From assembly GCF_000004075.3 (NCBI RefSeq), contig NC_026656.2:17122607-17186606 (forward strand): 64,000 nucleotides of DNA. Reading direction: 5' to 3'. Position 1 is the first letter of the stretch, and each line of letters begins with the position of its first letter. Shown here in pieces: positions 1 to 64,000 of the stretch. The stretch comes from Cucumis sativus. Taxonomy: Eukaryota; Streptophyta; Magnoliopsida; Cucurbitales; Cucurbitaceae. The notes beneath the pieces were generated by a model. It ran no database searches. It saw only the letters and a program-made list of their open reading frames with translations, and was not told the DNA's origin. The translations under genes were made by a program, and so were the position numbers.

Positions 1-932
1 CAACCAAGAGCTTTGGTTCCGGATTCGTGCAATAAGTTTTTGTGGTTTAAGTCAAATTTATCACAAGGGGAAACCATCAAACCTCTCTGAAGTTTAAATT
101 CTTTAAATGTATAAAAGAATTCCACGATAAAGCAAGTATTGGGATTTAACTTGTATGAAAGATGAGAGTAACTTATAAATCTCAGTCTACGATTGGACTA
201 ATCAATAGAATTAACTAACTGGCATTAACAATTTGACTAATTATCTTAATCAAATTAGCTAATTAGACAAGTCATAGAATTATGTTTCCTGCGCTTGCTA
301 TCTCCGTTCTTTCTTGTCATAGTAGTTGATTACCTCTGTAGACATCTAACGAAGGGCTTAAGAATAATATATTTCTCTCATTATGTTCCTGCGATGTGTT
401 TTTAAAAGGTAATATTGTTTTATCACATCTATGATAATTGCCTTGCACTATCCACTCAAGAAGTGCAAAGGTACGGTTTACCAAGTATTCTAGATCACCT
501 ATTCTAGGGGAGACCATTCTATATGCTACCTTTTGGTATACTTTCAATTTTTTTCAGTTTCAGGTTATTGACAATTTTCTTTTTTCCTTCGATTGTTTTG
601 GAAGTTTTATTTCACTTTTGTTTGATACAGAGCAATGAAGTCTTTGGTTGTCTATAGTAAATTTTGTCTATCCTATTGAATTTTTTTTTTATGATGTACG
701 TGTCTTAGTGATGTTGGTTGGCTCATTTTCACTAGGTTGGGCAAAAGGTAACGAAGGTTAAAGGAACATTCTTGATAATGGCTTTTGAACCTTCTTGTGC
801 CTAGGTGTTCATATTTGCATGTTACTTCTTTTTCTATTTTTATTCTTGTCCTTGTTGCGTAGTCTCTCTCTCTCTCTCTTTTCCTTTTTTCTTTTTTTGT
901 GGCGGAAAATGTCACTTTATTCTTGAGTACAG
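1..932. other. Upstream part of a partial gene, not resolved
   Basis: AT-rich DNA preceding the two recognisable exons at 933-1159. A CT-rich stretch and U-rich sequence lead to the acceptor at 931-932, so this is at least partly intron. The first 90 bases form an open frame from the window edge to a TGA, but I see no family signature in it. A minus-strand open frame at 317-547 also has no recognisable motif. I could not assign earlier exons. Confidence 0.3.
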
Positions 933-1159
933 GATTACTTCGCATCTGAATCTATGAATCAAACTGTGCATCTCGTCAGGGAAAAGCTTGATAAGGTTAT
1001 AAAACTTATATTCATATAATTTATTCTCTACATTTGAGCGCATTTGTTATTCATATATTGCTTCTTACCTTTGTGTTTTAGATTCAATCAAGCAGCGAAC
1101 ATCTGCAAGCTGGACCTGCGAGCAAGAAATCACGTATGGACAATAGGAGGAGAATCTAA
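933..1159 (+). CDS. 3' end of an unrecognised gene (last two exons)
   Basis: Two exons fit together: 933-995 (after an AG acceptor at 931-932, ending AAG before a GT donor) and 1082-1159 (after TTTTAG, ending TAA). Both are in phase 0 and encode 46 residues. The piece begins DYFASESMNQTVHL, continues with a charged helical stretch and ends in a basic tail, KKSRMDNRRRI. Such a basic C terminus would suit a nuclear protein, but this is inference and I do not recognise the family. The gene is convergent with the RING gene at 1749-3225, about 590 bases away. The 5' exons probably lie in the unresolved first 930 bases or beyond the window edge. A chance pair of open exons cannot be excluded. Confidence 0.45.
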
Positions 1160-1748
1160 TGCTTGCCGACCTCTTTATAGAGACGGTTAATAGGTGTTTC
1201 AACGTTGTATCAAAAGTTATTATTTTGACATGTCGCATATAGGCAGATTTGCAGTGTACACAAATTAAACTGTTTGATCTTTTATTCCAAAGGTGGAAAA
1301 GGAATAGCGCATGCAACAAACTTCTGTAGAGGAGTGTTTTATTGTCATCACTATAGCACGCATTGCTATTAGCAGTTCTTCTCACACGAGGATCGTGATT
1401 GTAGATTTATAGAACAACTTTTTACCAAAATTTCATACCGACTTATTAATTACTCCGGGAAGATGGATGGAATGACCACTCCTAGAACATTAATAATAGT
1501 TTTAGAAAAAACGGTGGGTATTGTTAAAAAATTTTTAACGACAACAATGAGTAAAGAATCCATCAACCAGAAGAAGATCAGAGATGTGGGGCGTGAAAAG
1601 AGAATGTAATTGTTCTTCATGCTAAGACGAGTAAACTTTCAAATGAGCAACTTTAACGTTCACCTTAGTGATTAAAACAATGCAGGTATATATCATACAG
1701 ACAGAAGGAAAACGTGATTTTGTTTTGCCCTTTGGTAAGATTCTTAAT
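1160..1748. other. Convergent 3' flanks
   Basis: Space between two converging stop codons. It presumably holds the 3' UTRs of both genes. No further coding signal was seen. Confidence 0.5.
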
Positions 1749-3225
1749 TTAGGACAAGTAGACTTGGATACCAGCCGTTTTGATCAAGTGACAGACAGGA
1801 CAGACATTTACAAGTCCATCGCAATCTTTACACAAACATAAATGTCTACAAGGCATAAGTAGGATGGAAACCTCTTTTGCCTTGCATGCTCTGCAAATCA
1901 TGTATTCTTTGCTGGTTGAAGGTTTTATTGTCCCACCTGGAACATTTACGTAATTGTTTGGATCGATGTTTGAGGCAGCATCATCCACTTCACTATCTCC
2001 AAACCCTTCCTTCGCTTGGTCAGCACCCTGCGAGATGGCATGCTGAAGATTGTTTTTCAGGACATTTACAACTGACTCGTTGTACTTTGCTCTGCAATGC
2101 CAATTTTGAGCTTCCGTGGCCACATGCTTTATTCTCTCCACTAGCTCTCTGTTTTTACGGTTCATGCTCTCAATTTCAACATCCTTTTCATGTAGTTTCT
2201 TTTCGATGCCTTTCTCAACCGCACTAAGAAAGGAAGCCATATGTCTTTGCTTCATGTCCCTAATTCCCTTTGCCAAATGTTCTTCCTGTTTGCCAGGCAG
2301 ATGGAAAATCTAACACATTAGACGCAATTGAATCAACCGCATTGAAGGTTACTTAAACATGAGCACCCCATTTACAGGCATCACGTGCAAGTGATTGTAA
2401 TTGCTATAGAGAGAAATAAGCTCTTAATGAACTAATTAGGCCACAATCGCAAACATCTTCAAGGAAATAATATCACAAACTATTTTAGTTTTATCCCTAT
2501 GCAGCATGCACTCTTGTTAAAATCCAGAAGAGCAGAATGTCCTAGAAGCTCTGAGGAGATTAAAGTACCTGAATTTTAATATATTGATCAAATTCTTCCT
2601 TTTGTCTATCAACCTCAGTCCTGATATTATCACCAAGTGAAAAAATGATTGAAGGTGCAGCTGTTATACTTCCACTGGCAGTGGTAACAGAGGAATTGTG
2701 TTCATCATCATCATATGATAGTCTTAAGCCTGTTGATACAGCATTTGGGTTTCTAATGCTTGTTGAACGATTAGCGTCATCTTGACAAGCATAATTTAGG
2801 GAAATCTGAAGCTTCTGCTGTCTTGAGAAATCTTCTGTTTCCCTACTTCTTTTGTTAGGGCGAAGCATTGGAACCATTTGCTCGTTTCCAAAATAATTTA
2901 CAGGCTCGATTCCACAACTAACGGGCACTACAACATAAATTGTGAATTCTATGAGACAGGACAACTGAAGAACATTTAACAAGATCTGATTAATCTTCCA
3001 AATACGGATCAGACTTGCATTGTTATTCAAATCATTTACTCTGGCTAGACATACTTATAAATAAAAAATTACGGAATGCAGTAAGTTGAAATCAGATATT
3101 TTAGAGACAAGAAACTCACAGTTCCCAAATAACTGCAGCTGACCAGAAGCATTATTTTGATACTGAGTTCGTTTTTCATCAAGGAAAACGGGAAGCAAAC
3201 CATTTCCATTGTTGCCACCCAACAT
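1749..3225 (-). CDS. BOI/SBP1-type RING E3 ubiquitin ligase
   Basis: Three coding exons, 3120-3225, 2569-2927 and 1749-2309, join in phase to give 341 residues. The N-terminal half is variable. A coiled-coil stretch lies at about residues 165-230. The C terminus (residues 294-328) is a C3HC4-type RING with the pairs CRAC, PCRHLCLC and CPVC. That order, with a RING at the extreme C terminus, is typical of the BOTRYTIS SUSCEPTIBLE1 INTERACTOR / S-RNase-binding protein family. The family is known to ubiquitinate transcription factors and to act in defence, cell-death and gibberellin responses. The start is the first ATG of an exon whose acceptor lies about 24 bases upstream. The 5' UTR continues through further introns toward about 4.65 kb. 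Which BOI paralogue this is cannot be decided here. Confidence 0.9.
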
Positions 3226-4424
3226 TTTCCAGAGAATTGAATCGATGACCTTCAGATAAAGAGAAAATTAAAATACGGACAGCACGGAAGGCTCACTGCC
3301 TGCAAAAGGAGACAGCAGTCTTAATCATTCTATTCACTGATGGGAAAAAAACAGCGAGGAAGAAAAAGGACAATAATATGAATTTTTAAGTACGAGTGGA
3401 GTATGGAGATATGAAGCTCCAACCTCAAATGAAAAAAATTCATATGTCAATTAACCTTGGGCTATGGTTACTTTGGCATTACATGTAGACAAGCAAGAAA
3501 CAAGGCTTAGAGTATTCTGTGAGTCGGTTCTCAAAAATGCCAAAAATCTTGGATGGATTAAGTTATTGAACAGACATCGCATTGCCACAAAAGTTTCATT
3601 GTTAATAAAACAAAAGGGGGCTCATCTTCAACAGATCCTATTATGAAACATGGGTATGATATTCCAGGACTGAATTCAGTATTTGAAACCCCATAATGGG
3701 CAATCAATATTCCTACAGAATCCAGATATCCGTAGCATTTACTATGAATAACAACCCATCCAAATAGGTGAAAATACGAGAAACTAACCACCATCACGTT
3801 TTCGTTAGAAAGTCAAACCTAAACATAAACATAAAATTCAAGGGAAGCACGAATTCAGAAATAACAATAGAGGGAGATCAGATCAGAAGAAATAGCAGGA
3901 GTTGAATCAATCATAAAACCATGTAGCGATAGTCAGAAAAAACATCAACAGGGATGGGGACGCGGCAAAAGGAACGGGAAAAAGCTTAGTGTATCAGAAG
4001 TGGGGATATCTAAACGAGGAAAGTTAGGGAGATTGATGAGCAGGTTTGACCGGAATCGCATAATGAAGGAAGAGGCAATCAAACAATTTTGACAAGGAAC
4101 AATGTTTAGTTGAGATCATGATTGGAAGTTTTCCTTATGAGGCACGACTTTAGCAACGATGCAAACATGAAAGTAGGGGAAGAAAAGGATTACCTTAAGA
4201 AGAAGTCATATGGGCAGTGCGAGATGAGAAGAAATATCATCTCCAGATCCTGCCATTCAACAATCCACACAGATTTATCTACATGATTCACAAGCAATAC
4301 ATATACACACATAGTAATAGCGAAAAGAAGAAGAAATATGTATAATATTATAAAAGATAGAAATACCTTGAAGATTGTATATGTAGAATCGAATGTTGAA
4401 GGAGGAGGAATAGGATCTAGAAAT

Positions 4425-4470
4425 ATGTGTGTGCGTGTGTGTGTGTGTGTGTGTATAGAGAGAGAGAGAG
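4425..4470. repeat. Compound GT/GA microsatellite in the BOI-like leader
   Basis: A run of about 14 GT units with one GC interruption passes directly into about eight GA units. It lies in the presumed 5' leader of the minus-strand RING gene, where it reads as CT/AC. Confidence 0.85.
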
Positions 4471-4682
4471 CGAGAGGAAAGGGAAAAGATTGATGGAGGG
4501 TTCTGGAGAGGTAAGGTAACCGACGAAAAGGATGAGGAAGAAGAAGAAGACGATGAAGATGAAGAATTATAGGAGAGAGAGGAAGAGGAATTGTAGGGAG
4601 GTGGTGCGGTGGGAGTGGAAAATTTATTAGAATGAAATGAATGAATCGGTGGTAGTGGTTACGCAAACGGATTTCCGTTCCC

Positions 4683-4690
4683 TTTATATA
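4683..4690 (-). promoter_or_regulatory. Candidate TATA box of the BOI-like gene
   Basis: On the minus strand an alternating TA tract ends in TATAAAGG, followed by a GA/CT-rich leader and, about 300 bases on, a splice donor. Position and sequence suit a core promoter, but the TA tract could also be a plain microsatellite. Confidence 0.45.
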
Positions 4691-5533
4691 TATATAATAA
4701 TTTTATTATTTACGAAACACAAATTAATGAATTATGATGGAAGGGAAAGAAGAAGAAGAAGATGAAGAAGATGAAGAAGAAAAGAGAAGAGGGATGAAAG
4801 TTAATATCACATTTTCAACTCTGGACCCCACCCACTTTTTATTTCTCTTTTCTCTTTTTAAATTTCATTGCATTTCCATTTTTCCATTACAAATTTGGGT
4901 GCTTCGGTGGCAACACAACACGGTTTCTAATTCAAATTTAACTTCCTAAATAAAATCAATTTCTTAAGGCTTAAACTACACACTCTTCCAATTGGATTAT
5001 CTATTTATTGATTTTAAAGATATGTTAATTATTGTTGGAATATGGAATATTGTGGTGTTTTTAAAACAATACTACCGTTACTTATGTTTTTGTCTTTTGA
5101 TTTTGAATTTGTACAGGAATGGCCATTTCACGTAACTGCCCCTGCATCTTTATTTTAGAATATTTGGTAATATCATAATTTTTCAATCCATCCAAATATA
5201 ATTAAAATGAAAATTGAAATGATGAGCGTAGCCCGTAGGATGTAGGATTAGGAGGTTGTGTAGGAGATAGGGAGAGTTAGGAGTGTGAGTGTGAGTGGGA
5301 GTGGGAGCATTATTATTCATTCATTTACCAATGACCATAAAAAATAAAAATAAAAATCATAAAAGGCGGGGGGTGGGGCGGGAAACAAGGCCTTGTGTTG
5401 CGTAATTACATTGCCTTAATGTGTTATTCAATATTCAACGTGCATCCTTCCCTCCCCTCGCTGCCTCGGCCCCACGTCTACTTTTTCTTTTCTTTTCTTT
5501 TTGGCGCGCAATTCCTTTGCATTTGTAGCGATG

Positions 5534-5535
<2 letters not shown>

Positions 5536-5564
<29 letters not shown>
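5536..5564. repeat. Uninterrupted poly-C tract, 29 bases
   Basis: 29 consecutive C residues flanked by ATGAA and ACACCAACC. Long pure C/G runs are rare in AT-rich plant DNA, and their length is often unreliable in assemblies. Confidence 0.95.
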
Positions 5565-6644
5565 ACACCAACCTGCCCTCCTCACGGATCTCCATTCCCC
5601 GATTTCCGGGTCACCATTTCTCCGTTTTTCCATTTTCTTTTCATCTCATTCCCATCTTTACTTTACTTCCCACCCTCACTTATCCTTTTCTTTTTCCCCC
5701 CCTCCCTTCTAAATTCAAATTTAACCCTCCATTTTCCTTCCTATTTTTAATACCCCTTCCTTTTCCAACAATCTCATCTTTTATTCCACTCTTTCAATTA
5801 CTATTTCATCACAATATTAAATAAATAAATAAATAATTGTTACCAACATATATAGAAATGGAAATGGAATACACTTCTAAATTTATTACACCTTATGCTA
5901 TATACAATAATAATTCTTAATGTAACAAGATTAATATCCACATGGAGATCTAATATGCATTTTAGAATAAATCTTGAAATGCTAAAGTTCGATACTTCTT
6001 TTTAGTTTGAACAAGTCAAATGAAAAAAAAAAAAAAAAAAAGAGGTTGACAAATAAGCAGTGGTTTAAATTTGAAAGATTTGTTTGTGAAGGTTGGAAAG
6101 GGCTTTGTGTGTCTTGCAGCATATGAAGAGAGGAAAGGTCAATTTTGTTGACCAACATGCGGAAGGAGAAGAGGACGAAAGGGGACGGCGAAGGCAACGC
6201 GGTGAGTGGGCCTCAAAATAGATAACCTCTCTCTCTCCCTATATCTATATTTCTTTGAAAATATTGTTCAATTTTTCTTTTTAAATTGAAAAAATAATAA
6301 ACACGTTTTCTTCATTCCTTGTTAGCTCTGAGCCATTGACTAATCCAAACCCAAATACACCAACAATTCTAAAACTGCTTCCTTAACCTCCAATTCCATA
6401 CTAACTATCTAAACCTTTATCCCCCATCCTCATTTGTATACTTATATATAATTCACGCATGGGTGGGTTGAAAAAAGTTGAAGAAGAATCAAACCAAACT
6501 TAGATCAATCATAATAGATATAATCTCATACACATACATATTTATATTTCCCATTTTAGGAACGTATCATAATTTTCCTATTATTTAAGACGTTGGGTCA
6601 TGAAGGGAATGGGCATTGCGAAAAGGGCTGGTGTGGTAGGTCAA

Positions 6645-6652
6645 AGCCCAAA

Positions 6653-6683
<31 letters not shown>

Positions 6684-6722
6684 AATTAAAATGGAAAAGA
6701 AATACCAAAGGGGTCAAACCCT
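6645..6722 (+). promoter_or_regulatory. Site II and telo-box elements before RPB10
   Basis: AGCCCA at 6645-6650 is the complement of the site II motif TGGGCT, and AAACCCT at 6716-6722 is a telo box. The two lie 48-125 bases before the RPB10 start. The pair is a known signature of plant translation and transcription machinery genes expressed in dividing cells. Confidence 0.6.
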
Positions 6723-6769
6723 GGTTGGGATCGAGGCACGTAGGGTTGTGCAGAAAGCAGAAAGCGAAG

Positions 6770-7400
6770 ATGATCATCCCAGTGCGTTGCTTCACTTGCG
6801 GGAAGGTAAGCTATGGACAACCATATTCAACATTGAGTTAAAGTTTCTTCTCAGAATTCCATTTTCCTGTTTTCTCTATCCTTCTATGTCCCACTGTCTT
6901 TGGGTTCTTGCCTACCCACCACCCCCAAAGTTTTCAATTACTCTCAACTCAACTCACCTCTTAGAACCCTTCGGTTTATATTTTTTTTAGGTGATTGGAA
7001 ACAAGTGGGATCATTACCTTGATCTTCTACAGGCCGATTATTCAGAAGGGCAAGTGAGTGCAACACGTCACTTCATTTACATTTTGATTTCCGTCTTGGT
7101 TTCTTACAACATCCAAAAGCATACCTGTTTTACCTTGCCTTTTAGAAGAGATCCTAATGCATTTACTTTTCCCGTATTAGGGATGCACTTGATGCACTGG
7201 GTCTGGTTCGCTACTGCTGTAGACGAATGCTCATGACTCATGTTGACCTTATGAAAAGCTTCTTAATTACAATAGTAATCCCTTTTCGCTTTCCTTCTCT
7301 TCCTTCATGCACGAGCTGTTTGCCTACTTCAGTTTTTCGCTGCCCTTTCACACATTTATCGCTTTCTGTTTCAGCTCTGGATAAGTCTGATACCAGTTAG
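6770..7400 (+). CDS. RPB10: RNA polymerase subunit RPB10 (shared by Pol I, II, III), with an apparent frameshift
   Basis: Four exons, 6770-6805, 6991-7049, 7181-7274 and 7375-7400. They encode the highly conserved start [12 protein letters not shown], the core with SEGDALDAL, and the [13 protein letters not shown] block. The zinc ligands C7, C10, C44 and C45 are all present. RPB10 is a subunit of about 71 residues that helps assemble the large-subunit core. After HVDL the family continues IEKLLNYNT. Here that peptide is encoded one base out of frame: an ATTGAA expected at about 7250-7253 reads ATGAA. Exon 4 then restores the usual ending TLDKSDTS only in the original frame. As read, the last 16 or so residues are replaced by a foreign tail of about 45 residues ending at 7488. 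Intron 2 appears to use a GC donor (GCAAGT at 7050). The introns are intact, so this is not a retrocopy. It may be a sequencing error, a young pseudogene or a variant allele. Confidence 0.85.
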
Positions 7401-9621
7401 GCGGGGGAAAAGTTTTCTGCTTGTTCATGTGCTGTGCTGTGCAGGAGTCAGTATTGGCGTTTACTTAAAGAGAAGATTCAGTGCATGACTCGAGTTGAGC
7501 TGTGTCTTGGTGTCCCGCTCTGTTTAATTGCTGATTTTATCAAGGGTTTACTAGCTTGTAGGAATTACATATCAGAACTGTGTACTATCATAATGTTGAA
7601 AGATGGTTAGAAAGAAAGGATGTAGTTAGTATGCTGGAAGGATTTCCCTTCTCTTAACTAACTGCCTTTGTGAAATGGTGTTTATACCTGGACTATCGCT
7701 AACAAATTAATACAACTATCATCAGATGTTTACACTGCGTCATTTGTTCAGTTCTAATTGCTTATGGTTTTCGGTTTCTCATTGTTGATTAATGGATGTG
7801 AAAGTCATTTGACAAAACCATAAGAATGCTTTGTAATCTTCCTAGATGCTTCAAGCACAAAAGTGCCTTAATTTGACCTGCATATTGTCTCCCCTATTCT
7901 TTTGACACCGAAATTATTATTTTGAACCTTTTCTTTGATCTGCAATATATTTCACTGGCTGTTTAGAAATATGAAACGAGTTTGTAAAGACCGACTTAGT
8001 CTTACAGCCATTTTTTTAGGTTTTGTTGTTCAATTTGATGTTTGACCTGGAAATTATTTCTAGACTACACTTTCAAGGATGTCTTCAGGAAAGACTTCTT
8101 TTTTTTTTTCTTTTAAAAAAATAGAAATGAATGGTGGGGATTTGAACTACAACTTGTTGGTCCTTAGGAAATACATACATTAGTTGAGTGAAGTTTTTGT
8201 TGGGAAAACTAATATTTTTATGTTTGACGTTCTATATATTGCATGTTTTGGGTCAGTATCATGTTTTGCACATTTGGTACAAGTCAAACTTAGAATAAAT
8301 GGCAACAGCAAGGGTATAAGTGAAAATTTCTAAAACATGGTAGAACTATTTGAAAATTTCCAAACTTAACATTATGGACTAAAGCATATATTTAGCGAAA
8401 AAAATTATCTCACCCAGGATCTGGGCAAGTTCATATTGCCCTTCTGCTCAACATTCAATCAAAATGTTCATAATCCCAAATCCAGTTGACCCACTTCAAA
8501 ATAACCAAAATGGTGAGATTTGGTGGTGTCCAGACTTCAGAGTTCATTAAGACGTGGATTTAGAGGAAGGGAGAGTGTATAGTCTTGAGATTCAAATTTG
8601 ACGAGGATGTCCTGGGAACAACAAGAGAGAAGGTACTCCTTTGAAATCGTACGCCTAGCACCTGCTGCTGAGTACTTTAATTTGTCTATTGACTATGAGT
8701 GTGAGGAAAGGTTGGGCTTTGAAAGAAACGAGAAAATGCAAGTTACAGTCAAGAATGTGGTGTGGGTCGGATCATATAAAAATCACATCACCATTGGCAT
8801 TCATTCAGCAATATAATCGAAGATTTCATCTCTAGTCCTTCGGGTCATGAGGTTTTCCAGTTCATTTCTCTGTTATTTCACGTTAACTACTGTCCTACAA
8901 AGAAAGTATGTTATACTTTCAGTACTCAATATGTTGATGGTTACTTATTGACCCTTCAAGTTATCCACCTATAGCATATAGCCTATAGCCTATACCTTGC
9001 TTTTCCTTTCCATAGTATTAAAAAAGGGAGAAAAAGATCAGCTCCATGCCATTCCTTTTCATATGTATGTTAAATTAGGAGACAACGTGGCATATGAGTG
9101 TACACTAAAAACTTTATTTATCGTAAGGCTCACAATTGAATCACCGCATGCATATGATTATGTTTCTGTATGTTACCTAGTGGAGCAGCTACCTTCTCTC
9201 TCTCAATATTATTGTGGGCAATTTATTTTGACATAAAATATAATAAATAATGGGATCTACAACATCACTTCAATTTCAATTTCACCTATCAATAATCTAT
9301 AGTACTGTTGTAATTTGAATGCCACTTGGAATACAGTAGATGAATAATGAGTTATTGGCAGTGACATGAATTTAAAGAGGTTGTTCATTGTTGGGGCCAA
9401 AGCAAGGGGTGGAGAGATTTGTCAAAATCAGTCACACCGTTAGGAAAAATATACATATAAATATACCATATATGTGCAATAACCATCCATTCCATTCTGC
9501 TACTTTCTTATCTATTTAGAGATGGGTTTTGGATTGCTTGTGCTGTTTTGGCCCTTCACTTGGATATCTGTGGATAATATTTCTTCTTTCCTCTTCTTTC
9601 ATTTGTTCCCCCTTTTTCTGC
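7401..9621. other. Intergenic region
   Basis: Begins with the 3' flank of RPB10. About 2.2 kb of AT-rich DNA follows. A 72-codon open frame at 8598-8816 has no recognisable family motif. A SINE-like remnant lies near 8.1-8.2 kb. The last few hundred bases are the promoter of the TIGR01589 gene. Confidence 0.5.
8105..8195 (-). repeat. tRNA-like (SINE-type) remnant
   Basis: On the minus strand the segment reads CACTCAACTAATG, then a short spacer, then GTAGTTCAAATCCCCACC, then an A/T-rich end. The second block resembles the Pol III B box (GGTTCGAANCC) and the first a decayed A box. Similar modules occur near 16.15 and 27.73 kb. Full element limits and target duplications are not visible, so the family assignment is tentative. 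Confidence 0.35.
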
Positions 9622-9629
9622 TATAAAAA
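9622..9629 (+). promoter_or_regulatory. TATA box of the TIGR01589 gene
   Basis: TATAAAAA preceded by a pyrimidine-rich stretch and about 195 bases before the start codon. It leaves a leader of roughly 165 bases, in which a 5' UTR intron is possible. Confidence 0.65.
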
Positions 9630-9824
9630 AGCTCACAAATATCTTCTCCTGATCTTTGGCGCTTGTGAGGGCTTTTGATTTGTTCTCTTCTCTGTTTTTT
9701 CAGCAATATTTCGTCCTTGGGTTTTCGCTGAATGTACTTAACATTATTCCTGGGTTTTTGACCAAACACTATAGCTAATTTCTAAAAATAGATATACATA
9801 AAATAGATAAGTCATAGTATCAGT

Positions 9825-10606
9825 ATGTACCGCCCCAACAGCCACCACTTTCTTCCTTGTTTTCATTGCCAACCCCATGCCTATATCCGGATGGTACTGC
9901 TTTTCTCTTTCTTTCACCAATTGTAACGGTTAAAATCTTGGATTTTTCTTTTTTATCATTTCAATTAATTTTGCAGGTCCAGCATCTGATAGAGAGATGC
10001 TTGCTGCTTCATATGAGTCGAGATGAGTGCGTGAAGGCATTGGCTGACCATGCAAATATCCGTCCTCTCATTACACTTACAGGTCCGTATATACAAATAC
10101 TCCTTTTAAACTTTGTGAATCAAATTTTAATTTGTTATTCAATTATCTAAATTAAGCTATTCTGGGGCTTTTTTTTAATTAACCTGCCAGTGTGGAAGGA
10201 GCTCCAGAAAGAGAACTCTGACTTCTTCCGAGCATATTTCCATACCATTTCTCCCAATCCATTCCTCGGTATGATCCCTTATCTTATGGTCACTTCAAAA
10301 TAAAATAATGTCATTTGATTGTGACGGCCTTTGCCTATATGATCATTTCATTTAGTTCCTATTTAGCTTGATTAATTATTCACCTTACACACAAACCTAC
10401 AGCACTATTTTAAGTACTTCAACTCTTCAGTTTGGTACAAACAAACAAAAAAAAAAAAAAAAATGCAGTTGAATAGGTTTTAATTTTAAGAATCGACATC
10501 TATATATTTATTTGTTTAATTAGTTAAATATTTGGGTCCATTTACAGCCAAATTCACGGGGAGTGAGCGGTGCATCATGAGAAGACAATATCTCTACTGG
10601 AGGTGA
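9825..10606 (+). CDS. Small plant-specific TIGR01589-domain protein
   Basis: Four exons, 9825-9893, 9977-10082, 10191-10268 and 10548-10606, join in phase to 103 residues. The core, from VQHLIERCLLL through CVKALADHANI to VWKELQKEN and FFRAY, matches the uncharacterised plant-only domain TIGR01589 (A_thal_3526). That domain is a short helical module of about 55 residues with no known biochemical function. The N terminus, MYRPNSHHFLPCFHCQPHAY, is His/Cys-rich and encoded by its own exon. The C terminus is basic and ends QYLYWR. No signal peptide or membrane segment is visible, so a soluble location is likely. The start is the only ATG that keeps exon 1 in phase with the domain, and a TATA box lies upstream. 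The family is clear; the function is unknown. Confidence 0.88.
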
Positions 10607-13560
10607 TCCATTAAGAATTTGTAATGCTAATATATATGACGACGGCGACGACGATTAATTAATTCGAACCCAGTTGTTTGTAGATCAAGTAAGCTCTTTT
10701 ATTATTATTCTTAATTTGTTTTGGAATAAAAAAGAAAAAAGAGAGTGTGAATGCTAAATTTAAAGCCTGTTTACACAACGGATTACATTTTTTTATTTAC
10801 CAAATTGATAAATGGGATACCCTTGAAGTGCAGTCTCCAATACCACCCTCTGATCCCTATGCTATATATATATATATATATAAAGAAATGTTAACAGAAG
10901 ATCATATTTTCTCATAGCTTTTCAGTTTGGTTGCTGATCTTAAAAGGAGCTAAAATATATTGTTTAATGTTTATCCCGCGGTTGGACTTGGGGAACATTG
11001 TTCAATTGGTAAATCAATAGAGCGAGAGGGAGAGGGAGAGGGAGTGAAGCATTTTACGTGGACTGCAAACTTGGGCCCTTTTATTGGCCGCCTGAGAAAA
11101 GAAACTCCAGCCCATATATGTGTTTTGAAATGCTGGAGACTACTTAGAAGTAGAAGTAGAAGTACCCCAATGTCAACTACAAATACACACCAACTCAAAT
11201 ATTATAAACTTTTCAATATTTTAATGTCATTTATTTTAGTCTAACTTCAATATGGTACTCAGTGTTTTAAATCACTTCATTTATTACTTTTTATGATACA
11301 TGCTTCTTTGTTACTCAATTTACTTTAACCCCACTCATGTTTTGTTTTATGTATCTCATTCCATCTTCAACTCTAATACAAACCATTATCCCCAACTTTT
11401 TAAATTATGAGTTAAATTTCTAATGTAATCCTCATTTTATTTATTTTTACCATTTTCTATATTTCATACTACTCAACAATTTTTTTCCTTCTGTATTATT
11501 TTTATATTCAAGGTTATTTTATATGAATTTAGTCTATTACGTTTTAATGATTACATCTAGGACAATATTTTATTTATGGTTCTAAAATTTTGATATTCTG
11601 AAACTTAGATCGTATAGGATGAGTTCTTTTTTTTTTTCTTTTTTTTCTTCAGAAAAGGAAGTTTATCTGTAGTGATGAAGGACAAAACAAAGCAGGCAAT
11701 TGGACAAAATAAATATATAGTATTGGAAATACCCTATTTTGATCATACTAACATATCAAACCCATTTAATAACCCATGTTATTCTACTATCATATATTTA
11801 TAGCTATTCATTTTATGATATTTTATTCCCATCGAAAAATAAAGAATTCTAAACCTTTTAGCTTTGGAATGGCGTTTTGCAATAATAATAATGGTAAGCA
11901 TTGTTAATTAGATATAGGACATTTATTCCGATCCTCTTTAACATAATTGTGAAGTTTTTTAAAATTTTTAAATTTTAAAATGGTTGATAATTAAGGTTGA
12001 TCAGTTTGGTTATGCATCTCATATAAGACAACAAAACTCAAGGAAAAAAGAATAGTAGTAGAGATAATTATGAGTAGGTAGTAGTTAGAGAAGTTATAAA
12101 ATCTAAAATATGGTCACAGTAAGCATAATATAAATCACAATATATTATAGGTTGAATCGAAAAGGACGAAATAGAAAAAATGGTGATGAAAGAGTTTTAA
12201 TGAAAGTTGTTTTGTATGTCGTGATGCCCTTTTAATTATATACACCAAGTTGTCAAGCTTTTTAATTAATGCACTCATTAAATAGAGAGTGCCCATGAAT
12301 TTATTATTACTTTTTTAAATGGGTAATATAGATCTTCGATACCCTATTAAACAGCATCTTTTTTCAATTTTTCAAACTGGCTTTTCTTATCTCGTCTTAA
12401 ATATTATTTATGATCAACCAATCTTTTCAAATTTCCTCTCTCTCTAAAAAAGTAATAACAACATTTTTTCTTTTAAAAAATAACAAATTATGTCCTCTAA
12501 TTAACTTATAATGTATAATACCCTAGTTGAATAACTATTATCATTTATTAAGGAATTACAAACTTTACTTTTCTCTCCCACCTTTATTTTCTTCTTCTCT
12601 AATTAATATTGTCTCTAATAATATACACATCTTGTCTTTCAATTCTTCCCTCTCTAAATCATTTCCTTTTGTCTCTACTAAATCTATCTCTAGGGTCAAA
12701 TATATATATATATATAATTTTATTTTCAAGCTTTAATTTAATTTCTTTCCATTGCTTCTTAGAAAACATCGACCAAAACACACTATGCTTCTAGCACGTC
12801 TCTTAATTTACTTTTTACTTCACTGCATCCTCACATTGATATTTAGTTAATACAACAATGGGAATTAATTAGAATCATTAAGTTTATAATTAGAAGACCA
12901 CATCAACTGTTTTTTTGAGCTATAAAATCATTTTGGTATGGGACTGCATCTCTTATAATCCTTTTAGGGGGAAAAATTAGCAAAAAAAAAAAATTATTTT
13001 GGAAAATATTAACAAAATAAAATAAGTATTAATTGTTGTTATTGGATTAATTCTTCGAGTGCCGCCGTTAAGAAGGCTTTTGGAAACCCTTTTCTTCTTC
13101 TTCTCTTTATATCGTATTTCTTTCCTTCTTTACCTTTCGATTTTTTTTTTTAAAAAATTTTCAACCAGTTTTATTTATATTTTAAAAATACTAAATTAAG
13201 AATTAATGGTTTATAAATAAAATTGTTGATTTGTTTTAATGTAACATTTTCCTTTTTTTTCTTTTCAATTCAATTGTTGTCTTATTCTTTTAATTCTTGT
13301 TTCATTTAGGTGATACTTGTAAGCCAAGAAGAATGGAGGAGGATTAGTCAATTATGAGTCAAAAAATAAAGTCGTGACACCAACTATATTTCTATTGGTA
13401 TGATGTGTTGTGATGGTGTATATATTAAAGTTAACAGTATTGTAGAAATATTAAAGGACTCGTTTTCTTAAAAAAAAAAAAAGAACACATTTGCAAATTT
13501 CACCACATATGTGTGTGTGTGTGTGTATATATGATGGGAAATTAAAAGTAGATTTAGTTT

Positions 13561-13593
<33 letters not shown>

Positions 13594-14414
13594 CTCTAAG
13601 CTTTGTTTCATTGAAAGCTAAAATTCATACAAAAAAATATAAATAAAAAATAGAGAAGAAGAGGGAGGGAAGGATGGAGGGGTAGGGCATTACATGAGTT
13701 TTATTATAATATATTAAATGAAAAGAAAAAAGTGATAGAGAAACGAGGGAGGGGAGGGGATCGGGGGGGGGGGTGTTGTTGTCTTTATGTCAGGATGGAA
13801 TTAATATCTTTCATTGTCGTTGGGCGCAGATCCAAAGCACAGGCAGTAAGGGAGTTTTTCTTTTTTAACTTCTAAGAACCACACTTTGACCTCTGAAATC
13901 ATAAATATAAAATAACAAGTAAGGATAAAGAAATAAAGGGAAAATTAAAATAAAAAAGGCATTATTGAGCTTTTAAAATTATCTAAAATCTCAATCTCAA
14001 TCTCAGTGGCATCCGGGCATTCAATTACTGTAAACAATGAGAATAGAACTAATTATTCATAAATTCTGTATTTAAGTCTCATTCCATTTCAAGAAAATCG
14101 ACTTGGATGTGGTCGTTGGCTTATTACCCCCCCCTACTTTCTATTTTATTTTTTTATTTACCCTTTAATTAAATTCTAAATCATCATAATACACACACAC
14201 ACACACATACACACCACCACCACCACACCAAACATAGTAGGGGACCGGAAATATATACTTGCCAATCCCATATATATTTACTCTCTCAAATTTATTATTC
14301 AACATTAATGTTTTGTCTACTCATATATAATATATGATTAATCAATGAAGGTAGCTAATTTTAAATATAATTACCTGATTTAAGTTAATTAATATGACGC
14401 TCTCCCTCCTTTGG
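10607..14414. other. Gene-poor AT-rich intergenic region
   Basis: About 3.8 kb without a credible gene. It contains TA, GT, CA and CAC repeats, a G11 run (13763-13773), poly-T and poly-A tracts, and a GAGAGG/GAGGGA purine stretch near 11.03 kb. Both flanking genes end here, since the region lies downstream of the TIGR01589 gene and downstream of INO. Confidence 0.6.
13565..13590. repeat. (AT)13 microsatellite
   Basis: 26 bases of perfect alternating AT, about 35 bases after a short GT/TA run at 13510-13531. Confidence 0.9.
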
Positions 14415-15792
14415 CTACATTACGTTTTTCTTTCTCAGCATCATATGATCAGCTCCTTCAGCATTGACTGGCGGAAGATGAGCCCACTGCACCTCCCCAA
14501 CACCAATAACAATCATACAATTTCTTTCCTTCATATTATACATCAAAACTAACTTACGCTTAAATGTAATAATAATATATAACCAAAACTCTCTCTCTCT
14601 CTCTCTCTCTCTCATCAATGTTATCATGAATCCAACGACGTAACACACATAAAGCTTACATTTTTTGCAGCTGTCTTGAATGCTTCTTTATGAGCCATCG
14701 CTGGATTCTCTGCCTTCAGCCTCCGAATCTCTTCCCTGCATATATACATATATATATATATATATTTAAAACTTTTAAATTTTAATACAAATTATAATGA
14801 TTTGCATGTGAAACCCCAATTCACACCCTTTCTTAAACTCTCTCTCTCTCTCTCTCTTACGTAATTTGAATTTGAAGTTTAATTAATTATAAATATATAT
14901 CTTACTTGATGAATTGGTTATAAGCTGATGGGGCTCGCTGTTTCTTCTCCGGGGCTAATTTTCACAGACAATATATTAGAAAATTTTAAAAAAGAAATTT
15001 CACATATACAATAATATGAAGAAAAAAAAGAAATTTATAGACATCATGAAAGGGCCAGATTACGCTTGTTAACAACTGGAGTGGGTGGAATAATGATGAC
15101 GTCATCATCTTCATGATTTTGAATAATGTTATGGTACGAGGTTAGGAGGTCGGACGACGATGATGAATTGCTGAGGCTGTCCAAGCAGTAGTGTTTCTGG
15201 ACGTTAAACTCTTGACCAAAACCCTCCTTTGGCTGACCAAAAAAGAAAAAAAGAAAAAAAAAAAGAACATTTTGTAATAATAATTTCTAGTTAGGATCAG
15301 TTCATGTACTGCTGACAGTGTGATTTCAAAACTAGAAATGTTAAGAGAGAAAAAAGAGAAAAATAGGTATAGATACCAAGTTATGAGAGAGGGAGGTGAG
15401 AAGATCAAAAGGGATAAAAGAGGGCTTAGCCATGTTGACAGAGAGAAGACCAGCACAGTTTCCGCATCTTACACTCACCACCATCGACAAGTTGCTGTAT
15501 GGAACATTTACCTGTGCGTATAGAATAATACTTAACACTACTTGAATATATCTGAGTTATAAATTAAAATCATCATCAAACAAAACCATATAATAATAAG
15601 ACATACACACACACACACACACATATATATATATTCTCACTAATTTAATTACTACTTAATAAGGCTTGCTGTTTTAATTATATGATATGATCTTAATTAC
15701 GTACGTACCAATAATATGGTGCTACAAAGACCACATTGCACATAGCGAATCTGTTCAGAGGAATCGGCAAGGAGCTGCTCCACTGTCGACAT
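14415..15792 (-). CDS. INO: YABBY transcription factor INNER NO OUTER
   Basis: Six exons: 15709-15792, 15377-15511, 15064-15232, 14906-14954, 14660-14735 and 14415-14486. They join in phase to 194 residues. The YABBY zinc finger has C20-X2-C23 and C44-X2-C47. The HMG-like YABBY domain, with KPPEKKQRAPSAYNQFIK then EEIRRLKAENPAMAHKEAF, spans about residues 129-175. Features shared with INO rather than FIL, YAB2, YAB5 or CRC are VQCGLCSTILLVNVPYSNLS, LSVNMAKPSFIP, AMAHKEAF and WAHLPP. INO acts in the nucleus of outer-integument cells of the ovule and is required for growth of that layer. A serine-rich and acidic linker (SSSSSD, HEDDD) lies between the domains. The start is the first ATG in exon 1. 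The N terminus is slightly shorter than in Arabidopsis, so an upstream start is possible. Confidence 0.93.
14589..14613. repeat. (CT)12 microsatellite in the last INO intron
   Basis: Perfect CT repeat inside the intron between INO exons 5 and 6 (14487-14659). A second CT repeat lies in the adjacent intron near 14840. Confidence 0.9.
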
Positions 15793-18144
15793 ATCAACAC
15801 CTCCTTTTAATTTATTTCTAACACAAAACAGATAAAAGAGAGTGATGAATAAGACCTAATTATATATATATATTTGTCTCTCAGGCTCACACCAATTTAT
15901 ATGCAAGTCCAATTTATATATACCTCTTTTTGCTTCCCTTTATTATCAAATATAATATATCATACTTCCCTTTCAATTAATGATTTCCCTTCTGTCGTTT
16001 TCTCACACTAAGATTCTTTTATATATGATGTGGTATACTAAAATTATGCACAAATGTGCTTTTTACAAATTTATCTACTTACTTGGTTTAAAGTGCAATG
16101 ATTAGATACATCATATCTCATTTTATATATTATGGAATGAGAATTTGAACCCGATACCTCTTGTCAGTTGAGCTAACCTCATGTTGGCTATATTAATTTT
16201 TTTAATGTTAACTGAAGACTGCACACTGATAATAATAAACTGCCATATTTATTTTTATTTATTTAGAACTTTTTGTTCCATTTGATCATTGACTATTAAA
16301 AGGTATATTTTAGATTTATATATTTTGGGCATTATTACAGCTTTCATCACGTCTCTAGGTATATTTGATATTATCACAATTTAAAACTACGTGGGCTTGT
16401 TGATATATCAAATGAAAAAAAAGGAATGCAACACTGATCGTTTTTGTAAATTATTTTAAAGAAATTAAAGGAGTAAAAGTAAAAGGAAAAGGAAAATTGA
16501 AAGTTTATGATGAATGTTAAGAGACGAAAAGGACTATATTAAAAGTCAAAGTAGCAAAATAAAACAACTTGAAAGTTGAATTAACTTTTGGTAGTGCATC
16601 CACAAGGGAAGTAAATGGTTACTATTTTTAACGCAACAAAAGAAAGAAAACCATGCACTTCTCGCCTCTTTTTTTCCCTATAATTTTTCATCTCATTTCC
16701 CAACATTTCATTTTAGTAGAATTCAGAACGTACATAAGATTATGTGAGGGTCTCTTAGGCTTAGTTAAAAGTGGCTGGTTAAATGTATATAGATTTACAT
16801 ATTGGGTGGAGCTGGTTGAGGGAAAATGAATTATAATTTAGGTTATCACACTCGGACAGGTTTCAAATGCCTTCTTAATTATCATTAGGAGACACATTCT
16901 GACTGTTGTATTCAGCAAACTGCATGATCTATCACTAAAATTAAAGAATTAACACTTATGATTGTGATCAATTCATAAAACATTTTCTACTCATTGGGTA
17001 AAAACAAGGTTAAAGTATAAATTCAATTATAAAGTATGTGTATTTGATCTAATTTCATCTTACAAAATTATAAGTTTAGTTTTCAATTCTTAAAGTTTCG
17101 TACAAAGTTGAAAATTTTGATTTATTAGGCATAAAGTTTAAACGATCGATTACTTAAAAAAAATTATTAAAAATGTCAAAAACCTATTAGACATGAAACA
17201 GGGGCATAATGTATTGAACACTTTTGAAGGTTGTGAATCAAATGAACACTAAGGAATATCTACTGCATCCGTCCATCTCAACAAAATTATATAAGGAAGC
17301 ACCAAATAATAACATTTCATGAAAATTTGTCACTAGCATTCATTCTCTAAAAGTTATTACATAATATGGGGTATGGGTCTTGAACATTAGGCAGTTGTTG
17401 ATGCATCATCCTATAAGAACATATGGGTTCTTCGATGGTGCAAACTCCCCTAATCTTCTTTTGGCCAGAGAAAATATCGAGTGCAAGTTTGAAACCAAAA
17501 GCTAATTGCTAGGAGAAATATCTAATTTGATAAACGGTAACAGGAATCAGCCTCACCAATTGCTCGAAAAAACATATCAGACATCAGAAACTCAAACCTA
17601 GTAAAAAAAAGAAAAAAACCTACCATTGTTGAAGTATCAACAATTGCCCAATGTCAGAGGACATTCCCAAACTTGATTGCCCAAGTCAGCAGTAGATAAC
17701 TGCAATAAATCTTATTCACAGTATTTTCGCTTATCACTTATCAGTGACATGGAAAATGAAGAACCTAATAATAGTTGCATTGAGGTACAGCTAAACTAAT
17801 AAGCGGTCCAAGACTAATTTCAAATCCATTATGGATAGGCCAAAAAAGCATAAATAGCAGGGTGCCAGTCCAAAGAATTGAAGATTTTTCAATGACGTAA
17901 TTAGCACACTGATTCGAGAGTATGAAACTGCATAAAATTTCCAGCAAACAGGCAGTATATGAAAGATGCTTAAAAAATATTTAACCAAAATTGAGCATTG
18001 ATTTGATTGTTTCCAAATGTAAAACAGTTCATGAAAATGGACCCATTTGACCATTTGTAATCCTAACAATTAATATTATCCCAAAATGATGATCATCATA
18101 AATAAAAAAAATCTCTATCAAAATGTAAATATAAAAAAAAAGAC
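15793..18144. other. INO upstream region and 3' flank of the ubiquitin-eS31 gene
   Basis: About 2.35 kb of AT-rich DNA. Its left part must hold the INO promoter and leader (minus strand), with several TA runs but no unambiguous TATA box. A SINE-like remnant lies near 16.15 kb. The right end is the 3' UTR of the ubiquitin fusion. No coding signal was found. Confidence 0.5.
16110..16187 (-). repeat. tRNA-like (SINE-type) remnant
   Basis: On the minus strand it reads GGTTAGCTCAACTGACAAG and then GGGTTCAAATTCTC. The first block resembles a Pol III A box (TAGCTCANYTGG) and the second a B box (GGTTCGANTCC). AT-rich sequence follows. It is too short for a tRNA gene, since there is no cloverleaf and the boxes are close together, so a decayed SINE or SINE-like tail is the likeliest reading. 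Confidence 0.45.
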
Positions 18145-20275
<2,131 letters not shown>

Positions 20276-22921
20276 ATGAGTTTCTTAGCAGGACTATCAG
20301 ACTCCTGGAAGCCTGTCATGACTACCGATACTAATACTTTAAGCTATTGGCTGAACTGGAGATTTTTTCTATGTGCTTTGTTCCTATCAACTGTTATGAT
20401 TGTGGCAGCCCTATTAATATGGAAATATGAAGGTTCTAAAAGATCGAAATCTGGTTCGAGAGACGATTCACAAGTTTCAGTTGGGTCATTGTACGAGGAT
20501 GAACTCTGGCGGACGTGTCTAAAAGAAATACATCCACTTTGCCTCTTAGCTTACAGAATGCTTGCTTTTGCTCTGCTTTTTGGATTGATATTGAGTGAAG
20601 CTATTGTTTCAGGAGGCAGGATTTTTTTATTTTATACTCAGTAAGTCATTTATTTTGTATTGTCTCGCACTCTTCTATCACTCTAAACTGAATATTTTGT
20701 ATTGTTCGTTTAAGTGAGGAGGACAGTAGCTCTTAACTCAATTGGGACCCTGTGAAACTATCTTGTTCTTCCCATTATTCCCATGCTTGTCAAAGCTTGG
20801 TAATGATTATAGTTCTGATGGTTCATTTTTGGTTCAAATCTAGAAATATTTACATTGTGGGGCGCTGGAGTTTGTTCAATTAGTAGTCCGATCATTGTAT
20901 CAGTGCTTGCATCATTGCATAGGATAATTTTCATATTCTTCTTAAAGATCTACTGTTAAGGATTATAAATATTTCCTGATTCGGTTATGTAGCCTTTATA
21001 TCACTCTTGCCTAGTATAACTTTGTGCCAGATGTGGGAGAAATGCCCCAAACTTGTTAATTATGGCCACTTTCTCATCTAACAGTCATATATTTAGGGAA
21101 ATTTGCAATCATTGATTTAGATGGTATCTTTCCAAGGTATATCTCGTGTATTGCTAGAGAGAAGTTGTGAATTATGTAGTTTACTACGGATTATCAACCT
21201 ACCGTTTCAGGTCATGTTTATCTATTAATCATCTTGACAGTGCAGAAAACAAGTTACAAACTACTTTGACAATTTAGGAAATAAAGTTATATCCCAGACT
21301 AACATACTTTTTTTGTGCAGGTGGACGTTCACATTGGTCACACTCTACTTTGGGGTATGTTTTATAACTTCAAAAAAACTGCTTGTTTGCCTGCTGATGT
21401 GGTTATACTTCGCTCACATTTGGTTGATCCAAAGTAGGATGGTGTATCCATGAATTTTGGTCCTGAGATATGGGGGTGACCCTAACAGGAAAATAGTAAT
21501 CCAGAGTTTGATATATGTAGCAACATCTAGTTATATATAAAATATTTTTGGCTGTTGAGAACAAGGGTAACCAGGAATACAACCAAACTTACCTAACATT
21601 CAATGAATTATTAAAATTCATGGCTTTAGTTTCCCATTATCCGTAAGTTATTAACTAAGCTAAAATATTGCTATCTTGCAGCTTGCAACTTCATTCTCCA
21701 TTTATGGTTGTTGTAGAAAACGTGATGATAATGGCAGCTCAACCGAGCATACAAGTTTAGATGCAGAGCGAGGCACTTATGTGCCCCCAACTCTTGGTGT
21801 GAACAGCCTCGATGTGGATAATTCAGCTAAGAGTTTGAGCTCCCGTGAAGGTTTTCATACTCGCAAAGCTGCTGGTGTGGGGGGATATGCATTTCAAATT
21901 ATTTTTCAGGTGACTATTTTCCTCCTAAAACTGAGTAGAAACAGCTTTTATGTTGAAAGGTATGGATAGGCTTAGGTTGGCGAAGGCTATTACATGCTAT
22001 TAGTTAACCTTCCTAGTACATTTTTGAGTTATGTTGTCAATTTTTTAGTGTTATATTTCTCTTAACATCTAGAAAATATCTTGCTCTGTTTTCTTTTCCT
22101 AGGTATCCGCAGGTGCTGTGGTGCTTACCGACATAGTATTTTGGTTCATTCTTTATCCATTTATTCTATCTCGAAGTCGTGGGCTAAGTTTTGTAAGTAT
22201 TTGATTTTCTGCCCCCTCTCTATATGGCTAATATTAAGTCATTTACAATGCTTATTTTAGATTGGGGGGAGATGCATTTTGTTTTGTGTGATTGATGTTG
22301 TGATGTATTCATCATTTGGCCACAGTTTATTGTTACCATGCACTCGGTGAATGCTGTTTGTCTTCTTGGAGAAACAATCTTGAATGGTTTGGTAAGTTGG
22401 GAAGCTTCAATAGGCTTCTTTTCTTTTGGTATTCCATAGAGTATGGGCAATGATTTAAGATTGGTTTGAACTGCAGCGATATCCGTTCTTTCGGATTGGG
22501 TATTTTGTACTGTGGACAGGGATATTCGTCATTTTTCAATGGATTCTCCATGCTTGTGTTTCAATGCCGTAACTTTCTACTCTGCTCTATCACAATTTCT
22601 TGCAATGATTTTATATTGAACGTATATGAATAAGATTGTTAAAATTATTTTGGCCCGCTTCATTGTAGGTGGCCTTATCCATTTCTTGACTTGTCACCCC
22701 CATCCGCGCCATTATGGTAAAGTTTGAAGTCCCTGGCTTTGACTCCAATGCCTTTGTATTCTTGTTTTCGAATTTTCAGTGGTTATGGACATTCATTTTG
22801 CAGGTATGTTGGGGTTGGGTTGATGAATGTACCTTGTTTTGGTGTCTTCGCTCTACTGATCAAAATGAAGCAATCTCTGTTGCCAAAATTGTTCCCGAGG
22901 TCTTTTCAGGAGTTGAGCTAA
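20276..22921 (+). CDS. Multi-pass membrane protein, rolling-stone-like plant family
   Basis: Eight exons: 20276-20640, 21321-21354, 21682-21909, 22103-22192, 22326-22391, 22477-22568, 22669-22716 and 22804-22921. They join in phase to 346 residues. Hydrophobic segments include FFLCALFLSTVMIVAALLIW near the N terminus, AYRMLAFALLFGLILSEAIV, FTLVTLYFGLATSFSIYG, then DIVFWFILYPFIL, FIVTMHSVNAVCLLGET, GYFVLWTGIFVIFQWILHA, and a final one around YVGVGLMNVPCFGVFALLI. A hydrophilic loop of about 55 residues follows the third. The pattern matches the uncharacterised plant membrane proteins related to Drosophila Rolling stone (Arabidopsis At1g10660-type). Their activity is unknown in plants. The tail is short and polar and ends FPRSFQELS. 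The first ATG of exon 1 is used, and it is preceded by a T-rich leader. Family placement is from memory of the pattern. Confidence 0.82.
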
Positions 22922-25900
22922 CAATCGAATCAGACGATCATCAAACCAGTGGGTTATGAAGCTGTGTTTTCCTGTGATCCCCATCATGTTTGCTTCAAAT
23001 TATTCAGTGTTGAGAACGTAAATATTACACATATACAGAACATAAAGCATGATGACGCAGGCAGTTGGATGGAAACATTACCCTAACAAAGCTCAAATCT
23101 AGGCGGAGGATGCCAGATTCTGTAAGCCTGTTTTCATATTCAATGCTCCTTTGAGATTCTGGCATCTTCCGAATTACTTATTTTCATTTTCTTTTGTTCG
23201 AGTCACTTTGATTTTCTCCCAACTGCCCGTATAATTTATTTGAAGCATTTATGGTATGGAATGTACCTCCTGCAATGACTTGTGCATACTTTTTTTCAAT
23301 TATTTGTTCCAATAAATTTAAAATCTTCTTGTGTTCTAAATTGTAATGTTCACTTTTAATCTTTCACAAAACGTGAACATTAACATTAGTATCCATAACA
23401 TAATACTTAGAATGTTGACAATTTCTATAAAACCTTGTTAGGCTAATTACAAAATAAAATCAATTTTGTTTAATAAATTATGTTTCGGAACACTAAAATG
23501 TGTTTGGTAATGTGGTGTCTCATCTCAAGTAATAGATGAGTACAAATGTTCTGGAAAAGTTTGCGAGTATTAAGTACGTGTTTGTATATTATAAATTTCA
23601 AGTAAACTAACATGTACTGTGACTAGTAGACTCAGTTTTAGATATAGAGTAAGCAAACAAAATTGTTACTGAGATCACTTAAAATAACTTCTTTTTTTTT
23701 TTTTTACCTATTCAAACAATTAATTTAAACCTAAAATTAATTAAATAAATAATACTAATAATAAAAATGTACTCAAAATAATAATAATAAACAAATAAAT
23801 GTCCAAGGGATGAGTGTCCTACGTGATTTTTAAACACGTTATTCATTTTGTTATATTTTCTATAAGGAGTGTACATTTAAACATGATAATTATTTATGTT
23901 CGATAACAATTTAAAAATTAATATCTGAGTATACGTAACATTTTCTTTTAAAAAGTTGTAAATATATATGGAGTCAATTTTTTACACTTGTGTGGTACTA
24001 AAAAAAATTGGTGGTTCTATGTATGTATAAATATTAAAATATTATAAATAGAAAGATTTGATGGGTGACCCTTTTGTTTATTAACCTAATTTGAGTAAGG
24101 TAGATGAGTTTACCCGTTATTAAAAGCATATAATTAATTAAGATTCAATAAATTAAAGTAGCACCTCGAAACCTTACCTAAATTTGTTGATTTGTTCCCA
24201 TAAAAAAAAAAATAATGTACCTAAGTTGGTTGAACTGGTCTTCTTTTTGCTCTCTCATTTTTCTTCTTTTATTAATTAAAGTATTATTTGTTGGAAAATT
24301 CACAAAACTCTATTCATAACTATTCTAAAAGAAACCATACATGAAAAAACAAAATCTATCGTAGATTAAAATTACGTAGATGGACTTAGATTGATTCTAA
24401 TGAAAAATAGAAGGCTAAGGCGACATAGTATGAATTGATTTTATGATTTTCCCTAATTGATCTCTAGAATCATCAAACTAGTTGGTTTCTATTGATGCTC
24501 GTGCCCAATATACTAATTAAATAGTTAAATTAATAATTAAAGAATTAGTTGGAAGGATGGTTGTTTTCATATCTAAATTATTGAAGCATCAAAGTTTAGG
24601 GGAGAGGTAATTGGTATGCATTTGTTGTTTGAAGTCAAATGTTGAACCTCCAATTCTATTATTTGCACACACACACACAACAAAAAGAAAAAGTCAACAA
24701 ATTGGGTGTGTGTGTGTGTGGCCATGAATGGAATGGGATGTATTCCAACCAAAATAAATAAATATATAGTCCTCTACCTTATACGCCAACTCCTCCAGAG
24801 TTGTCCAAGGCTGTGTGCATCAAATTTTGTAAACACCATCTCCTAAACTTAACTTAGAGTTGTATTTGTAATGCACCCAACTCTTTTCCCAAACACATAG
24901 TTTATAGTTTGTGTGTATATATATATAGGTTTCAATTGATTTTATGTCCAACCTCATGAATTCGCTATCAAAAATTGATATAAATAATAACAGAAGGTAT
25001 GAAAGTGAGAAGGGGGATGGTTTTTAAATTTTAATTGTGATTAAACAAAGGGCATTGAAAAAGCAGGCTGTCAGATTATTGTTTAAAATCTCACAACTTG
25101 CCTCCTTCACTATCATTTCATTTTATACACTTTTAAAATCCACCTCATAAAAACATTTTTAAAAAGCTTCGTCAACTGCTCTATTTTGATTTCAATATTT
25201 TAACCATTTGTAGGTAAAAATAAAAAATTGGTCGTTGGTACTACAAATACTCCTAAACCTGAATTATGCTAATTTAATTTTAGCAGCATTTTATTTTAAT
25301 TAAAAAATCTTTTACGTAGTTAATAGTATTGGGAAAATAAAGTGACTGTGTTGGTTAATGGGTGGAATTAATTTTTTAAAAAATGGAGATGAAGTCACAA
25401 AAAGACAACCTAAACATCTTCTTCTTCCCTTTTGTTTTATTTGTTTCATTGAAATAAAAATAAAATGCCACGCGTATCACATGGTACACCAACGTGATTC
25501 ATAATATATCATAAATAATCCATATTTTTTTATGTTTTTTAAGTTTTTATTACACTTTCCTCGTCTATGAATGATTTCTACTCCAAATTTTATCGAATCT
25601 GATTATTTGGATATTGAATTTTAAAGTTTGAGTTTTAGTTAGATTAAGTTTTCGAATTATTTTTTATTAATTTAAAATGTATAAATTGTCTACAACACAT
25701 TCACGTAAAACTCAAGTGTTACATGATATCTATGGTAGACCATTGATCATAATATACCTATAAATTGATTAGGGTGAGTCAACAAATTTATTGAACGTGA
25801 GACCCAATCCAACTTTTATAATAAATAGTTTATGTTGTATCTTCAAATTGTTAGATGATTTAAATATAATATTAAATATTTGTAGGTAGGAATGTGGATG

Positions 25901-26235
25901 GAGAAAGAGAGTCAAAATTGGTAAATGTTGGATAGATAAGGAGGTTATAAAAAGAGTGATTTTGAGTTGAAAGAACATTGATTGTATTTACATTAGAAGG
26001 ATGGCATTGGATGGTAGTATGGTGGAAACGGAGAGTAGCGGCAAAAACGTCCCACCGGTTGGTTGCCTACTCCTGCCCCCATTGTATTGTATTCTATTGT
26101 CCTTGGGATTAAAGCAAATTGAGGTTCCCGCCGTCTGAAGCCAACGAACCAAACTCATATTTTCTTTTTTATTTATCGCTAATTTTCTATATAAAAAAAG
26201 AAAGAAAGAAAATTATTTTAAAAACGTCGTGCAGC
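22922..26235. other. AT-rich intergenic region
   Basis: The first few hundred bases are the 3' UTR of the membrane-protein gene. The rest is over 2.5 kb of AT-rich sequence with CA and GT runs near 24.67 and 24.71 kb and many short homopolymers. No gene, RNA gene or intact repeat was recognised. The region ends at the ACLA promoter. Confidence 0.55.
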
Positions 26236-26533
26236 TATAAATACGAATAGGAAGTTGGTTGGGAAGGCATTTATTTTGTGCAGGCGAACCCAATTCCCCA
26301 ACTTTCATCCTCCTCCTCCTCCTCCTTCTACTTCTAATCCAAAGGTAACAACTCAAACTACTTCTTTTTGCTTGCATTTCTCTGGAATCATTTTTTCTAG
26401 ATCTGTCACTGTGACTGCCTCTTTGTTTCCATTATCAAATATGGAATGTTTTTAAACTTTCTCTTTCTTCTACCCACCAAATCTATGTGTCTGATCTGCC
26501 TCTCTTCTTTCAATCACTGCAGGCTTTACAAAA
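26236..26533 (+). promoter_or_regulatory. ACLA TATA box, leader and 5' UTR intron
   Basis: TATAAATA at 26236-26243 is followed by a short leader exon ending CAAAG before a GTAACA donor at 26345. A 178-base intron ends at CACTGCAG (26522), and 11 leader bases precede the ATG. A CCT/CTC repeat sits in the leader exon. Confidence 0.75.
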
Positions 26534-29500
26534 ATGGCTCGCAAGAAGATCAGAGAATACGACTCTAAGAGATTGTTGAAGGAGCACTTCAAACGGATCT
26601 CTGGTAGACAACTCCCCATCCAATCCGCTCAAGTGAGTCCTGCTTCACTCTTCTTATAGATCTCCATATTCTTAACAATTTTCTTCTGCCTCATTACCAT
26701 TATATTCACCTTCTTCTCTCTTGACGTTTCTTCTTCCCTTACACTCAACACATTCACTGATAATTGTTTTTCTTCCTTTCTTTTTTCCTCTGGACATTAC
26801 CAAATCTGAAGCCACTTTTGTTCACCCGTTTGAATCCTTGGATATGTTAAAAGAAGTCTGATCTAACGTTGCTTTCCCTGTCTCTGCACCACCACTGACT
26901 TGAAATCTCTTTCTATGCCTTCGTTATTGATTTAATGACCATATTTAAAATCTGGCTCAGGTCACTGAATCAACTGATTTCAATGAGCTTGTTGAGAAGG
27001 AACCTTGGCTTTCTTCATCAAAATTGGTCGTGAAGCCCGACATGTTGTTTGGAAAGCGTGGCAAAAGTGGTTTAGTCGCCTTAAATCTTGATCTGGCTCA
27101 GGTTGCTGCATTTGTGAAAGAGCGCCTTGGGAAAGAGGTGTTGTTTTATTTTCTTTCGTCTTTTGGATCAATCTGCTTTTTATAATTGTTCGTTTTCTCA
27201 TCATCCCATTCCATTTCCTTCTCTCGCTTATTGATCCTTTTACTATGCTATTATTCTCTTTCATGACCAGGTAACAATGGGTGGATGTAAGGGACCTATC
27301 ACCACATTTATTGTGGAGCCCTTCATACCGCACAAGGAAGAATACTATCTCAATATTGTCTCAGAGAGACTTGGGTGCAGTATTAGCTTCTCGGAGTGTG
27401 GAGGAATTGAAATCGAAGAGAATTGGGATAAGGTATTTTTTCTCTTGATACTATTTGGTGTTTTTAATTAACAATCTGTTAGGTTCAGGAATTACTCTTT
27501 GTTTGAATTCTATCACCCCCAAATTTTACTAAGCTTCAATGGAATTCTCTTTTGAATCAGGTTAAAACCATATTTATCCCCACAGGAGTGTCCCTCACTT
27601 CAGAAACATGCGCCGAGCTGGTGGCAACCCTTCCTTTGGAGGTAAATTTTCATTGATGAAAATTGCTTTTCCTTTTTAGAGTTTTTTTCTCTGGTGATAC
27701 CTATCACATAGTTTACACTGACTCAACCAAGAGGTTAGAGGTTCAAAACCTCATCGCCACATATTCTTCAACTAAAAAAAATGTATATTATAGTATTCTT
27801 GACTACATAATTTGTGGAAGCCTAAAACTGCTTAAGACCTTACATACACTATATACTTATGAGGCTTTAATTTATCTGAAATGGTTATCTGTCACGGAAA
27901 GTCAAGAAACCCTTTGCAAGATCAGATAGTTAACATAAATTTGTTCTTCAATCCAGATCAAAGGAGAAATCGAGGAGTTTATCAAGGCAGTTTATACCCT
28001 ATTCCAAGGTATGCTATTTTTTTTGGATGTGAACTTAACTGCTAAATTATTGGTAGATTAAAAAACTGAAGTTGTTAGTTTAATATCAATATATTTCAAT
28101 ATCATTATTAGGCTTGTCTGTCTTGTCATCTTGCTAATCATCACTAGACTATAATCCTGAAGTCTAGTAGTCCTAAAAATATATGAAGTTAGGTTCGAGT
28201 AAATCTAATTACTTATTTTATTTCGTGAATGGATCAATTAAGTCAATTTTTTGTGAGACAGATCTGGACTTTACTTTCTTGGAAATGAATCCTTTTGCGC
28301 TTGTTGATGGGAAGCCCTATCCTTTGGATATGAGGGGTGAACTAGATGATACTGCTGCTTTCAAGAACTTCAAGAAGTATGTCTGACACCCTTGGTTATA
28401 AATTGCATTACATCCATTGCTCGCGCATCAAGTACAAGCGTAATAAATTATATTTTCTGATATGTTTTTGCCCTTGTAGGTGGGGAAGTATTGAATTTCC
28501 AATGCCATTTGGTAGGGTTATGAGTCCCACTGAGAGCTTTATCCATGGCCTAGATGAAAAGGTAATGAACCTATCTGTAGTTTTTTCTCCATATTTATGA
28601 TGTCTTCCTTTAACAATTCTTTTCATTAGTCGACTGGTTTGTGTATATTCTTTTATTCTGGAAATTCATGGAAAATGTTTGAATTCGAAAACCCTTTTTG
28701 GCGTAGAGCTAATGAATAATGATATTTGAGGGTTTTCTGTTTTCTTACTGCAAGTTGTCTGTATGTTGTCAGTGTTAAGTCTTCCGGACTTGCAATTATG
28801 AAAATACGATGGGTTGAATTTTTCTTTTTTAATGAACAAAGGGAATGCTTGGGAAGTTGGAATGGAATCAGGATCACTAGAAATTAGAAGGGTGCTGAAA
28901 TTCATGTCGAATAGAAGGCAGAACAAAAATAGGATCGTAAAGCGTAAACAAATGGAAAATAGGGTTTAATTGAAAACTATAGGAAGGAAATGAGTTTAGT
29001 ATTACAATTTAGGCTCAAAACAGTCTATCCAAACCTGAATTTTGGATTTCATTCCAATGAATTCCAATTCCATTGCGGGTGCCCGAACACCCACTAGTCC
29101 CTTATTCTTGTATGGTAGTTAATTTTTTAGGGAAAATAGATAGAAAAAAGCAGCCCCAAAAGGGTATTCAGATAAGAAAAGGACTCCAATCAAGGAGAAT
29201 TAAGACCTAGGGAATAATTAAAAAAAGACTTTGTCACCGAAGAAGCATAAAACCTATTGGGTGACCATATATCATAAGGCCCTCTCTCAACATGTGCAAA
29301 ATGCATAAAATACCTAAATGCGAGTCCGTTTTCTAAGTATGTTAGTTATTTTATTCAACACGTGCAAATTGTGTTTTTTTTTTCTGAGGTTTGCATGTCC
29401 TTGCAAATCCGCTAGTTCAATGCTTATGTGACCATCCTAAACTAATTTCATTCCATTCATTTCATCAGCGAGTTTGCTGAAATTTTACTTCATACTGGAT

Positions 29501-30494
29501 CTAATCTGCTGGAATAAAAATTTGTTATAAACTAATTGAATCAACTATTTTTATTTTCATCTATGCAGACCAGCGCATCTTTGAAATTCACAGTTTTGAA
29601 CCCCAAGGGACGTATTTGGACCATGGTGGCTGGAGGTGGTGCAAGTGTCATATACGCAGACACGGTAAGCTTTAATTTGTCCACTCCAATACTTGAGTTT
29701 CGAGATTCAGCTTTCACTTCTATTATTTTGGTTTATTGATAGAAAAATTCGTTTTGTAAAGGTTGGAGATCTTGGTTATGCCTCTGAGCTCGGAAACTAT
29801 GCAGAATATAGTGGAGCGCCTAATGAGGAAGAGGTGTTGCAGTATGCCAGAGTTGTTATTGATGTAAGCATTGTTTATTATCAAGTTACATGTGATCAAC
29901 ATAATTATCATATAGAATACAAATCATGAGCATGTCAAGATACTCGAATGTGTAATTGAACATCTTCTATTTATTGGATGTAGAGGATGATACTTTCACT
30001 TCTGTTTCCTGTAGTGTGCAACTGCAGATCCCGATGGCCAAAAGAGAGCACTCGTGATTGGAGGAGGAATAGCGAACTTTACTGATGTAGCTGCTACATT
30101 TAATGGCATAATTCGGGCCTTGAAGGAGAAGGTAAAGCAATCTCTGTCCAGTTTCAGGTAGTCCATTTTCCCGATATAAAGTATTTTTGTACTGATGGAT
30201 AGGCACATATTGTTGTTATGACTCAGGAATCAAGGCTAAAAGCGGCTAGGATGAGTATTTATGTGAGGAGAGGAGGCCCCAACTACCAGAGAGGGCTTGC
30301 TAAGATGAGGGCAGTTGGTGAAGAACTTGGTGTTCCCATTGAGGTAGAGTGCAGACCAACTATATATTGTTAAAAGGGCTTCATAAAAACTGGTATTGAG
30401 AAACCTTGGCTTTGTAATACAGGTCTATGGGCCAGAGGCAACCATGACGGGCATATGCAAGCAAGCAATTGAGTGCATAACTGCAGCTGCATAA
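26534..30494 (+). CDS. ACLA: ATP-citrate lyase subunit A
   Basis: Twelve exons: 26534-26632, 26961-27137, 27271-27432, 27561-27641, 27957-28008, 28262-28376, 28480-28561, 29569-29664, 29762-29863, 30015-30131, 30227-30343 and 30423-30494. They join in phase to 423 residues, the usual length of plant ACLA. The N-terminal half has the ATP-grasp features, with [21 protein letters not shown], and [11 protein letters not shown] near the metal site. The second half has the citrate-binding CoA-ligase-like fold with [27 protein letters not shown] and [11 protein letters not shown]. In plants ACLA pairs with ACLB in the cytosol to convert citrate, ATP and CoA to acetyl-CoA and oxaloacetate. The product supplies fatty-acid elongation, waxes, sterols and flavonoids. 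All introns have GT-AG ends. Nothing is missing or broken. Confidence 0.98.
27690..27785 (+). repeat. SINE-like remnant in ACLA intron 4
   Basis: Reads CACTGACTCAACCAAGAGG, then AGAGGTTCAAAACCTCATCG, then an A-rich end. It resembles the module at 16.1 kb on the opposite strand, including the order CTCAAC, AAGAGG and GGTTCAAA. The A-rich end suits a retroposed SINE. The host intron (27642-27956) keeps normal splice sites. Confidence 0.4.
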
Positions 30495-33400
30495 ATCGGG
30501 ATACACCATCCGCATCGTTCTTGTCATAGATATCTTATATTATGTGTAGTTTTATTCGCCTTTGACTGATTTGTGGTGATAGTTCGTCAAGTTTTTAATA
30601 AAAATCTCTATCTGTGATGTACCTTCGAACAAGGATTTGAGTGAATAATGATAAAGCAGAGGGGATGGTATGAATTGAATGTAGATGCAAGATGGGTGTA
30701 ACGACTTGGGGCTATTTTGTTTCTTTATCAGTATAAGCTCACTGCTTTTGTTACATTTAAGATGGTAGCTATTCAATCGAGTTCGTCAATTTCTCGACAC
30801 TCTTTCAACTATATTAATGTACTGGTACTTATCCCTGCTTCCATTCCAAGTGATATTATTTCTATCTTCTACAAGTGTTAATTTTTCCTTTTAAAACAAA
30901 TCCCTCTTCCTTTTGTCTAGAGACCAAGAATTGTATAATTCACACTAATCACTACTTCTCTTCTTATCCTCCCACTCGGTATCCCTCACCTATGTTTGAG
31001 CTTGTGGAAAAGCTGAAGGCCGGGGAGAGCGGGTACCGTCTATTCTACATGCCCATGAATATAAACGGAAATTTTGTTTGTGTGGACAACCCCTAATTTA
31101 GAACAATGTAGAGACATCATTGAAGCAAGGCTAAGGAGAATGCCGCTTGGGTTGTCCAAAAAGTGTGGTTCAACTTCGATCGCAGTTGTGAAGATGATTA
31201 GATTGAGTTGGAGAACCCCAAGGCCCAAAGGCCATTAATAGTACATGACATGAATGACCCATCCCAAATCAAGTTTCCCACTTCTACGGCCCGCCCGCCC
31301 TTCCATTTCTCCCAACCCACCGAACCAACGGGTTTTATTATTGTTTTTCTCTTTCTTTTTAATTATGTGGAGTAAGCTCAACGAACATCTACAACTATTT
31401 TTCATAGAAATTTAAGCATGGTCTCCCTAGCAGTAGTATTAGTAAAATGAAATTATTATAAATTTGAGAATTTGAGATGGGTGAATCGGATCTTTCAAAG
31501 TATGCCCTAGAATGGGCCTACCACTGGCACTCCTTTCCAATTTCCATGGTTGATTACCTGCATTGAAATAAATAATTTTATTGATATTTTGGATAAGACG
31601 AAAGAATGTGAGGCGGTGGGTAATGGTAGAGATGGATGGTGATTGTTCATTGCATGACATGCTCATACATATCCCACCCCCATCTACTAATACTCTCATT
31701 TTCTTCACCCCCAGTACTTCCATTATTATTCTTTTTCTCTTTTAATTCTTCTCATCATTCTTATTACCATATTCCACCAATTATATTTATAACTGGTGAG
31801 AACAAACCAAGGGGAATTAATTAGGATGTGGCTTAGAAGATGATTGTTTGGGACATGGTGGACCAATCACGCCAGCAGCTTATTATCATGCTGTTCTGCG
31901 AGAGGGGATGGACTCGATCTTCAAAAGATGTTCTCCATTTGTCCAATTCAAAAGTAAATATGTAAAGTGTGTGTGTGTGTGTATATATAGTTTCAATCAT
32001 GTTCTAAAATTGTATTTACTTTCAACTTGTTGGAATAGAAGTACTGTTTCTTTTTAATTAATATGGTTGATTCTACATATTATTGTAGAGGATATTTCAA
32101 AAAATTTAATTATAAACAATTTAGATTAAGTTTGTTGTAAGGAGATTAAAATAGGAGAGATGTTAGAAAGTTGTTTGTGTGATGACTACCATATATCATC
32201 ATTGTATAACCAACCAATTTAAAAGAGGAAGATAGATTGATGAGGAAAGAAAGAAAAGAAAAGTCATAATCATTTTGATAAGAAGAAAAATAGAAACAAG
32301 TAGGAACCAGTAAAGTAGTAACACACTTAAACTTTCCCGTAAACAATCATGATTGGATATTGCAATAACGCTTCTCCCTATGAGTAAATAATTAAAAGTT
32401 GTAAGTTTGTATTATAGTTATGGGTTAGTAATAGTAGAAGAAAATGAAGAAGGTAGAGAATGAGGGAGGAAAAGAAAAGTAAAAGGAAGGTGTAGTTTTG
32501 AAAGAAGGAGAATGGAGTGAATGGGACAGGAAAAGGGAAGGCATGTGAGTGGAAATAATGGAATATATTAATAGAAATAGAATTTGGTAATTTGGATATT
32601 TTAATGGGAAAAATAAAAAAAATTAGAAAACCTGCAGCTGCAGTGTTTATAAGCATTATTATTATTCTACGGAATTGTGGTTTTCCCAAAGCAAACACCT
32701 CTGGCCTCTTCTCTTCACTCTTCACACCTTCCCTACACAATAATTCCCATTTTTTCTTTTTCTTTTTAATAAATAAATATAAAATTAAAAAAAGAAAAAG
32801 AAAAAAGGAGATGAATTTTTGAAAAGTGAGAGAGCATATTCAATTTTCCCAATGCGACAAAAATACCAAATGCATCGGGATTCTATTCCACTTTATGGCC
32901 TTTTAGTACCAAATTAAATATAATACACACTCTCTTCCTTATTAAATTAATACTTCGCTCCCCCCCCCCCTTTCTATTTATTTATTTATTAATAATTACA
33001 ATTACAATTATTTATTAATTTATTACGGGGAGTTATCCTTTTATCTCAATTTCCCCACAAATCTTTGTCTATGCAAAAAACCCTTTCTCATTTTCAATTC
33101 CAGGATACTGTTTTACTTTCATAAAACTTGTTTATAATGCTACTAAGGAACTCTGTTTTCATTTTCAAAGTTATGCTAATAATATGACAACCAGTTCATA
33201 CTAACACCTATTCTATATATATATATATTGCCATTTGCACTGTAGATAAAAGAAACCTGTGAACACCGGCCCCCACCACAAAAATAACATAACCAACTGT
33301 TTTTCTTTTCTTTAATTAATAAATTGAACGGAATTATTTCGCACTGTTTTCAAAGGGAATATACATGTGTATATATAAATATCAATTTATATGTTTATTA

Positions 33401-34430
33401 GTTTTTTTCTCAGTTTAATTTATAGGTATCTCTTTTCCTGTTGCCATATAACAATTAGTTTGGTTAGATGAATAAGTGATAGAGTTTAGGTGGGTGATTT
33501 GTGTCATTCATCTCATTGTATTTCCGAGTGTTTATGGAAGACGTAAATTAAAACAAGTAAGGTATGGTGTTGTTAATTAAAGGTTAATTTTCGAATAAAA
33601 TGAGAGCACGTTTAATTTCTGTTGGGTTGCTAAAAATAGTATAAAATAATATGAAACACAGGGATGGGGATTGTACTTTTTAATTTGGAGGGGTGACCCA
33701 CCCAAGAACCATGATTCTTATACGAAATTGAATAAGATTCTACTACATGTTGGATTATTAGTGATGACCCTCCCCCCTATATATATTATGAGATATGTAT
33801 TTGGGCATTTGGTATTTGGATTGAAAGCTTCCTTAAATAGGGCTGGGTTCCAGAAAGAAAAAGAATTGAAAAAAGAGTTAGGTTTTGGTTTGGTTGGTTT
33901 GGTGTGGGCATCATAATAGAGAATAGAGATTCCCATCACAGCATCCAACCAACCAACTAAATGGAATAACACACAAAACACTCTCGCACGCACACCACAG
34001 CCTCACCGCTCCCTTTGGTTATAATATTGTTTTATATTTTTTCTAATTCCACAAGCAATAATAATAAATAAAATAAAGGAGAGAGAGGAATGAGTAAAAT
34101 TACCAATGCTCCTTAGGGGGTGTAGTGTAGAAGGGACCCCCTGCTCTCTACCAATATTCCCTTTTTTTAACTGTAACTCTTTCTCTCTCTCTCTCTCTCT
34201 CTCTCTATTATGTAATATTAAACTAATCTGAAATTGATAGTTAGTTAGAAATATAATTTTAGATGGAAAAGAGGGAGAAATAAAAAAAAAAAAGAAAAAA
34301 GAAGAAGAAGAAGAAAAGAACATGTTTGAAATGGCCTGGAGAGAGGGAGTGAAGAAGAAGATGATGAACATCATAAGCATTATTTGTAAAAGTTGAAGAG
34401 AGAAGGAAACGAAAAGAAAGACAATGGGAG
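30495..34430. other. Intergenic region after ACLA
   Basis: The ACLA 3' UTR runs to about 30.61 kb, where AATAAAAA may be the poly-A signal. The rest, nearly 4 kb, is AT-rich with purine-rich stretches (32.4-32.55 kb), a C10 run near 32.96 kb and a CT repeat near 34.18 kb. A mildly coding-like stretch at 31848-31960 was not recognised. No RNA gene was identified. Confidence 0.5.
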
Positions 34431-34444
34431 CACGTGACGTGAGC
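34431..34444. promoter_or_regulatory. G-box / ABRE-like site upstream of the LRR-II kinase
   Basis: CACGTGACGTGAGC contains an exact CACGTG G-box overlapping an ACGTG core. It lies about 800 bases before the kinase start codon, so it could bind bZIP or bHLH factors. A single site is weak evidence of function. Confidence 0.4.
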
Positions 34445-35247
34445 TGCCAAATACACACTTTGCTTCTGCACTCCCAGCCAACACATCGGACACCCAAATA
34501 CCAATACCCATACCCATACTCTCTTTACCCACAATTCTTCTTCCCCTCCCCCACCTAAATCCCCAGTATCCATCCTTTCATTCCAATCCAAATCTTTCTT
34601 TCTTTCTTTCTTCCTTTTTTTCTTTCTTTTCCCCCCTTCATTTTCCCCTCTTTTTTTCTTTTTACCTTTTTCGAAAAAGCTGCCTGCCTGCCTGGGCCTG
34701 CCTCGTGCCTCCTATTATTTTCTTCTTTTCTTTTTTCAAATAAAATAAAAATAAAAAGAAAGAAAGAAAGAAAGAGGTTTGATGATATGTGTGTGTAACT
34801 GGGTTTACTTACATCTATGTATCTGTATTTGGGGCGAACCTCGGCTGTTTCTCGCGGACTCTGTTTATTTGTTCGGTTGTGGTGTGCGGAAGCGGAAGCA
34901 AAAGCAGCAGTAACAGAGCAAGAGTTGAGTGGGTTTTACTGAACCCCCCCAAGCCAAGGCGCCTTTTTCTTCTCAAGCAAGACTCACCAACAACAAACAA
35001 AAACTAGATTTCATCATGCCAATTCTGGCCTCCCCATTCTCAACTCCTATACTATCTATCATATTCCTCATCCTCAGATCTCTGGGATCTCACACTTTCA
35101 ACTTCTACCTATTACCTCTCTTTTCCTAAACACCCAACTCCTCACCTTTCTGGAGACCCAATGTCTTCTCCACTTCTGCTTTTTCTTCATACATCCTCCC
35201 ACCCGCTCCACTGACTCACTATTTACTCAACCCCTAATTACTTGTTA

Positions 35248-38200
35248 ATGGAACCACATTTTCTGTTTTCCATACCCCTTTTTCTTCTTTTCCCACTCCT
35301 CCATCTTGCTTCTGCTACGCTGTCTCCTTCTGGTGTTAACTTTGAAGGTTAGTTTCTCCCTCCCCTTCTCCCTCCAATTCTTTTCTTTTTCTTTTTCTTT
35401 TTCTTTTTCATTCTCCAACTTTCAATTCTTTATGGGAATTTCAATTTCAATTTTAACAGTCGTAGCGTTGATGGCCATAAAATATGATTTATTAGATCCC
35501 CACAATGTTCTGGAGAACTGGGATTCTAATTCTGTGGATCCTTGCAGCTGGAGAATGGTCACCTGTTCTCCAGATGGATATGTTTCTGTTTTGTAAGTCT
35601 TCTTATTCCCATTATCTCCTTTTTCCACATTTTCTGTCACCACTTGTCATGTCAAAACTCCTATTTATTATTTTGGGTTTCTTTCTTTCTTCTTAATCTT
35701 ATTTATGAACAGGGGGCTACCTAGCCAGAGTTTGTCCGGGGTCTTATCACCTGGGATTGGAAACCTCACCAAGTTGGAATCTGTGTAAGCTTCTCCATTC
35801 TGCTTACTCCCCACTTACTGTGTATACATTTTCTATCCAACCATAATAATTCCATTTGCTATTACAAAACATACGTAGGTTGCTTCAGAACAATGACATT
35901 TCAGGACCAATTCCTGCAACCATCGGAAAGTTAGAGAACCTCCAGACTCTTGATCTCTCCAACAATTTATTTAGTGGCCAAATACCCAGTTCCCTCGGAG
36001 ACCTGAAGAAGCTGAATTATTTGTAAGTTTTGCACGCTTTCTTAGCTTTTGGTTGAATGATTCATTCTGATCTTTGTCAACTGCACATTATTTTTTGAGC
36101 AAGGCAGGCGACTGAATAACAACAGCCTAACTGGACCTTGTCCTGAATCTCTATCCAAAGTTGAAGGTCTCACGCTCGTGTATGTTCATTTACTTCTGTA
36201 TACCACATCTCTATTTTGTGGTTTAATCCGGTTAATGCTATTTGGAAGAAATATATATTCACGTTTTTAGTTGAACTAATAGGGACCTTTCATACAACAA
36301 CTTGAGTGGCTCCTTACCCAAAATATCAGCAAGAACATTCAAGTAAGTTATTTTCTTTCTTGTATTTTCAAATTCATATCATTTTGATTAAGTGAAAAAA
36401 AAATCTCAAAGTCTCAAAACCTCAAGTACTGTGTCTTTTGTTCAGGATTGTTGGTAACCCTCTGATCTGTGGTCCAAACAACTGTTCTGCTATCTTTCCA
36501 GAGCCATTGTCGTTTGCCCCAGATGCTCTTGAAGGTATAGGTCTCATGACATCTATTTGTATTTGTATTTGTATTTATTTTGATTTGTTACCGTAACTTA
36601 CTGGAACATGTTTTTGATTGCTTGGGTTCTTTCTCCTCAGAAAATCTGGGGTTTGGTAAGAGCCACCGCAAGGCAATTGCTTTTGGGGCAAGTTTTAGTG
36701 CTGCATTTATTGTTTTAGTCCTTATTGGACTACTTGTCTGGTGGAGATACAGACACAACCAGCAGATTTTCTTTGATGTAAATGGTAAATCTCCTCTCTA
36801 CTCCTTATTATTGGCATTTTGGTTTGTGACGGATTAAGTAATATTTTATCAAGCAGGAAACGATCTTGTTTGCTTCTCGTGTAATACGTTTGAAATTCTT
36901 ATTGGACTAATATAACATTAATGGAAAACAGATCAATATGACCCAGAGGTACGGTTGGGTCATTTGAGAAGGTACACATTCAAGGAACTTAGGGCAGCAA
37001 CTGATCACTTTAACCCTAAGAATATCTTGGGAAGAGGTGGGTTTGGAATTGTGTACAAGGGATGCTTAAATGATGGGAGTCTGGTAGCGGTTAAAAGGCT
37101 GAAGGATTATAACACAGCTGGTGGGGAGATCCAATTTCAGACTGAAGTAGAGATGATAAGCTTAGCTGTACACCGAAATCTCCTCAAGCTTTTTGGCTTT
37201 TGTTCTACTGAGAGCGAAAGACTTCTGGTTTACCCTTTCATGCCCAACGGCAGCGTTGGATCTCGTCTAAGAGGTTTGTTGCTTTCGTAGGTTTGATTTT
37301 GATAGAAAAGATGAATTGATATTTCTATTACATCTTACGAAAATAAACACATGTTTATTTATTTATAATTTTTCTAAAAATTTGCATTGACATTGCAACT
37401 TCACTGAAATTAAGACTTTGATATATCAATTAATATCCATATTTTAAATCTCAGTTAAAACATGAAATTCCACCAAATTTCACAAACTTCCAAAGTAAAA
37501 TACCAAAGCAAATCACTACTAAAAAAAGCTCACATTTATAAATTCATCCAATTATCAGCTTGCGTTAATAGTTAAATACAATTTTTATTTGTCAATTAAC
37601 TATATGTTAATTACAACAATAACTACATAAATAGGTTGTGGTTAATAGTCAAATAAATTAAGACTGTGGTTTTACTAAGTTTAGGTTTTAATTTTGGTTT
37701 GTGAGAAATTGGTGTAAAATTTGGATAAACTTTTTCAATAGTTTGGGGTATTTTTGAAACAGCTTCGTCCAAAACTTTAAATCTTTTTAAAAGTATTTTT
37801 TTTTGGTTAAGTTTAGGGATATTTTTTTTACACAAACTACAAAGTTGAAGACATTTTTTTGTGATTTAATGTATTTAATAGTAGCAAATTTCATAGTATT
37901 AAACCAACGTGGTAATCCCCAGTTACAAATGATGCTAAACTGGAAGGTTTCAAGATTTGTATGTTTTCTTAGAAAGGGGAATTTAGTATTGGTGGATGTT
38001 TCATAATTTTCAAATCCTTTGTTTATCAGATCGTATCCATGGGCAGCCGGCTCTAGATTGGGCAATGAGAAAGAGAATAGCCTTGGGCACAGCTAGGGGA
38101 TTGGTATACTTGCACGAGCAGTGTGACCCCAAAATTATTCATCGTGATGTCAAGGCCGCCAACATTCTCCTTGATGAAGACTTCGAGGCCGTCGTAGGAG

Positions 38201-38967
38201 ACTTTGGGTTGGCCAAACTTTTGGATCACAGGGATTCTCATGTTACTACAGCGGTGCGTGGCACTGTTGGCCATATTGCCCCAGAATACTTATCAACGGG
38301 CCAATCCTCAGAAAAGACTGATGTTTTTGGGTTTGGAATCTTGCTTTTGGAGTTGATTACTGGTCAGAAGGCTCTGGATTTTGGTCGAGGAGCAAACCAG
38401 AAAGGCGTGATGCTCGATTGGGTAACTATTCTTTAATGCTATACTCGTCTTAACTCAACAAATTCAAGGGAAATATTGTCTTATACAATTCATTCCACTA
38501 TTTCAATGGATAAATCTAATCTTATGCACTAGACACCCGCATGTTTGGCTTCTTGGCTCTTGTATTGTTTTTGATTAAACAAAGCAATATATTTCTGGTG
38601 GAATGGAGTTTTTTTTATCTGAATCTTTCTTTTTTATTTTAATATATAGGTGAAAAAGTTGCATCAGGAAGGGAAGCTGAATATGATGGTGGATAAAGAT
38701 CTAAAGGGTAACTTCGACAGAGTTGAGTTAGAGGAAATGGTCCAGGTTGCCCTGTTGTGCACTCAATTCAATCCTTCTCACCGACCCAAAATGTCTGAAG
38801 TGTTAAAAATGTTGGAAGGCGATGGTTTAGCTGAGAAATGGGAAGCATCACAGCACATTGAAACGCCAAGATGTCGACCGTGTGAGAATCCACCTCAACG
38901 GTACTCAGATTATATAGAAGAATCTTCTCTTATTGTAGAAGCGATGGAGCTTTCAGGCCCCAGATGA
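35248..38967 (+). CDS. LRR-II receptor-like kinase, NIK/SERK group
   Basis: Eleven exons: 35248-35347, 35460-35592, 35713-35784, 35879-36022, 36108-36179, 36283-36342, 36446-36534, 36641-36784, 36932-37273, 38030-38421 and 38650-38967. They join in phase to 621 residues. In order there are a signal peptide ([15 protein letters not shown]), an LRRN cap with DPCSW, about five leucine-rich repeats in exons of 72 or 144 bases, and a transmembrane helix (about residues 235-258). The kinase domain has the Gly loop [15 protein letters not shown] (K326), HRD (D425) and DFG (D443). The tail ends AMELSGPR, as in many LRR-II kinases. The serine-proline hinge typical of SERKs is absent, so it sits better with the NIK or related LRR-II members. 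These act at the plasma membrane as receptors or co-receptors in immunity and development. All catalytic residues are present. Intron 9 (37274-38029) is unusually long. Confidence 0.93.
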
Positions 38968-40335
38968 CAGCCATCATTTTTCTTTCCTTTGTAATTCCCT
39001 CTTACAACATTAACTTGCAGTTGAAGAGAAAAGAGTGAGTGGGCGTTGATAGCGTTGGTGTAATTCTTCTGTAAAAAAGAAACAAGAGAAAGAGTAATGC
39101 TAAGCTGTTTGTTGAAGCCTACGCTTAGAGGTTAACTTCTTAGTTCTGGCTTATGGAACGACATGTCCTTTGTCCAATTATTTAGTGTCCACTCAATCAA
39201 TTTATTCAGCCAAACCCCAGCTGGTGTGTATGTTAAAAGAAAAATAAAGCTCATTGAGACGTCCAACCTGCTTGTAGATACGAAAATTTCTAAAGTGATA
39301 GACTTTTATCATCGATAAATTTTTAAAGTATACTTGAAGTCATATTGGCATTATTCACATTTTTGTTTAGTTTCAATAAATAATAAAAATAGATTCTTGA
39401 TGCTTATGTCAGTAGTGACATGCTGCTTTCACAATGGATAGTCTTGCAATGGATAGTCTTTTATCATTTGAATGATTGTGAAATGGTATAGGTTAAGATG
39501 TTTATTGAATTTTAAAGAAGTTGCAGCGTGGAGATATATTTGTTTAATTCAATGTATTAAATGATTGTAATTAAATATATGAAGATTTTGTTAAAATTTG
39601 AATTGCATTCCCACTCTAACGTTTTTGTTAACCTCTAAACTCTTGTTCATCACCTACTTCACTCCCTACTTTCTTGGATCCCTATGATTTTTAATGTCAA
39701 AGGCTGTGAGGAATATTTCTGTTTGTGGTCTTCATCATTTTCCTCCATCTCTTTTTGGACTTAACTCCCTCTATTCTTCCTCTTGGCATGTCCTTAAATT
39801 CCCAATGCTATTGTATTTGTATATAATTCCCTCACGTTCCATTTTAACTTTGGATTCATCGTTTCGTTTTGTTTCATTTCTTTTATGGCATCTATATATA
39901 TATATTGATTTGTATTTGGTTTGGCATTGAAGTTATCATTTTTGTTTTGATGCATATGTTATTTTAAAAAATGTTAAATAATGATTATAATTTATATATA
40001 TATATAGGGGGATGGATATGTTAATGCATTTTCTATTAATAAGAAAGAGAGAAAGAGAGAAAGAGAGAAAGAGAAAAAGAAAAAGAAGGGTTAATAAATT
40101 AAATGGGTTTGGAAGTGTGGTGTTATGAATGTGTGTCTCCGGTGTGGGATCTCCCTGTTTTGGCGTTGTTAAAAAAGTACTAAAATAGAAAGCAAAAAAA
40201 TTTCTCTGACTTCGTGATGAACCACAACCACCTTTAAAACTCATATTCCCTCCCCCTCCCCTTTCCATTCCAATTTTAATAAAGAAAAGGTTTTGTAATT
40301 TTAAAGGCATTCCTCCCTTCCTTTCTGTTTATGCC
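38968..40335. other. Intergenic region between the LRR-II kinase and TBL
   Basis: The kinase 3' UTR is followed by AT-rich DNA. A tiny tandem duplication (CAATGGATAGTCTT twice, 39432-39460), a TA run near 40.0 kb and a GAGAAA repeat near 40.05 kb are visible. A pyrimidine-rich leader precedes the TBL start. Confidence 0.55.
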
Positions 40336-42726
40336 ATGGACCCCAGGAAACTTGGATTCCCCGAGCAGATTCTATCTCCGAGGAGAAGAGTTGTTCCTGG
40401 ATTTGGTCTTGGCATTTCCCTTTCTCTTATTGTTCTTAGCTTTCTTTTGCTCTACACTTCTTCTCACGGCAAATTTTTCTTCTCTCTTTATGATCAACCC
40501 CCTTCCGTTGATTCTCTCTTTTCTTCTTGGTCTTTCTCTTTCTCTTCTCCTTCCTTCTCTCCTTTCACTCCTAATTCCTCCAACTTGCCCACCTATGATG
40601 ATCCTTCCCTCCCTTCCCAATTCCCCCCATTTCCCAATCACACTCATCGTCACAACAATGCCACCCTTCAACTCAATCCCCATTCCCCCAATGCCTCTCT
40701 GTTTCCTCCAAATGCAACTCTTTTCGACATCCCAGAGTTGGACACCCAACACAATTTCCCCCCCTCTAACTCCACTTCTTTGAACACCAATACTACTCGA
40801 TATCCTAAGGACACCAATCATTCTTCCAATGCTCAGGGCAATATGCCATCACAACCCAATGGTGGTGCCACAAATTCAAGCCACACAATTGAAATTTCCA
40901 ACAACACTCAGCCCCTGCTAACATCTGATGACAGTTTTTACGAGGATTGTGATATCTTCGATGGTGAATGGGTGAGGGATGATTCAAAGCCATATTATCC
41001 TTTAGGTTCTTGCCCTTTCATTGATAGGGACTTCGATTGTGATCTTAATAAAAGGCCAGACGATGGATATGTGAAATGGAAATGGCAGCCATATGGGTGT
41101 AACATTCCAAGGTATTACATTAACCTGATCCCAAACCACCCCCCCCGATCCTTAATTTACATGCATCATTAGGTTTGCTCCATGTGATATTCCTATTTCA
41201 TAATGCATGCAACATATATGAGATGCATTTTGAGGTTACGAACCACTGTCCTAATACCTCTTTTGAACACTGCTTCTTTTACAGTCTGAATGCAACACAT
41301 TTTCTAGAGGTGTTGAGAGGAAGGAGTCTGGTGTTTGTTGGGGATTCATTGAATAGGAACATGTGGGAGTCTCTCGTCTGCATTCTTCGTCATAGTGTAA
41401 GCGACAAGAAAAAAGTGTATGAGATATCCGGAAGGACAGAGTTCAAGAAGAAGGGCTTCTACGCCTTCCGTTTCGAGGCAGGATTTCCTTGGATGTTTGT
41501 TTATTTATTCTCTCCATTGTCCAAAGTTTTAAACACATGTTTGTTATTTTTGGAACGTTTTCAACTCATCTTTCCGTTTTGTTGTATCTGCAGGACTACA
41601 ATTGTTCCGTGGATTTTGTTAGTTCTCCATTCCTAGTTAGGGAGTCTTCGTTCAAAAGAAAGAATGGAACCATCGAGACATTAAGATTGGATCTAATGGA
41701 CCCAACAACCGAAATGTATCGGGATTCCGATGTTTTGGTCTTTAATACAGGCCATTGGTGGACTCATGATAAAACATCGAGGGGGTATGTATTGTACTCA
41801 TCATTTTTTTTCAATCCAACCTCTTGGGGAGATTGTGCTCCATTACATTTCTCTTTAGCTTGAAATTCATCTGGACTTACCTCGCATAATATCTTGCCAT
41901 GATGCATCACCATTTGTAGCAGTTTTCGGTTGTTGAAGCTGTTTTTGTTTTCGCTTCTATTTCAGAGAAGACTATTACCAAGAAGGTAACCATGTGCACT
42001 CAAAACTCAAGGTGTTGGAAGCGTTTAAGAGGGCTCTCACCACTTGGGGTCGATGGATCGACAACAATGTTGATAAAAATCGAACTCTGGTTTTCTTCAG
42101 AGGGTATTCATATTCTCATTTCAGGTATACAAATTTCTCTTGTTTTCTTGCTTCCAAACTAAATATTGTTATAGATATATGATTTAACATGGAGAATATG
42201 CTACTAGTCCAAAATGAACGAACAATATTATTAATTTATTGGTTATTATTATTTTAATGAATTCATCACGTTCAGTGCAAAACATCACATTGAAAAGGGT
42301 CTGTCTATTCTCGTTCTAGTAAAAACTAAATGAATGAAGATGAACTTGAACTCCCAACTTTTTTTTTCCATTAATGCTTCCAGTGGTGGCGAGTGGAACT
42401 CTGGAGGGCAATGCAACATTGAAACGGAACCAATTTATAACAAAACACACTTGGGCAAATACCCTAAGAAAATGAGGGCTCTGGAATATGTGATTCAGGA
42501 GATGAAAACGCCAGTGTCATACTTAAACATAACCAGGCTCACTCACTATCGGAAGGACGCACACCCTTCAATTTATAGAATGGAGTACAAGACAGAAGCA
42601 GAAAAACGTGCAGGCCTGCGAGTTCAAGATTGTAGCCATTGGTGCTTGCCCGGGGTACCTGATACTTGGAACGAGCTGCTTTATGCATCTGTTTTAAGGA
42701 TGGCAAAGAGATATTGGAACAACTAA
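40336..42726 (+). CDS. TRICHOME BIREFRINGENCE-LIKE protein, TBL1/TBL2 type
   Basis: Five exons, 40336-41111, 41285-41477, 41594-41784, 41966-42124 and 42384-42726, join in phase to 553 residues. A membrane anchor (about residues 20-43) is followed by a long Ser/Pro/Asn-rich stem with many NXS/T sites, as expected for a Golgi type II protein. The PMR5N part starts at [11 protein letters not shown]. The esterase core has the GDS motif (VFVGDS, S280) and the C-terminal DXXH motif (DCSH, D522 and H525). TBL proteins O-acetylate cell-wall polysaccharides such as pectin, xylan or mannan using this Ser-His-Asp site. TBL2 similarity rests on stretches such as [11 protein letters not shown] and [13 protein letters not shown]. 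Intron 2 seems to have a GC donor (GAG before GCAGGA). A second in-frame reading from an ATG at 40331 is in a different frame and was not chosen. Confidence 0.92.
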
Positions 42727-43106
42727 GGAAGATTTGTACATCACCATGTGATGTGAAATGATCGCATAACCTTTTTTCCATATCTTTTTTTTTTGTAATT
42801 TGTTCTTTTTGTTGGGTTTTGGGGTAAAGATATATATCAATTCTTGTTTAATCGCTTAGGTCCCGAGCAGCAGCATGGTGCATGCTCATGTGGAGGAAAC
42901 TACATGTTGCTGACTTATAGATTGCCTGAGTTGTGCAAATGTAGAGCCAACAATGATCATATGTGTATGTGTATTCTGTTAATCCAATTTATTTAGAAAT
43001 AGAAATATTTTTTTGGGTATAAACTTGCAGTTCTAGTGGATGTTTGGCATAAGTAATTGCGACATCTAACAAAAGAAAGAGAAAGAGATAAGAAAGTTTC
43101 ATTTCA
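42727..43106. other. TBL 3' flank
   Basis: TBL 3' UTR and a short AT-rich spacer before the presumed 3' end of the minus-strand small unit. Nothing else was seen. Confidence 0.5.
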
Positions 43107-43113
43107 TTTTTAT
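43107..43113 (-). terminator. Candidate poly-A signal of the small-ORF unit
   Basis: AATAAAA on the minus strand, 57 bases past the stop codon of the 48-residue frame and followed by AT-rich sequence. It suits a 3' end shortly below 43.1 kb. Confidence 0.4.
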
Positions 43114-43169
43114 TGAATTGTAGTGATCGTAGTTGTTGCAAAGAAACATAGTAAGATAGGAAGACGACC

Positions 43170-43316
43170 CTATAAACTGGACTCAGAAGAGTCCACGCCG
43201 TTTCGTGACTTGCCGGTTTGCCAAAGCAGAATCCAAAAGCCAAGCAGAGAGTAAGGCATGGCTGACGGGTTAAGCCCAGGAATATGAGGAGGAAGGTGAG
43301 AGATTGGCATTGGCAT
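43170..43316 (-). CDS. Possible small protein, 48 residues
   Basis: A 49-codon frame from the ATG at 43314-43316 to TAG at 43170-43172. A TATA-like TATTTAAA lies about 145 bases upstream and AATAAAA 57 bases downstream, together outlining a compact transcript of about 350 bases. The predicted peptide has a Pro/His-rich start (MPMPISHLPPHIPGLNP), a hydrophobic core (YSLLGFWILLW) and a polar serine-rich end. The core is too short for a confident transmembrane helix, but association with a membrane is possible. The block is also less AT-rich than its surroundings. A five-codon ATG frame precedes it. I do not recognise the peptide; the unit could equally be a non-coding RNA or chance. Confidence 0.35.
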   Translation of the reverse strand: MPMPISHLPPHIPGLNPSAMPYSLLGFWILLWQTGKSRNGVDSSESSL

Positions 43317-43460
43317 TGTATTCTTTCACCTGATCTCCATTAGCTTTTCTTCAAGGCCTGTGGTGGTGGTCCATAAACCACAGCCCCACAGCCTCTCTCT
43401 CATTCAACACTTGAGCTCTCAAAAAAGCTAGAGGGAGAAGCTGCCTTCTTCATTCTGGGC

Positions 43461-43468
43461 TTTAAATA
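43461..43468 (-). promoter_or_regulatory. TATA-like element of the small-ORF unit
   Basis: TATTTAAA on the minus strand, followed after about 30 bases by a purine/pyrimidine-balanced leader. It is a weak but well-placed TATA variant. Confidence 0.4.
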
Positions 43469-46380
43469 CACAACCCAACTGTTACCCCCACTGCCATTAT
43501 AATACTCTCACCACCCATCTGTTGCTATTCCAAGCTGGATAAGCTTCAAGTTTAAGGATTTGGAAGTGGAAGTGGAAGGGGATTCAATTTTTGGTGGAAC
43601 TTCCAATTCCAATTCACACATCACAAAAATTAATGCTTGACTCAGCTTTACATTAACAAACACCTCTCTTCAATAGACAATACTTGTTTGAAGATTCCCC
43701 TCTTTAGTTGACTATCTTGTTTGAGTTAAACAATAATTATAAAGTGGAGAATCAAATGGTTGATTTGACCACAAACACATATATATATATGTAGACAATA
43801 GAAAAAGGGTAAAATATGAAATTTGGGTGGAAGAAGGTTTAAGTATATTGTACGAAAAAGAATTTTGAAGGAGGAAAGAAAAATGAAAGAAGAGGAAATG
43901 GGGCGTAGTTGATTATATAAGAAGATTGATGTAGGAGAGGATGTTGAGAAAAGTGAAAAAGACAAAAGAGATGCATCTCAGAATCGCACCTACTAACACA
44001 AGAAGTATCCACTATTCTATTATTTATGCGCATTGCTTTTGATAATGGCGTGTCTATCCATTCCCTATGTAAGTTCCCAACGAGAGAGAGAGAGAGAGAG
44101 TTATTGAAATGAACATTGGAGTGGGCTGGATTAGATTGGGCCTGGGTTGAGTCCTCCCAGGGCCCAGCAAGGTAATAAGAGAGAGATAACGGTGAAATGG
44201 GGAAGGGGAAGTGGAAGTGGAAGCGGAAGGGAGAGGCATTGAACAAATGAAATAGATTTGAATGAGTGGTCAATTATTAAAGTAGATTAAAAAAGAAAAA
44301 AAAAAAGAAAGAAAGAAGAACGTGTTAAGCTATCGCTTTCAAAATAGACAAACGGCACCTCATCCCACGACACGAACTCCACCCTTTTTAACTCGCCTTT
44401 CCCTACTCATCATTCCTCTTGTGATTATATATTATACTGAAGCCTAGATGACCTAAATAGAAATTCACAATTTTTACTACGTCTAAATTAAAATATTATG
44501 ATTGTTTCAATTATTGGTCCGCCTGTGTAAATTAAGAAACAAACAAGCAAATATATATATATATGCATCCATTGTGGTATTTGTTTTGATGTTGACCAGA
44601 AACAGAGGGGGTTGTAATTATTTATTTGTAAGTTAGCTTTGGATAGGTGGCCTGCAAGAAGGGATAGGGGATGTTTCTTCCACCTTCTGTCTACCCTTTT
44701 CTATTCTTCTTTTGGTTGCTTCTCCATCCATTACATCTTCTCTTTACTTTCTATCTATCACCTTCTTCTAATAATTCATCTTTTCAACACTTTTTAACTC
44801 TCTCTCCCTCTCCTTCCAATGTTTTCAATTAAGTTAACTAATTAGGAGGTTGGAATGGGAAACTTATAATTAATTTACACTTATACTTACGGGGGACACA
44901 CAACACATCTCATGTTCTTCATTTGACTCTAGTCAATCCCACTGGGCTCCACTCTCTCCATCAACAATTCCAATTATATTCTACAGTACCTTTTCAGTTT
45001 TCACCCTTCCAAATTAGTTCTCTTCTAATTTACATTCACCTTTTCTTTCTTCTTCTTATTTTACACTCATTTCTTTTCTCCTTTACCACCATTGCTTTCA
45101 ATTTTCCTTTTTTTTAACATTCATATCCCTTTCTATAAATCAATGCACACCTTCTTAAATCATCCACTGCCTATCTATATTTCTTACTTTTTTCCTTCTC
45201 AATATCCCTTCCATCTTTCTCTTTTCTTTCTTAAATCCTTCTACACTCCAACTTAATTAACTCTTCAACTTACTACATCTTTTCAATTACTTACGATACC
45301 AACAATTCTTGAAAATTTTCTATTATTTTAATATTTTAAATAAACGTAGATGACAACCTTCACCTTTCAAGGCCGTTATAAATTCCTATGTAAAATAAGA
45401 ATATTCATATTTTGTCTTAGATAACGTTAATTTGCATTTGAAACGTACATCATTTTAAATTTAAGTTATGAAAGGAGACGGACTACAAAAACACCATTTT
45501 CAATTATTCTAAATAGTTTACAAAAACGGGACTTTAAAAGCTCACATTAACGTATTTAGAAAATTTTAGTTTAAGTTGATACCTTAGTATAATTTGGACT
45601 ATTCTTTTTGCCATGACTTTAGTTATTTCTTCCAAAAAAAGAAAAAAACAAAAAGAAAGAAAGAAAATTTGTACTGTAATTAATTAAATGCTAAATTTAA
45701 GTAATAATTTGCATAGTAAAACACATTTCATCAACCAGCATACACAGTAAAATTTCAGATCGTATTTGTTGGTGTATGTTATAATGCAATTTAAATTTTT
45801 GTTATATATTAAAAATATTTTCAATAAATTTGTCATAACCCAAATAATTATAACTTTGCTGTTCACAATAAATTTGTTGAATCAAAGTGATTGTAATTGT
45901 TTTATAACCCTAAATTATTGTAATTTAAATTGTGATATTACTAATCAATTATCTTGTTTTAGGCTATCCCAATAAATATATATAGAGAGAGAGTGTTATA
46001 TTTTGGTTTAATCACGGGGGATGAGGATGGTTGCATATTTTTACATTATTCGAATGTTGCAGTAGTACACAATTTAAATTAGAATGGCATCATAGATTAA
46101 TCATATTAGGTTCATAATTAGTTTAGATAGAAATGTTATATTTAATAACAATAACAATAAATAATAATAATAATAATAAAAGAAATAGGTAGGATGGTTA
46201 TTGTTAGTAAGGTGAACATATATATATATATATACGATGAGGAAAGCAGAATGGGGCCAGAAGAGAATATGGAAACTGGGGGGAGAGAGTACAGAAGGGG
46301 AAGGGGAAGGGGAAGGAGAATAGAGTAGCGGTGGCCGTGGCTGAAATGTTGCAGTGAAAAGGGAGGACGATGATTGATTT

Positions 46381-46404
46381 GCATTGGCATTGGCATTGGC
46401 ATTG
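46381..46404. repeat. (GCATTG)4 hexamer repeat
   Basis: Four perfect copies of a six-base unit about 230 bases before the KNOX TATA box. Two copies of the same unit also appear at about 43305-43317. Confidence 0.9.
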
Positions 46405-46614
46405 GATAAGTAAATTAATAGTAATATAAATAAGAACAAATATTTCCTCACTTCTCTTCCACCGCTGTTGTGTAGTAACAATTAACAAACAACATGAAAA
46501 TGAAACCCCCATCCCCATTCCCATCCCCATCTCCCCATCCCCACACCCCTCCACTGCGCCTTCTCCGACAATCCTTCAACCACATTACTATTTCAAATCA
46601 AATTCAAGTCCTTT

Positions 46615-46661
46615 TATATAAATGGGGTTCCCTTTACCTCTTCTTTCCTTTTTTTTTTTTT

Positions 46662-46708
<47 letters not shown>

Positions 46709-46782
46709 GCCGAACCCACCCCCCCCTACCTATCTTGTTTTCCTCATCTACCCCTTTTCCTTCCTTCCTTCCTTCAAATTAA
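46615..46782 (+). promoter_or_regulatory. KNOX TATA box and leader with (TC)21
   Basis: TATATAAA at 46615-46622 is followed by a T-rich run, a perfect (TC)21 repeat at 46665-46706 and a CTTC-rich leader up to the ATG. CT repeats in 5' leaders are common in plant regulatory genes, and the repeat length is likely to vary between individuals. Confidence 0.65.
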
Positions 46783-49700
46783 ATGGAGGATAATATGTAT
46801 GGCATGCCTAAGTCCTTCCTTCCACCCGACAATCTTATCCTTCCCCTCGATTACCAATCCTTGCTTTCTTCCTCCAACTACCGCCGCGATCCTATTCCTA
46901 TGTTCGGATCTCATCAATTGCTTTCCCGCCCTACTTCCGCCATATCCCAAGCTGAACCACCTTCTACTACTACTCCCGATTTTCCGATCCCTCGAGAAGA
47001 CCTTCTCAGCGTCACCAAGGCCAAAATTGTCTCTCATCCTACCTATCCTCGCCTGCTTCATGCTTATATTGACTGCCAGAAGGTGATCCCAACCCTCTTT
47101 TTCTCAGTTTCAAATTCAATTGCCTTGCCTCCAACTACTGTGCTTTACTTCCATTTAAATACTTTCTTCTTTTCATTTTCAAATTCTCACTCTTCTGTCA
47201 AATACTCTATTGTTTGAAGACCATAAACAAATGACGCTAAATATAATTGTTTTGCGATTGCCGATCTTTTACGTTCTTTCTTTTTCCATTCCAAGAACCG
47301 AGGCTTTTTTTCCCCCAGGAAGAAACGAAGATGGTGGCTTCTGACAATTTATTGCGCAAGTAGAAATTGCTATAGTTTGTTTGTTTGTTTGTTTTTTTTT
47401 AATTCTCTTATGTTCCCTTTTACTATCAATGAACCCTAGAAATTAAAAAAAAAAAAAAAAAAAAGGAAAATCAGCAGGTGTGATTTTCAGTTAGATGGTT
47501 TAAACAAAATGAAAAAGATTGTGTGTTTCTGGTGAATGGTAAAGTAAGAGGGTAGAGAATGAATTGAAGTAGATGGTTTATTAATTGACTTAATATTGGG
47601 GTCAGGTTGGAGCTCCTCCGGAGGTAGCGTGCTTGTTGGAGGAAATCAGGCGAGAAAACGACAGTCAAGAACAAAACGGGATCTCCACGTGCTTCGGAGC
47701 CGATCCCGAGCTCGATGAGTTCATGGTAATGGTCCCCCACACGCAAACTTCTTCGTGATTCTAACCCCCAATTTGGCCATGGCTCCTTTTTATTCTATAA
47801 ATATATATTTCAGTCTAACTGGAAACTCTTTTATTGTCTCTCCGGATAGGAAGCGTACTGTGACATGCTGGTGAAGTACAAATCAGATCTCTCAAGGCCC
47901 TTTCATGAAGCTTTCTCCTTCTTAAACAACATCCAACTGCAACTTTGCAACCTTGGCGCTCCTGCCTCCACTTCAACTCCTTCCAGTCAGTCTCTCTCTC
48001 TCTCTCTCTCACCCCCTCCATTCTTTCAATAATTGCTTCACTTCCCACTCTTTTTCCATTTATTATTTCCATTCCCTCTTCATATTATTGCATCCTTTTT
48101 TTCTGCCAGCTACATTGTTTTGCCTTTTATCTCTATCTCTATCTCTATCTTTTTTTCTTATAACTTGGAAGAAAATAAAAAATACTAAAGCAATCCCACC
48201 TTCTCTGTCAATCCTTTTGATTTAACAAAAACGAAAACAATTAAAAACTTGGAAGAATAATTAAAACACGAGCAAACAGCACAGCGAACCCTAGTACAGA
48301 GAGACCCACGCCTTTGATTGCCCACGATTCTCGCGGTTTTTGCCGGTGATTATTGCTTCCTCAGTGTTTTCAGTTTTGTACAATGGACGTATCATTATTT
48401 AAGCTTGGGGACTTTAAATGGAACAGCAACTACTCAAGTCTGGACCTTAGTCCCTTCCCTATAGTGACCTAAACATTTTCCCTTCCCTTGCTTCTGTCTG
48501 GACTGCTGATCATTTGTTTTGATTTCATTTCTCGGTCAGTTTCTTTTGTTTCAAAATTCATTTTCCTTTTCTGTCTTTTCTTATCCTTTTCGATGGTAAG
48601 CCGGATAAAAACAGCTTTCCGTACTAGAGATGCAGTCTTTGACTATTGGATATTGGGGATGACTTTCGCGTATGGTAATTAATTAAATGGTATAGACTTA
48701 TGGTCGGCCTGGTTGGTCACAATGATTAAATATGGAGGAAGCCTACACAAATGGAGTTCAGAGGCTTTTTTTTTTTTTTTTTCTTTCTTTGGGTTTAAAC
48801 GCCTCTTCTTCTCATCAAAATATGAAACGGGTTGTTTTACTAGGTAAATTTAAGATAGCACAGAACTTACACAATTTTCATCTTTCCTCCTCTGGGCTCT
48901 GGCATCTATAAATGGGTGGGAGGGAGAGGCCCTCCTCCTAGTGCATGTTTGTTTAGTTGAGTAAGTCACGTAGCACGAGTGTGGCAGGTGGCGTAGATTG
49001 TTGTTATCCTTTTCATATGTAGCTGGTTTTTTATTTTTTTCGGTCACCTATTGCCTTTGATAGCGGGTGGTGTAGATTTTTGTTATCTTTGTTTACATGC
49101 TATGTGTGTTTTTTTTTTTTAGAAAAAAGGGTTTGAGAAAAATATTTGCAAACACCTATTTTTGTATCTCACAAAATTGTTCATTTATTTCTTTAATATG
49201 TGTGATAATAGGGGAATGCATAGACTTAATGTATCTTGAGAAGAGATGCATCTAAATAGGTCTGCACAATACAATATCATCTATTTATTTCTCCTCAACT
49301 TTCCCTTTTTCACTGTTGTTTTATCACTTGAACATTTCCATACTTGAGATGTTTGTAGGACTGTGTCGAACAGTTCTCTCATCTTATTAGACTAGACCCT
49401 ACGAATACATACTTGAAATGAACCACAGTAAAAATTTCTTTTCCTTTGTTTTTTTTCTTAAAGAAAGATACGGACCAACATAGTAAGATGAGCTTGGTAT
49501 TCATAAGATGCAAATAGGCCGGGGAGAAAAACAAGAAAGATTGGAAGATGTTTAATCTATTAATTTCCTCAAGCAAGGACTAAATAGTCCTTTTTATAAC
49601 TTAGGTTAAAAAATCTCTATGTGGTTTTTCTATCAATAAAGGTAATGTTCCCTTGGGTAACACTTTTATGCAAGTTTAGCAACATTTTAAAGAATTGTAA

Positions 49701-52700
49701 ATATACACTTTTATGCAAGTTTAGCAACATTTTAAACAATTGTAAATATACTCCAAGTCCAAGTAACAAACTTTTAAAGATGGACTTAAATTTGGTTATA
49801 TCTACCATTTTTATTCTCTTGTGTTTTATGGTTAAATCTGTTTGGCTGATATACCCAATAAAAAAAAAGTAAATTTGTCAAATTATTTACTAATATACAG
49901 TCAATTTTTTAAATTCTATCAATAATAGATATTGATAGCCATTGGTGATGATTAACATTGATAAAATTTAATTTTGTTACAGCAAGTATTTTAATTTATT
50001 TTGCTATTCACTATCATTAACAAAATTTAGAATTTTGCTGGTAAGTATTTTAATTTATTTTATTATTTTAAAAAATGTTCCTATTTCCCACTATAGTTTT
50101 TAAATTCACCTTATGCTCAAAACAGTGGGTAAGCCTTTCATTACTCTATTTTTTATGTCTTAAGAATTTTCAATTTAAGGAACTATTTATTTGGGTTGAG
50201 AATATTCTTAATTTGCAGTTTAAAAAAAAAGCTTATTCTTAATTTGCACTTAAAAAAAGCTATTTTTAAGTGTTAAATAAGCTTTTATTTTCTACTAAAG
50301 CAGAAAATATCTTTGAGAATGAATGTTACTATAAATTTTTAGAACATTCAACATAGTTTTAGACGATGTAGGGAAACCTTTATAAATGCATATTGATGTA
50401 AAAAGGGGGTGAGTGGATTATGAATACGAACCGTATAAAACTTTCTGAAGAAAGAAAATATTTTCGTCTGAAATTTAATTATTCAAAATTTCAAAGAATG
50501 TAATATTAATGCTCATGATTCAGTTGTTTATCCTAACGATAAGAAAAAAAAAAAAAAAAAAGGTTGTAGAGCGATTCTCAAGGTAATACCTGCAAAAGTC
50601 TGTAAAATAACCTACATAGCTGCATAGCTACGGTTCCCAATGCCAATTATCATTTCCCATAAACTAATAGTCTTCGTTTCCGGTAATCTAGAATCTAGAG
50701 TTTAGTTGCTCTTTGTTTTTCTTTTTCGTATATTCATGTATCTCTTGTCTTACAACCGCTATATACATATTGTGATATTCAGTTTGTTTTCTTCCCCTTG
50801 CAAATCTGTTAATTATTTTATGTTTTAGAATTTAGCGAATAGAATTGTGCCTTGGGTGGGCATATTGGTTTGAAAATGCTCCTTGAATTGGATAGTATTT
50901 TTCTTTTATCTTATTTGTTTTCTATCTTTGAAATTGAATGTGGGTTAATATTTTGTTTGTGTTTCAAATCTTTTTGGTAAGTTTCTCCTGGTGCTGATAG
51001 TATTGATCTATAATGTTATAATGAAAGCCTATATTCATGTGACTGAGGTTGACTAACCGTTGACTTCGTTTGTTGAGTAAGTGATAGAAGTTATGGAATA
51101 TGAATATAATATTTTCATTAGAGAAGTGATTATGATTATATCACTTCCTTCATCCTTTTTGCTTTTTCCAAAAAATACCTTTTTATCTCTGCTCATACTA
51201 TTGCATTTGTAATATTTAGATTTGAAATAAACGCATCATCAAGGGTTTATACACGAGGAAGAATGCTTCCTCCCCACGCACACACACGCCGACCTTTTCC
51301 GCCATTTGCGAAATCTGCAAGTGCAAATGAATGAATATGGCAGCTTTATATGTTCACATCATCTTTGATTAAAGATTTAGCTTTGCGAAAGGGTCGTCTA
51401 GATCATGGAATAGCAATCTCATAGGTCGTAGTCGGAAACTAATATTATTTATTGAGAAGGTACATTTGCCTTTTTTGGTATGTTGTCTTGTCGTCATCTT
51501 TAAAATATTTTTTCACTTTGGGCTGCCTATCTTCAACGCTTTCATTGGGGGTGTGCACTAGGTCTAATTTGTCTCTTATGAACAACTTATGTGAACTATG
51601 ACTTAAATGTTAAAGAGCAGCAAAAAATAATCTATTATAATTAAGCTATTTTATTGAACTTATTTGTGTCTAATATTTAGGGTTTTGTTGTTTAGACAAC
51701 TATGTGATTTCATATAATTGAGTTTTTTTTTTTTTTTTTTTTTTTTCCATTCGACTGGACACTATTTGTTTGTATTTAGTGATTTACAAAACAATATCCA
51801 CGGTATTATTTTCTTCCTATTATTTTTCGGACTTGGCGTAATAGCCAGCGGCAATGGTGTTTGTAATGTGGTATTTGTGAAATTTACTGGTTTATACGAT
51901 GAATAATTGTGGTTTATTTAATAATTAACTTTGATATGGTATGATATGTTCATACAGATTATTTTATTCTCAACTCCTAAGACTTTAGCGTGGTTTTTGT
52001 GCAATAAGATTTATACCAATATATAGTCTCCATCCATCTTCTTTTTACTCTTAATCTGTTTGAAATTGTGTATGAGCTTCGTTTTTAATAATGTTTCCTG
52101 TTAATATTTTTTGATCAAATTCTCTCCCCTCCTGCCAAGCCAATTCACAACCTTTCCTTACAAGGATAGCTATAGTTTCAAATATATAACCATTAGATTC
52201 AAATGATTAATTATTTATATATATATATAGTAAAATTTATAAGAGTTTATAAATCCATCATGGATAGTTGATAGTACTAGTTATATTTATAATTTTTTTA
52301 AAAATCCTCCCATACCATTTATAATTATATCCAAAATTGGTGTATGTTATAATTATCATCCCATAGTAGCGGTTGAGTTTTTGTGTTTTTTTGTAACACA
52401 TCTCATTAGGATCAGAAGACTGTAGATTCTTTGGTTCGTCAATTTTCATTGTCCTATATTCATGAGCACGCATATATAAAAAGAAATTTTCACAATTTTA
52501 ATTTATTTAATACAATAAAATTACATAATCAAAACTACAAATCTCAGTCACTAACACATTATAAGGTGTTATTTGTTTCCAGTTATAGTTAACAGTGGAT
52601 GAAATAATTTTAAAATAAGTGAACCCTAAACCAAAAGGGTGATCTTTCAGTCCACTAATGTTTTACGGTGTTTGCAAGTATTTTTAAAATTTTAAAATAA

Positions 52701-54829
52701 TTTTTTGAATGATTAGACAGAATGTTATAAAGTGCAATTCTTTAGAAATTAATTGAAGATAATTTTTTTTTATAAAAAAAGTCAGACATACCACTCTATC
52801 ATAATTGGGTTTGCTACATCTCCATCCCAATATTTTAAAATTGATAAATCACCCCTTTAACTACTTAATTTCCTACGGATGTATCGACAAAAATCAATTA
52901 ATTTTGGGTAGTTTATTAATTTTTGTTCTTAGCCTCTATGTTTGAAACATATATTATTTATTTATTTTTATAATTAATTGCCCTTTTTTCGAAATCCCTT
53001 AAGAGTGATTATTTGTATCTGAAGTTTAATATCTATTAGTGTTTTTAAAGCATGTTAGATTAAAGCATGTGTACTTTTGACAAGTAGGGTAAGTATGTTT
53101 TTAAACATTTCCATCATAGGGAAGATATCAGATTATTTTTTTTGTTTAAGATGATGATCTACCAGTTGAGCATGGTGTTACTTGTTTGGAGATATAGTTT
53201 CCACCTCAGCACAATAATACTGTTTAGTCTTATATATATATATTTTAAATTATTATGTTATATGTTAAAATCACGGGTGGATTTAGTGCTATCAATATTA
53301 TTAGTTGGTTCAAGGATAAATTACTCTTTCCATTCCTTCTTGATTTAGTTTTAAGTTTCACACTATTTTTGGATCAGTCACTCGTTAAAATCCTTTTCAT
53401 TAAAAACATATACTGAATTGATGGAAAGTAAGAAAATAATTGTTGGGGAATAGAATGTGAGATGTTTTAGTGAATCAACACAAGTGTAATATAAATATGA
53501 ATAATGGATGGTTTGAATTGGAAGTAAATGAATGGCGATTGGTAAAAGGAATATGAAAAATATGTAATACTCCATTCTGTATACTGTGATTTAGGTGGGT
53601 CAGGGTGAAAAAAAGAAAAAGAAAACTCGGGGCGTCGGAAAAGTGGTGGGTGGAGGAGAGAAGGGTGTGAAGGTTTAGTGTAGGTTTCAGTCTCGGATCA
53701 CATGGACTCCCGTGGTTGGCGCTGGGAAGCAGCTTTAAGGCCTTTCGCTCTCTCTCACACACGCACTGTCTCTTCAGTCTTGGGTGTTGGTTAGTGCTTA
53801 CCACTTTCTGTTTACAAATAGTCTGTTGTGGGTCTTTAAGCTTCAGTTTCATAATGTGTCTTACACGTGTGACCTGCCTGCTTCATATCTGTATCTTCCC
53901 ATTCCCACGTTCGGATCTATTTCTTTTAATTACAAAAATATAATGGTGCTCTGTGATCATTCTTGAGGGCCCTTTACTGCCAATTCCGTGTGCCCTTGTC
54001 TCTCCTGTGACTCTCCAATTGCTCTCCTCGTTTTGACCACTGGTGTTTCTACTCACCCAGAACCCTCCCAGGATACGGACTTCAATTATTTTTGGACTAA
54101 AAACTTGGTTTCCCGTCCCGTTTCGTCTTTTGTCAGTATAATACATGTCCTACTAGACTACGAGTACCCTCAAGAACTGCTATAAATTTTCATCCATGGT
54201 TTCATTAGTCGATCGTATCGTACTTTTACCTTTAATCTGGTGTGGTGTACGCATCTTCTCCCTTTCCGAGACAAGTTTTGATTACCACGCCCAATTTGTC
54301 TTCTTGGACCGAGAGCCTGCATTTTCACTCTCTCTGACAAGCTAGTCAACTAGATTCTTAAAATGTAACTTTGTTTGAACCATTTACTTTGCTTTATTTG
54401 CTTTGCTTTCTACCCTTCAACCTCTTTTCTATTGTTGTCGGAGATGCTTATGTAATTGTCTCATTTCTTTTCTAAAACACACATATTTAGCTCTGAGATT
54501 TTCCATCTTAGCTGCATTTTTAGTCTTCTCATTGTTGTAACTGTGGTTGCTTTTTAGGTTTATTCGGTTTCATCGTTCAGCATTATAATGATAGCTCCGC
54601 GTTATATAATCATAGTTTTTAGTTGTATGACTGGTTAGTTATCTGATGGTCAGTTAGTTAAACATATGAATTTAAAACTTGGCTTGAGGAGAATGATAAC
54701 ATATACTGGTACTCTAAAGGAAAAGAAAAGATAGAATAATACTATACATTTCCATCAGTTTTTCCTCAAATTTAGTTCTCTCTTTAACTTAAAAGGGGTC
54801 AGATAAATGATGTCGTATCCAGTTCAAGG

Positions 54830-54874
<45 letters not shown>

Positions 54875-57072
54875 AATGAAAATGGAAGTGTTGATTTCTG
54901 TTTTAACTAGTTTCTTAATTTTAAATAATACTATAAAATAACGAAATGTACCATTTTCTTTTTCTCAAGTACCTTTAGCACAAACAAGTACAAGAATCAT
55001 TTCTATGTTAAATTACACGTTTAACCTTTCAACCTTTTGGTTTGTATATATATATTTTTTTAACATTCTAACATATCAAATGAGTCTTTGAATTCTCAAT
55101 TTCATGTCAAGTGCTAATTTTCTAGTTTCTGTTCAATAAATTCTCTACCTTTCAATTTTGTATTTGATATGAGTTCGATTATTAACCTATTAGATTTAAA
55201 ATTCTATTGGGTTCAATCCTCGGTGAGGGTACCTAATAATTAATTTTCTACGAATCCCCTTGACATTCAAATATTGTGGGTGATGAGAGTTGTTTCGTGA
55301 TATTAGTAGCATGTAGAAAGTTACATATATAAAAAAAATGTATTTTATGTCCAAAGGAACCTTGAAATATCACATTCTATATGTAATCTATATTTGATTG
55401 ATAGATATATAGAAGGTGTAAAATCTCAAATATTTGATGGTTTGGTGTATTCTCTTCTAAAGTAGACTTGCCCTAAGAGCTTTATAGCTTGTTCATAATA
55501 ACCTAGAAAGCCCTCAAGGAAGATTTACATTCAGTAACAAGTTATCAAGCTTCTAATTTTTATGTGAGTTATACTCTTCATAGTTTCATAGCTACAATCT
55601 TTGTGACTTCACATCTTCAGGGCTTCAACCTCTGGAACTTTTGATCTTAGGAGCGTTAGCCTTCGGTTCTTCCCTTCTCAGGTGGAGCTTTAGATTTTCA
55701 TGTGGCTTACAGCGTTGGGCTCAGTCGCTTTAGGCTCAAAGATTGGGCTTGTACACCTAATTATTCGTTTGGCCCAAAATTCCTCCATGAACTTGAATTG
55801 AGTTAGACTTTTGACCTGAGCTACTTCATTTCCTCAGTCCGACCCGTTTTATAATTTCAGGCTTAATCCAGTCTCTAAATATTTGTTGAGAGCACACAAA
55901 GATTGGAATTTTTTAGAGAATATTTTCCCTCTTTCTTAAAACTCATCCCCTCAGTTTTCACTCTTAAGTTTGTCTAGCTTCCTTACTTTGCTTCTTTCAT
56001 CATTTCTTTTCTTGCTTTACAACTCCTATTTGTAGGTCAGATATCTTTAAACTTTAGCTTGAGTATTATTCTAGACTTCTCTTGGATCTAAACTATTTTA
56101 CATATTTCTGCGACATTATCCCCATTTAGAAATTCTCCTTGGATCCCAAATAAAGAGTAATTATTTCTAGATCTTTCTTCGTGCATATTTACATGCATCT
56201 TCAACATAATTATGGAGAAGTGTATTACAGATACTTCTGCTTCTACTTTCACATGCTTTTGTTTATTGTATGTATGGCTGATAATCCAGTTTTGTTTACG
56301 TGCTCATTTATGCAGACGAGGATGCCATGTCATCAGATGATGAGCTTAACTGTGGTGAGAGAGAATTGCAAGATGGTCAAATGAGGTTAGAAGACAAAGG
56401 TCTCAAAGACATGCTCTTAAGTAGATTTGGCGGTCACATTGGTACCTTAAAGCTGGAATTTTCAAAGAAGAAGAAGAAAGGAAAACTACCTAAAGAAGGA
56501 AGGAAAGTACTGCTTGAGTGGTGGGATGTTCACTATAAATGGCCCTATCCCACGGTATATTTTCTCTCGATCAGCAAATATACGAAGTGATGTTTTTAGT
56601 ACTCCTGATCTCAGTAACTAATATTAATGTAGGTTGTCATGTTATTTTATTTTTTTTGCAATAGTGAAGTTTTAGGCTATTGTGATTGATGAATGGTAGT
56701 ATGGAGCGTTGCTGGTCATGATTTGTTGCAAGAGAAGCAAGGTGTATTTCGTTGGTCGTGTTGAGGCCCCATGGAACTGAATTTTTATCTTAAACTTGCT
56801 GATTGAAACACATTTACATTGAAATTTTGTCCTAGAAAGAGTTCAGTTAAGCAATGTAATAGCAATGAAGATTATTTTATTGACGGAGTTTTTTCTCAAA
56901 CATCCAGGAAGCTGATAAGGTCGCGCTGGCAGAGACAACAGGACTTGATCCCAAGCAAATTAACAATTGGTTTATTAATCAACGAAAGCGGCACTGGAAA
57001 CCTTCTGAGAGTATGCAATTTGGAAATATGGACAATGCGGGTGAACAATTTTACGCTAGGCTTGACTCTTAA
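46783..57072 (+). CDS. Class I KNOX homeobox protein, KNAT2/KNAT6 type
   Basis: Five exons, 46783-47082, 47606-47725, 47850-47985, 56316-56554 and 56908-57072, join in phase to 319 residues. KNOX1 spans about residues 79-118 ([21 protein letters not shown]) and KNOX2 about 134-183 ([20 protein letters not shown]). The ELK region is at 215-235. The TALE homeodomain (about 236-298) has the three-residue PYP insertion and [10 protein letters not shown]. Class I KNOX factors keep shoot meristem cells undifferentiated, by raising cytokinin and lowering gibberellin, and act as dimers with BELL proteins. The N-terminal [12 protein letters not shown] and the SSDDELN linker fit KNAT2/6 best; STM or KNAT1 is less likely. 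In ELK the usual glutamate is glycine (GLKD for ELKD). Intron 3 is 8,330 bases long, and intron 4 splits the homeodomain as usual. Confidence 0.94.
48984..49145. repeat. Decayed tandem duplication, unit about 79 bases
   Basis: The block starting GCAGGTGGCGTAGATTGTTG at 48984 is echoed from 49063 by GCGGGTGGTGTAGATTTTTG. In both copies TTATC follows, then a T-rich part and an ATATG or ACATG-like stretch. The divergence suggests an old duplication. Confidence 0.5.
49660..49749. repeat. 45-base tandem duplication, two copies
   Basis: Two adjacent copies of a 45-base unit beginning ACACTTTTATGCAAGTTTAG (49660-49704 and 49705-49749). They differ at a single base (AAAGAATT versus AAACAATT), so the duplication is recent. 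Confidence 0.95.
54832..54869. repeat. Poly-T tract, 38 bases
   Basis: 38 consecutive T residues inside the KNOX intron. It could be a plain slippage tract or the poly-A tail of a minus-strand retroposed element. No clear element body was recognised beside it. Confidence 0.9.
55430..55910. repeat. Possible dispersed-repeat fragment in the KNOX intron
   Basis: A 480-base block with more C, G and pyrimidines than its neighbours and recurring CTTCA, AGCTTC and GGCTT-type words, such as ACTTCACATCTTCAGGGCTTC. The texture resembles non-coding ends of plant LTR elements, but no terminal repeats, primer site or coding remnants were seen. This is only a suspicion. Confidence 0.2.
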
Positions 57073-57944
57073 GAATGAGGTGTACATCATCGTCCAAATG
57101 GGTATATATTACATGCTTTGAAATCACTCACCATCCTAAGCCAGTAGTCTAGCATATATATATATATTATATATTCAAGAACAAACAATTGTGTTCGTTA
57201 CATTGGTGGGAAAGTATCAAAATGGCTTCCATACTTTTGTCTTGTAAATTTGTGAAAGATACATTGATTATGGAAATGTTAATCAAAGTTTGGTTGATTT
57301 CTCCGTCTGTATGTGTATAAGTAATTAGTATATGTAATCAATGTTTGGAGGAAGTAGCTTTCTCGCATTTATTTAATTTTCAGAAGTAAAAGAACCTATA
57401 GTATCAAAATGACTTCCGTACTTTTCTCTTCTTATAGTTGTTGAAAGACGGATATCCAATCCAGCACCGCACTTATAAAGATTTGTCTTAATCTTTTAAA
57501 ACAAACTCCAATGTTTTAATCAATAATATAATTGCCAGTTAAAATTTAGGTAAAAAAGAAATTATTTTAAAAACATTTTAGTTTTATTTGACAATATTAA
57601 TATGTTATATTTTGATTCATGATTATATATGTTAAAATATTATTAAGTACATAGATATATCACAGTGATTTTAAGATTATATATTTTTAAGTAGAAGATT
57701 GAGATTATAATGAATTGGTGTTGAGAGGCACATAAGAATGTAGTTGTGGTTAAGTAAGGCCCAATTAATTTGATCTTCATAACTTGTATTGTTGGTAAAG
57801 GTTAAAGTTGATAAAGTTGGATTGTTGGTTGGGAAAGATGGCAATAGGGATGTCATAAGGCATAAGCTCCGAAGTGAAATCTGATGCGCTTTTGTCCATT
57901 CCACTGGGAATCTCCCTATCCATACTTCTCCCACTGCGTTTCCA
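57073..57944. other. Spacer between KNOX and MENG
   Basis: KNOX 3' UTR, then AT-rich sequence, then the MENG promoter and short leader. No other feature was supported. Confidence 0.55.
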
Positions 57945-59488
57945 ATGTCTTCTTACCTTCAATTCCAACTCCCTCTTCCTCTTCTGCGTCACCGCCCCAT
58001 TCAATGCGCTTCCGACCGCCAGGCATTGTTCAACCGTATTGCGCCTGTTTATGATACTGTGCGCTTACTTTTACTTTCTTTTACTTTCCTTCTCCATTCT
58101 TTCCTATTTCCCTTTCCCATCTTCAATTTTTCCTTTCCTCTCTCCTTCCGTTTTAGTTGAATGACTTCCTCAGCTTGGGCCAGCATCGTATTTGGAAACG
58201 GATGGCCGTCTCCTGGACCTGGTATCTCACACCTCTTCTCCTTTTCTCATCATCACTTGTTCATTTTTCTTTATCCAACCCTTCCTAACATTTTTCTAAC
58301 AGTGCAAAGCCAGGAGACTGCGTCTTGGACATATGCTGTGGAAGCGGCGATTTGGCCTTCCTTTTATCTCAGAAAGTTGGATCCACCGGCAAGGTAACCC
58401 GACGCCCAATCTCCACTTTGTTTCTGTATCTATGTTGATTATCCTAATTCTAATTGTGATCATTCTCAGGTGACGGGTCTTGATTTCTCATGGGAGCAGC
58501 TAAGTATTGCTTCTTCGCGCCAACGTTCCCTCTCCAAACCCTGCTATGAGAACATTGAGTGAGCATTGGTAAACTTGAACAATTAATTAACATGTTGGCC
58601 TATACTATTTGGAAAATATTGAAGTAATCCACTTGGTATTTATCGATACAGTTTTGCTGCACTGAGAATTGTGATTGGTAATTGTTTGTGAAATTAACTA
58701 CCTATTACTGCTTCTGTTGAAATGAAGGTGGGTGGAGGGTGATGCACTCAATTTGCCATTTCCTGACTGCTCTTTTGATGCCATTACAATGGGCTATGGC
58801 CTACGAAATGTGGTGGATAAACGGAAAGCACTAGGGGAAATACTTAGAGTACTCAAAGAAGGTTTTTTTTTCTTTTTTTTCTTTTTTAGGAGAGGGGGGG
58901 AGGTGTATGGTATGAGTATTTTCTGATATTGGATTGTGAATTTATCGTGGTAGAAATCAGTTACAAACTTTACGTACATGTTCTTGATTAAAATGTCATG
59001 TGGTCTTTCCAGGTAGTAAGGCATCAATTCTCGATTTTAACAAGACTACACAACCCACTATTGCTGCTATTCAGGTACTTTTATGTGAAGGCCTAAACTT
59101 TTGCTGTGTGGTCCACACTTCAAATTTTGCCGAGTCTCTTCTCAGTTTGTATCTCTAGATCTCCAACTTGTTTTGTTTACTATGCAAGGAATGGATGATC
59201 AACAACATTGTTGTCCCTGTGGCATCTAGTTATGGCCTTGCTGATGATTATAGATATTTGTCTAAATCCATCAGTGAATTTTCAACAGGCAGACTCTCTC
59301 TCTAGACAGGAAAACTCCTGTTATATTTGTTATGTATTTGGGATCTTCTTTTAGTATAATCTGCTGACAAAATTTGTTATTATACAGGAAAGGAATTGGA
59401 AGAACTTGCTTTAGAAGTAGGGTTCTCGACCTCTATACATTATGAACTTAGTGGAGGCCTTATGGGAAATCTGGTGGCATCTCGTTAA
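57945..59488 (+). CDS. MENG: Demethylphylloquinone methyltransferase, plastid
   Basis: Eight exons: 57945-58058, 58157-58221, 58303-58393, 58470-58558, 58728-58861, 59013-59074, 59189-59288 and 59388-59488. They join in phase to 251 residues (about 260 in Arabidopsis). The UbiE/COQ5 fold is clear: FNRIAPVYD, then LSLGQHRIWKR, the SAM motif VLDICCGSGDLAF (D69 to G75), EGDALNLPFPDCSFDAIT, GYGLRNV, and the C-terminal LSGGLMGNLVASR. The enzyme methylates 2-phytyl-1,4-naphthoquinone in chloroplasts, the last step to vitamin K1, the photosystem I cofactor. The N-terminal 20 residues (SSYLQFQLPLPLLRHRP) are basic and hydroxylated enough for a short transit peptide. Intron 7 seems to use a GC donor (CAG before GCAGAC), because the exon otherwise runs into a stop. 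Position 60 is Cys where the family often has Gly. Confidence 0.94.
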
Positions 59489-60107
59489 ATGGGATTCATG
59501 TTTCTCTTGGTTCAGAGCTTTGAACTAGAGTACTCTGAGAATTTGATATTTGGCTTCATGTCTTTGATGCATTAAGTTCTGTGACATTTTCAACTGTGCT
59601 CTATTTCATGTAAGTTTAAGCAACAAAAAATATGTAGTTGCCGTAGACGTTCCATGTTTCGTTTGGAATTATCGCTTAAGGTTTTTCTGGTCCCTTCCGA
59701 TGCTATTGAGTTGTCAGTTTGTGGATTGTATACGGGGAATGTTATAAGTTTTCAGCCTCATTATAAAATCATCCAAATTCTTATACGTTCTTAATGTGGT
59801 AATGATAGACATTATAACTCAACATATTTTCCAATTCTGGGTAATGAACATTGAAGCTTAATTAAGTGGATGGTATACATAATGGAGTTTGAGAATTTAA
59901 ATATTGGAGAACACGAAATCACTATATGTACAGATGTCAGTTTGCCTGATAGCTTCATGGTGGCTACCTTCTGGCTAACGAATCCTTTGTCTTAATGGTG
60001 TCAGGAGACTGGCAACTTTTGCGAGGAATGCAATGCCACTTTCCATTCTTGGGAATGTTTTAGGGCTTTAGGTAAGAGAGATGGAAGGGTTCTCCGGTTT
60101 ATGGTAG
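59489..60107. other. Convergent 3' flanks of MENG and the CRK gene
   Basis: 3' UTRs of two convergent genes and a short AT-rich spacer. No other gene was seen. Confidence 0.55.
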
Positions 60108-62654
60108 TTATCTGGGATAAAACGAACTATGGCCGATTGTGGCAGTAGAAGATCCCTCCGTATTCGAATAACATCGTGAGTACTTGCATGAATCATCAAG
60201 TTCCATGGTCATCTCATCCATGAAAGGTGGTTTGGTGGGTGGAGGAAGATGCTCTTCCTCCATGGTCAGCATTCGTAGTACCTTTGACATTGTTGGTCGT
60301 AGAGATGGAATCTCCTGGATGCATAAGAGCCCTATGTGAACCACTCTCACTACCTCGTCCTGTACTTTCTTGTTATAGTGATTCTGAAGATTGAGACTTG
60401 GATCAAATAATCTCTCAATTGTGCCTGCTTGGAAATGTCTCCAAATCTATTTTACCATGTAGAAACACAAGGGAGAAGGGAGATGTCATACTACTGTTCG
60501 TAGAATTTTGCATTCATAGAAATATATGTAACGGTTTCACAGAACTTACAACAGTGACCAGACTTTCAATGTTTCCTGAGACTTGAATGCCGCTATATTG
60601 CCATCCTGTAACAATTTCTAACAAAAGCACTCCAAAACTATAGACATCAGCCTTCTCTGATAACTGACCATAAGCTAGATACTCCGGAGCCATATATCCT
60701 CTGTAGATACATACGGTAGAAAGAGGGAACATTAGTAGCTCTACAAATCTTCTATTAGCTTTCATCTAATTCAATGCATTTCAAACTGACTGAAATAGTA
60801 CTTGTTCATGAGAAAACATACAGGGTTCCTGCAACAGCCGTGCTAATATGGCTCTTGCTATCTTGGAAAGACCGTGCCAATCCAAAATCCGCTATTTTCG
60901 CTTGATGCTTTTGGTCCAGCAAGATATTACTGGCCTTTATATCTCTGTGTATGATTTTGAACTTTGAATTTTCATGTAGGTATATTAAACCTTCAACCGT
61001 TCCAGTGATGATGTTATATCTCTTATCCCAATCTAGAGCTCTACTGTTACTGGTATCTGTGTAATTTTTTGAACAAGTGAACGTACAATCTTTGAATTAC
61101 TATAATCAATGTATTTAATAGTGATAGCTGCAGTACGTACCAAAAATGAAGCGATCGAGACTCTTGTTTGGTAGGAATTCATAAACAAGAAGGCTTTCAG
61201 GTCCAGAACAACTGCATCCAAGCAACCTTACCAGATTTTTATGTTCAACACTGCTGATCATGTTTACTTCATTGTAGAAATCTGCTGCTCTATGTCTGTT
61301 ATCAAAGAAGAATCTCTTGACAGCAATCTCTCTTCCATCGGATAGGGTACCCTGTGAGGAATGAGAATGAAAAATGAACGGATTGTTTTCGGTTAAAATT
61401 GAAGATTGTAGGTCCTGCTCAGATAGAGAGGAAGAATAACTACCTTATAAACAGAGCCAAACCCCCCCTGTCCAATCTTGTTATCTAGGCTGAAATTGTT
61501 TGTTGCTTTTTCAAGGGTTGAGTACTTGAATTCCAAGTTACTATCTTGAAGAGTTTTTGCCAACTTCTTCACATCAGTTGAACCTCCTGAAGTGTAAATT
61601 ATATCATTTTAAGAGAAGAATGTCAATAAATCTCCCTCGAAGAGTTCCTCACCATGAAACTTGCAGCTTTATATTTTACCTTTCCTCTTCTTTTGAATAT
61701 ATCTGCGCTTCCAGATATAAGTGCCAATCGCCAGACCAATTATCAAAACAACAACAGAACTCAAGACTGAAACTATCAATTCAGTTCTCATGCCACCTCC
61801 TGACAAGGCATCGTTTCAAACATTGTGAGAGTGGAATAGTTGGTTAGCATACACTAAACTTGTGTCATAGGATCAGTGTTACCTCTGGAACTATTTTTAA
61901 TGTCCTGATTGAGGAAGTCTGTATTTGAATATCTCATGAAGCAGCCTGTGTTCAATGCTCGCGCTTCCGATCGTGGTAAACATCTTAACATTGAAGCAGA
62001 AGCAATTTGCAAACATGTGCTGCAAGAGCTGCGGTTCAAACTTCTCCAGCACTGACCCAGAGCATAAGCGGCAGATTCATTTGCCATCCCGGCCACAGCC
62101 ATTCGAGCTTTCGCAAAGCCTCTGTTGTCTGGTGCACCATCGACCACTTGCATCACTGCCTCCTTGGCTGCTTGCCTATAGTTGGGGTCATTTTGGGTAA
62201 AGTTCCCGCAAATTGCAGTGTCTTCAGGCCCTTTATATTCATCAAAGAAGCTATAGTTTTCGAACCTCAGGAAGCAGCCATCGATGAAAGCTCGACCGCC
62301 GTTGAAAGGGAAGCATTGGGGAAGCATTGTACGTGCTTGAGAATGACAGAGCACACATTCAAGGGATGAGAGATCTCCATGGCATTGAGCAAGCCCATAG
62401 CTGGCATCAGGTCCTGTCCCTGTACCGGCGGTTCCAAATCCTGAAGTTCCGATTTGTTGTCTAACTTTTTCCATGGAACCAAAAAAATTTGGGACGTATG
62501 CGGTGGTGTTGTGCTCCAGTTCTTTCCCGCAAATCACTCTCACAGTTTGATCTCTTGGCTTCCCTAGAGTCGAAGTTGCTTGCAGCAGAAGAAAAGTGAT
62601 GACCGAAAATAGGATATATTTGGAAGCATAAACAAGCTGTATCCCCATCCCCAT
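60108..62654 (-). CDS. Cysteine-rich receptor-like kinase, CRK2/CRK3 type
   Basis: Seven exons: 61883-62654, 61680-61799, 61444-61586, 61141-61351, 60822-61056, 60550-60700 and 60108-60446. They join in phase to 656 residues, the classic CRK exon pattern. A signal peptide ([19 protein letters not shown]) precedes two DUF26 domains with C-X8-C-X2-C at C91, C100, C103 and C202, C211, C214. A transmembrane helix lies at about 264-286. The kinase has [13 protein letters not shown]357, HRD (D454) and DFG (D472). CRKs are plasma-membrane kinases implicated in redox, immune and abiotic-stress signalling; DUF26 folds resemble carbohydrate-binding ginkbilobin. Basic residues ([11 protein letters not shown]) follow the helix as a stop-transfer. 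All catalytic residues are intact. It is tandem with a second copy at the right edge. Confidence 0.95.
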
Positions 62655-63682
62655 GGAATCTGGGGTTCAGTTGGGTCTAGAGGAAGCGGAAGAAGAAGAA
62701 GAAGAAGAAAATTGGATGACAGTTTCTGCGGACGGTGCTATTTGAAAATGAGAGGGTGATGTAATGGGAGTAGATGGTTCTAATCGCCACGAAGTCAAGT
62801 CCACGAAGGAGAAGGAGAAGGAGAAGGAGAAGGAGAGGGAGAGAACGAGACCTCTCCATTCAGTCAACAACGGCGGCTTCCTCTCTTTTCTTGCAAGCAA
62901 TTATTTTGTCTTAACTAATGAAAATGTGGTGAAAGAATACCACCTGGCCCTCGATTTTCCATTCCTCAATATCTTATAGTTGTTAAAACATTTGGAAATA
63001 GTTCTTATTAAAATTCTACGTATGGACTCGTTATCACTGTCTTTTATTAATAAATAGCAGCGAAAGATTATTCTCAAGATTATTTCATGCTTACCAACTA
63101 TGTAGGGCACTTGGCGGTCAATAAAGGGAAAAAAAGGTTGAAACCAAAATTCTGCGGATGTTGTAGAAAAAAAGGACAAGAAAAGAACCTAACCCAATCT
63201 CAACAGGCCCATTTTCTTGTATATTTTATTTATTTCTTTTGAATTGGGGGTACCAGGGTTTCAACAAATCCATGACCTTGTATCTTCGCCCGATTGAATA
63301 GAAGAGAAAAATCTAGTATTCATTTTTATAAGCCTCAAATTTAATTAGTTGAGCCTACTTTGAATTTGTGCTGCAGATTGGTTAACTTTTCTTCTTCTTT
63401 TTCCATAGAAAAAGGAAAAAGCAGTTACAAAATTTCCACGAGGAAGCAAAAAGGAATTTGGATGACACCTCCTGCTCCTCGTGGAAACGGAAATGTGGCC
63501 CATTGCAATTTACAACTGGGAACGAGTGTACATTAGAGAGTTACACTCACGTTATATATTACTTAATACTTCAAATTACAGTATTGCTGATTGACACAAT
63601 TATATTTATTGCGAATATACCTTCTCTTCTCCACCATATCCACAAAAATCCTCCTGAGGTGATACTCCAAACTATATTACAA
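62655..63682. other. Spacer between two tandem CRK genes
   Basis: Contains the promoter and leader of the CRK gene at 60108-62654 (minus strand), including a TTC repeat near 62.7 kb, and the 3' flank of the next CRK. No clear TATA box was chosen. Confidence 0.55.
62805..62834. repeat. (GAAGGA)5 repeat before the CRK gene
   Basis: Five perfect hexamer units, reading TCCTTC on the CRK strand, about 150 bases before the start codon. It probably lies in the promoter or leader. Confidence 0.9.
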
Positions 63683-64000
63683 TTACCTGGGATGAAATGA
63701 ACTATGGGTGACGGTAGCAGCTGAGGAAGAAGCTTCGGTGAGGTTGAAGCATGATGGGTCCTCACTGCTGTCGTTTAATTCCATTGTCCTCTCATCCATG
63801 AACGGTGGGTTTGTTGGCGTCGGAAGTTCCTCTTCCTTCTTCATCAGCATCTGCAGTACCTTCGACATTGCGGGTCGGAGAGATGCACTCTCCTGTGTGC
63901 AAAGAAGCCCTATCTGCACCACTCTCAATATTTCCTCTTTTGTGCTCCTATCTTCCTCAACCATAAGGTTCGCATCCAATATACTTTCAATTGTTCCTGA
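63683..64000 (-). CDS. Second cysteine-rich receptor-like kinase (last exon, cut by window edge)
   Basis: The last 105 residues and stop of a kinase closely resembling the CRK at 60108-62654. Shared stretches are VVQIGLLCTQESASLRPAMSK, the PPFMDE block and the ending HSSFHPR, against [21 protein letters not shown] and HSSFYPR in the neighbour. The exon is open to the window edge, with SGTIESILDANL as the first complete residues visible. The rest of the gene lies beyond 64000. Same strand and close similarity indicate a tandem CRK array. Nothing about activity can be judged from this part. Confidence 0.9.
   Translation of the reverse strand, partial: SGTIESILDANLMVEEDRSTKEEILRVVQIGLLCTQESASLRPAMSKVLQMLMKKEEELPTPTNPPFMDERTMELNDSSEDPSCFNLTEASSSAATVTHSSFHPR

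Follow-up and report, generated by a model that had tools for sequence, protein, structure and literature searches.

A one-base deletion in the assembled sequence of one of three cucumber RPB10 genes suggests the recent loss of a redundant duplicate

RESULTS

A frameshifted RPB10 gene in the cucumber assembly

RPB10 is a subunit common to the nuclear RNA polymerases and is essential in yeast. The window analyzed here, a stretch of 64,000 nucleotides from Cucumis sativus (G000:C2:17122607-17186606), contains a four-exon RPB10 gene at positions 6770 to 7400 that lacks one base in the assembly. In line with this species, a plantacyanin fragment agrees with cucumber basic protein (2cbp) at 62 of 65 residues. 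It is one of three RPB10 genes in the genome, and the other two, a twin on the same contig (C2, near 21.664 Mb) and a copy on contig C5 (near 25.684 Mb), have intact frames. We consider it probable that a recent one-base loss broke the window copy, a redundant duplicate.

All four exons are located on the plus strand: exon 1 (6770 to 6805; 36 nt, 12 residues), exon 2 (6991 to 7049; 59 nt), exon 3 (7181 to 7274; 94 nt), and exon 4 up to the old stop (7375 to 7400; 26 nt). In both the C2 twin and the C5 copy, the exons measure 36, 59, 95, and 26 nt, which bears out the claim of an earlier sequence-only reading that a one-base deletion wrecks the C terminus of the protein. Alignment to the C2 twin placed the missing base at about positions 7250 to 7252 in exon 3. 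Over this exon, the two copies match at 93% (E value, 2.4e-31), with seven differing positions apart from the gap, and chance resemblance is no concern.

The predicted window product is identical to that of the twin over residues 1 to 55, i.e., up to the HVDL motif, as the same reading had stated, and then continues with 45 unrelated residues (about 45 had been claimed) to give 100 amino acids in total. The shifted frame extends into the former 3' untranslated region (7401 to 7488), where its stop ends at position 7488. The alignment to the twin also confirmed that the expected C-terminal end is still encoded one base out of frame, and the DNA for the old C-terminal TLDKSDTS is present in exon 4. 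The CxxC motif close to the N terminus (CFTC) and the CC pair that follows further on (RYCCRR), whose cysteines we take to be the zinc ligands of RPB10, are in frame, in agreement with the earlier view that the zinc site is intact. The conserved HVDLIEKLLNY end, which is identical in the 4 chains with displayed alignments among the 19 matched, is absent from the window product, the frame being lost after HVDL. Because this end is lost, the window copy is, on its sequence, classed as a broken gene of the RPB10 family and not as a working member, and the identity of the lost end in the displayed chains makes the shifted 100-residue product unlikely to work. The window copy scores 105.5 bits against the Pfam family RNA_pol_N (PF01194; cut-off, 26.9 bits) and the intact twin scores 110.4 bits; the high score of the broken copy is due to the profile stopping just past the break.

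Two intact RPB10 genes elsewhere in the genome

The genome (226.6 Mb in 88 contigs) was searched for a second RPB10, a check that the sequence-only reading had proposed, and two more genes were found. The search with the RNA_pol_N family and a search with the protein identified the same three loci, the latter with six exon matches. The C2 twin and the C5 copy each have an open 71-residue frame with the usual end, and the twin encodes exactly the expected 71 amino acids. The C5 protein has amino acid differences at 8 of 70 codons from the window copy and from the twin alike. Three introns are present in each of the three copies, and a retrocopy origin was rejected on this ground. A disabling change (in the assembly) at one locus and an intact copy elsewhere, two of the marks of a recent pseudogene of a redundant duplicate, were both found among the three loci.

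Only silent divergence between the window copy and the twin

Of the 70 codons, 13 differ between the window copy and the C2 twin, all of them synonymously (Ks, 0.36; Ka, 0). Two of these differences fall downstream of the deletion, where they are synonymous when read in the old frame. If there were no constraint, the chance that all 13 are silent would be about 1e-8 (kappa, 2). When the C5 copy was used as an outgroup, seven changes were placed on the window branch and three on the twin branch, and three were unplaceable; this placing was done by eye, and synonymous sites are saturated against the outgroup. The seven changes on the window branch are all silent, for which the probability without constraint is about 5e-5, and the unconstrained share of that branch is at most about 14% (95% bound, subject to the by-eye placing and the saturated outgroup). 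The absence of amino acid changes in 70 codons fits a very young break or none. Since there are only silent changes, with constraint on nearly the whole window branch, the break is, as judged from this record, either very young or absent from the plant altogether, in which case it would be a consensus error.

Outside the exons the two copies are far more diverged. The identities over aligned letters are 66% in intron 1, 56% in intron 2, and 74% in intron 3, and the upstream stretch is 48% identical. Based on this intron and upstream divergence, the duplication that gave rise to the window copy and the C2 twin is considered old.

The window copy appears to hold the old chromosomal position

The neighbors of the window copy are all on the minus strand and include an exon of a RING-finger gene (1752 to 2276), the exons of a YABBY gene (14657 to 14955; G000:C2:17137263-17137561), and a gene for a ubiquitin-ribosomal protein S27a fusion (18148 to 18615). 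In wax gourd, an interval of chromosome 4 that holds BhYAB4 (seed shape) is tabulated with the order RNA-binding protein 48, BOI-related E3 ligase, RPABC5, YABBY 4-like, and Ubiquitin (PMC9493316). From its name and location, we equated the RING-finger gene with the BOI-related E3 ligase in that table, and the S27a fusion gene was equated by name with the listed Ubiquitin; the YABBY gene likewise bears a name given there. The window order RING-RPB10-YABBY-ubiquitin is thus that of the wax gourd table, as compared by annotated names and not by sequence.

The YABBY and S27a genes also have counterparts beside the C5 copy of RPB10. The S27a search of the genome gave two genes, one in the window and one at C5:25679010-25679147, and a YABBY gene is located at C5:25682577-25682859. 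RPB10, YABBY, and S27a have the same order and relative orientation in the window (6770 to 18615) and at C5:25679010-25684929, and the two regions look like an old duplicated, i.e., paralogous, segment. The surroundings of the C5 RPB10 copy did not yield the RING gene, and the YABBY and S27a searches of the genome gave no match near the C2 twin. The order shared with wax gourd (by names) and with C5, together with the absence of YABBY and S27a near the twin, suggests that it is the broken window copy that holds the old chromosomal position. As the neighbors shared by the window and C5 are absent near the twin, the latter is probably a later transposed daughter that kept its introns.

We considered whether the two C2 copies arose by duplication of a large segment and rejected this. 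The surroundings of these copies (114 kb versus 130 kb) were compared as open reading frames of at least 30 amino acids and as DNA, and they share little beyond RPB10: one pair of open reading frames is 20 to 26% identical, and the DNA comparison gave one match of 248 bases and one of 34 bases. Separately, window positions 28846 to 29090 (245 bases) are 73% identical to C2:21697449-21697696, which lies 33 kb from the intact twin. Elsewhere in the window, exons with PMR5N and PC-Esterase domains were detected at 40336 to 41633, presumably as in a trichome-birefringence-like gene, and an exon on the minus strand at 61857 to 62654 has Stress-antifung domain matches.

Splicing of intron 2

Intron 2 (7050 to 7180) is a GC-AG intron with the donor GCAAGTGAGT, a feature absent from the account of the sequence-only reading. 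The donor is GC (GCAAGT) in the window copy versus GT in both other copies, and GC-type introns are reported to make up 1.488% of plant introns (PMC7072748). An alternative GT donor is located 4 nt past the GC donor. The energies calculated for pairing with the U1 end were -6.1 for the GC donor, -6.8 for the GT 4 nt further on, -9.4 for the donor of the twin, and -6.0 for that of C5. The GC donor may be a second mild defect, or it may be harmless.

Indel errors in conserved coding sequence of the same assembly

The paper describing the cucumber assembly reports polishing with Illumina and Sanger reads, the correction of 156,931 small indels with Pilon, a further 30,546 small indels that persist as homozygous differences, and an estimated small-indel error of 0.00014 per base (PMC6582320). 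At this rate, 0.03 indel errors are expected in 216 nt. As an error control, we used conserved coding matches to the UDP-glucosyltransferase and HSP70 families in the same assembly, 61,446 nt in total. In the UDP-glucosyltransferase family, 86 of 131 candidates were scored (40,965 nt; 5.7 indels expected at the published rate), all 86 were without an internal stop, and none was seen split, the nearest starts being 2,043 bases apart; three short matches could have been cut by a frameshift. The HSP70 family contributed 42 matches (20,481 nt; 2.9 indels expected at the published rate). Among 28 neighboring HSP70 pairs, 2 have overlapping matches in different frames, and an intron turned out to account for each. 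Stops are present in 12 of the 42 matches and probably reflect introns; the check covered the two overlapping joins. Altogether, no frameshift was recognized in the 86 glucosyltransferase and 42 HSP70 matches, against 8.6 expected at the published rate, and the indel error rate in coding DNA therefore seems to be lower than published, though it is not proven to be zero.

The chalcone synthase family was too small to serve as a control and was left out of the counts. One chalcone-synthase-like match (C1:1210270-1210710) contains two stops, and 45 bases beyond it lies another match, which covers a later part of the profile and reaches position 1210851; two others, at C6:18803785-18804048 and C6:18804089-18804223, are separated by 40 bases. 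These two loci are possibly broken copies or frameshifts.

DISCUSSION

A recent one-base loss in one of the three cucumber RPB10 genes is the explanation that we favor, and the points for it include the two copies with intact frames, the wholly synonymous divergence from the twin, the location of the deletion outside longer runs of one base, the GC donor in the broken copy, and the apparent rarity of coding frameshifts in the assembly. The RPB10 gene at the old position would have been copied once, introns included, to a site 4.5 Mb away on the same chromosome, and purifying selection would then have maintained an identical protein in both copies over a long period. The copy at the old position would finally have lost one base in the sequenced line, which would deprive its protein of the last helix and the tail. 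Such a loss would be bearable with the intact twin supplying the identical normal protein, and the twin, if expressed, presumably covers for the broken copy. Of the three options that the sequence-only reading had left side by side, a young broken copy accompanied by a second RPB10 is thus the best supported, an assembly error retains some likelihood, and a tolerated altered subunit has become unneeded.

The chief rival is that the long-read assembly retains a consensus error here and that the gene is intact and works in the plant. We regard this as rather unlikely, though it deserves to be taken seriously. The protein record has no amino acid change before or behind the break, as an intact gene would show, the published error estimate and the homozygous differences left after polishing leave room for such errors, and RPABC5 is annotated at the corresponding place in wax gourd (PMC9493316). 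Against these points, the counterpart of the lost base in the twin is one of a pair and is not part of a homopolymer of at least three bases, and an adjacent run of four A residues shows a substitution relative to the twin and no difference in length. The control, even with its gaps allowed for, contained no recognized frameshift where several were expected, and two kinds of reads are described as having been used in the polishing. The weights that we give to a real deletion and to a consensus error are judgements and were not computed.

It is very unlikely, in our view, that the frameshifted gene is expressed and that its 100-residue product, with a hydrophobic tail of 45 residues, serves as an altered subunit of a polymerase or in some other role. 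The tail has an open frame and is hydrophobic (mean hydropathy, 1.03), the zinc-site cysteines are retained, and the shifted frame ends in the last known exon, so degradation of the transcript is not required. However, the tail matches no Pfam family at an E value of 0.001, the stretch that it replaces is identical in the four displayed chains of the 19 matched, and splicing at the GT downstream of the GC donor would yield a product of only 36 amino acids. Moreover, the normal protein is encoded by the intact twin, and with intact RPB10 genes elsewhere in the genome, tolerance of an altered subunit is not required. There is almost no chance that translation or splicing recovers the normal end from the sequence of the window copy, and we found no support for either route. 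Ribosomal slippage was rejected because the joined mRNA, examined in the in-frame register, has no X-XXY-YYZ heptamer and because the frame that slippage would have to enter is closed by a stop at position 7244, directly ahead of the break. The sequence-only reading had allowed for a different exon structure that would keep the conserved end in frame, and none is possible: the zinc-site and LLNYN blocks lie in one exon, only a few codons apart, a spacing too close for any intron to separate them, and alternative splicing as a rescue was rejected accordingly. Retention of intron 2, in which the zinc-site frame is lost and an early stop follows, and use of the downstream GT donor, with its truncated product, were also rejected as rescues.

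If the deletion is real, it is a further example of a redundant gene copy that was lost recently, the small twist being that the copy at the old position of an otherwise essential gene is the broken one. With the old-position copy broken, orthology by position would lead annotators to a dead gene. A more far-reaching version, which we regard as highly improbable, is that the working copy of an essential polymerase gene is the transposed daughter, that the old-position copy is dead, and that lines or wild relatives that retain the old copy but not the daughter would be partly incompatible with this line in crosses. If true, hybrids would fail here because a gene for a core RNA polymerase subunit had been lost reciprocally, and this requires the C5 copy to be unable to stand in. 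If the deletion is instead a consensus error, single-base frame breaks in the cucumber reference need checking before losses are claimed.

By titles and abstracts, the literature on RPB10 or RPABC5 in cucumber yielded only a wax gourd paper. Compared with the RPB10/RPABC5 chains 8hil_J and 7eu0_J, the latter named as subunit 10 of RNA polymerases II, IV, and V, the window copy shares nearly all of residues 1 to 55, the zinc-site cysteines, and the family match, whereas its end consists of the 45 unrelated residues that result from the one-base deletion. Arabidopsis is described as having NRPB10 and an NRPB10-like gene and olive as having two NRP10 genes (PMC8721170); several RPB10 genes per genome are thus found there as in cucumber, where one of the three is frameshifted in the assembly. 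CMT1, reported as a dispensable gene with frameshifts in certain Arabidopsis ecotypes (PMC6238269), is similar in being a gene broken by a frameshift, which in CMT1 concerns some Arabidopsis lines and here one cucumber assembly. In maize, loss of one RPABC5 gene (ZmRPABC5b/dek701) is reported to be survivable, with a strong growth defect and stunted plants (PMC11944614). The window case resembles it in the apparent loss of one plant RPABC5 gene, the growth defect being that of maize.
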